Shown here piece after piece: positions 1-64,000 of a stretch of 64,000 nucleotides of DNA. The stretch spans positions 453,564-517,563 of the forward strand of contig DLHJ01000016.1 of the NCBI GenBank assembly GCA_002483145.1, given 5' to 3'. A program made the position numbers and the translations under genes. Source of the DNA: Cellvibrio sp. UBA7671. Lineage in GTDB: Bacteria > Pseudomonadota > Gammaproteobacteria > Pseudomonadales > Cellvibrionaceae. Every line of letters begins with the position of its first letter. The first letter of the stretch is position 1. The notes below the pieces were generated by a model. That model was not told the origin of the DNA. It worked only from the letters and a program-made list of their open reading frames with translations, and did not search any database.

Positions 1-19
1 AATCCTGCCCCCGCAACCA
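1..19 (+). tRNA. 3' end of initiator tRNA-fMet (partial)
   Basis: The first 19 bases are the 3' end of a tRNA: T-loop and T-stem remnant, acceptor strand CCCCGC-A-A and an encoded CCA. Position 72 is A next to discriminator A73. This is expected for initiator tRNA, where a C1:A72 mismatch marks formylated Met-tRNA. An initiator tRNA gene commonly precedes rimP in gammaproteobacteria. The body of the gene, including the anticodon, lies left of the window, so identity rests on the acceptor end and context. Confidence 0.75.
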
Positions 20-142
20 AAATTTTAGTTTCTTGCTTGCGGTAGATATCAGCAAGAAGCGGTGAAGAAAAGGGATTTCCCGGTTCTCGCCAGAAATCAA
101 GAGGTTACGAGTTTGCTTTGTTGTAAGGCAAGTTCGGTCGAG

Positions 143-166
143 AAGCCCCTTTTTGGGGCTTTTTTG
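143..166 (+). terminator. Intrinsic terminator after tRNA
   Basis: A stem AGCCCC/GGGGCT closed by a T-rich loop is followed by a run of six T. It lies between the tRNA and rimP and would end or attenuate the tRNA transcript. Confidence 0.75.
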
Positions 167-179
167 TATTTGTTGTTTG

Positions 180-262
180 CGGGCATCGCCCCCACCGTAC
201 GGCCTGTGCGGTGAATGCAGTAAACGTTCGAATGGGCCTTGTGCCCATTTTTGTTTTTTGGG
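180..262 (+). promoter_or_regulatory. rimP leader with attenuator-like hairpin
   Basis: The segment ends in the hairpin AATGGGC-CTTGT-GCCCATT (231-247) followed by TTTGTTTTTT, about 50 bases before the rimP start. A GC-rich inverted repeat around 190-220 (ACCGTACGGCC...GCGGT) precedes it. A premature-terminator leader upstream of rimP has been described in gammaproteobacteria (RimP-leader). Position and shape fit that class; membership was not tested with a covariance model. Confidence 0.6.
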
Positions 263-303
263 CTTCTGCATATTGCAGGGCTGGTTTTAGTGCGGATTAA
301 AGC

Positions 304-798
304 ATGGCTTCCAAGCAAGAATTGTTAGAGCAAATGGTTTCACCTGTCGCTACTGCCTTAGGTTGCGAGTTGTGGGGGTTGGAATATTTGACGCAGGGGC
401 GTTACACCACTGTGCGTATCTTTATCGATGGACCCAACGGTGTATCGCTGGATGATTGCGAGCGCGTCAGCCGTCAGGTGAGCGCTGTATTCGATGTAGA
501 AGATCCGATTGATGGTGAATACACACTTGAAGTGTCATCCCCAGGTATGGATCGCCCGCTTTATAAAGAGTCGCAGTACGTGCGCTACCTTGGTGAAACT
601 ATCAGTGTGCGTTTGCGAATTGCGCGTGATGGTCGCCGTCGTTTTAAAGGCGTAATCACTAAAGTGGAAAATGGCGATGTGTTTTTGCAGGTGGATAACA
701 AGGAAGTGCAATTGTCGATTGATGTTATCGATAAAGCGAATGTAGAGCCACGTTACGACGATTTGATGCGCGAGCATAATTTAACAGACAAAGATTAA
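304..798 (+). CDS. rimP: Ribosome maturation factor RimP
   Basis: 164 residues, the usual RimP length. RimP binds the 30S subunit and is needed for its late assembly. The N-terminal alpha/beta domain carries the family pattern around GLEY, IDGPNGVSLDDC and LEVSSPGMDRPL (about residues 25-95). A C-terminal Sm-like beta domain follows. The start ATG has only a weak purine stretch (GATTAAAG) upstream. First gene of the rimP-nusA-infB-rbfA-truB cluster, and preceded by an attenuator-like leader. Confidence 0.95.
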   Translation: MASKQELLEQMVSPVATALGCELWGLEYLTQGRYTTVRIFIDGPNGVSLDDCERVSRQVSAVFDVEDPIDGEYTLEVSSPGMDRPLYKESQYVRYLGETISVRLRIARDGRRRFKGVITKVENGDVFLQVDNKEVQLSIDVIDKANVEPRYDDLMREHNLTDKD

Positions 799-918
799 AT
801 TCAGTGAGTGTTTGCAGTTTGTTGCGAGCATAGCTTGGTGGAAATAGTAAAACGGAAAACGTAATTATCTAGTGGGTCTAGCACTTCACTAGCTTGAGGA
901 GTTAACAGAGGCAAACCA

Positions 919-2400
919 ATGAACAAAGAAATTTTGCTGGTCGCTGATGCGGTATCCAACGAGAAAGGCGTCGATAAAGAATTAATTTTTCAAGCAATTG
1001 AAATTGCACTCGCTACGGCTACGAAAAAACGTTTTGATGAAGATTCATCAATCGACGTTATTATTAATCGCACCACCGGTGATTACGAAACCTACCGCAG
1101 TTGGGAATTGGTTGCCGATGATGTAATGGCGGAACTGGGAACCCAGCTTTACCTGGATGAAGCGCGCGATAAAGACGCATCATTGAAAGTGGGTGATACC
1201 TACCGCGAAAAAATTGAAAACGCGGAATTCGGTCGTATTGCTGCGCAAACCGCTAAACAAGTGATTGTGCAAAAGGTACGTGAAGCTGAGCGCGCGCAAA
1301 TGGTCGATGAGTATCGCGACCGCATGGGTGATTTGATCAGTGGTACTGTGAAAAAAGTGACCCGCGATAGCATTATTGTTGATTTGGGTAATAATGCCGA
1401 AGGCGTGTTACCGCGTGACCAATTGATTGGACGTGAAATTTTCCGCATGGGCGATCGTATTCGCGCCCTGTTGTTGGAGGTGCGCACTGAAGCGCGCGGC
1501 CCACAGTTGTTGCTGAGCCGCTCGAATCCTCAAGTATTGGTAGAATTATTTAAAATTGAAGTGCCGGAAATTGCTGAAGAAGTGATTGAAATCAAAGGCG
1601 CTGCGCGCGACCCTGGTCTGCGTGCAAAAATCGCCGTCAAGACCAATGATGGCCGTATCGATCCAGTGGGTGCTTGTGTAGGTATGCGCGGTTCGCGTGT
1701 GCAAGCCGTATCCAATGAGTTGGGTGGCGAGCGTGTTGATATCGTGTTGTGGGATGATAATCCGGCGCAATTTGTTATCAACGCTATGTCACCTGCTGAA
1801 ATCGAATCGATTGTGGTTGATGAAGACGCCGGTTCAATGGATCTGGCGGTAAACGAAGAAAATTTGGCGATGGCTATTGGTCGCGGTGGTCAAAATGTGC
1901 GTCTTGCATGTGAATTGACTGGCTGGAACATCAACGTCATGAGCATTGCTGAATGGCAATCAAAACAAGAAGCGGAATCTGGCAGTTACATCAATATGTT
2001 TATGAGTGCGCTGGATGTCGATGAAGATATTGCCGGCGTATTGGTAGAAGAAGGTTTCACTACGCTTGAAGAGGTTGCTTACGTTCCGCTGGAAGAAATG
2101 TTGGCAATTGACGGCTTTGATGAAGATGTCGCTGAAGAATTGCGCGCACGCGCGAAAGATGCGCTCTTGACGCAAGCCTTGGCAACGGAAGAGCGTCTCG
2201 AAGGTGTTGCGCCAGCAGAAGATTTGTTAAATATGGAAGGTATGGATGATACGTTGGCTGCAAATCTTGCGCGTCGCGGCATTGTCACCATGGAAGATTT
2301 GGCCGAGCAATCGATTGATGAATTGTTGGAAATTGAAGGTGTTGATGCGACTCGTGCCGCCGCACTGATTATGAAAGCGCGCGAGCCCTGGTTTGCCTGA
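919..2400 (+). CDS. nusA: Transcription termination/antitermination factor NusA
   Basis: 493 residues, typical of proteobacterial NusA. It binds RNA polymerase and nascent RNA and modulates pausing, termination and antitermination. Visible order: N-terminal RNAP-binding domain (about 1-130), S1 domain ([17 protein letters not shown], about 137-200), two KH domains ([14 protein letters not shown] and [12 protein letters not shown]) and two acidic helix-hairpin-helix repeats after about residue 360 (AR1/AR2; [17 protein letters not shown] is repeated in diverged form). Start ATG is preceded by an AGAGG-type site. The 120-base gap after rimP shows no hairpin, so cotranscription is likely. Confidence 0.97.
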
Positions 2401-2460
2401 GTGTGAGCCACTCTAGTGAGCGAAACCCTGTAGGCAACGAACAATCCCTGAGGAAAAACA

Positions 2461-5226
2461 ATGGCAGAAGTAACCGTTAACGAACTCGCCAAATCAATAG
2501 GCGCACCGGTCGAGCGTTTGCTAAAGCAAATGAACGAAGCTGGTTTGCAGCACAAAAGCGCCGAGGCGAAAGTTTCTGACGATGAGAAACAGCGCTTGCT
2601 CAATTTCTTAAAGAGCAGTCATGGCGAAGCCGCGCTGGAACCTAAAAAAATCACTTTGCAACGCAAAACTACCACGACGATTAAAACCGGTACGGGTAAT
2701 GCACGTAAAACGGTAAATGTTGAAGTGCGTAAAAAGCGCACCTACGTGAAACGTGAGGACGAAGTGGGCGAATCCGCCGTTGCAGAGCATGAGCCAGATT
2801 TCGAGCAGGAAATTGAAGTGACACCTGAGCCGGTAGTCGCCGAGGTGGTGCTTGCGCCCGAACCTGTTGTAGCTGCGGTGCCGGAAGTTGAATCAGTGGC
2901 AGATGAGGTTGTTGCAGATGCGCCGGCTGCTGAAGCCCACTCCCATCGCATCTCCTTTACCGATGGTATTGAAGAGAAGCGCCGTGCGGCAATTGAGCGC
3001 CGTCAAGCTGAAGAGGCTGCACGTTTAGCTGAAGTGAAAGCGCGCGATGATGCCAAGCGTGCCGCTGAAGAAGCGCGCCGCAATCCGGTACGCACGGAAA
3101 AACCAGCAGAGAAACCCGCTGCCCAGGCGCCGGCGAAAACGGCTCGTCCTGATGCACGCGGTCCTGCCAAAGGTAAGCCTGCGGTGGCAGTTATTGCTCC
3201 TCCAGCGGATAAAGAAGATACCAAGCATGGTGGCCACGGCCACAAGAAAAACCATAAGCGCGATGACGACGATACAGAAGATTCTGATCGCAACAAGCGC
3301 GGTGCAGGCAAGGCGGTTAAGAAAGGTGCACCGTCCAAAAAGAATCCAAAAATCGAACTGCTGGATTTTGTTGCTGAAGATGGTGAAGACAGTGATGTAT
3401 TAGCTCGTCGCAGTCATTTGCGTGCAAGTCACAAAAAACACAACAAGCATGCGTTTAAAAAGCCGACCACTAAAATCGTCCATGAAGTGAATGTACCCGA
3501 GACGATTGCCGTATCAGAACTGGCACAGCGCCTCACTGTTAAAGTAGGAGAGGTGATCAAGCGCTTGATGAAGATGGGCGTAATGGCATCGATGAACGAA
3601 TCTATCGATCAGGATACTGCGGTGTTGCTGGTTGAAGAGATGGGGCATCAGGCTGTATTGGTTAGCGAAAACGACATCGAACACGCACTGGAAAGATCGC
3701 TGGAAACTGAAGGTGATCTGGTACAGCGTGCACCGGTTGTTACCGTAATGGGTCACGTTGACCATGGTAAAACCTCATTGCTCGACTACATTCGCGAAGC
3801 CAAAGTCGCGGCGGGTGAAGCCGGTGGTATTACCCAGCATATCGGTGCTTACCGTGTATCGACTTCACGCGGTGAAATTACTTTCCTCGATACCCCCGGC
3901 CACGCCGCGTTTACCGCCATGCGTGCCCGTGGCGCCAAGGCAACTGACGTAGTGATTCTGGTAGTAGCAGCGGACGATGGTGTAATGCCGCAGACTGAAG
4001 AAGCAATTCTTCATGCCCGGGCAGCCAATGTGCCTATCGTTGTTGCCATCAACAAATGCGATAAGCCTTCTGCTGATCCGGATCGTGTAACCAATGAATT
4101 AGTAGTGAAGGGCGTTATCCCTGAAAACTACGGTGGCGATACCCAATTTATTCAGGTATCCGCCCATACTGGCCAAGGTATTGATGAACTGCTCGAAGCT
4201 ATCTCGCTGCAAGCCGAAGTACTGGAATTGCATGCAGTTCCGAGTGCTGCGGCTAAAGGTGTGGTGATTGAAGCGCGCGTCGATAAAGGTCGCGGCACTG
4301 TTGCTACTATCCTTGTTCAGCAAGGTACTTTGAAGCAGGGCGATCTGATTCTTGCCGGTCAAAGCTATGGCCGTGTCCGTGCGATGAGCAACGAGCGCGG
4401 TCAGCAAGTGACTGAAGCCGGCCCATCTACTCCGGTTGAAATCTTGGGTCTGGATACCGCGCCAAGCGCTGGCGATGATTTTGTGGTGCTGACTGACGAG
4501 CGTAAAGCCCGTGAAGTTGCCCAGTTCCGTGCCGAGAAAGAGCGTAAAGAGAAACTTGCGCGCTTCCAAGCATCCAAGCTGGAGAATATGTTCTCCAATA
4601 TGGAAGCGGGCCAGAAGAAAAATCTTACTGTGGTGGTTAAGGCCGATGTACGCGGTTCACTTGAAGCGATTATGGCGTCACTTAACGACATCGGTAACGA
4701 TGAAGTGCAAGTGAACATTATCTCTTCCGGTATCGGCGGCATTACTGAAAATGATGTGAACCTGGCGATTACCTCCGGTGCCATTATTGTTGGCTTCAAC
4801 GTGCGTGCCGACAGCACTACCCGTCGCATGGCGGAGTCTGAAGGTGTTGATATTCGCTACTACAGCATCATTTACCAATTGCTGGACGAAGTGAAAGCAG
4901 CGCTCAGCGGTATGCTTGATCCAGAGCGTGTTGAGACGATTGTTGGTATCGCCAACGTACGTGAAGTCTTCAACTCACCGAAGTTCGGCCAAGTTGCTGG
5001 TTGTATGGTGATTGAAGGTACCGTGTCGCGTAACAAGCCGATCCGTGTACTGCGCGACAACGTGGTGATCTTCACCGGCGAACTTGAATCCCTGCGTCGC
5101 TTCAAAGATGACGTGAGTGAAGTGCGCAACGGTTTTGAGTGTGGTATCGGCGTGAAGAACTACGACGTTAAAGTCGGCGATCAGATCGAAGTCTACGAAG
5201 TGAAAGAGGTGGCGCGCCAGCTCTAA
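2461..5226 (+). CDS. infB: Translation initiation factor IF-2
   Basis: 921 residues. IF-2 is the GTPase that brings initiator tRNA to the 30S subunit and promotes subunit joining. An N-terminal IF2-associated domain (1-50) is followed by a long, charged, low-complexity linker rich in Ala/Glu/Lys/Arg to about residue 330. A second IF2_N domain precedes the G domain: GHVDHGKT 431-438, DTPGH 477-481, NKCD 531-534. Domains II to IV follow, the last binding fMet-tRNA. ATG follows CTGAGGAAAAACA, a good ribosome site. An alternative internal start, as used in Escherichia coli, cannot be judged here. Confidence 0.98.
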
Positions 5227-5244
5227 GCCGGTCGCAACACCTGC

Positions 5245-5285
5245 GCCCCACCCCTGTCATGGGGGTGGGGCTTTGTTATTTTTGT
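5245..5285 (+). terminator. Terminator-like hairpin between infB and rbfA
   Basis: A 10-bp stem GCCCCACCCC/GGGGTGGGGC (5245-5254 with 5262-5271) with a 7-base loop is followed by TTTGTTATTTTTG. It sits within an otherwise continuous operon, so it probably lowers read-through into rbfA-truB. Confidence 0.7.
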
Positions 5286-5321
5286 CTGCCCGGTTCAGGG
5301 CAAACCAGAGGTTAGTGGCGC

Positions 5322-5741
5322 ATGCCAAGAGAATTTACCCGTTCAGACCGCGTCTCCGATGCCATCCAGCGTTTGCTGGGGCAGGTGATCCCCAATGAAA
5401 TCCGCGATCCGCGCATTGGTTTGGTCAACATCAATGAAGTCACCGTCACCCGCGATATGGCTTACGCCAAAGTCTATGTGACTTTTGTTGGCGTTGACGA
5501 TGAAAAAGACAGTATTGCCGCCGCCTCGATCCTGAATAAGGCAAGCGGTTTCCTGCGTACTTTTTTAGCGAAAGAATTGAGCATGCGCACTGTGCCCAAA
5601 CTGCAATTTATCTACGACAAAACCTCCGTTAAAGGCCAGCATCTATCGACCTTGATTGAGCGGGCGTTAAAAGAAGACAGTCTGCATCAGCACGACGACG
5701 AACCTTCCCCCGAAGATGATTCCAAGGGCGAGCAGCACTGA
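5322..5741 (+). CDS. rbfA: 30S ribosome-binding factor RbfA
   Basis: 139 residues with the RbfA KH-like fold. RbfA is a cold-shock factor that binds free 30S subunits and helps 16S rRNA 5'-end maturation. Family signatures are the N-terminal RSDRVSDAIQRLL, then IRDPRIGLVNINEVTVTRD and the C-terminal LQFIYDKTSVKGQHLSTLI. The acidic/His tail after about residue 120 is variable in the family. Its TGA stop shares the A of the truB ATG (TGATG), so the two genes are translationally coupled. Confidence 0.96.
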   Translation: MPREFTRSDRVSDAIQRLLGQVIPNEIRDPRIGLVNINEVTVTRDMAYAKVYVTFVGVDDEKDSIAAASILNKASGFLRTFLAKELSMRTVPKLQFIYDKTSVKGQHLSTLIERALKEDSLHQHDDEPSPEDDSKGEQH

Positions 5742-6730
5742 TGGCGCGTAGAAAAGGCCGTCCTATTGACGGTGTATTGTTGCTGCACAAACCCGCCGGT
5801 ATGACTTCCAATCAAGCGCTGCAACGCGCCAAGAGGTTGTTTTTTGTGGAAAAAGCTGGCCATACCGGCGCGCTTGATCCTTTGGCAACCGGTGTATTGC
5901 CGCTGTGTTTTGGCGAAGCGACCAAATTCTCGCAATTTTTGCTCGATGCCGACAAAGGCTATCGCACCTGTATTCGCTTGGGTGCGACTACCGATACCTG
6001 CGATGCCGATGGTGAAATCCTCGAACAAAAATCCGCTGCCGGTATCACGCTCGCGCAAGTCGAAGCGGCGCTCAAGCCATTGATTGGCGATATCTTGCAA
6101 GTCCCGCCCATGTATTCTGCGTTGAAACTCAACGGCCAGCCGCTTTATAAAATGGCGCGTCAAGGCGTTGAAGTGGAGCGCGCACCGCGTCCGGTGACGA
6201 TTCACAGTATCGATATTCTTGCGTTTCGTGCGGGTGATGAGGCCGAGGTTGAGTTGGATATCCGCTGCACCAAGGGCACATATATCCGCTCAATTGCAGT
6301 GGATCTTGGTGTGGCTTTAGGTTGCGGCGGTCATGTCAAAACCCTGCATCGCTCCCACGCCGGTCTGTTTAATGAAAACCAGTGCATTACGCTGGAAGAG
6401 TTGCAGTCGCGTTTTGATGAACGACAGGCAGCGGCGGGGGACGAAGCGGGCTATTCTGCATTGGATTCCTACCTGCTCAGCGCTGATGCGCCAGTGGCCA
6501 GTCTGCCGGCGGTAGACTTGCCCGCCAACAGCGCCCATTACTTCCGTTTGGGCAACCCAGTGATGGTGTCCAAGGTCTATCGATTTGGCGAGCAAGGTGC
6601 TATTGTGCGCGTCTTTTGTGCAGAAACCGAACAATCGCCCCGCGCGTTTCTCGGCTTGGGCAGTATCACCGATGAAGGTGGCGTAGCCCCTAAACGAATT
6701 TTGGCGAACCGCTCCTCTAACGAACAGTAA
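5741..6730 (+). CDS. truB: tRNA pseudouridine(55) synthase TruB
   Basis: 329 residues. The enzyme makes pseudouridine 55 in the T-loop of nearly all tRNAs. Catalytic Asp46 lies in the family motif HTGALDPLATG. Also visible are the N-terminal GVLLLHKPAGMTSN and CTKGTYIRSIAVDLG before the C-terminal RNA-binding region. Overlaps rbfA by one base. Length is slightly above the Escherichia coli enzyme because of a C-terminal extension. Confidence 0.97.
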   Translation: MARRKGRPIDGVLLLHKPAGMTSNQALQRAKRLFFVEKAGHTGALDPLATGVLPLCFGEATKFSQFLLDADKGYRTCIRLGATTDTCDADGEILEQKSAAGITLAQVEAALKPLIGDILQVPPMYSALKLNGQPLYKMARQGVEVERAPRPVTIHSIDILAFRAGDEAEVELDIRCTKGTYIRSIAVDLGVALGCGGHVKTLHRSHAGLFNENQCITLEELQSRFDERQAAAGDEAGYSALDSYLLSADAPVASLPAVDLPANSAHYFRLGNPVMVSKVYRFGEQGAIVRVFCAETEQSPRAFLGLGSITDEGGVAPKRILANRSSNEQ

Positions 6731-6900
6731 GAGGTGAGCGATAAGCCGCAAGAATTTACCCGTAAGCTATGCTTGCCTGGGTAAAAAGCCGCGGATGACA
6801 TCCATTGTTCTTCAAGGACTGGATAATCACCGCAACAACCCACCTGTAAATATGCACGGGCGGGCTGTAATTGAATCGCATATTAATTGAGGAAAACATC

Positions 6901-7170
6901 ATGGCACTGAGTGCTTCTGAAAAAGCTGCAATCGTTAACGAATACAAACAAGCAGAAGGCGACACTGGCTCGCCCGAAGTCCAAGTAGCGTTGTTGACTG
7001 TTAACATCAACAAACTGCAAGGCCACTTCGCTGACCACAAGGCAGATCACCATTCACGTCGCGGCCTGATCCGTATGGTAAACGCGCGTCGTAAATTGTT
7101 GGACTACCTGAAAGGTAAAGACTCTTCTCGTTACGTTGCTCTGATTCAAAAATTAGGTCTGCGCCGTTAA
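6901..7170 (+). CDS. rpsO: 30S ribosomal protein S15
   Basis: 89 residues, the exact usual S15 length when started at this ATG, which follows TTGAGGAAAACATC. An upstream in-frame ATG would add ten residues not found in the family. S15 is a primary 16S rRNA binder in the 30S platform and forms intersubunit bridge B4. Motifs include [25 protein letters not shown] and the C-terminal [13 protein letters not shown]. The 170-base leader may carry the S15 autoregulatory site; no structure could be assigned with confidence. Confidence 0.97.
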
Positions 7171-7178
7171 GTTTGTCC

Positions 7179-7208
7179 AGTGCCCGCTCTGCGGGCACTT
7201 TTATTTTG
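7179..7208 (+). terminator. Intrinsic terminator after rpsO
   Basis: Perfect 9-bp stem AGTGCCCGC/GCGGGCACT with loop TCT, followed by TTTTATTTT. It separates rpsO from pnp, as in Escherichia coli where the two are partly cotranscribed. Confidence 0.88.
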
Positions 7209-7390
7209 TAATGCTGTTGTTTGAATCTAACAAGCAATTATGGAATTGCGCTGATGAGAGTAAAAATTGGCGCTCGGGCAGGAAGCACAGTTCGTACTGA
7301 TTTTTTATTGATATGAATGAAAAGAGCAAACTTAAATAGACGCGTAACAATTAACGCAATTGATTTTTAGTGAATATAAAGGATAAAAGA

Positions 7391-9514
7391 GTGAATCCGA
7401 TTATTAAGAAGTTCCAATACGGCAATCAAACCGTAACCCTCGAAACTGGCCGCATTGCCCGTCAGGCAACCGGTGCAGTACTGGTAACTATGGGTGAAGT
7501 ATCTGTGCTCTGTACTGTTGTAGGTGCCAAGCAGGCATCACCAGGCCAGGATTTCTTCCCACTGTCTGTGCACTACCAAGAAAAAAGTTATGCCGCTGGC
7601 CGTATCCCCGGTGGTTATTTGAAGCGTGAAGGCCGTCCTTCAGAAAAAGAAACCCTGACCTCGCGTTTGATTGATCGTCCAATTCGTCCACTGTTCCCGG
7701 AAGGTTTCCTCAACGAAGTGCAAGTTGTTTGTACCGTTGTATCAACTGACAAACAATACGATCCCGATATCGTTGCCATGATTGGCACGTCTGCAGCATT
7801 GGCTGTTTCAGGTATCCCTTTCAATGGTCCTATCGGTGGCGCTCGTGTTGCCTACACCCAGGAAGAAGGTTACATCCTCAACCCAAGCTTCAAACAACTT
7901 GAAACCTCCGAGTTGGACATGGTCGTTGCCGGTACTAAAGATGCCGTGTTGATGGTGGAATCTGAAGCGAAAGAATTGCCTGAAGACATTATGCTCGGCG
8001 CAGTACTTTATGCTCATCAGGAACTGCAAGCGGTTGTCCAAGCTTGTGCTGAATTGGCACGCGATGCGGGCAAACCGCGTTGGGATTGGCAACCAGTTGC
8101 TGCAAAAACCGCGCTGACTGATGCATTGGTAAAAGACTTTGGCGATTCAATCGGCATGGCTTATCGCATCACCGATAAAGCAAAACGTTACGACCGTTTG
8201 GGCGAGTTGCGCAATCAAGCTGTTGCTGAATTGGCGACTGAAGCTACCGGTTTCTCTAGCGATGAAGTGAAAGCTGAATTCGGCATGGTTGAATACCGTT
8301 TGGTGCGTTCGCGCATCGTAGCGGGTGAGCCGCGTATCGATGGCCGCGACAACAAAACCGTACGTCCAATTCAAGTTGAAGTTGGCGTGTTGGGCAAAGC
8401 GCACGGTTCTGCATTGTTCACCCGTGGTGAGACTCAAGCGCTGGTAGTAGCGACTCTGGGTAACGCGCGCGATGCACAAATTATCGATTTCCTCGAAGGC
8501 TCTAAAAAAGACGCATTCATGCTGCACTACAACTTCCCACCGTTCTCGGTAGGTGAGTGTGGTCGTATGGGTGCCACTGGCCGTCGCGAAATCGGCCACG
8601 GCCGTCTGGCGCGTCGCGGTGTTACTGCCGTGTTGCCAAAAGAATCTGATTTCCCATACACCCTGCGTGTAGTGAGCGAAATTACTGAATCTAATGGTTC
8701 AAGTTCAATGGCTTCTGTATGTGGCGCGAGCCTGGCGTTGATGGATGCCGGTGTTCCACTCAAATCACCTGTTGCGGGTATCGCAATGGGCTTGGTAAAA
8801 GAAGCTAACGGCTTTGCCGTATTGACCGACATCCTCGGCGACGAAGATCACCTCGGCGATATGGACTTTAAAGTAGCTGGTACCACCAGCGGTGTAACTG
8901 CACTGCAAATGGATATCAAAATCGAAGGTATCACTGAAGAGATTATGGAAATCGCACTGGAGCAAGCTCTGGCTGCGCGTTTACACATTCTTGCCGAGAT
9001 GAACAAAGTGCTCGCCAAATCACGCTCAGTGGTTAGCGAAAACGCACCGCGTTTTGAAACCATCAAAATTCATCCGGACAAGATCCGCGATATCATCGGT
9101 AAAGGTGGCGCGACTATTCGTGCAATCACCGAAGAGACTCAATCATCTATCGATATCGATGATGACGGCACCGTTAAAATTTACGCCGACAACAACGACG
9201 CATTGCAAGCAGCGATCCTGCGCGTAATGGGTATTGTTGCCGAAGCGGAAATCGGTGCAATCTACGAAGGCACTGTAGTGCGCATCGTAGACTTCGGCGC
9301 ATTCGTCAACTTCCTGCCGGGCAAAGACGGCTTGGTTCACATCTCTCAAATCGCCGACGAGCGCGTAAACAGCGTGAGCGATTATTTGAAAGAAGGCCAA
9401 GTAGTAAAAGTAAAATGCCTCGACGTAGACCAACGCGGCCGCATCAAACTCTCAATCAAAGAAGCTTTGGCTGAAGAGTCAGGTGCAGCACCAGCGGAAA
9501 CTACAGAAGAGTAA
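7391..9514 (+). CDS. pnp: Polyribonucleotide nucleotidyltransferase (PNPase)
   Basis: 707 residues from the GTG at 7391. PNPase degrades RNA 3' to 5' by phosphorolysis and is part of the degradosome. This start gives [11 protein letters not shown], matching the family N-terminus, and has AAAGGA seven bases upstream; a further in-frame GTG at 7370 is less likely. Two RNase PH domains (about 1-220 and 310-545) flank the helical linker. A KH domain ([12 protein letters not shown], about 553-615) and an S1 domain ([13 protein letters not shown], about 620-690) follow. The 182-base gap after the rpsO terminator would hold its own promoter and the leader used for autoregulation in other species. 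Confidence 0.97.
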
Positions 9515-9533
9515 TTTTTCTCCGCGCTGAACT

Positions 9534-9569
9534 AAAAACGCCCGCTTCGAAAGATGCGGGCGTTTTTTT
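9534..9569 (+). terminator. Intrinsic terminator after pnp
   Basis: Stem CGCCCGC/GCGGGCG with flanking A and T runs (7 T) closes the rimP-to-pnp region. Confidence 0.9.
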
Positions 9570-9662
9570 ATAACATTTTTTCAATTGCTAGTTTGCATAA
9601 TATTTAATTGTTAATATGCGCGCCAGATTTAAACCTCTCCAATCATCACAACAGGGATCCTT

Positions 9663-10718
9663 ATGAAATTGCGAGTTAAGCTTTTATTTGCGTTTGGTTG
9701 CAGTTTTTTTATTGGATCAGTGCTCTCATCAGCGAGTTACGCCCTCATAATTGATACTAGCGTCAGTGCTTATGTATCTCATCAAGTTAATGATCATAGT
9801 GCGCAGTATTATGTTAATCAGTCATCCATTGAGCTCACTAACGGTTATCCCAGCGACATAGGTACTGGCACTGATGATGCCGGTGGTGGAGTTAATAGCC
9901 GCATCATTGCTGATAATGCAGGCAGCAATTTTATAGTATCCAGTGCGCGCAATGGATGGATTGAAAGTTATCTAGATGCACCTGAAAATAGTGGTGATGC
10001 TTTTCAAGCATATTCGTTTCGAAATAAAACAGAGGTTACTCGCAAAGCGCTCATTACCAATGATTCCAGTGATGATGTGGAACTCACTTTTGATTACTTG
10101 ATCAATGGGGGCGGCATGGATTACTACGTTCCAGATCTTTTGCCAGAGGAGTATTTGTCGCTGCTTTATTCGATAGACATTGTTTTAAATGGTCAGTCGA
10201 TTTGGTTCAGTGGTGGGGGTGTGTTAACCGGCGAGCGTTTTACAGCGCCAGGTGTTACTGAATTTATTCCGGTAATAGGAAGTATTGATCTTAACGGTTC
10301 TGAAAGCTCTTGGTCGCATTACAGTGGAGTAAGCTACGATACGAAAATGAATTATTGGAGTTATTCATGGGATGAGATCGCTGACACAATTGATTTAGGC
10401 GTTGTGAAGGCGGGGGAAACAATCGAGCTAGAGTACAGATATATGACTAGGGTGTCTGGAAATATTGAGCAATGCACCCCGGTGCGAGATTCCGAGATTC
10501 CAATTGTAGGTTGTTTTGATAGCGTTGCATCGTCAAAAATTGGCCACGGTATTTGGGGGGGAGATAATCCGACGTTGCTGGATCACTCAACAATAAAAGC
10601 ACATGTCGTCGATGAACCTGCAAGTACGTATCTTTTGCTTGCAGGTTTGTTTGGAATTTTTATGTCAACACGTAAGAGATATTCTCCCGATAAAAAATTC
10701 CAAAAAAAATGTGTGTAA
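9663..10718 (+). CDS. PEP-CTERM-type secreted protein, function unknown
   Basis: 351 residues. N-terminal signal peptide (hydrophobic segment about 6-27). The C-terminus matches the exosortase sorting signal: EPAST, a hydrophobic stretch of about 15 residues, then a basic cluster STRKRY. Such proteins are exported, processed by an exosortase and anchored or released at the surface, usually with exopolysaccharide. The body is Ser/Asp/Gly/Tyr-rich and predicted beta-rich, with no domain I recognise. It has two Cys (CTP and VGC) that could pair. A short lysine-rich tail follows the basic cluster, which is unusual. No exosortase gene lies in this window. Confidence 0.75.
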   Translation: MKLRVKLLFAFGCSFFIGSVLSSASYALIIDTSVSAYVSHQVNDHSAQYYVNQSSIELTNGYPSDIGTGTDDAGGGVNSRIIADNAGSNFIVSSARNGWIESYLDAPENSGDAFQAYSFRNKTEVTRKALITNDSSDDVELTFDYLINGGGMDYYVPDLLPEEYLSLLYSIDIVLNGQSIWFSGGGVLTGERFTAPGVTEFIPVIGSIDLNGSESSWSHYSGVSYDTKMNYWSYSWDEIADTIDLGVVKAGETIELEYRYMTRVSGNIEQCTPVRDSEIPIVGCFDSVASSKIGHGIWGGDNPTLLDHSTIKAHVVDEPASTYLLLAGLFGIFMSTRKRYSPDKKFQKKCV

Positions 10719-10752
10719 TGATATTTGCACCAAATCTATGGGCCATGTTGGC

Positions 10753-10793
10753 AAGCAAAAAAGTTCCAGCTACATTGGGGCTTTTTTGCTTTT
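10753..10793. terminator. Inverted repeat, possible bidirectional terminator
   Basis: AAGCAAAAAAG (10753-10763) and CTTTTTTGCTT (10781-10791) form an 11-bp AT-rich stem between two convergent genes. The stem is weak and no long U tract follows outside it, so the role is uncertain. Confidence 0.45.
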
Positions 10794-10821
10794 AAGTGTG
10801 ACCTATTTTTACCTTAAAAAA

Positions 10822-11529
10822 TCACTCAAACAACCGCGCATAATCCTTCGTCACCGCTTCATAACATTCACAAGCAACTGCTTCCAATCCTGCGCGATCT
10901 AAGATGCTGATTTTCCCGCGAGTGTATTGAATTAATTTTCGCTCTTGCAATACGCCGGCGGCGACAGTGATTCCGCTGCGGCGGACGCCGAGCATGTTGG
11001 CGAGAAATTCTTGGGTGAGATGAAAATAATCGGCGTGCGCACGGTCGTGTGTCATTAATAGCCAGCGAGCCAAGCGTGGTTCGATTGCGTGAAAATGTGC
11101 GCAGGCGGCGGTTTGGGCGAGTTGTGCCATCAATACATACAGGTAACGATTGAAGGTGCTGGTGAGTGCAGCATTGTTTTGTAAATCTTGCTGTAATTGT
11201 TCAGCTGTCATACGCAGCGCAGTGCCCGAGCCTTGCACCATTGCGCGCATGGGGGCGCTATTTATTCCGAGTGCGACTGTTGCGCCGAGCATACCCTCAT
11301 TACCAATCAAACCCATTTCAAGTGGTTGATGGTCACGCAGTGTGGTGACCAGAGTAATAAAGCTGGTCAACGGAAAATAAACGTAGCGAAACGGTTGGTC
11401 GGGTTCGCACAGCACTGTGCCGGAGCTTAGTTCTACCTGTTCGCAGCTGTGCAGAATTTGTTGGCGCGCCTCAGGTGATAAACTTTCAATAAGGCGATTA
11501 ACCACGGGGGCGGTAGTGAGGCTTGGCAT
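10822..11529 (-). CDS. Crp/Fnr family transcriptional regulator
   Basis: 235 residues. The N-terminal cyclic-nucleotide-binding-like beta-roll (about 20-140) includes GTVLCEPDQPFRYVYFP and GLIGNEGMLGATVAL. The C-terminal winged helix has a recognition region NMLGVRRSGITVAAGVLQ. There is no Fnr-type N-terminal Cys cluster, so an oxygen-sensing iron-sulfur centre is unlikely. The cAMP-contact residues of true Crp are not evident and the ligand is unknown. Convergent with the PEP-CTERM gene and downstream of the ChrR terminator, so probably monocistronic. Confidence 0.9.
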   Translation of the reverse strand: MPSLTTAPVVNRLIESLSPEARQQILHSCEQVELSSGTVLCEPDQPFRYVYFPLTSFITLVTTLRDHQPLEMGLIGNEGMLGATVALGINSAPMRAMVQGSGTALRMTAEQLQQDLQNNAALTSTFNRYLYVLMAQLAQTAACAHFHAIEPRLARWLLMTHDRAHADYFHLTQEFLANMLGVRRSGITVAAGVLQERKLIQYTRGKISILDRAGLEAVACECYEAVTKDYARLFE

Positions 11530-11720
11530 CGAGCGTCCTGTAACAAAAGAGGCTCGTGGTCAGTGGAATAGGGCACCACAAGTCTTGGTGTCAAAGTCTA
11601 CTGGATGGTTTTTTCCTTGTCTGTCCGCTACAGGGCATAGGGGGATAATTGTTGTTTGGCATGATCGGGAAGCGCTTTCGCTTGAGGTGCACTAAGCGTG
11701 AGCGAATCAATCTGCGGGCG

Positions 11721-11749
11721 AAAAAAATCCCCGCTGTTTTGCGGGGATT
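11721..11749 (-). terminator. Intrinsic terminator of the sigma/anti-sigma operon
   Basis: On the minus strand, a 9-bp stem AATCCCCGC/GCGGGGATT is followed by seven T, just past the stop of the anti-sigma gene. Confidence 0.85.
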
Positions 11750-11766
11750 GTGTGGGGCTGTGCGAT

Positions 11767-12438
11767 TTAATTCCACGCCATAAACGGGTTTAACACGCGG
11801 TACCAGCCAGTAAATTTCAGTGGTGCATTTAACACCGTCAAACAAATACAATCTTCATTTTGCAGTGCGGTAGGGCTGTGTTTGTGGCTTGCATCGCGCG
11901 CGATAAAATCGCCTTCATGATACACACCCAACTCGTCAGAGTATCCACCGCTCAGAATAACTGTGTACTCAAAACCTTTGTGCGTATGCTTGGGGACTTT
12001 TGCACCGGCGCTGATTTTCTGCAGTGCAACCTGGAAGCCTTTCACGTTGACCAGCGAAGTCAAATCAAACTTGCTGATTTCTTTCGTTTGGCGTTGCCAG
12101 GGTAAATCCGCTAGCGATGTGGGCAAGTAGCGCAACAGCGGGTTGGTGAAATGCTGAATCGCTCTATCGTTCGGCGTTGGTTCCATTTTCACTTTTACGG
12201 GCGCGCTGTGGTCATGCGGTTCCAGTGATGACATCAGGGTTTCAAATGCGTCATCATCGGTGCTGGCTGGCTTGATGGTTTCCAGTAGCGCGCCACCTAA
12301 ATGGTTTAAGTTTTTCACATGCTGGCGGCAGTCGTGACAAAAACACAAATGCATCGCTACCGCGAGTGATTCCGGAATACTGCAGCTTCCCGCTGCGTAA
12401 TTCATTAAGGTCATATCATCAGGATGATAGGCACTCAT
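11767..12438 (-). CDS. chrR: ChrR-family zinc anti-sigma factor with cupin domain
   Basis: 223 residues. The N-terminal anti-sigma domain has the zinc set seen in ChrR: His5, His30, Cys34 and Cys37 (HLCFCHDC). A C-terminal cupin domain has the metal-ligand pattern KHTHKGFEY (His, His, Glu) and a later His in SHKHSP. In Rhodobacter sphaeroides ChrR holds the sigma factor RpoE inactive until singlet oxygen or peroxide is sensed through the cupin domain. The ATG overlaps the sigma gene stop (ATGA), giving translational coupling. The inducing signal here is inferred from the family. Confidence 0.88.
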   Translation of the reverse strand: MSAYHPDDMTLMNYAAGSCSIPESLAVAMHLCFCHDCRQHVKNLNHLGGALLETIKPASTDDDAFETLMSSLEPHDHSAPVKVKMEPTPNDRAIQHFTNPLLRYLPTSLADLPWQRQTKEISKFDLTSLVNVKGFQVALQKISAGAKVPKHTHKGFEYTVILSGGYSDELGVYHEGDFIARDASHKHSPTALQNEDCICLTVLNAPLKFTGWYRVLNPFMAWN

Positions 12439-13013
12439 ATTTCTTTAGCCTCAAACATAACACGTAATTTTTGCAGCGAAAGACGCAAGCGCCCCTTCAC
12501 CGTACCCAAAGGAATGTTCAACTCCTCTGCCACTTCCTCGTGGGTTTTACCTTCGTAGTAGACTTTGCGCAGGGCGATCATTTGCTCTTCGGGCAATTTA
12601 TCGATGGCGGCTTTTACAAATTTTTCGGTCGATAAATTCTGGATTGAGCAGATGGTGGTGTCCTCCGTGGGAATCTGCCACAGGTCCTCAGTCTCAATCA
12701 CAATCTCAGCGCGGGTACGATTTAGTTTGCGCAAAATATCGATGCGCTGGTTGCGCGTAATCGTAAAGATCCAAGTCGATACCGACGCAAGTGACTCGGA
12801 GTATTTATCCGCGTTGCGCCACACGCTGGTCATTACTTCTTGCACCAATACTTCGGCGTGCTGGCTGAAGCCCTGGTTGATTGCGTAGGCTTTGATACGC
12901 GGCGCAAAGTGTTGGTAAATCGCGCGGAATGCCGCTTTATCGTCGTTCTCGGCTACACGTGCCAGCAGCGCCCCCCAATCGGGCGCATCGTTTGCGGCGG
13001 TAGAGTCATTCAT
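12435..13013 (-). CDS. rpoE: ECF RNA polymerase sigma factor (RpoE/ECF11-like)
   Basis: 192 residues from the ATG at 13013, which has AAGG eight bases upstream; an in-frame ATG at 13049 would add twelve residues. Region 2 (about 35-105: FAPRIKAYAINQGF, TWIFTITRNQRIDILRK) and region 4 (about 130-190: LPEEQMIALRKVYYEGKT, then HTH EEVAEELNIPLGTVKGRL) are intact. No sigma region 1 or 3 is present, so this is an ECF type. Pairing with a ChrR-type anti-sigma places it with the oxidative or singlet-oxygen-responsive RpoE group. It probably activates its own promoter at 13088-13117. Confidence 0.92.
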   Translation of the reverse strand: MNDSTAANDAPDWGALLARVAENDDKAAFRAIYQHFAPRIKAYAINQGFSQHAEVLVQEVMTSVWRNADKYSESLASVSTWIFTITRNQRIDILRKLNRTRAEIVIETEDLWQIPTEDTTICSIQNLSTEKFVKAAIDKLPEEQMIALRKVYYEGKTHEEVAEELNIPLGTVKGRLRLSLQKLRVMFEAKEI

Positions 13014-13087
13014 TGACACGGCCTTTTTAGTCGTCATGTGAAGTCTCATTATCGCTTACCAGTAGTTTTTAGATAGCCCATACGCCA

Positions 13088-13117
13088 CTGATACGCAGGG
13101 TTATTTAGTGCAGATCA
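13088..13117 (-). promoter_or_regulatory. Putative ECF-dependent promoter of the sigma/chrR operon
   Basis: Minus strand reads TGATCT (13117-13112), an 18-base spacer, then TATCAG (13093-13088). TGATCC-like -35 boxes are known for Rhodobacter RpoE. Transcription would start near 13080, about 70 bases before the ATG. Confidence 0.5.
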
Positions 13118-13196
13118 TTCCAGCCAATGTATTCCCTCTATTTTGCCAAGCAGTGCTGATTTTCATTGCCTGGTGCATTTTTTTTGCTCCGTTTTT

Positions 13197-13226
13197 TGAT
13201 CCCTGAAAAAAGTCGCGGCGTAATCC
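13197..13226 (+). promoter_or_regulatory. Putative ECF-dependent promoter of the DUF4397 lipoprotein gene
   Basis: TGATCC (13197-13202), an 18-base spacer, then TAATCC (13221-13226). Spacing and both boxes match the candidate promoter of the divergent sigma operon. The predicted start near 13233 leaves an 80-base leader before the ATG at 13315. Confidence 0.5.
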
Positions 13227-13314
13227 ACCCTGCTAATACCGACCCGACACGACGGGTTTTACCTTTTATCTAACATTAATGACATGTTGATTCGGTCAAC
13301 AAGAGGGTAAGGAA

Positions 13315-16128
13315 ATGAAGCTAATCAGAGGTATTTTTCTCGCATTGCTAAGTCTCGTGCTAGTCGCTTGCGGCAGCGATGACGATAAAGAGAAAGTGAG
13401 TGTATCCATCAGCCCCATGACGGCAACGATCAAAGCCGGGACTACCCAAACATTTACGGCCAGTATTACCGGCAGTAAAAACACCGCCGTTACCTGGAAA
13501 GTTGATGAGGCCAATGGCGGCACTGTAACGGCGGCCGGCTTGTACACAGCACCGCTCACCGCCGGTACTTATCACGTAACGGCGACTAGTTCAGCCGATA
13601 CCAAAAAGAGCGCGACAGCAACGGTCACAGTAACGCCGCTCGATAAAACCATGGTGCGTGTTTTCCATGCGTCACCCGATGCTCCCAAGGTGAATCTTTG
13701 GGTGAATGATGCAGTGGTCGCTTCAGGTTTGGATTATCAAAAATCGACTGGTTACCTCACTTTGGACGAAGGCACCTACAAAGTAGCAGTGGAGGGTGTT
13801 ATCCCTGGCGGCAATGCAACAGTGATCGGCCCAGTCAATCTGCCTCTGGCTGGCAAAACTGACTACGACGTTATCGCCGTGAACAGCGTCGCTAGCATTG
13901 AGCCGCTGGTTATCAGCGATACCGGCAGCTTGAGCGATAACACCAAAGTGCGTGTGCGTGTAGCGCATCTGGCAGCTGCTGCACCTGCGGTGAAAGTATT
14001 TGTAACGGCGCCCGGGGCAGATCTCGCAGCGTCAACTGCATTGGGCAGCTTTGCGTTTAAAGAGACTTTGGGCGCGGTAGAAGTTGCTGCGGGCGATTAC
14101 CAAATCCGCGTAACCCTTGCCGATAACACTGTGGTATTTGATTCCGGTACCGTGAATCTCGCCGCTGGTAAAGACTTGTTGGTGGGTGCTGTGCCGAATG
14201 TCGGTACAGGGTCATCGCCTATCAGCCTCGCTGTGTTGGACGGTAATGCGGTCGCCATTATTAGCGATAAAAATGCCGGTGCAGATTTGCGTGTAGTGCA
14301 CAACTCGGCCGATGCTCCTGCGGTAGATGTGACTGCTAACAATGGTGCAACGCCTGCGATTGCCAATCTCGCGTTCCCTGATGCGACTGGCTACCTGAAT
14401 CTGCCCGGGGCGACCTATAACTTCAAAGTCACCCCTAATGCGGCGACTATGCCGGTAGTGATCAATGCCGATGTGCCGCTGATGAATGGCGCTGCTTACA
14501 CCCTGATTGCTTTGGGCTCCTTGTCCACTATCGAACCGCTACTGTTGACCGACGACAACCGCTCAGTCGCCACCGAAGCAAAAGTGCGTTTGGTGCACGG
14601 CTCGACCCTTGCCGGTAATGTAGATATTTATGTAACCGCACCCGGTGCTGGCATTGCAACGGCGACCCCTGCGTTTAGCAACATCCCATTCAAAGCCAGC
14701 ACTGGTTATGTGAGCCTTGCTGCGGGCGATTACGATGTGATTATCGCCCCGACCGGCACCAAAACCGAGGCGATTAAAGTCGGCGTTGCGCTGGAGGCTG
14801 GTGGTGTTTACACCGCAATTGCGCGCGATGGTGCTGGCTTGACCGCTGCGCTGGGCGTGATCGGTTTGGACGGCTTGGCCCCCAACAAAACCCATGTGCG
14901 TGTATTCCATGCATCTGCCGATGCCCCCAAAGTGAATTTGTGGGTGGATGGTGCGGTGGCTGCGTCAGGTCTGGATTACCAAAAATCGACCGGTTATCTG
15001 GAACTGGATGCTGATACTTACAATGTTGCAGTTGAAGGTGTTATTCCTGGCGGCAATGCGGTGGTAATCGGCCCGGTTGATTTGGAGTTGGAGCGCAATA
15101 CTCGCTACGACGTCATTGCGGTCAATTCAGTTGCCAATATCGAACCCTTGATCCTGAGCGACATGGGCAAGCTCGCTAATGCCAACAACGTGCGCGTGCG
15201 TGTTGCACACTTGGCTGCCGCTGCGCCAGAGGTGAAAGTGCATGTGACAGCGCCTGGCGATGCCATCTCAGACGCAACTTCTGTCGGTAGTTTCTCATTC
15301 AAAGAAACACTCGGCCCATTGGAAGTACCTGCGGGAACCTATCGCATTCGCGTCACCCTGCTCAACAACACAGTCGTGTTTGATTCAGGCTCAGTTGCCC
15401 TCACCAGCGGTAAAGACTTGCTGATCGGTGCGGTGCCCAATGTCGGTACAGGTTCATCACCTATTCAACTGGTGGTGTTGGATGGTGCCAATGTGGCGGT
15501 GCTGAGCGATGCAGCAGCAGGTGCGAATTTGCGTGTAGTGCATGCGTCGGCCAATGCACCGGCGGTTGATGTGTTGGCAAACAATGGCGTGACTCCGGCA
15601 ATCAGCAATCTTGCCTTCCCGGCGTTCACTAATTACCTGAATCTGCCTGCGGCGACCTATAATTTCAAAGTGGTACCAACCGGTGTAACAACGCCAGTGG
15701 TAATCAATGCCGACGTGCCTCTCGCTAATGGTATGGAGTACAGCTTGCTGGCTGTGGGTGCTCTCGCGAATATCGAGCCGCTGCTGCTGACCGATAACAA
15801 TCGCAAAGTGGCAACTGAAGCGAAAGTGCGCCTGGTGCATGCGTCAACACTCGCGGGCAACGTGGACATCTATGTGGTTGCTGCAGGTTCTTCCATCGCC
15901 AACGCCATGCCTGCGTTTGCCAATGTTCCGTTTAAAGCAGATACCGGGTATGTTTCATTGGCTGCCGGTAGCTACGATGTGATCATTGCGCCCACCGGCA
16001 CCAAAACCGAGGCGATCAAAGCCACGCTCACCTTTGCCAACGCGATGGTGTATACCGCAGTCGCGCGCGACGGTGCAGGCTTGAGCAGCCCATTAGGTGT
16101 GATTGGCTTGGACGCACTTGCCCCCTGA
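13315..16128 (+). CDS. Large lipoprotein with DUF4397 repeats
   Basis: 937 residues. Signal peptide with lipobox LVAC and lipidated Cys19; the next residue is Gly, compatible with outer-membrane sorting. An Ig-like domain (about 28-105; VSVSISPMTATIKAGTTQTF) is followed by eight DUF4397-type beta units. The pattern RVFHASPDAPKVN, VRVAHLAAAAPAVKV, LRVVHNSADAPAVDV, VRLVHGSTLAGNVDIYV occurs once in each half. The two halves are offset by exactly 1242 bases (414 residues). DUF4397 has no assigned biochemical role; a surface structural or adhesive function is inference. Divergent from the ECF sigma operon and sharing its promoter motif. Confidence 0.9.
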   Translation: MKLIRGIFLALLSLVLVACGSDDDKEKVSVSISPMTATIKAGTTQTFTASITGSKNTAVTWKVDEANGGTVTAAGLYTAPLTAGTYHVTATSSADTKKSATATVTVTPLDKTMVRVFHASPDAPKVNLWVNDAVVASGLDYQKSTGYLTLDEGTYKVAVEGVIPGGNATVIGPVNLPLAGKTDYDVIAVNSVASIEPLVISDTGSLSDNTKVRVRVAHLAAAAPAVKVFVTAPGADLAASTALGSFAFKETLGAVEVAAGDYQIRVTLADNTVVFDSGTVNLAAGKDLLVGAVPNVGTGSSPISLAVLDGNAVAIISDKNAGADLRVVHNSADAPAVDVTANNGATPAIANLAFPDATGYLNLPGATYNFKVTPNAATMPVVINADVPLMNGAAYTLIALGSLSTIEPLLLTDDNRSVATEAKVRLVHGSTLAGNVDIYVTAPGAGIATATPAFSNIPFKASTGYVSLAAGDYDVIIAPTGTKTEAIKVGVALEAGGVYTAIARDGAGLTAALGVIGLDGLAPNKTHVRVFHASADAPKVNLWVDGAVAASGLDYQKSTGYLELDADTYNVAVEGVIPGGNAVVIGPVDLELERNTRYDVIAVNSVANIEPLILSDMGKLANANNVRVRVAHLAAAAPEVKVHVTAPGDAISDATSVGSFSFKETLGPLEVPAGTYRIRVTLLNNTVVFDSGSVALTSGKDLLIGAVPNVGTGSSPIQLVVLDGANVAVLSDAAAGANLRVVHASANAPAVDVLANNGVTPAISNLAFPAFTNYLNLPAATYNFKVVPTGVTTPVVINADVPLANGMEYSLLAVGALANIEPLLLTDNNRKVATEAKVRLVHASTLAGNVDIYVVAAGSSIANAMPAFANVPFKADTGYVSLAAGSYDVIIAPTGTKTEAIKATLTFANAMVYTAVARDGAGLSSPLGVIGLDALAP
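13654..16125 (+). repeat. Two in-frame 1242-base repeats within the lipoprotein gene
   Basis: Copy 1 (13654-14895) starts at the codons for VRVFHASPDAPKVNLWV and copy 2 (14896-16125) at VRVFHASADAPKVNLWV. Both end in GVIGLDGLAP or GVIGLDALAP. Copies are collinear over their whole length with scattered synonymous and some amino-acid changes, so the duplication is not recent. Confidence 0.9.
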
Positions 16129-16154
16129 TTATTAACCATTCACTGATGCTTATG

Positions 16155-16187
16155 AAAAATACCCGGATTCGTCCGGGTATTTTTTTG
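16155..16187 (+). terminator. Intrinsic terminator after the DUF4397 gene
   Basis: Stem ATACCCGGA/TCCGGGTAT with loop TTCG, flanked by A and T runs. Confidence 0.92.
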
Positions 16188-16331
16188 CCTGAAATTTATG
16201 GCGGTATCTGCAAAAGTTTCCCGTCTGCACTTGTCAGGATTGGATTCGTGTATTAGTGTAGTAATACACATTGATTTGTGTGATGTCCCCTTAATCCATC
16301 ACCTAATAAACAGCCAACCAAGGAGTGAGCC

Positions 16332-17213
16332 ATGAAATCCTGTTTTAGATTAATTACCGGTTTGTTAGTGTTTGTCAGCATTTCTGCCAGCGCAGAAACC
16401 AGTCTTTACGAAATCACCAAAGGCGCTCAAAAAATTTATCTCGGCGGCACTATTCACGTGTTGCGCAATAGCGATTATCCGCTTCCGCCCGAATTTGAGC
16501 AGGCTTACGAAAATGCAAAAATTCTGGTGCTCGAAACCGATATGAAAAAAGCCAGCTCGCCTGAATTTGGTCAGCAAATGGCACAGGCATTTATGTACAG
16601 CGACGGAAAAAATTTATCCCAGGATTTGCAGCCGAAACTCTGGAAAGAGTTGCAGGCCTTTGCCGATGAACGTCAATTCCCGCTCGGGCAAATGAGCATG
16701 TTTAAAGCGATGTTTGTGAGCCTTAGTTTGTCGATAGCAGAAATGCAGCGCCAGGGATTTGGTGTGGGGCAGGGCGTGGACGCCTATTTTTATCAGAAGG
16801 CAATTGTCAGTGGAAAAACCGTACAGGAATTGGAAACAACTGGTGAAGTGTTAACGCACTTAACAATGCTCGCCGATGTAGATGCCAATCTCATCATTAA
16901 AGCCACGCTGCGCGATTTGCACAGAATGGATGGCATGTTGGAAAAATCCGTCGGCTATTGGCGTGCAGGTGAATTGGAAAAGTTAGATAAAGAAATGGCG
17001 GCGGATATGCGCAAAGAAACGCCGGAAATTTACCAACAATTATTGGTTGTGCGCAATCAAGCATGGCTACCCAAAATTGAGCAGATGTTTGCATCGCCCG
17101 AGGTAGAATTGGTGTTAGTGGGCAGTTTGCACCTCAGCAGCAAGGACGGTTTACTCGCGCAGCTAAAAAAGCGCGGCTATCAGGTAAAACCTTATCTCAT
17201 CACACAACCCTAA
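16332..17213 (+). CDS. TraB/GumN family protein, secreted
   Basis: 293 residues with a signal peptide cleaved near Ala21 (SISASA). The TraB/GumN (Tiki-like) fold is marked by two GX2H motifs, GGTIHVL (about 38-44) and VGSLHLSS (near 260), and a conserved LVLETD. In Tiki proteins these residues coordinate metal for proteolysis; bacterial members are mostly uncharacterised. The ATG follows AAGGAGTGAGCC. A 19-base gap precedes an ABC transporter operon, so cotranscription is possible. Confidence 0.85.
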   Translation: MKSCFRLITGLLVFVSISASAETSLYEITKGAQKIYLGGTIHVLRNSDYPLPPEFEQAYENAKILVLETDMKKASSPEFGQQMAQAFMYSDGKNLSQDLQPKLWKELQAFADERQFPLGQMSMFKAMFVSLSLSIAEMQRQGFGVGQGVDAYFYQKAIVSGKTVQELETTGEVLTHLTMLADVDANLIIKATLRDLHRMDGMLEKSVGYWRAGELEKLDKEMAADMRKETPEIYQQLLVVRNQAWLPKIEQMFASPEVELVLVGSLHLSSKDGLLAQLKKRGYQVKPYLITQP

Positions 17214-17232
17214 TTGGATAAAAGGAGCTTTT

Positions 17233-18108
17233 ATGTCTGCCTGTGTATCGCTAAAAAATCTGCAACGCCAATTTTCACGCGTCACTGTTCTTCAAGGAAT
17301 CAATGCCGAGGTGTTGCCAGGGCAGGTGATTGCACTGTTGGGCAAAAATGGCGCAGGTAAAACCACCTTGCTGGAAACTATTTTGGGTTTTGGTTTTCCC
17401 TCTGCAGGCGAGGCCAGACTTTGGCAGCTTGATGCAACGCAAATCGCCAATGAGACTAAACAGCGCATTGGTTTTGTTCCGCAGCAGGATGAGTTGTTAC
17501 CAAGCTTAACCGGCGGTGATCACTTGAAATTATTTAAAAGTTTTCGCCCGCGCTGGAATCAATCACTGGTAGATAAATTAGTTGCTGAATGGTTAATTCC
17601 AATGACTATTCCGACCGGAAAAATGTCGGTTGGCCAGCGCCAAAAATTATCTATTTTATTGGCGCTTGCTCATGAGCCGGAATTGTTAATTCTGGATGAG
17701 CCAGTAGCCAGTCTCGATCCTATCGCTCGCCGCCAATTTTTACAGCAGCTAGTAGATATTGCCGCCGATGAAAACCGCGCAGTGATTTTTTCTACCCATA
17801 TTGTCAGCGATGTAGAGCGTGTCGCCAATCAAGTATGGATGTTGCGTGAAGGTGCCTTCGCCTATCAGGGCGGGCTGGATGAACTAAAAGAATCGGTTGC
17901 GCGCGTTACTTTACTTGCCGCTGAAAAATTTCCGGAAAAACTGGATTTTCCCGATTTAATCAATCAAAAAATACAAGCCAATAGTGCACAGCTTACTTTC
18001 ATTAATTGGTCTGCCGCGCGTGAACAACAGCTTACTAATCAGTTTGCGGCGCAAATTGATGTGCAGTATTTGAGTTTGGAGGATATTTTCCTGGAGATGA
18101 ATCCATGA
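17233..18108 (+). CDS. ABC transporter ATP-binding protein
   Basis: 291 residues. Walker A GKNGAGKTT (37-45), signature MSVGQRQ (about 131-137) and Walker B LLILDEP (about 152-158), followed by the H-loop STHIVSDVE. The C-terminal 70 residues are an extension common in YtrB/CcmA-like exporters. AAGGAGCTTTT precedes the ATG. The stop overlaps the permease start (ATGA). With the permease and YtrA-type regulator it forms an exporter of unknown substrate; Bacillus ytr operons of this design respond to cell-wall antibiotics. Confidence 0.93.
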   Translation: MSACVSLKNLQRQFSRVTVLQGINAEVLPGQVIALLGKNGAGKTTLLETILGFGFPSAGEARLWQLDATQIANETKQRIGFVPQQDELLPSLTGGDHLKLFKSFRPRWNQSLVDKLVAEWLIPMTIPTGKMSVGQRQKLSILLALAHEPELLILDEPVASLDPIARRQFLQQLVDIAADENRAVIFSTHIVSDVERVANQVWMLREGAFAYQGGLDELKESVARVTLLAAEKFPEKLDFPDLINQKIQANSAQLTFINWSAAREQQLTNQFAAQIDVQYLSLEDIFLEMNP

Positions 18109-19478
18109 ATGCTCAGGGAATATTGAATCAATATTGGCACTTGATACTGGTCATGCTATTGCCCGCCCGCTATGTAAAATGGCTTGGTGTATTTACTCTG
18201 GCCGTGTTAATTCCTGGCGCAATATTGAATTTTTTTGGCTACTCCATTGTGCTCCATCTTGGCTCGGCATTTAGTCTTTTGCTGATTATGATGGTGGGGA
18301 TGCTAGTGCCGGGACAAATGTTGGCATTAAGAAGCAGTAAGCAGTTCCAGTACATGGCGGATCTGCGTTATCCATTATTTTTTATTGCTTTGGGTTTTTG
18401 GTCGTTAGAGTCATTTTGGTTATCTATTACCCTTACGCTATTAAATCCAAAAGAATTTAGTTTTTATTCAATATTTGCTTTGACAACTATGGCTTTGACA
18501 TGTGCAGCAGTTTTGTTCGCGGTTGTCGGGTCGTATATACAAACTGCGCAAGGTTTTGTCCCGCTGTTTGTGTGGATTCTATTTTTATCTGCAAAAAACA
18601 CCGATTTATTGTCCGTAGCGAACATAGGGATTTATTGGCTAGTTACTGCACTGCTATGGCTGGGAATGTTTGTTTGGTGGGTTCGCTGGCAGCCACAAAA
18701 ATATCTGATTAATTTTATGACCTTACCCGCTGCGGAAATGCAGCGGCAGCAGGCGAATAACGTCCAGGCGATAACTAACGTATTTTCTGCCGTCCCGAAA
18801 ACGCTTGCGGGTTCATTGTTGGCTGGTGTATCGGACGGCATTCAAGCCTGGTGTAAGCGGGAGTTGGGTCAGCTAGTGTTTTTTCTGTTGCTGCTAATGT
18901 TTATGCTGTACTGGGCAAGGCAAATACCCGCCAATGCAGCGAGTATGATGGTCTCCATTTATGTGTTTATTTATATTTGTATTCGCGGTGGGATTATCTT
19001 TCAAAGCTTTTTTAGAAATTTGTATCGCTTGTGGATTAACAGCAGTTATTCCAGGTTGGAAATACTGACTTATATCGAAAGACGATATTTTTTTATGTTG
19101 GTCTCCTCAATAGTGCCTGTTGCGCTTGTTTTTGTGCTGATAAATCACTATCTATTGAATGATTTGCTGGGTTTAATTAAGGGGGCGTACGTTTTATTCA
19201 TCGGCTTTTTGTTCAGCAGTCTAGCGTTCTATGTGGGGTTGCTTGTTTATATAAAAAGCGCTGCCAGCTTTGTTCTGCTTAATTGGATTATCCCTATTGT
19301 GAATCTCGGCCTCATCGGCATCATGGTCTATTTGAATATTCTTTGGGGGCCGAATCCTGCCCATGAGCATGCCAGTTATTTATGGTTTTCGGGTGCATTG
19401 TTAATGTTGACTTTACTGGGGCGCGTTTGGGTTAAGTCGATCTGGAAAAGTGTTAATTTTTACGGGGTGAAAAATTAA
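18105..19478 (+). CDS. ABC transporter membrane protein
   Basis: 457 residues, very hydrophobic with roughly ten to twelve predicted membrane segments and few charged loops. No sequence motif identifies a subfamily; role is inferred from its position between the ATPase and the regulator, overlapping both by 4 and 1 bases. Base composition is slightly AT-richer than its neighbours. It probably forms the translocation path of the 17233-18108 ATPase. Confidence 0.8.
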   Translation: MNAQGILNQYWHLILVMLLPARYVKWLGVFTLAVLIPGAILNFFGYSIVLHLGSAFSLLLIMMVGMLVPGQMLALRSSKQFQYMADLRYPLFFIALGFWSLESFWLSITLTLLNPKEFSFYSIFALTTMALTCAAVLFAVVGSYIQTAQGFVPLFVWILFLSAKNTDLLSVANIGIYWLVTALLWLGMFVWWVRWQPQKYLINFMTLPAAEMQRQQANNVQAITNVFSAVPKTLAGSLLAGVSDGIQAWCKRELGQLVFFLLLLMFMLYWARQIPANAASMMVSIYVFIYICIRGGIIFQSFFRNLYRLWINSSYSRLEILTYIERRYFFMLVSSIVPVALVFVLINHYLLNDLLGLIKGAYVLFIGFLFSSLAFYVGLLVYIKSAASFVLLNWIIPIVNLGLIGIMVYLNILWGPNPAHEHASYLWFSGALLMLTLLGRVWVKSIWKSVNFYGVKN

Positions 19479-19852
19479 TGTTTACCCTTAACCCCCAATC
19501 CGGCATTCCCATCTACCGCCAACTCGCCGAGCAAATTAGGCGCATGGTTGCCGGTGGTCAGTTAAAAGCAGGTGATGAACTGCCCTCGGTGCGTGAACTG
19601 GCGTTTGAGCATGCGGTAAACCCCATGACAATTTCCAAAGCCTATAGTTTGTTGGAGGTTGAAGGTTTGCTCATGCGGCAGCGCGGTAAACCGATGCAAA
19701 TTGCTCCGCAGGATAAACAAAAAAATTCTGAACAGGAACGTTTACATCACTTGCATCCGCAGTTAGAGCAACTGGTGCTCGCGGCACGGCAGTTGGAAAT
19801 TCCCGATAAAGTATTACTGGCTAGCCTGCGCGAATTGCTCGCGGATAAGTAG
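19478..19852 (+). CDS. GntR family regulator, YtrA subfamily
   Basis: 124 residues, the short GntR form. The N-terminal winged helix (about 10-75) has IYRQLAEQIRRMVAGGQL and the recognition segment LPSVRELAFEHAVNPMTIS. A small C-terminal dimerisation tail replaces a ligand-binding domain, the hallmark of YtrA regulators. Such proteins repress the ABC operon in which they sit. Its ATG shares the final A of the permease stop. The operator was not identified. Confidence 0.9.
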   Translation: MFTLNPQSGIPIYRQLAEQIRRMVAGGQLKAGDELPSVRELAFEHAVNPMTISKAYSLLEVEGLLMRQRGKPMQIAPQDKQKNSEQERLHHLHPQLEQLVLAARQLEIPDKVLLASLRELLADK

Positions 19853-19901
19853 TTGCTCGGTGATCAATAAATTCACATTTGTACAAATAAGGAATGAACG
19901 A

Positions 19902-21503
19902 ATGAATATCTCTTGGTCGGCTTACGGTATTTTGTGCTTGTTGCTACTAGGTCTTTTGCCCGCATGCAGTGAAAAAATAGAGCGAAAAGCTGCTGCAGTT
20001 TCCATTCTCAAGCCGTGCCCTGGATTTGTGGAAACCGGTAAGCCCCCGCTGGTGTATGGTGCGGAGTGTGGTGAATTAACCCTGAAAGAAAATCCTGCCG
20101 ACGCCAATAGCAAAGACATTAGTGTGGCGATTTTACGTTTGCCTGCGATCAGCCCGGTAGCCAATGCCGATCCACTCTTTTTAATTCAGGGTGGGCCTGG
20201 TGGCTCGTCGATTGAGATGGCTAACCAGATCCACAGCTTTTTTGCGGATGTGCGCAAAAATCGCGATTTGATTTTTGTCGATCAGCGCGGCACTGGAAAA
20301 TCCAATCCGCTGCGCTGTGAACAGGCATCGCCAGAGGATTTAAAACTGCCAGAGGTGAAGCAGACTGAAAAATATATTGCACTGATGAAAAACTGCGCCG
20401 AAAAATATCAATACAATGCTGCTTTCTATACCACAGTAGATGCCGTGCAGGATTTGGATGCGGTGCGCATCGCATTAGGGTACGAAAAAATTAATCTCTG
20501 GGGTGGTTCCTACGGTACCCGTGTCGCACTTGAATATGCGCGTCGCTATCCAGAGCAGGCGCGCACGATTATTTTGGATGGCGTGGCACCTGTGAGCATC
20601 GCCCTTCCCAAATATTTTGCACGCGATGCTATGGCGGCTTTGGTGGCGGTGAATAATGAATGCCTTGCGCAAACAGATTGTGCGGCAGAGTTTGGCAACA
20701 TAGTGCAAAAAGCAGAAACAGTACTGCAGCGTTTGAATGCGTTGCAGGCAAAGGGTGAGCCGCTGGAAATTAGCTATGAACATCCGCGCAACCAACAGAC
20801 GGAATCACTGCACTTAACGCCGCGCACGTTTTCATCATTGATATTTATGTCGCTCTACTCGCGCGATTTAACGGTGTTATTGCCGCGTGCGATTAGTTTT
20901 GCCGAAAAAGAAGATTATCGTTTGCTTGCGGCCTTATCGGCCTTGTCATCGGAGAATGCGCAGTTGATGAACATTGCGGAAGGCATGCGCTACAGTGTGA
21001 TTTGCAATGAAGACTGGCCGCTATTATCAGTGAGTGATATCGAGCAGAGCATCCCGTTTTTTGGTATTCCTTTCGTAAAGGACATACAACCGATTTGCGC
21101 GTTATGGCCTAAAGCGCAATTACCTGTCGATTATTGGGATCCGATCAAAAGCGATGTGCCAGCGCTCTTGTTATCAGGAAAACATGATCCGGTGACGCCC
21201 GATGTATGGGCACAAGCTGTTGCGGCGCACTTGCCCAATTCAACGAGTTTGAGTGCGGCGGGTGGCAACCACTCCATTTCATCTGAAGGTTGTGTGCCGC
21301 AATTGATTGCGCAATTTATCGAGCGAGCGTCTATGAAGGATGTAAAAGCAGATTGTGTGGAAAAGATTAAACCTCTGCCCTTGGTACTAGGTGCCAATCA
21401 GAAAAAAGCGGCCAGCTCTGCGGCCGATAATTATTCATCGGTAGGTGTCTCATCTGCAAGCGTTTCCTCCATAAGTATGTCATCGTCAGGGAGTGCAGAA
21501 TAA
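19902..21503 (+). CDS. Lipoprotein alpha/beta hydrolase, tripeptidyl-aminopeptidase-like
   Basis: 533 residues from the ATG at 19902 (AAGGA eight bases upstream); an upstream in-frame start would spoil the signal peptide. Lipobox LLPAC gives Cys22. The alpha/beta hydrolase core has oxyanion loop GGPGGSS, nucleophile elbow GGSYG with Ser203, then Asp429 (GKHDPVTP) and His457 (GGNHSIS). The TAP-like C-terminal part fits proline/tripeptidyl aminopeptidases. The last 30 residues are Ser-rich. Its stop overlaps the start of a NatA-type ATPase, so the peptidase and the exporter are made together. Substrate unknown. Confidence 0.88.
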   Translation: MNISWSAYGILCLLLLGLLPACSEKIERKAAAVSILKPCPGFVETGKPPLVYGAECGELTLKENPADANSKDISVAILRLPAISPVANADPLFLIQGGPGGSSIEMANQIHSFFADVRKNRDLIFVDQRGTGKSNPLRCEQASPEDLKLPEVKQTEKYIALMKNCAEKYQYNAAFYTTVDAVQDLDAVRIALGYEKINLWGGSYGTRVALEYARRYPEQARTIILDGVAPVSIALPKYFARDAMAALVAVNNECLAQTDCAAEFGNIVQKAETVLQRLNALQAKGEPLEISYEHPRNQQTESLHLTPRTFSSLIFMSLYSRDLTVLLPRAISFAEKEDYRLLAALSALSSENAQLMNIAEGMRYSVICNEDWPLLSVSDIEQSIPFFGIPFVKDIQPICALWPKAQLPVDYWDPIKSDVPALLLSGKHDPVTPDVWAQAVAAHLPNSTSLSAAGGNHSISSEGCVPQLIAQFIERASMKDVKADCVEKIKPLPLVLGANQKKAASSAADNYSSVGVSSASVSSISMSSSGSAE

Positions 21504-22297
21504 TGATTCGTGTAGAGCATCTCAGTAAAACCTTTGCGGCAAAAAAGAATAGCGGCCTCAAGTTTCCTGGCTTTAAAAAAGCGACCACACCAAATCTGAT
21601 CACCGCATTGGATGATGTCAGCTTTACCTTAAATGATGGCGAGATCACCGGTCTGTTAGGGTTAAATGGTGCAGGTAAATCAACCCTCATGCGTTTGATT
21701 TACGGATTGTTGCAGCCGAGTGCAGGTGATGTGTGGGTCAATCAACATCAAGTCAGTAAAAATCCGAACGCTGCGCGCCAACAATTAGGTGTATTGCCGG
21801 ATGATACGGGTTTATATAAGCGTCTAACCGCGCGCGAAAATATCCGCTACTTTGGTGAGCTGCAAGGGTTGCAAGGTGATGCGATGGAAAAATCCATTAA
21901 CCAATTAATTGATTGGTTGGGCATGGTGAATATTGCCGAGCGTCGCGCGGAAGGTTTTTCACTCGGTGAGCGCATGAAAACGGCGTTGGCGCGGGCGATC
22001 GTGCACCAGCCGCAGCATATTTTATTGGATGAACCCACTAATGGTTTGGATGTGATCACGACGCGCGCAGTGCGTCGTTTATTACATGAATTAAAAATGC
22101 AGGGGCGTTGCGTGATTTTTTCCAGCCATTTGATGCATGAAGTCAGTGGTTTGTGCGACCGCATTATTGTGATCTCCCACGGAAAAATTTTGGCAGACGG
22201 TAATCTTGAAACAATTCTGGATGCGGGAAAATCCCACAATCTGGAAGAGGCATTTGTCAATTTAGTTCAGCCACAGCAGGAGCTGCATCATGCGTAA
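21503..22297 (+). CDS. natA: ABC transporter ATP-binding protein, NatA-like
   Basis: 264 residues. Walker A GLNGAGKST (about 53-61), signature SLGERMKTALARA, Walker B ILLDEPTNGLDV and H-loop FSSHLMHEV. The D-loop and spacing match the NatA (sodium export) and ABC-2 family. Overlaps the hydrolase stop by one base and the permease start by eight. Sodium export is the family role; the true substrate is not shown by sequence. Confidence 0.88.
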   Translation: MIRVEHLSKTFAAKKNSGLKFPGFKKATTPNLITALDDVSFTLNDGEITGLLGLNGAGKSTLMRLIYGLLQPSAGDVWVNQHQVSKNPNAARQQLGVLPDDTGLYKRLTARENIRYFGELQGLQGDAMEKSINQLIDWLGMVNIAERRAEGFSLGERMKTALARAIVHQPQHILLDEPTNGLDVITTRAVRRLLHELKMQGRCVIFSSHLMHEVSGLCDRIIVISHGKILADGNLETILDAGKSHNLEEAFVNLVQPQQELHHA

Positions 22298-23501
22298 TTC
22301 GTTTAACCTTACGGAATTGTTGAATAAAATTGCCATAGTGTTTCGCAAAGAGTGGCGTGATTCCCTGCGCGATAGTAAAAGCTTACGCATGACGCTCTTG
22401 ATGCCGGTGTATTTTGTCGGTGTATTTGTCGCCTCGTCGCTATTCATTATTCATATGAGCAATCAATCCAAAGCGACCAACAACGAACCCATCAAACTCG
22501 CTGTTGTGGGTGCAGAGCAATTGCCATCACTGATCGATTGGCTGCAAGAGCGGGGTGTACAAGTTGATGCGGTGGGCGATGATGCCTATCAAAAAGTAGA
22601 AACGGGCGAATTGGGTTATGCCTTGGTAATTCCCAAAGATGCGCGCGAAAAATTTGCCACAGGTGAATCAATTGAATTAGCGCTGGTTTTCGATGCAACC
22701 AACAACAAACTGCAAGGAGGGATTCATTTTGTGCGCCAGCAAATCTGGAGTTGGAATGGGCGCATGGGTAGTTTGCGTTTGTTATCGCGCGGTATTTCTC
22801 CCGGGATCGCCAACCCCGTTTATATTCGCGATCTCAATATAGCCAGCGATGAAAAAATGGGTTTTTTTGTGATGGGGAGTTTGCCCATGCTGTTAATTCT
22901 CACTGCCTTTATGGCGAGTGTCGGTTTCAGTGCAGATATGACCGCCGGCGAACGCGAGCGCCGCTCGCTTGAATCCCTATTAATTACACCTGCATCTTCC
23001 ACTGCATTAGTGCTGGGGAAATGGTGCAATAGTTTTTCCCTTACGTTGATGGTGTCGCTGGTAGAAGTTATATTGTTGGTCGCCGCATTTGCCTACGTTC
23101 CCTTCAAGGAATTAGGGTTGCGTGTTGATGTCTCGCCACTGGAGTTGGCGGGTGTGTTTGTAGTGCTTGCATCGCTCGCGTTGCTGGCGACGTCATTACA
23201 ATTTTTAATTTCCCTGTTTGCACGCAGTTTTAAAGATGCGCAGACCTATATGGGGTTGATGATATTTATCCCGATGGTGCCACTGTTTTATACCTTGTTC
23301 AATCCGAGTGCTTACGCCGATTGGTTCCGCTGGGTGCCGGTGTTGGGGCATCAGGTATTGATTAAAGATCTATTGCTGGGCGGCACAATTACCGCTACCC
23401 ATTTTGCGCAGGTGTGGTTGGTGTCCGGTGTTCTTGCATGTGCTCTGTTGGCTTATACAATCCAGCAATTGCGCAAACCAAAAATTGTGTATGGAGTCTG
23501 A
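22290..23501 (+). CDS. natB: ABC-2 type permease, NatB-like
   Basis: 403 residues. One N-terminal membrane segment (about 33-53), a large extracytoplasmic region (about 55-195) and five or so C-terminal membrane segments: the ABC-2/NatB layout. AGERERRSLESLLITPAS is the conserved cytoplasmic coupling motif of the family. Starts inside the natA coding region. Works with the 21503-22297 ATPase. Confidence 0.88.
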   Translation: MRNSFNLTELLNKIAIVFRKEWRDSLRDSKSLRMTLLMPVYFVGVFVASSLFIIHMSNQSKATNNEPIKLAVVGAEQLPSLIDWLQERGVQVDAVGDDAYQKVETGELGYALVIPKDAREKFATGESIELALVFDATNNKLQGGIHFVRQQIWSWNGRMGSLRLLSRGISPGIANPVYIRDLNIASDEKMGFFVMGSLPMLLILTAFMASVGFSADMTAGERERRSLESLLITPASSTALVLGKWCNSFSLTLMVSLVEVILLVAAFAYVPFKELGLRVDVSPLELAGVFVVLASLALLATSLQFLISLFARSFKDAQTYMGLMIFIPMVPLFYTLFNPSAYADWFRWVPVLGHQVLIKDLLLGGTITATHFAQVWLVSGVLACALLAYTIQQLRKPKIVYGV

Positions 23502-23523
23502 TGCTTTGCTACAGGAATTGCTG

Positions 23524-24330
23524 ATGCCTTTAGACATTGTGTGGATGTTGTCTTTTTTATTGCTTGGCGCTTTTGTAGGGTTTATGGCAGGGTTGCTCGG
23601 TGTTGGCGGCGGTGGAATTATGGTGCCGGTGCTCACTACTTTATTTCTGTATCAAGGTGTTCCCGCCGAACATGTCGTTCATCTCGCCTTGGGCACATCA
23701 ATGGCCTCGATTATTGTCACATCCATATCCAGTCTGCGAGCGCACAATAGTGCAGGCGCAGTGTTGTGGCAGGTTGTTAAAGTGATGTCTCCGGGGATTG
23801 TGTTGGGTACATTTTTAGCAACCTTTATCGCAGCCTATGCCAGCTCTTTTTATCTGGCCATATTCTTTTCGCTCTTTATGGCTGTTGTTTCGCTCCAAAT
23901 GTTTTTTAACAAAAAACCTAACCCCAGCAGGGAACTTGCAGGTAACGGCGGTTTATTATTGGGTGGTTCTGGCATCGGTGCGGTGTCTGCACTTGTCTCC
24001 ACGGGCGGAGGCTCATTAACAGTTCCCTATCTTGTTTGGCAGAATGTTGATATCAAAAAGGCCATTGGCACATCCGCAGCAATCGGCTTACCTATTGCTA
24101 TCGCAGGTACTGTTGGTTATGTCATCAATGGTTGGTCAAATACATCTCTGAGTCATCATACGCTAGGATTTGTCTATCTTCCTGGGGTACTGTTTATTTC
24201 TATCACCAGTTTTATAACGGCACCTTTTGGCGCGAAATTGGCTCATAGATTACCGGTTAAATTACTAAAAAAATTATTCGCGCTACTGCTTATTATTCTA
24301 AGTCTAAAAATGCTTTTTTCTGTTCTGTAA
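23524..24330 (+). CDS. Sulfite exporter TauE/SafE family permease
   Basis: 268 residues from the ATG at 23524 (AGGAATTG upstream); an ATG at 23491 overlapping natB is also possible. About eight membrane segments in two halves, each with the family glycine motif: GFMAGLLGVGGGGIMVPVL and STGGGSLTVPYL. The family exports sulfite, sulfoacetate or related organosulfur anions. Gap after natB is only 22 bases, so it may be the last gene of that operon, though a functional tie is not obvious. Confidence 0.88.
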   Translation: MPLDIVWMLSFLLLGAFVGFMAGLLGVGGGGIMVPVLTTLFLYQGVPAEHVVHLALGTSMASIIVTSISSLRAHNSAGAVLWQVVKVMSPGIVLGTFLATFIAAYASSFYLAIFFSLFMAVVSLQMFFNKKPNPSRELAGNGGLLLGGSGIGAVSALVSTGGGSLTVPYLVWQNVDIKKAIGTSAAIGLPIAIAGTVGYVINGWSNTSLSHHTLGFVYLPGVLFISITSFITAPFGAKLAHRLPVKLLKKLFALLLIILSLKMLFSVL

Positions 24331-24851
24331 TTCTGCAGTTTGGATTGGTTGTTCAAACTTAATGTTGAGCCAGACTGGCCAGATATAGGATAGCTAAATT
24401 TTTTATATCAGCGACCAAATGTCTTCTTGGCAAGAACTTTAATGCCCAAGATTTTACGTTGACCCATGCTTGCAACAATATCGAACGGAAATGGAATTGA
24501 TATTTTTTTCGGATATTTGCAGTGCCGTATTAATGCGAACTGGCTGAGATTTGATTCGACAGTTCCCGTTTTTTGGTGACCTTTTCTCGGCGAAGCGTTT
24601 TCCAGTTATCAACCCCTACAATGAAAGCGGCTCAACATAAGCAGCCGCGCCACCAAGCTATATTTAGTTGGAATGCGCTTATTCGTACTCAGTAAATAAA
24701 TCATCTCGGTTTACGAACTCGCATTTTTTGTTTGCATAAAAAATGCCCAGATCAAACGATGAGGGCATTGAGTCAAGTTAAAACTTACAGCTTGGAATTT
24801 TAAAGTAGCCTCAGTTACGGGCGCTTTTCAGTGGGTGGCACATTGGATAAG
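24331..24851. other. 521-base gene-poor region
   Basis: No credible coding frame on either strand. It holds a minus-strand terminator (24737-24769) and a 12-base direct repeat AAGTTAAAACTT near 24778 and 24852, the second copy at the 3' end of the PA14-like gene. The repeat suggests the tail of a degraded duplicate, but too little is left to translate. Confidence 0.6.
24737..24769 (-). terminator. Terminator of the ThuA-PMT-PA14 operon
   Basis: Minus strand: stem AATGCCC/GGGCATT with a 14-base loop, followed by six T. An overlapping GCATTTTTT/AAAAAATGC repeat could serve the plus strand. Confidence 0.6.
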
Positions 24852-25415
24852 TTAAAACTTCACGCTGCTTGAGTCTTCACCAAACCAGCGTGGTTTTTCA
24901 TCTCCGCGAGCATACTCCACAGTGAAGCCGGAGTTGCCAAAACCCTGAAAGTAAGAGATGTGCACCTGGTGCTCGCCTTCATTTAAAAAGATCATGCAGG
25001 GCTGAACACTGAAGGGACGATCTCCCAAATGCTCGCAGATAAGTTTGCCATCAATACGCAAAGAAAAGCCATCATCACTGCCCATCATAAAACGATAGTT
25101 ATCTGATTTTTTTACCGTGATTTTATGGTCAACATCGACAAAAAAATCGTCAGTGTAGGTGGCGATATTACCCAGTTTTGGATGACTAAAACGGCTGCTT
25201 TCTTCCAGATCAAGCACATCTACCCAGACTTCACGGGTAAATTCGATATCGCGCTGTTGATAGATGTTAGTAATTCCCACGCGGTTCTTGCTAATCATTA
25301 CCTTCACTACAGGATCGACACTCACCGGTGTAATGCGCACGCCAATCAGTATGACAATCAGCGCAATAAGCGCAGTGAAAATACTATTTTTGTTTAATAG
25401 TTGTTGGATATTCAT
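24852..25415 (-). CDS. Membrane-anchored PA14-like domain protein
   Basis: 187 residues. One N-terminal membrane segment (about 12-30), then an extracytoplasmic beta-rich domain resembling PA14: FFVDVDHKITV, YRFMMGSDDGFSLRIDG, then EGEHQVHISYFQGFG and FTVEYA. PA14 domains often bind glycans. The start lies two bases after the stop of a PMT-type glycosyltransferase, so the two are coupled and likely work on the same glycan or glycoprotein. Confidence 0.75.
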   Translation of the reverse strand: MNIQQLLNKNSIFTALIALIVILIGVRITPVSVDPVVKVMISKNRVGITNIYQQRDIEFTREVWVDVLDLEESSRFSHPKLGNIATYTDDFFVDVDHKITVKKSDNYRFMMGSDDGFSLRIDGKLICEHLGDRPFSVQPCMIFLNEGEHQVHISYFQGFGNSGFTVEYARGDEKPRWFGEDSSSVKF

Positions 25416-25417
25416 AA

Positions 25418-26908
25418 TTATCTAACCACCTGTAATTTCCAGAAGCTGAACCAGTTGCGCAATTCAAATTGGTCTTCGGTTAACCCAAAGCCATAGGTGA
25501 ATGGAGAGAAGAACGCAAATACAGCAATCACCAAAATGGCAAACAGGCTGGCATTGATAATGGTGTGTTTATTGTTGGCGATAACTTCATCGCGGTAGAT
25601 ATAGTTAAAAACTAATGCAAGGTTAATTGCCCCAAAAATTAGTGGAATAAAATAATGGTAGAGGTACATCACCCGCTCAATCTGTAAGATCGCTACCATA
25701 TAACTCACATAGAGCCCGGTAAAGGCGCAGATCCAATAGAAAAGTTTTTCATCTTTGACGGGATTGTTGTAGATATAACGGCTGATAACCAAGCTCAGGG
25801 AGAGAATGATTCCTCCTACAATGGAGAACCAGACGATCGGATTGCCAATCAGGTATTTATATTGGGTAACGGTTTTGCCGTCGACCGTATTTTTATCCCA
25901 GCGATAGCTGATGGTTTTACTGCTTAATGGCCAGTTCATTGCGTAGCTGCCATTTTCATCCGGTTTACATTCGTCAAGGCGTGGCACACCGTCGGCATAC
26001 TCGCTCATGAATTTCCAGTTATCGCGCATGCCCAATGAAAAGGTCTTGAGTGACCAAGTGTCGCCCATACGAATTTGGTTGATGTATTCGGGAGATGCCT
26101 TGTAGGTTCTGTTATCGATAATTTTTTCGCCCAGACCTATGTGGACATAAAAAACGCCGAGGAACACCGCTGCTGCAGGCAGCACGCCGGACGGCACTGT
26201 AACGGCGATGCGTTTGATAAGTGCCTGCCAATTCCACTGTTTAATATTGTTCCATTGATCGACACAAAAAAGCATTGCCAATAATAATAATTCAATCGCA
26301 GAGGTGGCTTTTACACTGGTGGCCAACCCTATGAAGGTTCCCAGCAGGACATAATCCCTGAGGCGAATAGGTTTTCCGCTGGTGACAATGCGAGTAAAAA
26401 AATACAGTTCGGCAAGAATAAAAAATAATTGAATGCCATCGAGATGTACCGCGCGCGCATGTATGACCAGTGCATTATCAAAAATGACCAGACTTGTGAA
26501 CGCCGCTGCAAGCCATGCACGTTGCGTTATGCAATTAATAATGCCGTAAAAGAATAAAACCGAGAGGGCCATCATTACCGTTGATGGCCAGCGATAGCCT
26601 TTGTAAGTCATCTCAGGTGGCGCGGCGTCACCGGTAAGATAATCTGTTGCGAGCAGCGCTTGTTTGTTAACGTTTTCGTTATCGCCAAACCATACTTCGC
26701 CTACTGCCATCAGCAATTTGCCGAGCGGTGGGTGCGGCTCCATATACATCACGCCATCAATGTATTTTTGAGCGTTGGGTACGTGGTAGTTTTCATCCCA
26801 AAACATCGCTTGTGGTGTGCCGTAATAGGGAAAATAAATGCTCAGTGAAATCACCAAAATAACGGCGGGGTAAATAAATCGTGCGTAGGTCTGTATGAAT
26901 GTTTTCAT
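25418..26908 (-). CDS. PMT-type phospholipid-dependent glycosyltransferase (GT39)
   Basis: 496 residues, polytopic, with about ten to twelve membrane segments. The first extracytoplasmic loop has the acidic pair of the PMT family (FWDENYHVP, Asp38-Glu39) followed by EPHPPLGKLLM. The Dol-P-mannose/protein O-mannosyltransferase family moves a sugar from a lipid carrier to protein or glycan on the outer side of the membrane. A periplasmic loop (about 270-340) holds several Trp and two Cys. Middle gene of a ThuA-PMT-PA14 operon. Sugar donor and acceptor are not predictable here. Confidence 0.87.
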   Translation of the reverse strand: MKTFIQTYARFIYPAVILVISLSIYFPYYGTPQAMFWDENYHVPNAQKYIDGVMYMEPHPPLGKLLMAVGEVWFGDNENVNKQALLATDYLTGDAAPPEMTYKGYRWPSTVMMALSVLFFYGIINCITQRAWLAAAFTSLVIFDNALVIHARAVHLDGIQLFFILAELYFFTRIVTSGKPIRLRDYVLLGTFIGLATSVKATSAIELLLLAMLFCVDQWNNIKQWNWQALIKRIAVTVPSGVLPAAAVFLGVFYVHIGLGEKIIDNRTYKASPEYINQIRMGDTWSLKTFSLGMRDNWKFMSEYADGVPRLDECKPDENGSYAMNWPLSSKTISYRWDKNTVDGKTVTQYKYLIGNPIVWFSIVGGIILSLSLVISRYIYNNPVKDEKLFYWICAFTGLYVSYMVAILQIERVMYLYHYFIPLIFGAINLALVFNYIYRDEVIANNKHTIINASLFAILVIAVFAFFSPFTYGFGLTEDQFELRNWFSFWKLQVVR

Positions 26909-26944
26909 GGTGTCTGTTGTTATGATTAGAGTGATAGTCAGGAA

Positions 26945-27718
26945 TTATTTTTTGCGCAAACCTTTACCGGTTGCTGCCCAATAAAGTCCGCCATAGATGT
27001 GTTCCAGAAACAGTGCATCGCTGTAAGTGGCGGGCAGGTGCCCGAGTGCGGTGTAAAATGCACGGCCACCGTCGTAATCGTGATACCAAGCTATGGGATG
27101 GAATTTGCCCATGCCTTCACCTTTTTTCTCACCCCAACTCACCTTTGGATCAAAAGTCTGCTCATCTACTGCCAGAATATAATTCAGGCCTTTAATGCGC
27201 TCTGCGCCGAATTCATACCACTCATCCGTCCATAAAAAACGATCGGGCATGCGCTCAACACCGGGGAATTTGCGATTGGTGACGGTAAGCTCAGCGGTTT
27301 GGATGACGGGGTGTATGTGGAAAGTGCGGCCTACCATTTTGGTGTACCAATCCCAATCGTATTCGGTGTCGGATGCGCTGTGAACGCCAACGAAGCCTTT
27401 ACCGGAGCGAATAAAGCGCTCCATCGCAGCTTGTTGTTCATCATTAAGAATATCGCCGGTGGTCAACAGGAAAATGACAGCTTGGTATTTTTTGAGTTTT
27501 TCATCATTGAAAATACCCGCGTCCTCATGCCAATCAACGCTGAAGTGATAGCGCACGGCAAGTTCACGTACCGCAGTGACACCTTCGTTGACGGATTCGT
27601 GGTGCCAGCCGTTGGTTTTGGTAAAGAGTAATACATTGAATTGCTGTGCCTGTGCGCTAATGGCAGTGCAGAGAAGGGCGCAGGTCAGAGCAAGTGATAA
27701 GGCGATTTGTCTACGCAT
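26945..27718 (-). CDS. Secreted ThuA-like domain protein
   Basis: 257 residues. Signal peptide cleaved after about residue 24 (AISAQA). ThuA fold (glutamine-amidotransferase-like): FNVLLFTKTNGWHHESV, AVIFLLTTGDILNDEQQAA, FVGVHSASD and a C-terminal AFYTALGH. ThuA domains are linked to sugar metabolism and, in secreted fusions, to glycan degradation; the reaction is not established. Ends 36 bases before the PMT gene, so probably the first gene of this operon. Confidence 0.85.
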   Translation of the reverse strand: MRRQIALSLALTCALLCTAISAQAQQFNVLLFTKTNGWHHESVNEGVTAVRELAVRYHFSVDWHEDAGIFNDEKLKKYQAVIFLLTTGDILNDEQQAAMERFIRSGKGFVGVHSASDTEYDWDWYTKMVGRTFHIHPVIQTAELTVTNRKFPGVERMPDRFLWTDEWYEFGAERIKGLNYILAVDEQTFDPKVSWGEKKGEGMGKFHPIAWYHDYDGGRAFYTALGHLPATYSDALFLEHIYGGLYWAATGKGLRKK

Positions 27719-27814
27719 ACTATTGTCTCGCTAATGGATTGTTATTGTTGTCCCTGATGTCTTCTTATCTTTTTTAAGCCGGCCCATCATAAGCGATACA
27801 AATTTATAGGCAAT

Positions 27815-27842
27815 AAAAAAGGGCGCTGATAGCGCCCTTTTT
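27815..27842. terminator. Bidirectional intrinsic terminator
   Basis: Stem AAAAAGGGCGCT/AGCGCCCTTTTT with loop GAT, directly downstream of the minus-strand PEP-CTERM-like gene. Confidence 0.88.
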
Positions 27843-27866
27843 GAAACAGTCTTTTAGCTGTGAGAA

Positions 27867-28583
27867 CTATGCAGCGCGACGACGCGCAAAGCGTAAGCCT
27901 GCCAAGCCTAACATCAATAAAATCAGGGAGCCTGACTCAGCTACTTCAACGGCTTCAAAAGTAATTGCTTTCAACTTGAAATAGTCGTCCTTTTTGGTCA
28001 ATCCATTGCCTGTGCCAAATGCTGTGTTGTAAGCGCCGACCAACCAGTATTGAGATGCCACATCTGCTGTGTTAACCGCAAAGGAGCCGTTGCCATTGCG
28101 GTTGTAATTGCCCACCACGCTCCAGCCATTGTTCAGCAAGGCGGCCCAGTTGCTGCCTAAGCCATTTAGGTTGCCTGCAAAAGGGGCTGCGCCTGTGTAA
28201 GCCAGCAGAGATACGTCGGCGTCATTTTGATGCCAACCAATATTCAGGCCGCTAAGATCAACCACTTTGTTGAAGGAAAAGAGCAAGGCATCGTAGTCGC
28301 CGCTAGCATTATCGACCGCGTGGTGGGGGTTGTTGGCATTTTCAACGCCTACGCCCGAGTTGTTCCATCTGCCAATCACATCTTGTGCGATAGCTTTGTT
28401 TCCGCTGGATTTATTGGACCAGCCGGTTACAGCAACGTCGGCTTCAGATGAGGTGTAGTTGAATGACCAAACATAACCTGCAGTATTTGGTGCCAGATTG
28501 ACAGTGACTGGAACGGCGAATGCGCTCATGACAAAGCTTGTGCTCAGTGCTAATCCTGCAATAAGCGATTTGATGGATAACAT
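27867..28583 (-). CDS. PEP-CTERM-type surface protein, XDP1-like
   Basis: 238 residues from the ATG at 28583, giving a clean signal peptide (IKSLIAGLALSTSFVMSAFA). The frame is open 62 codons further upstream, but that part is not signal-like. The C-terminus is a sorting signal variant: AESGS, a hydrophobic helix, then RFARRRAA. The body has GVENANNPHHAVDN, then IGWHQNDADVSLLAYTG, then SQYWLVGAYNTAFG, resembling exosortase-dependent surface proteins of the XDP1 type (from memory). No exosortase nearby. Confidence 0.75.
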   Translation of the reverse strand: MLSIKSLIAGLALSTSFVMSAFAVPVTVNLAPNTAGYVWSFNYTSSEADVAVTGWSNKSSGNKAIAQDVIGRWNNSGVGVENANNPHHAVDNASGDYDALLFSFNKVVDLSGLNIGWHQNDADVSLLAYTGAAPFAGNLNGLGSNWAALLNNGWSVVGNYNRNGNGSFAVNTADVASQYWLVGAYNTAFGTGNGLTKKDDYFKLKAITFEAVEVAESGSLILLMLGLAGLRFARRRAA

Positions 28584-28780
28584 GATGGGGAGTCCGTTAA
28601 ATAGAGTGATTGAGTGGGTACAGCTAGACGCCAAAAAAGCACTTTTTGTGCCACGGTAACTAAGATACTGATTTTGTTGTGATGCAGGTCTAGTCTCAGG
28701 TGGCGATTTGGGTGCAAGTGATAAAAATTTCGACATATTTTGGTGCTTTTTTCGGTGCGATTTGGTCAACCCCTGGACAT

Positions 28781-28806
28781 AAAAAAGCCCGAGGCTAGCT
28801 CGGGCT
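28781..28806 (-). terminator. Intrinsic terminator of the antiporter gene
   Basis: Minus strand: stem AGCCCGAG/CTCGGGCT with loop CTAGC, followed by six T. It lies 50 bases past the antiporter stop. Confidence 0.85.
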
Positions 28807-28854
28807 AAAAGGGCTTAAGGTAAAACGGGAGGAGGGTTGTACAAAAAATGTAAC

Positions 28855-30153
28855 TCAGACGGTTTGTGGCTTGGCAGGTTCGGCCTCTTCAGCACCTACT
28901 GCTGCCAGCTCGCCGGTTTCACGGGCGCGCTTGCCATACACAAGCTCAAACAAAGGCGATGCCATTAGTGTCGTGATGATTGCCATCAGCACCATCATGG
29001 AAAATAGTGCAGGGCCAATCACTCCAGCTTGCAACCCGATGTTAATAATGATCAGCTCCATTAGCCCGCGCGCATTCATGAGTGCACCAATGCCCATTGC
29101 GGTGCGGTTGTCAGCGCCGCACAGACGCGCAGCGCCCCAGCACGCAACCCCTTTAGCAGCAATAGAGCCCACCAGTATGACCGCTGCGATTGCCAGCAGC
29201 TCGACGTTATTGACCATAGTCAGTTGGGTGTTGAGGCCTGAGTAGGTAAAGAAAATCGGGATGAGGATGATCACTACAAAAGGTTCAAGTTGGCGTTTGA
29301 TCTCTTGGGTAAGTTTGCCGCGTGGCATTACCGCGCCGAGCAGGAAGCCGCCGAATACCGCATGCAGGCCTATTGCATCAGCCGTGAATGCAGACAACAT
29401 AAAGCACATGATGACAATCGCGAACAGGGTCGGGCTGAGGGTTTGTTGTTTCTCGGCAGCGCGTGCCAGCGGTGCCAACAGTTTGGGCACAACCAGGATC
29501 ATAAAGGCGGCAAAAGCCATTCCACCCACAATGGTTTTATACGCTAATTCTGCACCGGCGCCGAAGGTGGCCAATACCACAGCCAGCACGCACCAAGCAC
29601 CAGCATCATCAATAGCCCCGGCAGATAAAGACAGGGTGCCCAGTTTGGTTTGGCTCAGGCCGCGCTCGTGGATAATCCGCGCCAGCATCGGGAATGCTGT
29701 GATCGCAATACAAGCACCCATAAACAGGGTCGCGCTGAAAACAGTGGCTTTATCAGAGAAAAGACCGGGTACAGTCAACAGCCATGGCGTAATCGCTATC
29801 GCCACCAGGAACGGGGCAACCATGCCGGAGATAGACACGGCGGCAGCACTTTTAAAGTTGGCTTTGAAGTGATCACCACGAAAACCCAGTCCCACCAGGA
29901 ACATGTACATGCCAACACCCAATTGTGCGCCTACGTAGAGGACGCCTTTCATTTCCGTAGGGAACAGGGTTTTCTGAAGTTCGGGCATCAACAGGCCGAA
30001 TAGCGATGGGCCAAGGATTACTCCGGCAATCATCTCACCGACAACTTGGGGTTGGTGAAGGTATTTTTGTCCAATCCAGCCTACCAAGCGGCAAACGGCA
30101 AGGATTACGAACATTTGAAGGAAAAATACAACGGAAAGTTGGGCAGTTGTCAT
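28855..30153 (-). CDS. Cation:proton antiporter, CPA2 family
   Basis: 432 residues with twelve or so membrane segments. CPA2 (KefB/NapA-like) features: VVGEMIAGVILGPSLFG in an early helix, MYMFLVGLGF, the double-Asp-type segment LSAGAIDDAGAW, and GLHAVFGGFLLGAVMPRG. No C-terminal TrkA/RCK domain is present, so it is not a full KefB/KefC. Probably exchanges sodium or potassium for protons. Divergent from the OxyR-like gene across a 225-base gap. Confidence 0.9.
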   Translation of the reverse strand: MTTAQLSVVFFLQMFVILAVCRLVGWIGQKYLHQPQVVGEMIAGVILGPSLFGLLMPELQKTLFPTEMKGVLYVGAQLGVGMYMFLVGLGFRGDHFKANFKSAAAVSISGMVAPFLVAIAITPWLLTVPGLFSDKATVFSATLFMGACIAITAFPMLARIIHERGLSQTKLGTLSLSAGAIDDAGAWCVLAVVLATFGAGAELAYKTIVGGMAFAAFMILVVPKLLAPLARAAEKQQTLSPTLFAIVIMCFMLSAFTADAIGLHAVFGGFLLGAVMPRGKLTQEIKRQLEPFVVIILIPIFFTYSGLNTQLTMVNNVELLAIAAVILVGSIAAKGVACWGAARLCGADNRTAMGIGALMNARGLMELIIINIGLQAGVIGPALFSMMVLMAIITTLMASPLFELVYGKRARETGELAAVGAEEAEPAKPQTV

Positions 30154-30378
30154 GAGACTACATCCGATCTTTATTAGGTGTTAATTATATGAGGCATTAG
30201 TTGTTATTGACCTGTGCCGCTAAGGTGTGGGTGACCGGGATATTTAAATGGGGTTGCTGGAGACGGGCAATTTGAATGCCATAGAATTTGGCTATAGTCT
30301 TTTGGGGTGAGCGTGCAGCTTTACCTGAGAGGATGCAAACGGGCACACTGGGCGCCATCAAATTGGATTGAGTTTTTC

Positions 30379-31341
30379 ATGACCCTGACTGAGTTGCGCT
30401 ACATCGTCATACTTTCAGAGGAGCAGCATTTCGGGCGCACGGCCGAACGCTGCCACGTGAGCCAGCCGACCCTCAGTATCGCAGTGCGCAAGCTGGAGGA
30501 GGAGCTGGGGGTGGAGCTATTTGAGCGCACCAAAACCAAAGTACAGCCAACTGTATTGGGTGAAAAAATTGTCGCCCAAGCGCGTGTTCTACTGACTACG
30601 ACTGCTGCCATCAAGTCGCTCGCGGATGCCGGCAAGGATCAGCTTAATAGCCCCTTGGCGTTAGGGACGATTTTTACCATTGGGCCTTATCTCCTACCGC
30701 AACTCATCCCCCATTTACAAAAGCAGGCGCCCTCTATGTCGCTCTATGTGCAGGAAGATTACACCGCTAACCTGCGCAAAAAACTGCGCGACGGCGATCT
30801 GGATGCCATCCTAGTCTCGTTGCCGTTCAGCGAATCCGATGTGGTGACCCAGGAGTTATTTGATGAGCCTTTGGTGGTGGTTATGCGGCAGACTCATCCA
30901 CTGGCGAGCAAAACGGAGATAGCACCGGCAGATATCGCCCGCGAAGAACTATTGCTGCTCGGTGAAGAGCATTGTTTACGCGAGCAGGTGTTGCTGCTCA
31001 ATCCCGGATGGCGGGAGCCGGACGATATCCAGCGCAAACGCTATGCGGCCGAAGGCAATAGCCTTGAAACCCTGCGCTACATGGTGGCCGCAGGCTTGGG
31101 TTTAAGCGTTTTGCCGCGCTCGGCGGCAGAGGCGGGTTTGTGCGCCGCACATCGCCTGGTTGCCCGGCCGTTGGCGGGCGGCCAGCGTAAGTTGGCGTTG
31201 GCTTGGCGCGCCAGCTTCCCGCGTCACAAGGCGATTGATGTGCTGCGCAAATCGATCCAATCCTGCAGCGGCGCCTACTGGAATTTTACGACCGAGCCGG
31301 ATGCGCTTGAGCAGACTATGCTGCCCTTAGCGAGCTGGTAA
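30379..31341 (+). CDS. oxyR: OxyR-like LysR-family regulator with a single redox Cys
   Basis: 320 residues from the ATG at 30379, which gives the family N-terminus MTLTELRYIVILSEEQHFG; the frame is open further upstream. LysR winged helix (about 1-65) then a periplasmic-binding-like sensor domain. With this numbering the peroxidatic cysteine is Cys199 (GEEHCLREQ) exactly as in Escherichia coli, but position 208, the resolving cysteine, is Asn. A classic 199-208 disulfide is therefore impossible. Other Cys are Cys261-like residues in the C-terminal part (GLCAAHR; IQSCSGAYW). Codirectional with the halogenase-family gene 35 bases downstream. Confidence 0.85.
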   Translation: MTLTELRYIVILSEEQHFGRTAERCHVSQPTLSIAVRKLEEELGVELFERTKTKVQPTVLGEKIVAQARVLLTTTAAIKSLADAGKDQLNSPLALGTIFTIGPYLLPQLIPHLQKQAPSMSLYVQEDYTANLRKKLRDGDLDAILVSLPFSESDVVTQELFDEPLVVVMRQTHPLASKTEIAPADIAREELLLLGEEHCLREQVLLLNPGWREPDDIQRKRYAAEGNSLETLRYMVAAGLGLSVLPRSAAEAGLCAAHRLVARPLAGGQRKLALAWRASFPRHKAIDVLRKSIQSCSGAYWNFTTEPDALEQTMLPLASW

Positions 31342-31376
31342 GGGCAGCGCGGGTAATTATTGGAACGTTTTCGGTT

Positions 31377-32903
31377 ATGAATACAAGCATGAACCCACTC
31401 AAAAAAATCGTCATCCTCGGCGGCGGAACTTCTGGTTGGATCGCAGCCTCCATGCTTGCTGCGCATCTCAAACGCGAGCTGTGTGAGATCGAATTGGTGG
31501 AGTCGGAAGAGATAGGTTCTATCGGGGTGGGTGAATCCACTATCCCGCCTGTGGTGCGCTTGATTACCAGCTTGGGGATCGATGAAGAGGAGTTTATCCG
31601 CGAGACCCAGGCCTGTTACAAGTTGGGCATTAAATTCGTCGATTGGAAGGTGAAAAACCAGTCCTATTTCCATCCTTACGGCGCGCTCGGCAAGCGTATC
31701 GGCTCGCAGGATTTTTACCAGTGCTGGCTCAAGGCGACTATGGAGGGTGAGCAATACAACCTGCAGGATTTCTCGCCCTGTGCGGTGATGGCGGCCCAGG
31801 AACGTTTTTTTCCGCCAGCACAGGCGATGAACACGCCGATTGGGGGCGCCGGTTATGCGGTGCATCTGGATGCAAAATTGGTGGCGGCCTATTTGCGCCG
31901 CTATGCCGAAGCGCGCGGGGTTATCCGCAATGAAGGCAACTGTGTCAATGTGCTGCGTAAAGATAATGGTTTTATCGAGGCGCTGGAGTTATCGGACGGG
32001 CGCAAAATCCACGGTGATTTTTTTATCGATTGTTCGGGCTTTAAAGCCTTACTAATCGAAAGGGCGCTCGGCGTTGGCTTTGAAGATTGGTCGAATTATT
32101 TACCCTGCGACCGCGCCATAGTTGTCAAAACCCAGGTCGCTGGTTCACGTATGCCCTACACCACAGCAACCGCGCGCAAAGCGGGCTGGGCCTGGCGCAT
32201 TCCGTTGCGCAATGGGACCGGCCATGGCTATGTGTATTCGAGTAAGTTTTGCAGCGATGCCGAAGCCAAAACTACCTTGCTGAAAAATCTTGATGCGCCG
32301 CGTATTAGCGATCCGCGTGTGATTAGTTTCAATACCGGACGACGCAAGGAATTTTGGAAAGGCAATTGTTTGGCGCTGGGTTTGTCGGGTGGGTTTATTG
32401 AACCGCTTGAATCTACGGCGATTCATTTAATCGCGCGCGGCATTGATTTCTTTTTACGCTTTTTGCCGGATGCCGACTGCGAGCCTAGTTTGCAGCGTGA
32501 ATATAATCGTCGTATGGGGGCGGACTTTGAAGAGGTGCGCGATTTTATTGTGCTGCATTATTGTGCGACTGAGCGCGACGACAGCGAATTTTGGCGTTGG
32601 TGTAAAACCATGGAGTTACCTGAATCGCTGCGCGAGCGCATCGATTTATTTAAAGGTCACGGTATTTTGCGTGAAGATAACGACGAATTATTTCGCAGCA
32701 CCAGCTGGCAATCGGTATTTGAAGGCATGGGTATTCGCCCGCAAAAATACAGCCCGCGCGTCGATAACCTCGATTTTGGCCAGATCAATGAAACTCTGAA
32801 ATTAGCGCGCTCCGCCATTTTTAATATGGTAAAAAGCTTGCCCTCGCACGATGCCTATTTACAAGAGCACTACGGTGCTGACACAGAAACAACCAAGCCG
32901 TAA
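31377..32903 (+). CDS. Flavin-dependent tryptophan halogenase family protein
   Basis: 508 residues. FAD-binding GGGTSGW (15-21), then VGESTIPPVV, and Lys82 in CYKLGIKF at the place of the catalytic lysine (Lys79 of PrnA). The halogenase motif GWAWRIP is present at about 271-277. These enzymes use FADH2, oxygen and halide to form hypohalous acid that is passed to lysine. Marine and cellulolytic gammaproteobacteria carry several homologues of unknown substrate. A flavin reductase partner is not in the window. Follows the OxyR-like gene closely and may be cotranscribed. Confidence 0.88.
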   Translation: MNTSMNPLKKIVILGGGTSGWIAASMLAAHLKRELCEIELVESEEIGSIGVGESTIPPVVRLITSLGIDEEEFIRETQACYKLGIKFVDWKVKNQSYFHPYGALGKRIGSQDFYQCWLKATMEGEQYNLQDFSPCAVMAAQERFFPPAQAMNTPIGGAGYAVHLDAKLVAAYLRRYAEARGVIRNEGNCVNVLRKDNGFIEALELSDGRKIHGDFFIDCSGFKALLIERALGVGFEDWSNYLPCDRAIVVKTQVAGSRMPYTTATARKAGWAWRIPLRNGTGHGYVYSSKFCSDAEAKTTLLKNLDAPRISDPRVISFNTGRRKEFWKGNCLALGLSGGFIEPLESTAIHLIARGIDFFLRFLPDADCEPSLQREYNRRMGADFEEVRDFIVLHYCATERDDSEFWRWCKTMELPESLRERIDLFKGHGILREDNDELFRSTSWQSVFEGMGIRPQKYSPRVDNLDFGQINETLKLARSAIFNMVKSLPSHDAYLQEHYGADTETTKP

Positions 32904-32907
32904 TGGA

Positions 32908-34002
32908 TTATTCGCTCGCGGCCAGATAGCTGCCGTTTAAATAGCTACCGCCCTCTACTACTGCAATGCTATGTGTAGGGTAGACCTCACTCAGATGCAG
33001 GCGCGTTTCGCGTTTTACCAGCCGGGTGTCGCTTACCTGATACTCGTTATTGGAGCCCACCATAATCACCTGATACAAGCTAAGGTTGTCGCCCGCATGC
33101 AGGCCATTATTAGCGCCGCCGTGCAGTAAAACCTGAGTCTGCCCGGGGGCGCTATCAATTGCGGCCATAAAGGGCTGGCAGTGAATGATCTGGGCTAGCT
33201 CGGTGCTGATCTTATTGGCTAGTGATTTGACTCGTTTGCCGTAGTGGGTTTTGGCAAAAGCGGGCGAGCCGAATCCGATTGGTTGGCGCTGGTTCCAGAT
33301 ACCATTGGTCGAGTAGCTTTTATTAAAGAGTAATTCACCGGTAAAACCGTCGCGTAGTTGCACTTCCAGGCTCATTACCCGCGTGCGCTGGTCAAACATT
33401 TTTAAATGGGTGAGGTCGTGAAACCCATTGGCAAATTGGCGGTATAAGCTGGGATTGTATGTGGTGTCTGGCGCCAGCATGGACATGTCAACAATTGTCC
33501 CGCTAATCACAAATTGGGTGCGCATCTGGCGCGCAATTTTTTGTGCCTGCTGTTTGAGTTGGGATTCGCTGAGATCAGCCTGCGCAAACCCCCAAGGCAT
33601 TACTGCTGGCCCTGTAGCTTGAAATTTCTGGCGCAACTGGGCGCGGATCAGTTCGGGCAGCCCGGATTCGGCTGCGAACAGGTTGCCTGCATTAGCTGTA
33701 TGGGGCGAGCTGCGCAGGAATTGGGTGATCGCCAGCGCTTTGGATAGGTTATCGTGACTGCGGCTTTGGTCAGGGCACTGGCCTTTGGCGAGGTATTGAG
33801 TTGAGGACACCCTTGCAGCGGTTGCCGGTAATTCGCTGGTGCCCACTACCACACCGCTCTCCGAAGGGTTGGGGGCGGGCTGAGGTTTGTAGGCGATATC
33901 GTCCGGTACGATCGAGTTGCCCAAAACGGGTGAACTCAGGCTAATAATGCAGGTCAACAGCAGGCTGTTTATCCGCTGGGGCAGTGTGTGTAGCGAACCC
34001 AT
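32908..34002 (-). CDS. FlgT-like flagellar assembly protein
   Basis: 364 residues from the ATG at 34002 (GGAG six bases upstream, and a signal peptide INSLLLTCIISLSSPVLGNS directly after). The order resembles FlgT: an N-terminal domain, a middle domain (FVISGTIVDMSM, FDQRTRVMSLEVQLRDGFTG), and a C-terminal beta domain with GGANNGLHAGDNLSLY. FlgT forms the H-ring around the sodium-driven flagellar basal body in Vibrio. No other flagellar gene is in the window, so the role could differ. Convergent with the halogenase gene, 4 bases apart. Confidence 0.65.
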   Translation of the reverse strand: MGSLHTLPQRINSLLLTCIISLSSPVLGNSIVPDDIAYKPQPAPNPSESGVVVGTSELPATAARVSSTQYLAKGQCPDQSRSHDNLSKALAITQFLRSSPHTANAGNLFAAESGLPELIRAQLRQKFQATGPAVMPWGFAQADLSESQLKQQAQKIARQMRTQFVISGTIVDMSMLAPDTTYNPSLYRQFANGFHDLTHLKMFDQRTRVMSLEVQLRDGFTGELLFNKSYSTNGIWNQRQPIGFGSPAFAKTHYGKRVKSLANKISTELAQIIHCQPFMAAIDSAPGQTQVLLHGGANNGLHAGDNLSLYQVIMVGSNNEYQVSDTRLVKRETRLHLSEVYPTHSIAVVEGGSYLNGSYLAASE

Positions 34003-34134
34003 GGCAGGCTCCGGTGTGATGCGCGTATAGTGTGGACAATAAACGAGGGCTATCGCCAGTGTGTCGGCTTCTGGCAGGAATTCTTTAATCCCCCCAATGC
34101 ACGCCAATTGTTAAACCGATCATAGGGCAGATAG

Positions 34135-34590
34135 ATGGGCAAAGTTGTTATATTCACGTTGTTGATGTGCACGATTATTGGATGCAGTTCCACGGGGCGC
34201 AGCTATGTCGAAACTGAAATGGCCGAGACGCTTGAAGTGGAGATACTGCCCAATACTTCCAAGATGTTTACCTATCGATTGCGTTGGCCTGAGGAGCGAA
34301 TCCCGAGTCATATACGCGTTTCGCGCGGTGGCGCCAATCCAGGGCAGGAATTTGCGAAGGGGGGTGTCGACGTAGGACGTGGTACCTATGAGCGGCTGCT
34401 GGAAAATACCGCCTATGTGATCGAACAAGCTGGTTACTGCCGCGACGGTTTTTTTGAACTGGACCGCAGTATTTCGCGCTATCACCTCTGGGTGCGCGGC
34501 GAGTGTAAAGACAGTGCCACTGCAGCGGATCAGCACGCCTTCGGCTCAAAGCAAACCCTGACGCCAGAGCGCTGGCGTAAATCGTCCTAG
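34135..34590 (+). CDS. Small lipoprotein, function unknown
   Basis: 151 residues. Signal peptide with lipobox TIIGC and Cys17. The mature part is mixed charge with two Cys (AGYCRDG and RGECKDS) about 24 residues apart that may pair. No domain recognised. Divergent from the FlgT-like gene across a 132-base gap that must hold both promoters. Two hairpins follow before gltB. Confidence 0.75.
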   Translation: MGKVVIFTLLMCTIIGCSSTGRSYVETEMAETLEVEILPNTSKMFTYRLRWPEERIPSHIRVSRGGANPGQEFAKGGVDVGRGTYERLLENTAYVIEQAGYCRDGFFELDRSISRYHLWVRGECKDSATAADQHAFGSKQTLTPERWRKSS

Positions 34591-34603
34591 TGCTAATGTT
34601 ATC

Positions 34604-34641
34604 AGCCAGCGCGATATAATCGCGCTGGCTGGCTGTTTTTT
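34604..34641 (+). terminator. Terminator after the small lipoprotein gene
   Basis: Perfect 10-bp stem AGCCAGCGCG/CGCGCTGGCT with a 7-base AT loop, then GGCTGTTTTTT. Confidence 0.75.
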
Positions 34642-34734
34642 GCGCTGACCTGCCTCATAATCCCACACTCGACGCTCCCGCAGTTGTCTTGCTAATACCC
34701 CTCCAAGCGGGTAATATCCTGCGCCCATTTGCCT

Positions 34735-34761
34735 AGCCTCTGGATACCAGGGGCTTTTTTG
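34735..34761 (+). terminator. Terminator hairpin in the gltB leader
   Basis: Nine-bp stem AGCCTCTGG/CCAGGGGCT (one G:U pair) with loop ATA, immediately followed by six T, 91 bases before the gltB ATG. Another terminator already closes the upstream gene, so this may be a gltB attenuator. Confidence 0.65.
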
Positions 34762-34851
34762 TCTGGGATGTGATCTGGCGCGGCTTTCGCATGAGCTTTG
34801 CCTTTACTTGCAGCGTATCCCTTGATAGTGATTTTTGTTGAGAATCAGCCT

Positions 34852-37800
34852 ATGACCACTGGCCTCTACCAGATAGACGAGTTTAAAGATAACTGCGGTT
34901 TTGGTTTGATTGCCCATTTAAAGGGCAACACCAGCCATCGTCTGCTTAAAACGGCGATCGAAGCTCTGACCTGCATGACCCACCGCGGTGGTATCAATGC
35001 GGACGGCAAAACCGGTGACGGTTGTGGCTTGTTGATCCAAAAGCCGGATAGCTTTTTGCGCTCAGTAGCGAAAGAAGCCTGCGGTGTTGAGCTGACCTCT
35101 ATCTACGGGGTGGGCGCTATTATGCTTAGCCGCGATGCCGCTGTTGCCGATAAGGCGCGCGCGATTGTGGCGGAAGAGCTGACTGCGCAAGGGCTGATCG
35201 TTGCTGGCTGGCGCGAAGTGCCGGTTGATCCAAGCTGCTTGGGTCCGATCGCGATGAAGTCGCTGCCGACCTTTAATCACCTGTTTGTAAACAACCCGGA
35301 TCTGACCATTGAGCAGGTCAATTCAAAGTTGTTTATGGCGCGTCGCAAGGCTGAAATCCGCCTGCAAGACGACAAGTCTTTTTACGTATCCAGCCTGAGT
35401 ACCGGAATCCTTTCCTATAAAGGTTTGATGATGCCGGTGGATCTGCCGCGTTTCTTCTCTGATTTGGCTGACGAGCGTCTGGAGACCGCAATCTGCGTCT
35501 TCCACCAGCGTTTCTCGACCAATACCTCGCCGCGTTGGCCATTGGCGCAACCGTTCCGCATGCTGGCGCACAACGGGGAGATCAATACTATTGTGGGCAA
35601 CCGCAACTGGGCGGTGGCGCGTACGCCTAAATTTGTAACGCCGCTGTTGCCTGACCTGAGTACAGTGACGCCGCTGGTAAACCGCACCGGTTCCGACTCC
35701 TCCAGCCTCGATAACATGCTGGAAGTCTTGACGCTCGGCGGCATGGAATTGCATCGCGCGATTCGCATGCTGGTGCCTCCAGCTTGGCAGAATGTGGAGA
35801 ACATGGACCCGGATCTGCGTGCGTTCTACGAATACAACTCCATGCATATCGAGCCATGGGATGGTCCCGCTGGTTTGGTAATTACCGATGGTCGCTACGC
35901 GGTATGTACCCTCGATCGCAACGGCCTGCGTCCGTCGCGCTGGGTTATCACCAAAGACGACATGATCACCGTCGCCTCGGAAGTGGGCGTGTACGCCTAT
36001 GATCCGGCTGATGTAGTCGCCAAAGGCCGCCTTGGCCCAGGCCAGATCATGTCGATCGATACCCTGACCGGCACCTTGCACAACACGCAAGATATCGACA
36101 ATCAGTTGAAGTCTACCCAGCCCTATAAAAAGTGGCTGAAAGAGCGTGCGCTGCGCATTGAATCCACGCTCAATACCGATGCCAAAGAAAATGGTATTGA
36201 AGGTATCGCCCTCAAAGCCAACATGAAAATGTTCCAGGTGAGCTTTGAAGAGCGCGATCAGCTGTTACGCCCATTGGCTGAAGGCGGCCAGGAAGCGGTT
36301 GGCTCCATGGGTGACGATACCCCTATGGCGGTACTGTCGCGTCAACAGCGTTCGCTTTACGACTACTTCCGCCAGCAGTTTGCGCAGGTAACCAACCCGC
36401 CTATCGATCCGCTGCGCGAAGCGATCGTGATGTCGCTGGAGACTTGCCTTGGCCGCGAATTGCCTGTCTATGACGAATTGCCCGAGCACGCCGACCGCGT
36501 GATCCTCAGTTCGCCTGTGCTCTCGCCCGAAAAATTCCGCGGCTTGATGAATTTGAACCGTCCCGGTTATGCCGTGGCTAAGTTCTCGCTTTATTACAAC
36601 GCTGAGCAAACCAATCTGAAATCTGCACTGGTTAAACTGTGCGATGACGTGGCTGCCGCCGTTAAATCCGGCAAAGTGTTGATGGTGCTGAGCGATTACG
36701 GCTTTGAAAAAGGCTTGTTGCCGATCCCTGCGCTTCTTGCTGTCGGTGCAGTCAACCAACACTTGACCAATGTTGGCCTGCGTTGCGATGCCAACCTGAT
36801 TGTAGAAACCGGCAGTGCGCGCGATCCGCACCAGATCGCCGCCCTGATCGCCTATGGCGCGACCGCTGTGTATCCGTTCCTGAGTTACTACGTGCTCAAC
36901 GATCTGATCGAAACCGGCGAACTGTTGAGCGATGTGGATACCGCGTACAAAAACTACCGCAAAGGTATCGATAAAGGCCTGTTGAAAATCCTCTCCAAGA
37001 TGGGGATTTCAACAGTGACCTCTTACCGCAGCGCGCAGTTGTTTGAAGCGATTGGCCTGTCGGAAGAAGTGGTTTCCATGTGTTTCGATAGCACGCCGTC
37101 GCGTATCGCGGGCGCGCGTTTCGAAGATCTGGAAGCCGATCAAAAAATTCTCGCTCAAAGCGCATGGTTGGATCGCAAGCCAATCGTACAGGGCGGTTTG
37201 CTCAAATATGTGCATGGCTCCGAGTATCACGCTTACAACCCTGATGTAGTTCAAACACTGCAGCGCGCTGTGCAAAGCGGCAACTATGCCCTGTGGCGCA
37301 ACTACGCCGATTTGGTCAACAAGCGTCCGGTATCCATGCTGCGCGATTTGTTGGCGATCCGCGAAGATGCCTGCAAGCCAGTGCCTCTCTCAGAGGTTGA
37401 GCCTATTGAAAGCGTGATCAAGCGTTTTGACTCGGCGGGTATGTCGCTCGGTGCGTTGTCGCCTGAAGCGCACGAGGCCTTGGCTGAGGCGATGAACCGC
37501 CTGGGTGGTCGCTCCAACTCAGGTGAGGGCGGTGAGGATCCTGCGCGTTACGGCACCATCAAAACTTCCAAAATCAAACAAGTGGCCTCGGGCCGTTTTG
37601 GTGTGACTCCAGCTTATCTGGTGAACGCCGAAGTGCTGCAAATTAAAGTCGCCCAAGGTGCAAAACCCGGTGAAGGCGGCCAGCTCCCCGGCGGTAAAGT
37701 GAATGCGTTGATCGCGCGTCTGCGTCACTCGGTTCCCGGTGTGACCCTGATTTCGCCACCACCGCACCACGACATTTATTCGATCGAAGATCTGGCACAG

Positions 37801-39303
37801 CTGATTTATGACTTGAAACAAGTCAATCCGGATGCGCTGGTTTCGGTGAAACTGGTATCGCGCCCTGGCGTAGGGACTATCGCTGCCGGTGTGGCCAAGG
37901 CATACGCTGACTTGATCACCATTTCCGGTTATGACGGTGGCACGGCGGCAAGTCCGTTGACCTCGATTAAATACGCTGGTTCGCCATGGGAGCTGGGTCT
38001 TTCCGAGACTCACCAAACCCTCCGTGCGAATGACCTGCGCGATAAAGTCCGCGTACAAACTGACGGCGGTTTGAAAACCGGTCTGGACGTAGTCAAAGCG
38101 GCGATGCTCGGTGCTGAAAGCTTCGGCTTTGGTACTGGCCCGATGGTCGCGCTCGGTTGTAAATACCTGCGTATTTGCCATTTGAACAACTGCGCCACTG
38201 GTGTTGCTACCCAACAAGACAAACTGCGTAAAGACCATTACATCGGCACTGTTGAAATGGCAATGAACTTCTTCAAGTTCGTTGCGGAAGAAACCCGTGA
38301 GTGGATGGCACGCCTCGGTGTGCGCAGTCTCGGTGAATTGGTTGGCCGCGTTGATCTGTTGCAGATCCTCGAAGGCGAAACGGTTAAGCAGCAACAATTG
38401 GATTTGAGCCCCATCATCTATACCGATGATTTCTTGGCGACCAAACCACAATTGTGCGCGGTAAGCAAAAACGAGCCATTTGATAAAGGCGAAACTGCCG
38501 AAGCTATGGTCAAGGTCTTGCTGCCTGCGATTGAAGCCAAGACCGGTGGTGAGTTTGAATTCCATATCACCAACTGCGACCGCTCCATTGGCGCACGCAT
38601 CAGCGGTGAAATTGCCAAACGCTATGGCAATCAGGGCATGGCCGATAAGCCTCTCAAACTGAAACTGACTGGTATTGCTGGTCAGAGTTTTGGGGTGTGG
38701 AACGCCGGTGGTCTGGATATGTACCTCGAAGGTGATGCCAACGATTATGTCGGTAAAGGCATGGCGGGTGGTAAGTTGGTCATTCGTCCACCGCGTACCT
38801 CCGGCTTCAAATCGAACAAAACCAGCATTATGGGTAACACCTGTTTGTATGGTGCGACTGGCGGTAAGTTGTTCGCAGCCGGTACTGCAGGCGAGCGCTG
38901 TGGTGTGCGTAACTCCGGTGCCCATGTGGTAGTGGAAGGTGCGGGCGATCACTGCTGTGAATATATGACTGGCGGCGTAGTGACAGTGCTCGGTCAAACG
39001 GGCGTCAACTTCGGTGCGGGTATGACTGGTGGCTTCGCTTATGTGTTGGATGAAGCTAACGACTTTGTGGATCGCTACAACCACGAGTTGGTGGATATCC
39101 ATCGCATCAATACTGAAGCACTGGAAGCGCAGCGCCACCATTTACGCACCGTGATTGAAGAATTTGTGCAAGAGACTGAAAGTGCATGGGGCCAACACCT
39201 GCTGGATAACTTCGATGACTACATCGGCAAGTTCTGGTTGGTTAAACCTAAGGCGGCGTCTTTGGGTAGTTTGTTGGTCAGTTTCCGCAAGCGCGGCGAA
39301 TAA
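34852..39303 (+). CDS. gltB: Glutamate synthase (NADPH) large subunit
   Basis: 1483 residues from the ATG at 34852; the frame is open 54 bases further upstream but only this start gives a usual propeptide. Cleavage before Cys15 (DNCGFGLI) would expose the N-terminal nucleophile of the class II amidotransferase domain (to about 420). The central and FMN/synthase domains follow ([13 protein letters not shown], then [12 protein letters not shown]; Cys cluster [16 protein letters not shown] for 3Fe-4S). The C-terminal GXGXG beta-helix (about 1200-1450) ends the protein. Makes two glutamates from glutamine and 2-oxoglutarate. Followed by gltD in the same transcript. Confidence 0.97.
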
Positions 39304-40749
<1,446 letters not shown>

Positions 40750-40754
40750 TCTCC

Positions 40755-40819
40755 GTAGGGGCGCTGCTTGCCGCGCCCTACTCTTTTGGTGATTTGGACG
40801 CAGCAAGCAGCGCCCCTAC
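40755..40819. repeat. 17-bp inverted repeat, REP-like
   Basis: GTAGGGGCGCTGCTTGC (40755-40771) and its exact reverse complement (40803-40819) are separated by 31 bases containing a partial third copy of the arm (GCGCCCTAC). It lies between gltD and a normal terminator. The shape is that of a palindromic repeat of the REP/MITE type; other copies were not seen in this window. Confidence 0.65.
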
Positions 40820-40845
40820 AACCCCGCCTTTGCGGGGTTTGTTTT
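40820..40845 (+). terminator. Terminator of gltBD
   Basis: Stem AACCCCGC/GCGGGGTT with a 4-base loop followed by TGTTTT. Confidence 0.85.
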
Positions 40846-40884
40846 ATCCAACACAAGCAAGGCATTGAGCCTAAGGATAATAAA

Positions 40885-41952
40885 ATGACAGAACTCAAAA
40901 ACGACCGCTTCCTGCGCGCGTTGCTCAAGCAACCCGTGGATGTAACGCCGGTGTGGATGATGCGCCAGGCAGGCCGCTATCTCCCAGAGTACCGCGCGAG
41001 CCGCGAAAAAGCGGGCGATTTTATGGGGCTGTGCACTAATCCCGAATTGGCCTGCGAAGTGACCTTGCAGCCACTCGACCGCTATCCGGGCCTTGACGCG
41101 GCGATTCTCTTTTCCGATATCCTCACCATCCCCGATGCCATGGGCTTGGGTCTTTATTTTGAGACTGGCGAGGGCCCCAAGTTCAAAAAGGCCGTGCGCA
41201 CTGAAGCAGACGTCAATGCGCTTAAAGTAATTAAACCCGAGCAAGATCTGCCATATGTGGTCAACGCGGTAAAAACCATTCGCCGTGAACTTAATGGCCG
41301 GGTGCCGCTAATCGGCTTCTCCGGTAGTCCCTGGACGCTGGCGACTTATATGATCGAAGGCGGTTCCAGCCGCGATTTCCGTCGCGCCAAAGAAATGCTC
41401 TACAACCAGCCGCAAGTAATGCATCGTTTGCTGGATGTGTTGGCTGATTCGGTCACTGTTTATCTCAATGCACAAATTGCTGCAGGCGCGCAGGCGGTGC
41501 AGATTTTTGATACCTGGGGCGGTGCTCTCTCTCACGCGGCCTATCAAGAATTTTCGTTGAAATATATGCAGAAAATTGTCAGCGGTTTGATTCGCGAGCA
41601 CGAAGGTCGTCAAGTACCGGTCATTTTGTTCACTAAAGGCGGTGGTCAATGGCTGGAGGCTATGGCGGCAACCGGCGCTACGGCGTTGGGATTGGATTGG
41701 ACAACCGATATCGCTGCGGCGCGCGCGCGGGTTGGCAGCAAAGTCGCCCTGCAAGGCAACATGGATCCTACTATTTTGTATGCATCACCTGAGCGTATCC
41801 GCGCCGAGGTTGGCACTATTCTCACCGCTTACGGCAGTGGCTCCGGCCATATATTTAATCTGGGGCATGGTATTACCCCGGAAGTTGACCCTGCCCATGC
41901 CGGTGCGTTTATCAATGCGGTACACGAGTTGTCGGCGCAATATCATCAATAA
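40885..41952 (+). CDS. hemE: Uroporphyrinogen decarboxylase
   Basis: 355 residues from the ATG at 40885 (TAAGGATAATAAA upstream). Converts uroporphyrinogen III to coproporphyrinogen III in haem synthesis. Signature [14 protein letters not shown] and the catalytic Asp in [14 protein letters not shown] are present, plus [17 protein letters not shown] and a C-terminal [13 protein letters not shown]. An earlier in-frame open stretch lies over the gltBD terminator and is not coding. Confidence 0.97.
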
Positions 41953-42187
41953 CTTTTACCTTGTGGGTTTGTTATTACGCCTTTAATCTGCTGGCTCTGG
42001 CATGGCGCGCCTTTCTTGATTAAACTCCATGCACTATTAAGGTTTTTTTTAGGAAGATTTAGAACCTGAATCAGGTGGCACCGGTGGGCTATGATAATCC
42101 TAGCCACAGCGCAGCTCTGGCATATAGCCGGAATCCCGATCTAATAAGGCTGATAATTCGCACCTGCGGGTGATGTGGGGAATAGGC

Positions 42188-43555
42188 GTGGGAATCAAGC
42201 AAGTCAAAGTTGACGTCAACGAGTTGACCATAGGCATGTTTGTGTCGGGGCTGGATCGACCTTGGTCGCAAACTCCATTCCCCTTACAGGGTTTTTACTT
42301 GCGCGATCTGGGCGAAATCAACCAGCTCAAAGCGCTCTGCAACTATGTTTTTATCGATATCGAAAAAGGTCGTGGCCCGATTGCGGCCAACCTCAAGACA
42401 ATTGCTCCTTCTGCCAAAAAAGCCACTACCCGTGAGCGCGTAAGCTCATTTAACGAAACCGTTGCTCCGCTCAAAATCCAGCGCGGGCTCTACCGCGAGG
42501 TAGAACCACTGCAGCGCGAGGTGAAAAAAGCGCGCCAATTGCATCAAAAAGTTTATGGTGCTGTGGTGGAAGTGATGGATCAACTGGAGAAAAACCAGTT
42601 TGATGCGCTTTCGCTCGGGGAAACCAAACGTGTCGCCAGTGAAATGGTGGACAGTGTGTTGCGCAATCCCGATGCTTTTACCTGGTTGTCCAGGGTGCAG
42701 GAAAAAGATGAATACACCTATAGCCACGCTGTGCGTTCATCGGTGTGGGCGATATTATTTGGACGTCATATAGGTCTGCCCAAGCGCGATCTGGATGTAC
42801 TGGCGATGGGTGTATTACTCAAGGATGTCGGTAAGGTCATGCTGGATTTGGCGCTGCTGTCCAAGGCAGAGCGCACGGCGGAAGAAGAGCATCTCTATGA
42901 AACTTTTGTTGAGCTTGGCTGTGAAATTCTGCGTAAAACCCCTGGTGTTGAACCGCGTGTTATCAGTGTGGTAAAAACCCACTGCGAACGCCTGAACGGC
43001 AGCGGTTTCCCTCAGGGTTTATCGGGCGATAAAATTCCCCTGCTCGGTAAAATCGCTGGCATAGTTACCTTTTACGATCATGTTACCAATCCGCGTGGTT
43101 CGCGCCACCCGATCGCGCCGTCCAAAGCGGTCGCCAAGTTGTACGAGCTGCGCAATATCCAGTTTCAAGAAGAGCTGGTAGTGGAGTTTATCCGCGCTAT
43201 CGGCTTGTATCCCACCGGTACATTGGTGGAGTTGAGTACTGGCGAAGTTGCTGTCGTCGTTGAGCAAAACTTTGAACGCCGCTTAAAACCGCGTGTGATT
43301 GTGGTGTTGGATGCTTATAAACAACCGCTGGATGAATACCTGCTCCTGGATTTGTCGGAGGATGACAAGCGCAAGCAGGAGCTGCTCGATTCCGGCAAAA
43401 AATCCCGCTACGAGATTGAGAAAATTGAAATCGCACGGGATCTTGAACCAGGTAGTTTCGATGTAGACATCGCGAGTATCCGCGATCATTATCTGATGAA
43501 AAACGAAAAGAAGGGCCTTATGGCGCTGCTCAGCCGCCTGACTACCCGCACCTGA
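42188..43555 (+). CDS. DUF3391 plus degenerate HD-GYP domain protein
   Basis: 455 residues from the GTG at 42188 (GGGGAA upstream); ATG 42173 is an alternative start. N-terminal DUF3391 (KVDVNELTIGMFVSGLDRPW) then an HD-GYP-like domain. The first His is kept (YSHAVR, His180), but the HD pair reads Lys212-Asp213 (LLKDVGK), HHE reads HCE, and DGSGYP reads NGSGFP. Active HD-GYP enzymes hydrolyse cyclic di-GMP with a metal centre built from these residues. This protein may be a catalytically dead c-di-GMP sensor or scaffold. Confidence 0.8.
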   Translation: MGIKQVKVDVNELTIGMFVSGLDRPWSQTPFPLQGFYLRDLGEINQLKALCNYVFIDIEKGRGPIAANLKTIAPSAKKATTRERVSSFNETVAPLKIQRGLYREVEPLQREVKKARQLHQKVYGAVVEVMDQLEKNQFDALSLGETKRVASEMVDSVLRNPDAFTWLSRVQEKDEYTYSHAVRSSVWAILFGRHIGLPKRDLDVLAMGVLLKDVGKVMLDLALLSKAERTAEEEHLYETFVELGCEILRKTPGVEPRVISVVKTHCERLNGSGFPQGLSGDKIPLLGKIAGIVTFYDHVTNPRGSRHPIAPSKAVAKLYELRNIQFQEELVVEFIRAIGLYPTGTLVELSTGEVAVVVEQNFERRLKPRVIVVLDAYKQPLDEYLLLDLSEDDKRKQELLDSGKKSRYEIEKIEIARDLEPGSFDVDIASIRDHYLMKNEKKGLMALLSRLTTRT

Positions 43556-43706
43556 TAATCCCTCTCAAAGTTATTGCCTATCTCCATAGTTCACAGGGTA
43601 CAATCCTCACCCCCGATTGCCTCACCGGCACCGGGGCTATTTTTACGAGCAATACCCATCTATCCGTGCCCCATGGGGTTGTGTGTTATTAATTAATGAG
43701 AGTTGA

Positions 43707-44462
43707 ATGATGTTTGAATGGTTAACAAGCCCGGAAGCCTGGGTTGCCCTGGCAACACTGACGGTGCTAGAGATTGTTTTGGGGATCGACAATATTATTT
43801 TTATTTCGATTCTGGTGGGGCGTTTACCCGAGAAGCAGCGCAAATTTGCCCGCAATGTGGGCTTGGGTCTGGCGATGATCACCCGCTTGGCGCTGCTTTT
43901 TTCACTTGCGTGGATTATGGGCTTGGTGGATCCGCTCTTTACAGTGCTCGGGGAAGCTATTTCCGGACGCGATATTATTTTGATCGGCGGCGGTTTGTTC
44001 CTGATTGCCAAAGCGACCCATGAAATACACGGCAGTCTCGAAGGTGCTATCGAAACTGAGCGCAATGTCGCGGCCCATGGTTTGATGATCGTGTTGGTGC
44101 AAATTGCCGTTCTGGATATCGTCTTCTCGCTCGATTCTGTGATCACTGCAGTAGGTCTGGTAAGCCAGGTGCCGATTATGGCGACCGCTATCATCATCGC
44201 CGTTGGTGTGATGTTGTTTGCCGCCAAACCGATTGGTGATTTTGTTGATGCACACCCCACTATCAAAATACTCGCGTTGTCGTTTCTGGTCATCGTGGGT
44301 TTCACCTTGCTGGTTGAGGGCTTTGATGTGCATGTACCTAAAGGCTACATTTACTTCGCCATGGCCTTCTCGCTCGGTGTGGAGATGATCAATATCAAAT
44401 TGCGCAAACATCAAGATAAACCGCTTGAGCTGCGTAAAGATTATCCTGGCGACCAGCAGTAA
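43707..44462 (+). CDS. TerC family integral membrane protein
   Basis: 251 residues with seven or so membrane segments. TerC motifs: LEIVLGIDNIIFISI, QIAVLDIVFSLDSVITAVG and FLVIVGFTLL, each with conserved Asp in a membrane helix. The family includes manganese exporters and tellurium-resistance-associated proteins; MeeF/MeeY-type manganese export during secretion is a recent family assignment. The ATG at 43710 is an alternative start. Convergent with psd, separated by a palindromic terminator. Confidence 0.88.
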   Translation: MMFEWLTSPEAWVALATLTVLEIVLGIDNIIFISILVGRLPEKQRKFARNVGLGLAMITRLALLFSLAWIMGLVDPLFTVLGEAISGRDIILIGGGLFLIAKATHEIHGSLEGAIETERNVAAHGLMIVLVQIAVLDIVFSLDSVITAVGLVSQVPIMATAIIIAVGVMLFAAKPIGDFVDAHPTIKILALSFLVIVGFTLLVEGFDVHVPKGYIYFAMAFSLGVEMINIKLRKHQDKPLELRKDYPGDQQ

Positions 44463-44482
44463 TAATTGGGATGCTCATGAAA

Positions 44483-44520
44483 AACAAACAGGCCGATCAA
44501 TTGATCGGCCTGTTTGTTTT
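44483..44520. terminator. 38-bp perfect palindrome, bidirectional terminator
   Basis: The 19-base arms 44483-44501 and 44502-44520 are exact reverse complements, with AAACAAAC/GTTTGTTT outer parts and AGGCCGATCAA core. It lies between convergent terC and psd. Confidence 0.85.
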
Positions 44521-44556
44521 GTGCGTTATAAAAATGATTTTTATGGCAGCAGGGCG

Positions 44557-45408
44557 TTAGATTCTCTTACCCATGTGCTCGCCCATTTTGGTGGGTGCTC
44601 CGGCGCGGAATTTTTCATCCCAGAGGATTTTATCCTTGGCAAACAATACGATGGCAGTTGACCCCAGTTTGAAGCGGCCCATTTCATCACCTTTGTTCAA
44701 CATGATGTTTTGGTAAGGATAAAGTGAGGTGGCAATGTCGCGGCTGGCAAAGGGCGCAATTTGCCCGTCCCACACAGTTTCAATGCCTGCCACAATCATT
44801 GCACCGACTAACACGACCGCCATGGGGCCTATATCGGTATCAAAAATAGCGACCGCGCGCTCGTTGCGCGCAAACAGGCGTGGTACGTTTTCAGCAGTGA
44901 CGGTGTTGACCGAAAACAATTCGCCGGGAACACTCACCATCGCACGCAGTTTGCCGCCGTAGGGCATGTGCACACGGTGGTAATCGCGCGGGGATAAATA
45001 TACGGTGGCAAAGGTGCCATCGGAAAACTCTGCAGCGAGCTCTTCATCGCCACCGAGCAGCTCCACGGTGGTGTAACTTTGGCCTTTGGCTTGAAAGATA
45101 CTGCCATCAATAATCTTGCCCAATTGGCTGATGGCGCCATCGGCTGGGCAGACGATTGAATCGAATGCTCCATCGATTGGACGCGCTCCGGTTTTTAAGG
45201 CGCGGGTAAAAAAGTCGTTAAAACAATTATAAGCAAGCGGGTTTTCTTCGGCCGCCAAACTCATATCCACCTGATAGCGTTTTACAAACCACCGGATAAA
45301 AGTATTTTTAATGAGTGGGTTATGGCTGCTTGCCAACCAGCCGGCAGCGCGTGAAAGACCGTGCTGTGGAATAAGGTGTTGCAAGCGGATGAAGAGTTTG
45401 TCATTCAT
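44557..45408 (-). CDS. psd: Phosphatidylserine decarboxylase proenzyme
   Basis: 283 residues. Makes phosphatidylethanolamine from phosphatidylserine at the inner membrane. The self-cleavage motif LGST has Ser250 that becomes the pyruvoyl group. The family acid CPADGAIS and HRVHMP are present, giving the Asp-His-Ser triad. Length and order match the bacterial PSD-I form. The proenzyme splits into beta (1-249) and alpha chains. Confidence 0.96.
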   Translation of the reverse strand: MNDKLFIRLQHLIPQHGLSRAAGWLASSHNPLIKNTFIRWFVKRYQVDMSLAAEENPLAYNCFNDFFTRALKTGARPIDGAFDSIVCPADGAISQLGKIIDGSIFQAKGQSYTTVELLGGDEELAAEFSDGTFATVYLSPRDYHRVHMPYGGKLRAMVSVPGELFSVNTVTAENVPRLFARNERAVAIFDTDIGPMAVVLVGAMIVAGIETVWDGQIAPFASRDIATSLYPYQNIMLNKGDEMGRFKLGSTAIVLFAKDKILWDEKFRAGAPTKMGEHMGKRI

Positions 45409-45496
45409 GTATTTTTATATTTCCTGCGTAGGCAGCGCGCTGCCCAAAAAATAAGAGGCGGCAGTTTAGCAAATAATTAATAACAGTGAGGTTCTT

Positions 45497-45874
45497 ATGC
45501 GTAGATGGTTGCAAGTGTTCATTGTTGTGCTGATGGTGTTAATGGCGCCGGTTACACAAGCGCATGAAGGGCACGAGCACGCGCCAGTCACGATGAAAAA
45601 GGCAGTAGAAATTGCGCTGGCGACTGCGCGCGATGCGAGCATCAATTCACAGCCTGGCTTGGGGCTAGCGCAACTGGATCAGAGCTGGCGTAATTTGCCC
45701 ACAAGTGCGGCGCACATTTATGAGAATGGGCGCGGTTATTATTTGGTGAGTGTTGCAAATTCGTCGCAAGCAAAAACACTGTACGTACGGATTTTGTTGG
45801 ATGGCCGTGTCGAGGCGGCCAATTTTTCGGGCGATTTTGTTTCATCCGTTGCGACCAGTTCAGCCGGTAAATAA
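45497..45874 (+). CDS. Small secreted His-rich protein, DUF6488-like
   Basis: 125 residues. Signal peptide cleaved near Ala22 (VTQA), leaving a mature N-terminus HEGHEHAPV. The His-rich end and a beta domain with YYLVSVANSSQAKTLYVRI then ILLDGRVEAANFSGDF resemble DUF6488 proteins (recalled, not searched). The His cluster suggests metal binding, for example copper or zinc. Divergent from psd. Confidence 0.7.
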   Translation: MRRWLQVFIVVLMVLMAPVTQAHEGHEHAPVTMKKAVEIALATARDASINSQPGLGLAQLDQSWRNLPTSAAHIYENGRGYYLVSVANSSQAKTLYVRILLDGRVEAANFSGDFVSSVATSSAGK

Positions 45875-46266
45875 ATTGTGTACCAAATTTGGCGCTTAAA
45901 TTTTTTTCTGGTGATGTCGGACAGCGATTTTATCTTTCTGTGTCGCCTCAGTTTTCCGTTTGTTTGACAGCGCTGTCGCATGGGGGGAATATCGTTCGCT
46001 CGGTTGTCCACTTGTCTACCAGTGTATGTGAGAAAAAGTGTTGGTAGCTGACATAACAATAATTAGATCGCATGTGCTCTCTCCTATGATTTTGCTGTTC
46101 ATAAGCACTCGCTGGACTTCTGATTGTGCTCGCCTCCTGGTTTGCCAGCGCTAGGCTGTGTAGTCGCTTATTCAGTGGCTGCACCGTAATGCAGGTGTAC
46201 CGACGGCGACGGTGGTTCCCGAATCCGGGAATTGTCTCTAAATCCGGTTAAGTGAGGACGTGAATA
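45875..46266. other. 392-base intergenic region before the LPMO gene
   Basis: No open frame of note. It holds the palindrome/promoter at 45965-45993, and a second small inverted repeat TTCCCG-AATC-CGGGAA (46216-46231) just before the LPMO ATG. The long gap suggests complex control of the LPMO. Confidence 0.6.
45965..45993 (+). promoter_or_regulatory. LacI-operator-like palindrome over a TTGACA box
   Basis: GACAGCGCTGTC (45966-45977) is a perfect 12-bp palindrome with the AGCGCT core typical of LacI-family operators. It overlaps a perfect -35 box TTGACA (45965-45970); 17 bases later is GAATAT, a fair -10. A LacI-type repressor bound here would block the promoter. Confidence 0.5.
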
Positions 46267-47448
46267 ATGAATAAGAATTTCATCAAAAGTAGTGGGCTAG
46301 GTGCTGCTTTACTGGCCTTTTCTGCCATGAGTTTTGGCCATGGTTTTGTCGATAGCCCCGGCGCGCGTAATTATTTTTGCGGCAAGGTAACCAAGCCCGA
46401 CGAAGTAGCGAATGGTACGGCCAGATACCCGGTATGCGGCGACGCTTTTGCGAATGATTTCAACGGCGGTTATTCCTATATGAGCGTGTTGAATCACCAT
46501 CAAGGGCGCAAGGTGCTCGGGCCAACTGCCAAAAATGTGTGTGGCTTTGACAGCGAAACCTGGCGGGGTGGCAAAACGCCTTGGGACAATGCCATCAACT
46601 GGCCTGTTAATAACATCAATTCGGGGTCGTTAGTCTTCTCCTGGGATATCAGTAACGGCCCGCATTTTGATGACACCTCAGATTTCCGCTATTGGATCAC
46701 CAAACCCGGTTTTGTCTATCAAGTCGGACGCGAATTGACCTGGGCCGATTTCGAAGACCAGCCCTTCTGCGATCTACCTTACAACGACGATAATCCAGGC
46801 GCCTACCCCAATGTGCGCGCCGAAAAAGCCACCGCGCATATCCACACTACTTGTACGGTTCCGGCGCGCACTGGCCGCCATGTGATCTATGCAGAATGGG
46901 GGCGCGAACCGCCAACTTACGAGCGCTTCCACGGTTGTATTGATGTGCAAATAGGCGGTGGCGGCAACAGTTCAACACCGGTGGCATCATCGAGTCGTGC
47001 CAGTGTTGCGCCCAGCTCATCAAGCCGTGCGAGTGTTGCTCCAAGCTCGTCCAGCCGCTCCAGCATTGTGCCCGGTTCATCCAGTCGTTCCAGTGTTGCG
47101 CCTAGCTCGATGCCTGGCTCCAGCCGGTCATCCAGCAGTGTGGCCAACAATGCTGGGCTGAGCTGTAGCTATGTGGTGAGCAACTCCTGGGGTACAGGAT
47201 TCACTGGCATTATCCGCGTGACCAATACCGGTACCACGAGCAAAACTGGTTGGACTGCAACCTGGCAATATGCAGGCAGCAATCGACTGACTAACTCGTG
47301 GAACGCCACTGTTACGGGTAGCAATCCTTATTCCGCGACCAATCTTAATTGGAACGGCACTGTCGGTGCAGGGCAATCGGTTGAGTTTGGCTTCCAGGGT
47401 AATACCAATGGCGGCAGTGTAGAGACACCAATCGTAACTTGCCGTTAA
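46267..47448 (+). CDS. AA10 lytic polysaccharide monooxygenase with CBM2
   Basis: 393 residues. The signal peptide ends so that His25 (SFG-HGFVDSPG) becomes the N-terminal copper ligand. The second copper-brace His is probably His133 (NGPHFDDTSDF). The AA10 catalytic domain (25-228) carries paired Cys. A Ser-rich linker with ASVAPSSSSR-like repeats (about 229-290) leads to a CBM2 (about 295-393; WGTGFTGIIRVTN, GWTATWQYAG, TNSWNATVTG, then FGFQGN). HGFVDSPGARNYFCG matches the cellulose-active bacterial LPMO group as I recall. Oxidises cellulose or chitin chains outside the cell. Cellulose is the preferred guess from the CBM2a-like Trp pattern. Confidence 0.95.
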   Translation: MNKNFIKSSGLGAALLAFSAMSFGHGFVDSPGARNYFCGKVTKPDEVANGTARYPVCGDAFANDFNGGYSYMSVLNHHQGRKVLGPTAKNVCGFDSETWRGGKTPWDNAINWPVNNINSGSLVFSWDISNGPHFDDTSDFRYWITKPGFVYQVGRELTWADFEDQPFCDLPYNDDNPGAYPNVRAEKATAHIHTTCTVPARTGRHVIYAEWGREPPTYERFHGCIDVQIGGGGNSSTPVASSSRASVAPSSSSRASVAPSSSSRSSIVPGSSSRSSVAPSSMPGSSRSSSSVANNAGLSCSYVVSNSWGTGFTGIIRVTNTGTTSKTGWTATWQYAGSNRLTNSWNATVTGSNPYSATNLNWNGTVGAGQSVEFGFQGNTNGGSVETPIVTCR

Positions 47449-47465
47449 GCTCGGCAGGGCGTACA

Positions 47466-47509
47466 TGCAATCAGCTGGGGTGCAGTGTTCCTGCTGATTG
47501 CAATTTTTT
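47466..47509 (+). terminator. Terminator after the LPMO gene
   Basis: Perfect 10-bp stem TGCAATCAGC/GCTGATTGCA with a 17-base loop, then ATTTTTTGG. Confidence 0.85.
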
Positions 47510-47531
47510 GGTTATTTTTTTGAGGTGTTGG

Positions 47532-48158
47532 GTGAATCGACACGGCTCCAACAATCCCTTGCCCTTGTGGGGCTCGTTGCTAGTGCTGCCGATACTGGCT
47601 CTGGCGGTTTATCTGCATTTCAAACCAGCGCCGGAACAGATGGTTCCCGAACTAACTCCGCTTAATGCAGTTGCGCAGAGTGAGGCGATTGCTCCTCGTT
47701 CAGTTGAGACAGCTGGCCCTATTGTTGTTGACGCTCCCGCTGCATTATCGGATGTGTCAGCAGCGCCTGTTGGTCTTGATCCCGAAGTGGCCCGCACCGC
47801 TGTGCAACAAGTGGAAAATAGTGTCTATGAGCGCGCCACCGCCATGTTTGAGCAGGAGCCGGTAGATGTTGAATGGGCGGCTGCGTACGAGCAATCGCTG
47901 CGTGCAATGTTTGCCCAGTATCAGGGCTTGCAGCGTGTCAGCATCAACAGCATTAGCTGCCACACTAGCATGTGCCGCATCGAAGTATTTACCCCGCGCG
48001 ATGCTGACGCCGACTTTTTTACCGCGATGTTTTACGATGGGCTTGCCAATTTTCGCGCAGGCGAATTAAAGGCTGAAGCGGCGATCACGCGGCGCATGGA
48101 GCAGGGTATGACGTCTGTTTATGTTGCACGCAAGGATCACACGCTCGGCTTCTACTGA
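47532..48158 (+). CDS. Membrane-anchored protein, function unknown
   Basis: 208 residues from the GTG at 47532, which has GAGG six bases upstream. The start cannot be further upstream without crossing the LPMO terminator. One N-terminal membrane segment (about 12-30; LWGSLLVLPILALAVYLHF) then a Pro/Ala/Val-rich stretch and a C-terminal domain with SCHTSMCRIEVF, where two Cys lie four residues apart. Function unknown; no domain recognised. Probably faces the periplasm. Confidence 0.75.
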   Translation: MNRHGSNNPLPLWGSLLVLPILALAVYLHFKPAPEQMVPELTPLNAVAQSEAIAPRSVETAGPIVVDAPAALSDVSAAPVGLDPEVARTAVQQVENSVYERATAMFEQEPVDVEWAAAYEQSLRAMFAQYQGLQRVSINSISCHTSMCRIEVFTPRDADADFFTAMFYDGLANFRAGELKAEAAITRRMEQGMTSVYVARKDHTLGFY

Positions 48159-48267
48159 ATTGGTCCCGCCCAACCTGTGGTATCTTTGGCGCCTCGATTG
48201 ATCCGAGGTATCCACTCTTGTCTATCCCTGTTTTCCCCTTTCCTGTTTTTGGCGTCCAGGCACAACA

Positions 48268-49008
48268 ATGACTGAATGGTTTGGTTTAAAAAAATCAACG
48301 CCTGCACCCGTGGAGCTGGGGTTTGAATTTACTATCGCCCGCTCGCCGCGGCGACGCAGTATCAGTATCGAAATCCGCAAGGCGCAGGTAGTAATCCGCG
48401 CACCCATGGGCGCCCCGCAACCCTTGTTGGTGAATTTCCTGCACGAAAAAGCGGCATGGGTCAGGGCAAAAATCCACGAGCAACAGCAATCGCTTGCGAC
48501 TCAGCCAGAACCGCGCCGCTACGCGCAGGGTAGCCAGATCCCGTTTATGGGCGAGACATTAACGCTGGTGCTCGGACGCGGTTCGCGTGCGGCCATTGCG
48601 CGCGTAGATCAAAACTTGCACGTGATTTTATCCCCGCGCTCGCGCTTGAGTGACGATGCACAAATTCGCCAATTGCTCAGCCGTTGGTATCAGCAGCAAG
48701 CGCTCACGATTCTCACACGTAAAACGGCACAATTAACGCAAATGATGGGTTTGTTGTGTACGCAAGTCAGCATCAAAGCAACTCGCTCAAAGTGGGGGCA
48801 CTGTACCAGCCGCGGCGCTATCCAATACAACTGGCAGATACTGCTAGCCCCCGAGGCCATAGTCGATTATCTTGTCGCCCACGAAGTCAGCCACCTGCGT
48901 CACCATAATCACAGTGCAGATTTTTGGGCGTTGGTCGCCAGCGTCTGCCCCACCTTCAAGGCAGATCGCGCCTGGCTCAAAGCCGAAGGCGCACACCTCA
49001 GTTTATAA
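48268..49008 (+). CDS. YgjP-like M48-type metallopeptidase
   Basis: 246 residues. Zinc motif HEVSH followed by HHNHSADFW and a downstream CPTFKADRAWLK is the YgjP/DUF45 signature. RSKWGHCTSRGAIQYNW is also conserved. Cytosolic, no signal peptide. The family is thought to be zinc peptidases of unknown substrate, sometimes next to restriction genes, though none are here. 19 bases separate it from the DUF2750 gene. Confidence 0.88.
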   Translation: MTEWFGLKKSTPAPVELGFEFTIARSPRRRSISIEIRKAQVVIRAPMGAPQPLLVNFLHEKAAWVRAKIHEQQQSLATQPEPRRYAQGSQIPFMGETLTLVLGRGSRAAIARVDQNLHVILSPRSRLSDDAQIRQLLSRWYQQQALTILTRKTAQLTQMMGLLCTQVSIKATRSKWGHCTSRGAIQYNWQILLAPEAIVDYLVAHEVSHLRHHNHSADFWALVASVCPTFKADRAWLKAEGAHLSL

Positions 49009-49027
49009 ACTCCAAAGGTTTTTTAGC

Positions 49028-49411
49028 ATGAATGACATTATCGCTACCGATCCGCTCAGTGACGACCCCGCTGAAAATCTTGACCGCTTTATCGTTGAAG
49101 CCATGGAGTTGGGCTGTGTGTGGGGGCTGGAAGGGCCTGATGGCTGGGCGCTGAGCGCGTCAGAAGCGCACGATGATGTGGATGTCATGCCCTTTTGGTC
49201 GCAGGAGGGTTTTGCACGTGCGCACTGCCAGGACGATTGGAAAGACTATAAGCCGGTGGCGATTGAACTGGTTGAGTTTCTCGAAGATTGGTTGCCCGGT
49301 ATGCACGAAGATGTGTTGCTGGTGGGTATCAATTGGAATGAAGAATTAGAAGGCGAGGAGCTGGAACCGCTGGATTTGCTCGAAGAATTTGAACTGGAGA
49401 TGGGTGAGTAG
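49028..49411 (+). CDS. DUF2750 domain protein
   Basis: 127 residues from the ATG at 49028, which has a plausible upstream site; an earlier overlapping frame is not supported. Pattern MPFWSQEGFARAHCQDDWKDYKP, broken here as MPFWSQEGFARAH and CQDDWKDY, then FLEDWLPGM matches DUF2750 as I recall. Acidic C-terminal tail. Function unknown; probably cotranscribed with the YgjP-like gene. Confidence 0.8.
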   Translation: MNDIIATDPLSDDPAENLDRFIVEAMELGCVWGLEGPDGWALSASEAHDDVDVMPFWSQEGFARAHCQDDWKDYKPVAIELVEFLEDWLPGMHEDVLLVGINWNEELEGEELEPLDLLEEFELEMGE

Positions 49412-49416
49412 GCCCT

Positions 49417-49794
49417 CTAATAAAAACCGTTTTGGGTAAATTGGTTGTAATCGTCATCTTCGTCGCCAAATAAGTGCATGTGCAGAATATCTACCTCATA
49501 GTGCTTGGCGTAATCGTTGAGCATTTTTAAGCTGGCCAAGCCCGGTGTCACGCTGTACCAATAATTGGTTGTTTCATCGTGAGCCGCCAGTACAAACTCT
49601 AGTGTGCCCGGTACCATCTTGCGGCTTATGTGGCTAAAAATTTTGCGCTGTAACTGCAAAACAGAAAAATTAAAATCGGCGCATAAGCGCATTAATTGCG
49701 GATACTGGGTTTCACGCCGGTCTTGCAGGCGAAGATCGCGACTAGCGAATAACTCATCCGGATTGAGCAATGTTTTGCAGGGTGGGTTGGGCAT
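49417..49794 (-). CDS. Hypothetical protein
   Basis: 125 residues, cytosolic by appearance (no signal peptide or membrane segment). It has a Trp-rich middle (NYWYSVTPG) and an acidic end (DEDDDYNQ). No family recognised. Convergent with the DUF2750 gene, six bases apart, so its coding status rests on the long open frame and the tight packing. Confidence 0.6.
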   Translation of the reverse strand: MPNPPCKTLLNPDELFASRDLRLQDRRETQYPQLMRLCADFNFSVLQLQRKIFSHISRKMVPGTLEFVLAAHDETTNYWYSVTPGLASLKMLNDYAKHYEVDILHMHLFGDEDDDYNQFTQNGFY

Positions 49795-50061
49795 AAGTTT
49801 GTAGTCAGTTAATCATGGATAATACGTATAAGCTGACCGTCAATGGTCGGGCGCGCCAGCAGTTGTGTGCTGCTATTTTCCCGGAATGTCATTTTACTGA
49901 CTCTTGTTTTTCTGAATGCAATTGAGCCGATTTATTATTTTACTAATTAATCAGCTTGGGTCTAAAGACGAATACTCAGTAAAAAGAGCGCGGATTAGAC
50001 CACATTGACGTTAATGTACAAGTGCTTGTATTCACATTTTTTTGCTGTAAAGGAGTTTGGG

Positions 50062-50598
50062 ATGAGTTTTATTTTCTGTGTACAAACACTATTGCGTCGA
50101 ATCGTAACACCGGCTGTTGTGGTCAATACTAAACGATTGGTGATAGGATTTTTTATAACCTGTAGTTTGGGTTTGGCGGGATGTTCAAGTTTGCAACCGA
50201 AATTAGAGCAGCCCACTGTGAAAGTTGCCGGCTTGCAATTATTGCCAGCGCAAGGCTTGAGTCAGCCAATTGAAGTGAGCCTATTGATCGCTAACCCCAA
50301 TGACCGCGATTTAACCCTGCGCGGCATGTCCTACACCGTCGGTATTGAAAACTTTGATGTGCTAAGCGGCGTGAGCAATCAACTGCCTACCCTGGCTGCT
50401 TATCAAGAAACGCCGGTCAAAGTGGTAGTCACTGCCAATGTGTTGCAGTTGGTGCGCTTGATCGAACACTTTGGTCGCAATGGCGTTAAAGAAAATGTAA
50501 ATTACAATTTTTCTGCCAAACTGGATTTTAGTGCCTGGTTACCTGCGCTGCGCATCAATGAAAAAGGGATGATCCCACTTGCTGCAAAAAAGCGCTAA
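50062..50598 (+). CDS. LEA type 2 family lipoprotein
   Basis: 178 residues from the ATG at 50062, which has GGAG seven bases upstream; an upstream ATG would break the signal peptide. Lipobox GLAGC. A single LEA14-like domain (VEVSLLIANPNDRDLTLRG, broken here as VSLLIANPNDRDLTLRG; then LPTLAAYQETPVKVVV). Such lipoproteins often bind or shield hydrophobic ligands; role unknown. Next to parC, as in other gammaproteobacteria. Confidence 0.82.
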   Translation: MSFIFCVQTLLRRIVTPAVVVNTKRLVIGFFITCSLGLAGCSSLQPKLEQPTVKVAGLQLLPAQGLSQPIEVSLLIANPNDRDLTLRGMSYTVGIENFDVLSGVSNQLPTLAAYQETPVKVVVTANVLQLVRLIEHFGRNGVKENVNYNFSAKLDFSAWLPALRINEKGMIPLAAKKR

Positions 50599-50720
50599 GA
50601 CACAATTAACTGCTTAAACGATATCGATAAAACCGCTAATCATTTGTGTTATTGGCGAAACAATTTTTCTAAAATTCATCTAAAAAGAACCATCTGAATT
50701 TTGTATTTTCAGGATATTCA

Positions 50721-52979
50721 ATGAGTGACGAAATAACCCTGCCCGAGGCCGATGAGCGTATAGCGCTCAAAGATTACACCGAGAAAGCCTACCTCGATTA
50801 TTCCATGTATGTGATCCTCGATCGCGCCCTGCCGCATATTGGCGATGGTCTCAAGCCTGTGCAGCGCCGCATTGTTTATGCGATGAGTGAACTGGGCTTA
50901 AAAGCCAGCGCTAAATATAAAAAATCTGCGCGTACCGTGGGTGATGTGATCGGTAAATTCCACCCACATGGCGATTCAGCGTCATACGAAGCCATGGTAT
51001 TAATGGCGCAGCCATTTTCCTATCGCTACACATTGGTGGATGGTCAGGGTAACTGGGGTTCACCCGATGATCCCAAATCCTTTGCCGCTATGCGTTACAC
51101 CGAATCGCGCCTCACCAAATACAGCGAAGTCTTGCTTGAGGAATTAGGGCAGGGCACGGTTGATTGGCAGCCCAACTTTGACGGTACACTTGAAGAACCC
51201 ATCGTATTGCCCGCCCGAGTGCCTAACGTTTTATTAAACGGCACTACCGGTATTGCTGTGGGTATGGCGACGGATATTCCACCGCACAATTTGCGTGAAG
51301 TGGTTAATGCTTGTGTGCATTTACTCGACAATCCGCAGGCGACGGTCAACGATTTGTGCCAGCACATTCTCGGCCCCGATATGCCCACCGAAGCGGAAAT
51401 TATTTCGCCGCGTGAAGAACTGATCAAAATGTACGAAACCGGCCGCGGCAGTGTACGCATGCGCGCGGTTTGGCAAAAAGACGAAGAGTCGGGCGATATT
51501 ATTATTACCGCACTGCCGCATCAGGTCAGTGGTGCAAAAATCCTGGAGCAAATCGCTGCGCAGATGCAGGCCAAAAAATTGCCGATGGTTGCCGACCTGC
51601 GCGATGAATCTGATCACGAAAATCCTACGCGTCTAGTAATTATCCCGCGCTCCAATCGCGTTGACGTGGATCAGGTGATGCAACATTTATTTGCCACCAC
51701 CGAGTTGGAGCGCACCTATCGTGTCAACATGAACATGATTGGTATCGACGGTCGCCCGGCAGTGAAATCGCTCACGAAAATTTTGAGTGAATGGTTGAGT
51801 TTCAGGACCGTCACTACCCGCCGCCGTTTGCAATATCGTCTGGAAAAAGTGGAAGAGCGTTTGCTGCGTTTGGCAGCATTGATGGTGGTGTTCCTCAATG
51901 TTGATGAAGTGATCCGCATCATCCGCGAAGAGGATAATCCCAAACCGGTACTGATGGAGCGTTTCAATTTAATTGAGATGCAAGCGGAATATATTCTCGA
52001 AACCAAATTGCGCCAATTGGCGCGCTTGGAAGAGATGAAAATTCTGGAAGAAAAAACCGCGCTGGAAAAAGAGCGCGATGGTCTGCAAAAAATTCTTGAA
52101 TCGGCAGTGAAATTAAAAAATCTGGTGCGCAAAGAATTGATCCAAATTGCCGAGGCCTTTGGCGATGATCGCCGCTCGCCGATTGTTGCGCGCGCGGAAG
52201 CTCAGGCGTTGACTGAAACGGAATTGCTGAGTGTCGATCCGGTGACGGTAGTGATTTCCGACAAAGGTTGGATTCGCGCCGCGAAAGGTCACGATATAGA
52301 CCCGGAAGGCTTGAGCTACAAAGCGGGCGACAGTTTCAAATATGCGCTGCGCGGCAAGAGCAACCAGCAAGTGATTTTGATTGATTCCACCGGGCGCAGC
52401 TATTCATTGCCTGCGCATAACTTGCCTTCCGCGCGCGGCCAAGGCGAGCCATTGAGTGGCCGTATCAGTCCGCCCAGTGGTGCGACTTTTGAAGGTGCTT
52501 TGATGGGCACGGACCAGCAGCGCGTGCTGCTGGCGTCGGATGCTGGTTATGGTTTCATCGCCCGACTGGAAGATCTCACCAGTAAAAATAAAGCGGGTAA
52601 GGCACTCTTGACTCTACCTGACGCAGCGCTGGTTTTGCCGCCACAATTGCTTGATAATCCCGAGCATGCATTGTTGGCGGCAGTGAGCAATGATGGCCGC
52701 CTGCTGGTGTTCCCGGTAACGGAATTGCCGGAGCTGGCGCGCGGTAAAGGCAATAAGATTATGAATATTCCATCGGCGCGCGCAGCGGCACGTGAAGAGT
52801 TTGTAGTCTCGGTCAATGTCATCAGCCCCGGTCAGTGCCTTACGCTGCATTCGGGCAAACGCCACATCACCTTGAAAATGTCCGATCTTGAGCATTACAA
52901 AGGCGAGCGCGGCCGACGCGGCAACAAACTTCCTCGCGGTTTCCAAAAGGTGGATAAAGCCGAAGTGACCGATAAGTGA
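50721..52979 (+). CDS. parC: DNA topoisomerase IV subunit A
   Basis: 752 residues. ParC decatenates chromosomes with ParE. The active Tyr is about residue 126 (MRYTESRL). The quinolone-determining segment [10 protein letters not shown] has Ser86 and Glu90 at the susceptible-type positions. The C-terminal beta-pinwheel is shorter than in GyrA and has no GyrA box, arguing for ParC. ATG follows CAGGATATTCA. Confidence 0.97.
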
Positions 52980-53088
52980 GTTAAACAATAGGGGCGGTTA
53001 TTCCGCCTTTATTTTTAGTGTAACGCGCGCAGCAAACAATTACACAACCCAGATAAAAGAATGCAACAACAATAACGCAGGAGTTTTC

Positions 53089-53361
53089 ATGAGCTCAAAA
53101 GACAAGCGTCGCCATGTGCGTACATCCTTTGCTTGCCGGATTAAAATTACCCATGATTCAGTGGGTGAGTTGTTGGTAAAAACCCGCGATATTTCTGATG
53201 GTGGTGTATTTGTTGTGCTTGAACCTGAGCAAATACCGCCAGTTGGTACGAGGCTTAGGGGGCAGGTGCAGGGGCTGATGGATGATGCACCGGTATTACA
53301 ACTGGAAGTGGTACGTGTAGAGCCAGCTGGTGTCGGCTTGCGTTTTATACAAGAAGATTAG
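53089..53361 (+). CDS. PilZ domain protein
   Basis: 90 residues, a stand-alone PilZ domain. The RxxxR loop is KRRHVR (6-11 region) and the second element is DISDGG (about 37-42), both needed for cyclic di-GMP binding. A good AGGAG site precedes the ATG. It sits before a large membrane-anchored protein (152-base gap) and could report c-di-GMP to it; that link is inference. Confidence 0.9.
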   Translation: MSSKDKRRHVRTSFACRIKITHDSVGELLVKTRDISDGGVFVVLEPEQIPPVGTRLRGQVQGLMDDAPVLQLEVVRVEPAGVGLRFIQED

Positions 53362-53513
53362 TGTCTGGCTTACCTCGTAATCGCTTGTCCAGGCGATTGC
53401 TTATTAATTATATCGCTGCAAAGCGTTTTCCTTTTTTGGTGCTTTCAGAATCTGCTGAGTCCGTACAATACGAATAAGATCACAGCAGAGTACTGAAAAC
53501 TGAAGGAGTTTTT

Positions 53514-56500
53514 GTGTACAAGCTTATCTATAAAAACCAATTTGCTGCAGGGTTTGATGTGGATCAAATCGTGGGTAATTTGGCGCAGTTGCTCCAACTA
53601 AAACCAAAAACCGTTCGCTTGGTGTTTCTCTCGCAACGCCCCAGTGTGATTAAAATTCTGGAATCCTCTGCCGAGGTTGAGCAGTGGCGCGCTGCATTTT
53701 TGGAGGCGGGTGTCCATCTGGATGTGGTGAGTATGGCCGCAGCAGATGCCGATAGCATTGCCGACCAAATTGAATTGGAATTGGAGCTGCACAGTCTCGA
53801 TGAGGAGCTTGATGAAGAGGATGAAACTCCACGCCAGTTGTTGGTTAAGAAAATTATTGCGCGTGAAGAAGCGGAAGATGCTGAACTCGCGGCCGCTAAT
53901 GCGGAGGTAGCTCCTGTACCTGTTGTTGCAGAAATAACTGCACCAAAAAAATCGGAATCTGCACAACAACCGATTCCTCCTGCAGCTCCTGCAGTAACAG
54001 AAAAAATTAAAACCCCGACAGTAAAAGAAAAAAAACAGTCAGTAGCCAAACCAGAAAAAAAATCGACGGAGCAGGCTGTCGCAGCAAAAGCCGCAATGAC
54101 TCCGGCGATCACTAGTTCCCCCTTACCAGAGACGATAACTGCCATTCCGGAACTGGACGTTGCGCAAGCACAGCAAGGCATCGATGAGCCTGTCATTAAA
54201 AAGGATGCAGTTGTTACGCTCGCAACGGAAGCTAAAACAGCTCCGGAGCTTGATGCTAAACGTGAAGTTAACACAAAAACTGAAATTGATATTGAAGCTG
54301 GCAGTAAACCGCAATCAGAACCTGATGCGGAGCCTGAAATTGCTACTGCAGCCATTAGTTCCCAGTCAGTCGAGTTAGAAGAAAAAACAGAGGAAAAAAC
54401 AGAAGATGTGCCAGCGGACGATGCTCACGTGGAAGTGGATTTTCATAAATCCTCATTTCTGTGGGGCATGTTAGCCATCCTATTGGCTATAGCACTAACC
54501 GCAGCAACCATCTTATGGTTAAAGCGCCCCTTGTGGCAGCCAGTGACACCTTCAGCGCAAAATGAAAAAATAGTGAATGCGCTCGCAACTGAACCCCTGT
54601 TTGCATTGGCGCATGTCGATGTGCCGCGCCTGCAACAATTGCCCGATGTTCTGCAATCCGGTGCGGGCTTAACTAATTTGCCCGCACCCGATGTGAATTT
54701 CTGGCGCAAGCTGGAAGAGTCCGGAATCAATATTGCGCAGCAATTGGATCAAGTCTGGATCTCCGCTTATCGCACCAATAACCAAACCCAGCCGCTCTGG
54801 GTTTTGACCGGGAAATTTAATGCGGAAGAATGGCGCGCTTGGTTGAAAAAAAATTATACGATTGATGAAGACTCACCACAGCAAGTCGTGTTTTCGTCGG
54901 TAGATGAAAATACCTGCGAAAAGCAGCCGGTGATGATGGCCGTAATTGACGCTGACCGGATTGTGTTGGGCGCGCCGGAGCGAGTTGCCGCATTTCGTGG
55001 GCGTTTGGATGCCGGTGCGCCTGCCGATAAAGATTTATCGGATTGGCAAACCATTAGTTCAAAACAAATGCTCAGTGTTGCGTTATTTAATCCGGCGCAA
55101 TTTTCCGAGGCCTCTACGGCGATGGCACTGGGGAAATTGTCGATAGATGTTGCACCGGTAAAAGGGATTTATCTCGGAGTGGCGCCGCAGTTATTTCCGC
55201 CGGTGCTGAAATTTAATGCCGTCATGGTAGGTGCTAATCAAGAGTTTATTAACGCAGCTGAAAAGGCTATAGCTCCGCTGCTCAGCAATGCAAAAAATAC
55301 CATGGTGCAGGATTGGCCGGAAACTTTATCCATTTATGAGCGAATCAAACTCACCAAATTGGAGCAGCAATTACAGGCTTCGGTATTTTTCGATGAGCAG
55401 TTACAACCGCAATTACAATTATGGGTTAACTCGTTATTAGCGCGAACCTTTGCCATGAGCGATAACCCAACAGTAATCTCGGATGAGCGGCTCGATGAAA
55501 AGCCGCGTGCATTTAGTGAGTTACCATCATCAACCTTACCTGACTTTGCGCTAAACAAGCATTTAAATACCGCGTTCACAGCGCAAACAAGTACAGGCCC
55601 GTTTGGTGTGGGAATTAGCAGTATTGATGCAACTGCAGAAGGTACAGTGATTACTCTGGATGTCAGCGCATTTAATTTACCTAATCTCGGCAAAGAAGCA
55701 GATCCTATTCAATTGCGTATTCTCGATATCGTTGATCACCAGGATCAGTCGTTGTTGTCGCCGGGTAGCTGCGATGCAACTGGCGTGCGTCGTGTTGCCA
55801 AAATCGACATGGTTTACGACGGCGCGTTTCTTGATCAGGGGCAGCCGATTCATTACGTCGGTACACAGGGAACGAAAAAAATTCTGCTGCCGGAGAATGT
55901 TAATCTCTCCTCGATCGGCGCAATTAAAGGTGAACTTAGTTACAACTTACCGCTCAACGTCGAGCGTATAAAAGTGGATTTGCCATTGGCTGGTAAAGTA
56001 ATTAATTCACATGGACTGCAATTGCGCTTCCTGTCTTCCAGTGCAAGCCGTTTGTATTTTCAGCACGGAGGTAATAGCGAAGCACTTTTACAAGTAAATG
56101 CATTAAATGCAGAAGGCAAGGTGCTGGCGACAACCAATGCAATGCGCGGTGTGAATTTTTTAGCCGCAGGAGAAACCACCAGTATTGATGTGCAAGGTAG
56201 CATCGCCGCCGCCGAAGTGATTGTGGCGAGCAAAATGGAGAAAAAAATATATCCATTCAGTTTTGGGCGCATTCAACCGCTGGAGCAAACATTTGCACAG
56301 GAAAAGCCTGCGCCCGAATTATTAACGGTAGCAGCATTGGCTGCGCTTAAACAGGATTCACCACCAACGGATGTCCAATATCCCTTTCAGGCTCCGCAGC
56401 AAACCATTGTTGCAGGGCCGGCGTTAATTGCGGTAAATCAAATGAATATCCAGGCACAGCAATTATCGTTAATGGCTGATATTTATCTGCGCAACCAACA

Positions 56501-57062
56501 TCCGTTAACACGCCAACTCAGCGCGGCGCGTTTTTTTATTACGGAAGTAGAAGATTCAGCCGGTAATATTCACTCTGTAAATTTTCAGTCACCCATTGCG
56601 TTGGAACATGCTGGTGGTACATGGGCAGAAGGAAAATTTCAAACTGATCCCGCACAGCCCTGGTTGCGCGGTCAATTGGATTTGCGCGGGCAGGATTTAG
56701 GCGTGAGTGATGTTATTGCTTTCTGGGGCAAGCTGGTTTTCTTGGCAGCATCAGATCCTATTGCAATTCAATTACCGTTCCAGTTCGGTATGCAGTGGAA
56801 TGGCGCTGACTCCTCATTTAAATTGGCGCGCTGGGAAGCTGGGCGCTTGTTATTTGATATTCACGGCAGCTTTCCCGAACTTATGGCAATCACCGCATTG
56901 GATGACAATGGTGCAGCCGTGAGTCAAGCAGCAGAGTTGCGTGGTAACCTCGGCGTAAATCAGGTTGAGTTGCCCATTAAGCAACGACCCGCAACAATCG
57001 AATTCAGTATTGCGCGCAATCAGCAAACCGCTGAGTTTCCTTTCGAGATTCGTGCGCAGTAG
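53514..57062 (+). CDS. Large membrane-anchored protein of unknown function
   Basis: 1182 residues from a GTG with GAAGGAG upstream. The N-terminal 75 residues (YKNQFAAGFDVDQIVGNLA, then LQLKPKTVRLVF) resemble a short alpha/beta domain found at the start of other proteobacterial membrane proteins. An acidic Ala/Lys/Glu/Pro-rich linker follows to about residue 310. One membrane segment (about 315-338; WGMLAILLAIALTAATILW) and an extracytoplasmic part of about 840 residues with multiple beta-like domains complete it. Parts of this region resemble DUF3352, but only weakly. The Cys content is low. No catalytic motif was recognised. Confidence 0.7.
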   Translation: MYKLIYKNQFAAGFDVDQIVGNLAQLLQLKPKTVRLVFLSQRPSVIKILESSAEVEQWRAAFLEAGVHLDVVSMAAADADSIADQIELELELHSLDEELDEEDETPRQLLVKKIIAREEAEDAELAAANAEVAPVPVVAEITAPKKSESAQQPIPPAAPAVTEKIKTPTVKEKKQSVAKPEKKSTEQAVAAKAAMTPAITSSPLPETITAIPELDVAQAQQGIDEPVIKKDAVVTLATEAKTAPELDAKREVNTKTEIDIEAGSKPQSEPDAEPEIATAAISSQSVELEEKTEEKTEDVPADDAHVEVDFHKSSFLWGMLAILLAIALTAATILWLKRPLWQPVTPSAQNEKIVNALATEPLFALAHVDVPRLQQLPDVLQSGAGLTNLPAPDVNFWRKLEESGINIAQQLDQVWISAYRTNNQTQPLWVLTGKFNAEEWRAWLKKNYTIDEDSPQQVVFSSVDENTCEKQPVMMAVIDADRIVLGAPERVAAFRGRLDAGAPADKDLSDWQTISSKQMLSVALFNPAQFSEASTAMALGKLSIDVAPVKGIYLGVAPQLFPPVLKFNAVMVGANQEFINAAEKAIAPLLSNAKNTMVQDWPETLSIYERIKLTKLEQQLQASVFFDEQLQPQLQLWVNSLLARTFAMSDNPTVISDERLDEKPRAFSELPSSTLPDFALNKHLNTAFTAQTSTGPFGVGISSIDATAEGTVITLDVSAFNLPNLGKEADPIQLRILDIVDHQDQSLLSPGSCDATGVRRVAKIDMVYDGAFLDQGQPIHYVGTQGTKKILLPENVNLSSIGAIKGELSYNLPLNVERIKVDLPLAGKVINSHGLQLRFLSSSASRLYFQHGGNSEALLQVNALNAEGKVLATTNAMRGVNFLAAGETTSIDVQGSIAAAEVIVASKMEKKIYPFSFGRIQPLEQTFAQEKPAPELLTVAALAALKQDSPPTDVQYPFQAPQQTIVAGPALIAVNQMNIQAQQLSLMADIYLRNQHPLTRQLSAARFFITEVEDSAGNIHSVNFQSPIALEHAGGTWAEGKFQTDPAQPWLRGQLDLRGQDLGVSDVIAFWGKLVFLAASDPIAIQLPFQFGMQWNGADSSFKLARWEAGRLLFDIHGSFPELMAITALDDNGAAVSQAAELRGNLGVNQVELPIKQRPATIEFSIARNQQTAEFPFEIRAQ

Positions 57063-57398
57063 CCCCAATGTGAGTTGGTTAAATTGCAGAAACTATCGCG
57101 TAGGAAAGTAATGGAGATTTTTTTAAAATAACTACAATTTGTAAAATGCAGATTTTGTATAAATGGTAGTGAATGTAATTTTGAAGTGTCAAAAACTAAT
57201 TTGATGTGGTGGGCCCAGCTGGACTTGAACCAGCGACCTGCCGATTATGAGTCTTCGTTAAACATATAATCCGGTATCACACAATATCACAATAGGTAAC
57301 TAAGTTACTGTTTCTAAACAATTTTATATACATAAAGATCACCCTATGTAATATGAAATCTTATTGTGATGTAACCCCAGTGTAACCCCGGAGCGCAT
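57063..57398. other. 336-base left-end region of the integrated element
   Basis: Outside the att fragment (57207-57253) there is no gene. AT-rich. Repeated TATCACA-type bits near 57275-57291 and an imperfect palindrome GTAAC-TAA-GTTAC (57296-57308) lie upstream of the integrase and could be recombinase arm sites or an operator. Confidence 0.6.
57207..57253 (-). other. Attachment site: 3' half of a CAU tRNA gene
   Basis: Minus strand 57253 to 57207 reads as anticodon loop CTCATAA, stem TCGGC, variable AGGTC, T-arm GCTGG-TTCAAGT-CCAGC, acceptor TGGGCCC, discriminator A and encoded CCA. It has neither a 5' acceptor strand nor a D-arm, and the 5' anticodon stem (GAAGA) does not pair. Homology therefore stops just before the loop. 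The sequence resembles tRNA-Ile2(CAU) more than elongator tRNA-Met. Fits an att core of at least 47 bp left by integration; the intact tRNA should lie at the other end of the element. Confidence 0.8.
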
Positions 57399-58634
57399 GT
57401 GGAACGACAATTCAATTTCACCAAACAAGCCATAGAAGACCTGCCACTACCTGAATCCAGGATTGAATATCGTGATGAAAAGCTGCCTGAGTTGCGCTTG
57501 CGGGTCACTTCCAGCGGAGTTAAAAGCTTTTCTGTTTTTAAGCGTGTATCGGGTGGTAGTCCTGTGCGTATTACCCTTGGTAAATATCCGGGATTGTCAC
57601 CGGTGAGAGCTCGCACGCTGGCACTAAAACATTTGGCTGATTTGAGTGATGGGGTTAACCCGAACGAGCAGCGGCGTGTTGACGCAATGTCAGCTGTAAC
57701 ACTTGGCGAAACCTTTGAGGCTTACAAGCGCTCCCGTAAGCTCCGCGTAACCACTCTCAGGGGGTACGAGGGAGTATTAAGAAATCATCTGCGCAAGCTC
57801 ATCTCAAAGCCGCTGAGCGAGATTGATCGCCGTGTAATTGTTGATCTGCATGCTGGTATCGCTTCGGAAGCTCAGGCTGATTTGACCATGCGGGTATTGC
57901 GGGCAATATTTAACTTCGCAAAATATGAGTATTGTCGTCAGGATGGCTCTTCAATTTTTCCTGAAAACCCAGTCGAGATATTGTCTCACCGTAAGCAATG
58001 GAACAATGTTCGGCGTAGGCAAACACATTTGCGCCCCGGAGAGCTTTCGGTCTTTTATCGAGCCTTACAGGAGGTTCGTGATCAAGAGACACCAACTGGC
58101 CAATCTATTTGTGATGCTATGTTGTTCGCCTTGTTAACAGGGCTTCGGCGTGGCGAGATATTTGGATTGAAGTGGGGGGATGTGGACCTGCGATCTGCGA
58201 TCTTCACTGTTTATGACACAAAAAACGGGTTGCCCCTAGAGCTGCCAATCACTAAAAACATCGACCAGTTATTTAAGCTGCAGAAGGGTCGAATTAGCTC
58301 GGAGTTTGTATTTGCTGCTGATAATGAATATGGCCAGGTGCGGGAACCAAAAAAAGTTGTGGCCAAGGTCAAGGCTTTATCTGCCACCCATTGTGACTTT
58401 CATGATCTAAGGCGGACTTTTGCTACCACGGCAGAACATCTGGATGTTGGAAGTTATAAGCTCAAGCGCTTGATGAATCACTCTACAGGGCGAGATGATG
58501 TGACTGCTGGATATATTGTTTTGACTGCGGAAACATTGAGGCTGTCTGCGGATAAGATCCAAAGCTGTCTTTTCCAAGGTATGTTTAACTCGAATGTTGT
58601 TCAAATTACTGGTGCAGCCAGAGGAGCCATGTAG
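57399..58634 (+). CDS. Tyrosine recombinase integrase
   Basis: 411 residues from a GTG with GGAG upstream. DUF4102-type N-terminal arm-binding domain (EYRDEKLPELRLRVT), a core-binding SAM-like region (about 105-210) and a C-terminal catalytic domain. All active residues are seen: Arg250 (LTGLRRGEI), His335 and Arg338 (HDLRR), His361 (LMNHSTG) and Tyr372 (TAGYIV). Adjacent to the tRNA att fragment, so it probably catalysed this insertion. Confidence 0.95.
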   Translation: MERQFNFTKQAIEDLPLPESRIEYRDEKLPELRLRVTSSGVKSFSVFKRVSGGSPVRITLGKYPGLSPVRARTLALKHLADLSDGVNPNEQRRVDAMSAVTLGETFEAYKRSRKLRVTTLRGYEGVLRNHLRKLISKPLSEIDRRVIVDLHAGIASEAQADLTMRVLRAIFNFAKYEYCRQDGSSIFPENPVEILSHRKQWNNVRRRQTHLRPGELSVFYRALQEVRDQETPTGQSICDAMLFALLTGLRRGEIFGLKWGDVDLRSAIFTVYDTKNGLPLELPITKNIDQLFKLQKGRISSEFVFAADNEYGQVREPKKVVAKVKALSATHCDFHDLRRTFATTAEHLDVGSYKLKRLMNHSTGRDDVTAGYIVLTAETLRLSADKIQSCLFQGMFNSNVVQITGAARGAM

Positions 58635-58637
58635 CCA

Positions 58638-58823
58638 ATGTTATACATCCCTCGATTCTTCGTGACACAGGCGGTTTATGATGCAGCCTCTCCATGTGAA
58701 AGGCTTAAATATAATTATGTGGTTGATGAGCAGTTACTGTCTCTTCCAAAAAGTTTTAATTTCCCCGTCCTGGAAAATTTAGCCGAGTCAAGTATTGTTA
58801 ACGAAGCTATTATCAACCAGTAG
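58638..58823 (+). CDS. Small protein after the integrase, unknown
   Basis: 61 residues. Three bases separate it from the integrase stop, and GAGGAG lies about twelve bases upstream, so it may be translated by coupling. No HTH of the excisionase/AlpA type is evident. No family recognised; coding status depends on position. Confidence 0.4.
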   Translation: MLYIPRFFVTQAVYDAASPCERLKYNYVVDEQLLSLPKSFNFPVLENLAESSIVNEAIINQ

Positions 58824-58868
58824 GCGAGTAAATCCATTCGTACCAGACGAAGCTCATGGTTTTTAATT

Positions 58869-59537
58869 TCAGCCTGTAAGAAAAATAGAGGTTGTTGGTC
58901 GCTCTATTGCGTGCTTGTTTCGACTGGCAAAGTTGAGAGCGCCAACATCTATACCATGCTCAATGGGCAGCATTGGCAGGCAAAGTTCAATAAAAATTAA
59001 TGGAAGTGGATAAAACTCAGCTGAAACTCTAAATTCTTGAACACCACTAAATTGTATGTGGGATGGTGAATGGGCTGTAACTTCATTGTCATAGTCAAAT
59101 CTGATATGTGACGTGTTTGATGGCGATTGTTTTTTTACTTCCAATAGTTCAACCCAATTGAAAATATGATCATAAAGAGCTTCATCTTCTCTCTCCAGTG
59201 CATCATCTGCGGCATCGATCAGAGAGTCCAGAGAGTCGCTCGTAGAGATAGGCTTTGGATAATAAGCTAACCTAGCTTTAGCTAAGCAGTCATCCTCCGT
59301 AAATTCATAATAGAATTGAAAGAATGACCCATCTGCTAACAGCAGTGAGTATTGATGATGGTCAATAAGATATTGGTATTCCAATGGGTAGTAGACATTT
59401 TTATGAATGCCGGGTTTTCGTCCATTCCACGTTATAGTTCTGTTTGCTTGTTGAAGAGATATGCAGTCAACTTGCGTAGCTGGACGCAGAAATTCCTTAA
59501 CATTATGTATCCCTTGTGCGGCCATTGCATATTTCAT
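58869..59537 (-). CDS. DUF2290 domain protein
   Basis: 222 residues. Matches DUF2290 by LADGSFFQFYYEF, HIRFDYD, HSPSHIQFSG and FIELCLPM. No known activity. Starts ten bases after the stop of an SF1 helicase (GGTGG before ATG), so the two are coupled. Likely a partner of the helicase in an element-borne system. Confidence 0.78.
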   Translation of the reverse strand: MKYAMAAQGIHNVKEFLRPATQVDCISLQQANRTITWNGRKPGIHKNVYYPLEYQYLIDHHQYSLLLADGSFFQFYYEFTEDDCLAKARLAYYPKPISTSDSLDSLIDAADDALEREDEALYDHIFNWVELLEVKKQSPSNTSHIRFDYDNEVTAHSPSHIQFSGVQEFRVSAEFYPLPLIFIELCLPMLPIEHGIDVGALNFASRNKHAIERPTTSIFLTG

Positions 59538-59547
59538 GTGGCCACCA

Positions 59548-61752
59548 TCAATTGTCTTTTGAGTGATCTATGAGCAGTTGCCTAAGCTCTGGATCGCTCT
59601 TTAAAAGCGCAAGCATATTTTGTATCTGATCAAGTTCTTTATCTGTCTTTTTGAGAAAACTCTTGCTTCTTCTTATTGAATCAGGATCAGGAAACTCGAA
59701 ATTAAAAAATGGAAAATCATTCTTTATAGCGTTAATTTCTGCTTCTAAGTGAGACATGTTTGGACCAATCCCAGAAATGTAGCACCAGCCTCTAGATCTT
59801 GTGACGGCGACAAAAAAAGCGTTTCTCATGCGTAGAGTGAAGTCATTAACAACATTTTGAGCATTTAGGACAAATACAATATTGGCTTCATTTCCCTTTG
59901 CTCGATATGGAGTTGTTATAGTAACAAAGCCTTTGGGTTTGAATACATCTGCGCTTTCAACGTAGCCTGGCAAAACAGATTGAATATTTCTTTCAGCCAG
60001 AGCTCTTTGTATGGCCAGCATTGATTCTTTATTATTACCTGGGTGTAGATTGACTATAATAATTTCTTCAGGTGATACACCCTGTTGAAATATTAGTTCA
60101 TGAACCTTTTCTCTGATGTAAGAAAGCTGGTCGGCTTGGTCAACACATGTTTTTGCTTGTATTAAATTTCGAGGGTTTTTTTGATTTTCATTTAATATCG
60201 TCTCTAACAAGTTTTTGCTGTTTTCATCTGGTCGCTCAACTTTAACTTGATCGCCTTTAGAGAATATCAACGACTGCGGTTCATGAATTCTATAGCCAAT
60301 TGCATTCCAATCATTTTTGTATGCGAAGGGTGTTGTCGGATTCGATGTATAAATGCTCATAGCAACTCCATGAGCAGTAAGTAACACGGGGCGGGGTGTT
60401 CTATAGCAGTTTGGAAGTACGAAATCTTTAGGAATGTTTCCTTCGTATTTCCCATCTAGGGCGCTGTTGGGTATATTTGGCTCACCGGCTGCATTTTTTC
60501 CAAATAAATCCTCAGGCTCTTTAATTTCACTATTTCGAAGTGATTGAAACTCGTCGTAAGCCCAGATAATTCTTTTTTCTACTCCAGTTCCTTTCGCAAG
60601 TTTAAAAACCACTTGAAACACTTCGTCAGGGAAGTCTTGTGCTTCATCTATTAAAATAAGGTCATATTCTGGCTCGATTCTATCTCCAACTTTTTGGAGG
60701 AGATCCTTATAAACATATTCGAGGGCATCGCCTTTTCCTCTTGCATCGGACAAGGTTAATGGCAATAAACCATATTTATTACATAGCTGAGAGTACAGCC
60801 CTGGTTTCTGTTTTCCTCCCCAAGCATGCAGTACATGTAAGGAGTTTTCAAAATCCGGGGCTCTTTTTGCTTCTAGTGTGTAGTACTTTGAAATAAGGTT
60901 TTGAACGTGATGGTATAAGCTCTGTGTATTGAATAAATACAATATTTTGTAGTTACTAAATCTTTTATGAGTAATTGCAGCTTTCAGGCATAGAACGATG
61001 GTTTTTCCGGTGCCTGCGAGTCCTCTTATCCGTTGGGGGCCTGGTGGTAGTTGCAGAGATGCCAGACGTTGGGCGTCATCTTGTTTAAATGTTGACTTCA
61101 AAGATTTCTGGATATAATCATTTACAGTAACAAGGCTCTCTTGCTCAGCAAATCCCTGCTTGCTCTCATAAATAAATGTGCCTTCCAGTAAAGAATATAT
61201 TTTTCCTAATTCGGAATCTGAGCAGTTGTATCCCATGGGAAGCGTGTTGAGCCAAGCTTGGAGGTCTTCAGCGCTTATAGACGTTATAGACTCTTGATAC
61301 TCCTCTGTCAGGTCAGCTATATCTTGTTTGTTATTCTTGCAAAAAACCAGTGCACTAATAATGGGGACTTTGACAGATTTTGTTTTTCTGTTGTAAAGGC
61401 TGATGTCATTTTTGAGTCGGCTTATAACTTCATCCGAATACAAATCTACCACAAAGCTTCTTGCGATCCTTAATTGGCCATCACCTGACTTCCAGAGCTC
61501 GCTCCCATCTTGTTCCAAGGCCTCAGTAATTTCATCCTCTACAATGTCCAGCAGAATAACTCCATGCTCTTTGGTAACAATTATAAAGGATGGGACGTCT
61601 TCATCGGATGCTCGACCAAGAGTAGTGAGTTTATATGCGATATAGCCTGAGCATTGTGAAAAGGAAGTTTGGACTATGTTTGCAATATTAAAATGAAAAG
61701 GACGGTTCTCGAGAGCAAGGGAGCCTGATAAAAACTGAAAGGATGATGTCAT
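59548..61752 (-). CDS. SF1-type (UvrD/Rep-like) helicase
   Basis: 734 residues. The N-terminal 200 residues contain a nuclease-like fold segment (FIIVTKEHGVILLDIVEDE) reminiscent of NERD or PD-D/ExK domains, but the catalytic lysine position is not a Lys, so nuclease activity is doubtful. SF1 motifs: Walker A GLAGTGKTIV (about 243-252), DEAQD (366-370), TPYRAKGNEA and motif VI AFFVAVTRSRG. ATG follows CAGGAG at eight bases. AT-rich compared with the chromosomal part. Second gene of a three-gene unit with the 32-residue ORF and DUF2290. Confidence 0.85.
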   Translation of the reverse strand: MTSSFQFLSGSLALENRPFHFNIANIVQTSFSQCSGYIAYKLTTLGRASDEDVPSFIIVTKEHGVILLDIVEDEITEALEQDGSELWKSGDGQLRIARSFVVDLYSDEVISRLKNDISLYNRKTKSVKVPIISALVFCKNNKQDIADLTEEYQESITSISAEDLQAWLNTLPMGYNCSDSELGKIYSLLEGTFIYESKQGFAEQESLVTVNDYIQKSLKSTFKQDDAQRLASLQLPPGPQRIRGLAGTGKTIVLCLKAAITHKRFSNYKILYLFNTQSLYHHVQNLISKYYTLEAKRAPDFENSLHVLHAWGGKQKPGLYSQLCNKYGLLPLTLSDARGKGDALEYVYKDLLQKVGDRIEPEYDLILIDEAQDFPDEVFQVVFKLAKGTGVEKRIIWAYDEFQSLRNSEIKEPEDLFGKNAAGEPNIPNSALDGKYEGNIPKDFVLPNCYRTPRPVLLTAHGVAMSIYTSNPTTPFAYKNDWNAIGYRIHEPQSLIFSKGDQVKVERPDENSKNLLETILNENQKNPRNLIQAKTCVDQADQLSYIREKVHELIFQQGVSPEEIIIVNLHPGNNKESMLAIQRALAERNIQSVLPGYVESADVFKPKGFVTITTPYRAKGNEANIVFVLNAQNVVNDFTLRMRNAFFVAVTRSRGWCYISGIGPNMSHLEAEINAIKNDFPFFNFEFPDPDSIRRSKSFLKKTDKELDQIQNMLALLKSDPELRQLLIDHSKDN

Positions 61753-61755
61753 TGT

Positions 61756-61854
61756 TCAGACTCCTGATTTTTGTATGGTGCTGGTTAATTTATCGTCTTT
61801 AAAGCACCAGAATGCTTTGTCTTTTAAGGCCGTTACTCCCTTTGTTGCTGTCAT
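61756..61854 (-). CDS. 32-residue leader peptide or small protein
   Basis: Starts ATG-ACA-GCA and ends TGA at 61756, three bases before the helicase ATG. It has AAAAAGGATTTATCAA directly upstream, a strong ribosome site, and its 3' end carries the AGGAG used by the helicase. The peptide MTATKGVTALKDKAFW... has two acidic/lysine-rich stretches and one Cys. It could be a translational coupler, an antitoxin-like peptide or a regulator. Too short to classify. Confidence 0.55.
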   Translation of the reverse strand: MTATKGVTALKDKAFWCFKDDKLTSTIQKSGV

Positions 61855-61913
61855 TTGATAAATCCTTTTTAATTTACTTTTCAAAAGTATATAGCTTTAT
61901 TTTGGTTGTTTTT

Positions 61914-61927
61914 TGACCTGCAGGTCA
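61914..61927. promoter_or_regulatory. 14-bp palindrome upstream of the helicase unit
   Basis: TGACCTGCAGGTCA is a perfect palindrome about 60 bases before the 32-residue ORF. On the minus strand it lies where the -35 of a promoter with -10 TATATA would be, suggesting repressor control. Confidence 0.5.
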
Positions 61928-62027
61928 GTGTTATATGTGTAAATGGCATGCGTAGGTTGGAATAGTACAAGGGCGCACATTGAGTGGCAATTGATTGGTT
62001 TGTGTAGGTTCTTGTTAGTGAGTTAAA

Positions 62028-62063
62028 GCCGAAAACCGCACTAAGTATTAGCGGGTTTTCGGC
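62028..62063 (-). terminator. Hairpin after the mobilisation operon
   Basis: GCCGAAAACC(GC) pairs with (GC)GGGTTTTCGGC across an 11-base loop, 10 bases past the last gene; one bulged base and only three T follow, so a weak terminator. Confidence 0.55.
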
Positions 62064-62072
62064 CAGATAGGC

Positions 62073-62267
62073 TTAATTGCGGTTTTCGACATCAAAATAG
62101 CTAGCCAGATCGTCTGGAGCGCTATTATTGGTGCTGTTTTCGGTATTAATGCGTTTTGCGGCATTTTGATCGCAATCCTTCAGGGAGCGCTCTATCTCCA
62201 GTGCTTCACGGTTGTCTCTCCAGGCTTGCAGATCCATCTGATCGACATTGGCTTTCAAGTTGGTCAT
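62073..62267 (-). CDS. Small protein of the mobilisation operon
   Basis: 64 residues. GAGGAACAGTC precedes the ATG, and it starts nine bases after the previous gene. Hydrophilic, mostly helical, many Asn/Asp; no domain recognised. Possibly an accessory protein for relaxosome assembly, from position only. Confidence 0.55.
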   Translation of the reverse strand: MTNLKANVDQMDLQAWRDNREALEIERSLKDCDQNAAKRINTENSTNNSAPDDLASYFDVENRN

Positions 62268-62276
62268 GACTGTTCC

Positions 62277-62744
62277 TCATAAAAAGTGGCTGCTTACCAG
62301 TAGAAATTGGTCGTCATTGATCTTTCCCTTATTCCTGGCTGCATTAAGGAATCCGTACAGTTGATCTGAGTCAAGGGATTTGGTTACTACAGCGGCAAGA
62401 GCTAGAGCCGCTTGTGTCTGCTCGCACAGTGCAGCTTCCTCGCTTGGTGTTCCTCCTGCCGTGTAGATTTCTCCACAGCTTAAGGCAAATGGAATTTCTC
62501 CAACTTTTGAGACTGTGATTCTTACCGCATATTTCTCCTTTTGGTTGTCGCCCGTGCTAAAACTGATAACAGAAAGGCGCATGCTTGTTGCAATATCATC
62601 AAACACATCCTCCGGGTAGTGTGTCGAGGAATAAATTATGACTTGTAGTTCTCGGCCCAGTCTCTTTTGAAGCTCATCTACTTTTGCATGTACCTCTTGG
62701 AGCCTTTCTTCCTGGGTGATTTTTTTCAAATCTATTGCTTTCAT
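62277..62744 (-). CDS. Mobilisation operon protein, unknown
   Basis: 155 residues from the ATG at 62744; a TTG at 62759, one base after the relaxase stop, would add five residues. N-terminal helical region (EERLQEVHAKVDELQKRLG) then a compact alpha/beta part. No family recognised. Tight coupling to the relaxase suggests a conjugation accessory role. Confidence 0.6.
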   Translation of the reverse strand: MKAIDLKKITQEERLQEVHAKVDELQKRLGRELQVIIYSSTHYPEDVFDDIATSMRLSVISFSTGDNQKEKYAVRITVSKVGEIPFALSCGEIYTAGGTPSEEAALCEQTQAALALAAVVTKSLDSDQLYGFLNAARNKGKINDDQFLLVSSHFL

Positions 62745-62759
62745 AATAGGTGGGCTCAA

Positions 62760-64000
62760 TTAGATATTTGGAGATTTTGAATTGTCGAAATTGCGGCGAG
62801 TTTGCTGCTCGTCATTATCACTTTGAAAGTCATTGGCGTTATCAAATCGGTTGGTTTCCTCGTGTGCTTTATCCAGCTTTTCTGGAGCTGATTTAATGTC
62901 AGAAGCCAAGCCATTTTGGGGCAGCTTTGGTTTGTATTTTTCCAGTTCTTCTGGGGTGGGTTTATAGCCCTGCACCTCTATGCCCATCATTTGCCCTTGC
63001 GCCCAAATTCGGCGGCGATATTCGTCATCACCGAAGGCTCGAATTTCTTTCCACTCACCCTTACGGAGCTTTCCTTGCGCAAGCTCAAGTTCGGCAGCCA
63101 GCGCCCACTCACTTATTGATTGGGAATAGATAGCTTTACCTGTATCTCTAAATGCTTCTTCGCCCTTTAATTTGCCTGCTCCCCAGCGATATATGCCTGC
63201 GTCGTCGGCTCGAAACATGTTAATTACACGACCCTTATTCGGATCAATTTCAACGGGTTTCCAATACTCCGCCAGCTCTTGCTTTTGAAGTTTTTTAATT
63301 GGTAAGTTCTGCGCTTTTTCGGCCTCTTCTTGGGAGCTTGCAACTCCGCCGTGATGAGGTAAAAGTTCAGTGTTAATTGCTGCTTTTTTCATTTTCAGAC
63401 TCCTAACGTCTTGGTGGGTTAAACCTATATTGATAATGTTGTTTGCTTGTTTAATTAACTCATTGGCCTGCCAGCGAGTTGCACGATCGATGTACCCCAT
63501 GCGAGCCAACTGTGTGTGAATTTTTCCAACGTGAATTTGAGGGATTTTATGGGTTATCCCTTGCTCTTTTAGGGATAGCTCACTGATGCGGATGTCAAGG
63601 CCTGCTTTTTTTAATTCTTCATTGACAATATCCGCCCATGTTTTCCTGATTTTTGATATTTGTTGGCTTCCTGTAGGCAAGCCATTTTTTCTTAAGCGGT
63701 CATCGCTCCAATTTAGTTTTATTTTTCCTTCTGAAAGTGTTCCATCGGCTTGCATTGATCTTGTTGTCATTAAAAGGTGAGCATGAATATTTCTGTGGTC
63801 GCCTTTCTTGCCTGGAGCGTGGACGCAAACGTCTATAGCTGCACCGTACTCGGTGATTAAATGGGTAGAAAATTCACTAATTATTCGCTGATGTGCATCT
63901 CTCATTAATTCGTGCGGAAGTGCAAGTTGCCATTCTCTGGCTACTCTTGCGTTAGATGCTTTTTCTGACTTCTCAGCTAAATTCCATAGCTCAGATCGAG
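62760..64000 (-). CDS. MobA/MobL-family relaxase (partial, runs off right edge)
   Basis: At least 412 residues; the frame stays open to the window edge, so the N-terminus is missing. The segment nearest the edge, RSELWNLAEKSEK then NARVAREWQLALPHEL, and the HUH motif NIHAHLLMTTRS match MobA/MobL (MobQ-type) relaxases. They nick oriT and carry the strand in conjugal mobilisation. The catalytic Tyr should be in the missing N-terminus. The C-terminal 130 residues are charged and low-complexity. Its presence makes the element mobilisable. Confidence 0.9.
   Translation of the reverse strand, partial: RSELWNLAEKSEKASNARVAREWQLALPHELMRDAHQRIISEFSTHLITEYGAAIDVCVHAPGKKGDHRNIHAHLLMTTRSMQADGTLSEGKIKLNWSDDRLRKNGLPTGSQQISKIRKTWADIVNEELKKAGLDIRISELSLKEQGITHKIPQIHVGKIHTQLARMGYIDRATRWQANELIKQANNIINIGLTHQDVRSLKMKKAAINTELLPHHGGVASSQEEAEKAQNLPIKKLQKQELAEYWKPVEIDPNKGRVINMFRADDAGIYRWGAGKLKGEEAFRDTGKAIYSQSISEWALAAELELAQGKLRKGEWKEIRAFGDDEYRRRIWAQGQMMGIEVQGYKPTPEELEKYKPKLPQNGLASDIKSAPEKLDKAHEETNRFDNANDFQSDNDEQQTRRNFDNSKSPNI

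Follow-up and report, generated by a model that had tools for sequence, protein, structure and literature searches.

A probable divergent Helicase-DUF2290 anti-phage gene pair on an integrative mobilizable element of Cellvibrio sp. UBA7671

Gene organization of the locus

The window, that is, the whole 64,000-nucleotide stretch of Cellvibrio sp. UBA7671 DNA that was analyzed, carries three closely packed ORFs on its minus strand. They are an ORF of 32 codons (61756..61854), a gene for a 734-amino acid SF1 (UvrD/PcrA-like) helicase with a degenerate NERD-type N-terminal domain at approximately residues 1-160 (59548..61752), and a gene for a 222-amino acid DUF2290 partner (58869..59537). An earlier sequence-only reading had described this arrangement, and the 3-base (61753-61755) and 10-base (59538-59547) gaps are present as it claimed. 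Its mention of good ribosome sites also holds, since AAGGA and AGGAG stretches, read by eye, precede the 32-codon ORF and the helicase gene, and the helicase motifs GLAGTGKT and LILIDEAQ are intact. The interval that it gave, 59548-61854, covers the 32-codon ORF and the helicase gene, but omits the DUF2290 gene named in the same claim.

Ahead of the helicase-DUF2290 unit lie two candidate operators, an inverted repeat at 61872..61892 and a 14-bp perfect palindrome, TGACCTGCAGGTCA, at 61914..61927. A 10-bp perfect inverted repeat on the minus strand (62028..62063), terminator-like by eye, separates the unit from the genes on the relaxase side; it was not among the results of the terminator scan, and the number of promoter-like and terminator-like sites did not exceed chance. 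The unit had been placed away from the transfer genes. This is true only in part: the relaxase gene, which shares the strand of the unit, ends ∼0.9 kb upstream, although two small ORFs and the 10-bp inverted repeat intervene.

The 32-codon ORF had been counted as the third part of the unit, a view that we did not retain, because no relative of the peptide was found and small ORFs at this position occur at a frequency near chance expectation. Nothing similar was found ahead of the helicase in 11 relatives (three of them with only ∼100-155 bases of upstream sequence), and among 293 genomes of the order the window gave an E-value of 2.7e-17 and nothing else was better than 0.06 per genome. ATG-initiated ORFs of 20-70 codons ending between -15 and +10 of the helicase start, taken as the start of the longest ORF, were present in 9 of 49 loci, one of which is that of the window, versus 15% of 980 mononucleotide shuffles; the 49 are those of the 52 DUF2290-linked loci with at least 150 bases upstream. 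A three-gene system that includes the 32-amino acid peptide was thus rejected, as the peptide is not conserved with the pair. The ORF stops 3 bases ahead of the helicase start, its own ribosome site is good, and that of the helicase sits in its last codons, a placement that makes a coupled leader possible. The RNA structure predicted over this region is not unusual (z -0.15).

The gene pair is carried by an integrative mobilizable element

The unit does lie inside a mobilizable element, as claimed; a repeat of 47 bp and a relaxase of the MobA/MobL (MobQ-like) type confirm this. The left copy of the repeat, which corresponds to the 3′ end of tRNA-Met (att), is at 57207..57253; the start of the right copy is 15,857 bases from that of the left one, past the window end and inside a tRNA-Met gene, so that the repeat bounds an integrative mobilizable element of 15.9 kb. 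Next to the left copy, a tyrosine integrase is encoded on the plus strand (57399..58634; Phage_integrase, E 2e-13; Arm-DNA-bind_3, E 3.5e-11). The relaxase gene (62760..64000, minus strand) continues past the window, and its product scored 169 bits against the NCBIfam MobQ model, which has a cut-off of 200. The element further encodes a DotA/TraY-family protein, RepC, an AAA_25 ATPase (RepA-like by position), the RnlA/RnlB toxin-antitoxin, and an excisionase-like protein with a score under the model cut-off.

A relaxase match at E ≤1e-60 was obtained in a single further genome (G1063) among the 390 of the order. There, a 33-kb stretch near tRNA-Met carries the same backbone, with 82% identity for the integrase, 57% for the relaxase, 65% for the DotA/TraY-family protein and 73% for the excisionase-like protein; no att repeat was found for this element. 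The 33-kb stretch gave no match to the helicase, DUF2290, RnlA or RnlB at E ≤1e-4. Since an element with a homologous backbone lacks it, the helicase-DUF2290 pair is best read as cargo.

This comparison bears on whether the helicase might be a housekeeping or maintenance function of the element, acting in its replication or transfer and not in defense. SF1 helicases serve in plasmid replication, and the presence of RepC, the RepA-like ATPase and the relaxase would fit such a role. Against it, the related element of G1063, with homologues of the integrase, the relaxase, the DotA/TraY-family, RepA-like and excisionase-like proteins, does without the pair, the pair occurs in many phyla, and its characterized relative acts on phage according to the available part of PMC9122126. 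We consider a maintenance role improbable.

Both proteins match the models of a known anti-phage system

The PADLOC Helicase model PDLC03002 matched the window helicase with an E-value of 7.2e-109 and 363 bits (residues 58-692; profile positions 52-649 of 707), a score that was read apart from PADLOC's own threshold. The helicase was also matched by Pfam UvrD_C_2 (E 4.5e-9); its assignment to the NCBIfam STM2767 helicase was rejected, as it scored 112.3 bits against a curated cut-off of 550. The DUF2290 protein was matched by PADLOC PDLC02998 (E 1.8e-15) and by Pfam DUF2290 (E 3e-11; 43.5 bits, cut-off 25). The PADLOC helicase model also gives 264-318 bits for three helicases that lack DUF2290, as compared with 363 bits for the window, so that the helicase score alone cannot decide membership. 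The match to the helicase model is joined here by a DUF2290 protein, by adjacency (helicase first, same strand, 10-base gap) and by the grouping in the tree described below. Judged on these sequence features, the window pair is a divergent copy of the known two-gene Helicase-DUF2290 anti-phage system. The statement that no named system could be recognized was therefore wrong, since PADLOC and the literature both name this pair.

The system was introduced by Rousset et al. 2022, where the available part of the text gives inhibition of T7 (PMC9122126). It is listed under its DefenseFinder name, Rst Helicase+DUF2290, in the accessible portion of PMC12278908, and PMC11637435, as far as its text was available, equates PA1371/PA1372 of Pseudomonas aeruginosa PAO1 with it. 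The proposal of a role in defense gains from the T7 activity reported for the system in the text seen of PMC9122126, and from the fact that the pair travels together with RnlA/RnlB.

The window pair resembles the system of Rousset et al. in having two genes, the helicase followed by DUF2290, in being borne by a mobile element, and in matching the PADLOC models. The carrier differs, being a P4-like satellite or a prophage in that work and an integrative mobilizable element here. The window helicase is also unlike other Helicase-DUF2290 helicases in sequence: it is only 26-30% identical to 10 members, its 363 bits against the PADLOC helicase model compare with 1165 for one of them (L016), its N-terminal domain has ∼20 extra residues, and D55 is not kept. 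No close relative of it was detected in the phages searched, in the 20 other genomes of the genus, or, when it was used as the sole query, in viral contigs. Among plasmids, 49 records matched, all at less than 60% identity, and 3 of them cover at least 80% of the query. The window DUF2290 had no close relative in plasmids, in a search that may miss relatives because this copy is divergent, and DUF2290 was not found in 56 relatives.

Helicase and DUF2290 genes are recurrently adjacent

DUF2290 was present in 9 of the 398 genomes of the phylum. The helicase gene lies directly upstream in 8 of them, and the contig of the ninth (L021) stops short of that position. The sequence-only reading had proposed to look for such pairs elsewhere and had set rare adjacency against its own idea; rarity of this kind was not seen. 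Starting from the helicase, matches at E ≤1e-50 were obtained in 5 of 369 genomes of the class, the window included; four have an adjoining DUF2290 gene and one (L028) does not.

When genome contigs were searched with a profile built from the helicase alignment, at least 586 stretches were obtained, and 54 loci were fetched among the matches listed. DUF2290 was found downstream of the helicase in 39 of these 54, in 38 cases at a distance of -149 to +12 bases, the overlaps depending partly on the choice of start; at L058, a short DUF2290 ORF lies 169 bases past the helicase. A further locus, L075, is decayed and holds a DUF2290 fragment. In the other 14 of the 54 loci among the matches listed (L060, L063, L064, L066, L068, L069, L072 and L076-L082), DUF2290 was not found; L076-L082 are distant helicases with scores below 100 bits, L068 is broken, and the contig of L069 is cut before the next gene. 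In viral contigs, a helicase gene is upstream at both of the two DUF2290 loci. DUF2290-linked helicases occur across many phyla, and one is in an archaeal MAG (L033).

The N-terminal domain of the linked helicases lacks the catalytic lysine

The N-terminus had been called nuclease-like. It does align with the corresponding domain of NERD helicases, but its catalytic residues are missing. In an alignment of 59 helicases, the columns of the NERD D...E-x-K motif correspond to window residues 55, 69 and 71, where the window reads S55, D69 and V71, and we therefore rejected an active NERD or PD-(D/E)XK nuclease with a canonical D...(D/E)-x-K site. The catalytic lysine is absent from all 52 DUF2290-linked rows, window included, and an aspartate stands at position 55 in 47 of the 52. 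The full D/E/K set is found in 6 of the 7 aligned rows for which no DUF2290 was found. At five of the six (L028, L060, L063, L064 and L066) the sequence continues past the helicase without a DUF2290 gene, and at the sixth (L069) it is cut by the end of the contig. The one exception, L072, is without the lysine, has an N-terminus like that of the linked helicases and an altered P-loop (GLSGSGKS), and lies beside a second helicase fragment; it was left out of the alignment of the N-terminal domain, which comprised the window and 46 of the 47 available rows. Pfam NERD scored above its cut-off in four of the six D/E/K rows (L028, L060, L063 and L069), and in neither the window nor the three linked helicases scanned (L029, L033 and L016). 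NERD helicases such as L028 and L060 thus share the helicase core and an alignable N-terminal domain with the window helicase and lie one branch away from the linked group, but differ from that group in keeping D...E-x-K in all six rows. These alignments suggest that, in the DUF2290-bearing lineage, the nuclease domain of the helicase lost a residue central to catalysis. In the literature found, which was mostly open-access and available in part, no report of a loss of the NERD lysine in DUF2290-linked helicases came up.

A shifted reading of the motif, with an acidic residue at position 55 followed by acidic 72-x-K, fits 4 of the 52 linked rows and does not fit the window (S55, E74). A few linked members may hence have a variant nuclease site, but the window copy is not among them.

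PD-(D/E)XK folds have their elements in the order alpha-beta-beta-beta-alpha-beta. The predicted fold of residues 1-244, a model of middling confidence (pLDDT 74), shows the same order. When this model was compared with the PDB, no match was obtained at E ≤0.001, and the top-ranked Foldseek matches were human Schlafens of group 3 (SLFN11/SLFN14; E 4.4e-3, probability 0.98, TM-score 0.36). By sequence, no SLFN chain matched the window at E ≤10, and the helicase core, with 22.1 bits, was below the cut-off of 24 of Pfam SLFN-g3_helicase (PF09848), so that a Schlafen group 3 helicase was rejected. The likeness of the modeled N-terminal domain to the Schlafen fold is a lead and no more.

Position of the window helicase in the tree

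An unrooted tree was built from 59 helicases, leaving out those below 250 bits (L075-L082), L068, which is short and broken, and L021, which has no helicase on its stretch. One branch, with a support of 100/98, separates the 52 linked rows (window included) and L072 from the 6 NERD helicases. Because they all fall on one side of one branch, the loss of the lysine together with the presence of DUF2290 counts as a single event, and the link between the two is not independently replicated; the tree offers no more than 2 independent pairs, too few for the association to reach significance.

No other end branch in the tree is as long as that of the window helicase (2.92), and the exact place of this helicase inside the linked group is unsure: a grouping with L022/L029/L033 alone is absent from the best tree but was not rejected (p-AU 0.223). 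With such a branch, the function of the window copy may have drifted.

The DUF2290 protein is divergent but keeps the conserved residues

The window DUF2290 protein is 21-25% identical to the DUF2290 proteins of 10 other linked loci. In an alignment of the window and 40 of the 41 available sequences (the short L058 was left out), D69, R146, H160, R170 and F182 are invariant in the 41 rows, D148 and H156 are kept in at least 90% of them, and the window has all seven.

The length of its branch and the replacement by serine of D55, common to 47 of the 52 linked helicases, would be expected if the window pair were a decayed, non-functional relic. Both frames are, however, full length and open, the helicase motifs are intact, and D69, R146, D148, H156, H160 and R170 of DUF2290 are kept, which makes a relic very unlikely.

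The DUF2290 protein has no relative in the PDB by sequence. Its predicted fold, likewise of middling confidence (pLDDT 76), had no PDB match (best E 0.23) and no convincing match in BFVD (best E 0.056), and no recognized catalytic motif was seen; its label as an effector is thus one that we infer. An hhalign comparison with one TumE-family protein gave a probability of 0.2% and so lent no support to a TumE-like toxin, although a single-sequence template makes for a weak test.

Proposed mode of action of the pair

We think it probable, with some reserve, that the element carries a divergent Helicase-DUF2290 system as cargo, in which the helicase senses the replication of an invader and activates a DUF2290 effector. 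The SF1 helicase would load on DNA ends or single strands that arise during replication of a phage, a plasmid or a rival element, and its ATP-driven movement would activate the DUF2290 protein. The NERD domain, its catalytic motif lost, could serve as a docking or DNA-grip module, and DUF2290, as the effector, would halt either the invader or the cell under infection. The functions reported for relatives speak for this reading, namely T7 inhibition (PMC9122126, as available) and, in PAO1, the requirement of the PA1372 helicase for the cost of a plasmid, for SOS induction and for high expression of rep (PMC4410645 and PMC4208098, as available). That DUF2290 would act once the helicase is engaged is suggested by analogy with Hachiman and Gabija. 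The papers found on DUF2290, as far as their text was available, name, list or test the system and give no mechanism.

The genetics of the P. aeruginosa pair can also be read in another way. PA1372/PA1371 is the same kind of gene pair as that of the window by the account in the accessible text of PMC11637435, and not by sequence comparison; it is described as low-GC and horizontally acquired in the available part of PMC4410645 and, unlike the window pair, is known through plasmid cost. Mutations in the PA1372 helicase relieve the cost of plasmid pNUK73 (PMC4410645 and PMC4208098, both as available); they also reduce the expression of rep and return the transcription profile, including SOS, to its former state (PMC4410645, same portion). 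It could then be the helicase that acts, remodeling forks so that replication of the invader fails or over-fires, with DUF2290 as its regulator, either an inhibitor or a loader. The compensatory mutations of the pair fall in PA1372, whose loss reduces both SOS and the expression of the plasmid's rep in the part of PMC4410645 consulted, and DUF2290 is without a recognized fold, all of which a regulator would accommodate. Against a regulator, the residues conserved in all 41 rows (D69, R146, H160 and R170) or in at least 90% (D148 and H156) resemble an active or ligand site and not a bare scaffold. We regard this as the chief alternative, though a distinctly less likely one than activation of a DUF2290 effector by the helicase.

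The distribution of the lysine, absent from each of the 52 linked helicases aligned and present in all 6 NERD-type ones, leads to a concrete, testable model in which the effector moved from cis to trans. We offer it tentatively: the linked helicases would descend from self-contained NERD nuclease-helicases, the nuclease having been switched off when DUF2290, with its unmatched predicted fold, became the effector in trans, and the window copy would be a separate deep lineage. A degenerate N-terminal domain joined to an SF1 core might also underlie the C-terminal half of the human group 3 Schlafens. The pattern ties in with the plasmid-cost genetics of PAO1, and places the system as cargo of a mobilizable element alongside RnlA/RnlB.

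Other helicase systems and neighboring genes

Gabija (GajA/GajB) and Hachiman (HamA/HamB) resemble the window pair in joining a helicase to a partner protein, and any likeness in how they work is by analogy. Neither is the system of the window: the partner is DUF2290 and not the OLD/TOPRIM protein GajA, no GajB model scored above 27.7 bits with the window helicase, and the HamA (DUF1837) and HamB models match neither window protein.

The genes next to the linked loci were scanned within 4 kb, with at most two proteins per side, which gave 127 proteins of at least 120 amino acids from 37 loci; the near-duplicates L018, L039, L042, L065 and L084 and the other loci of the range L015-L027 were excluded, and 25 of the 154 Pfam families are listed. 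At E ≤1e-10, and among the 25 of 205 PADLOC families listed, three of the 127 proteins matched type I restriction models, two HamB, two HamA and two PglX models, counts that stand by themselves with no control set.

Other genes and repeats of the element

Beyond the window on the same contig, the end of the element far from the helicase-DUF2290 unit carries an RnlA/RnlB toxin-antitoxin pair (L023:17019-18587, L023 being the stretch of this contig that covers the whole element). RnlB was matched at 1.2e-20, and the domain matches of RnlA reached down to 1.8e-28. Neither protein was matched by the PADLOC models; by family name, we take the pair to be a second anti-phage cargo. A 346-aa protein that adjoins RnlB (L023:15961-17001), for which searches against Pfam, PADLOC and NCBIfam returned no match, is possibly further cargo. 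The element, a mobilisable one, also carries a DotA/TraY-family gene (L023:10361-12679; TIGR04346, 1.8e-127). When the other element proteins were scanned, no match to a further type IV secretion family was observed apart from the relaxase.

Slightly inward of either element end, two identical copies of a 20-bp repeat, ATGTAACCCCAGTGTAACCC, were found (L023:2932-2951, which corresponds to window 57369-57388, and L023:18475-18494), and these may be integrase arm sites. Upstream of the unit, two palindromic sequences (window 61914-61927 and 61872-61892) are candidate operators.

Related loci

L072 carries a helicase (L072:834-3197) of the type linked to a downstream DUF2290, and no DUF2290 was found there. 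The P-loop of this helicase is altered (GLSGSGKS), and a second helicase C-terminal fragment adjoins it. In the related element of genome G1063 (L087/L088), near tRNA-Met, the position and orientation of the integrase relative to the relaxase are opposite to those in the window element.
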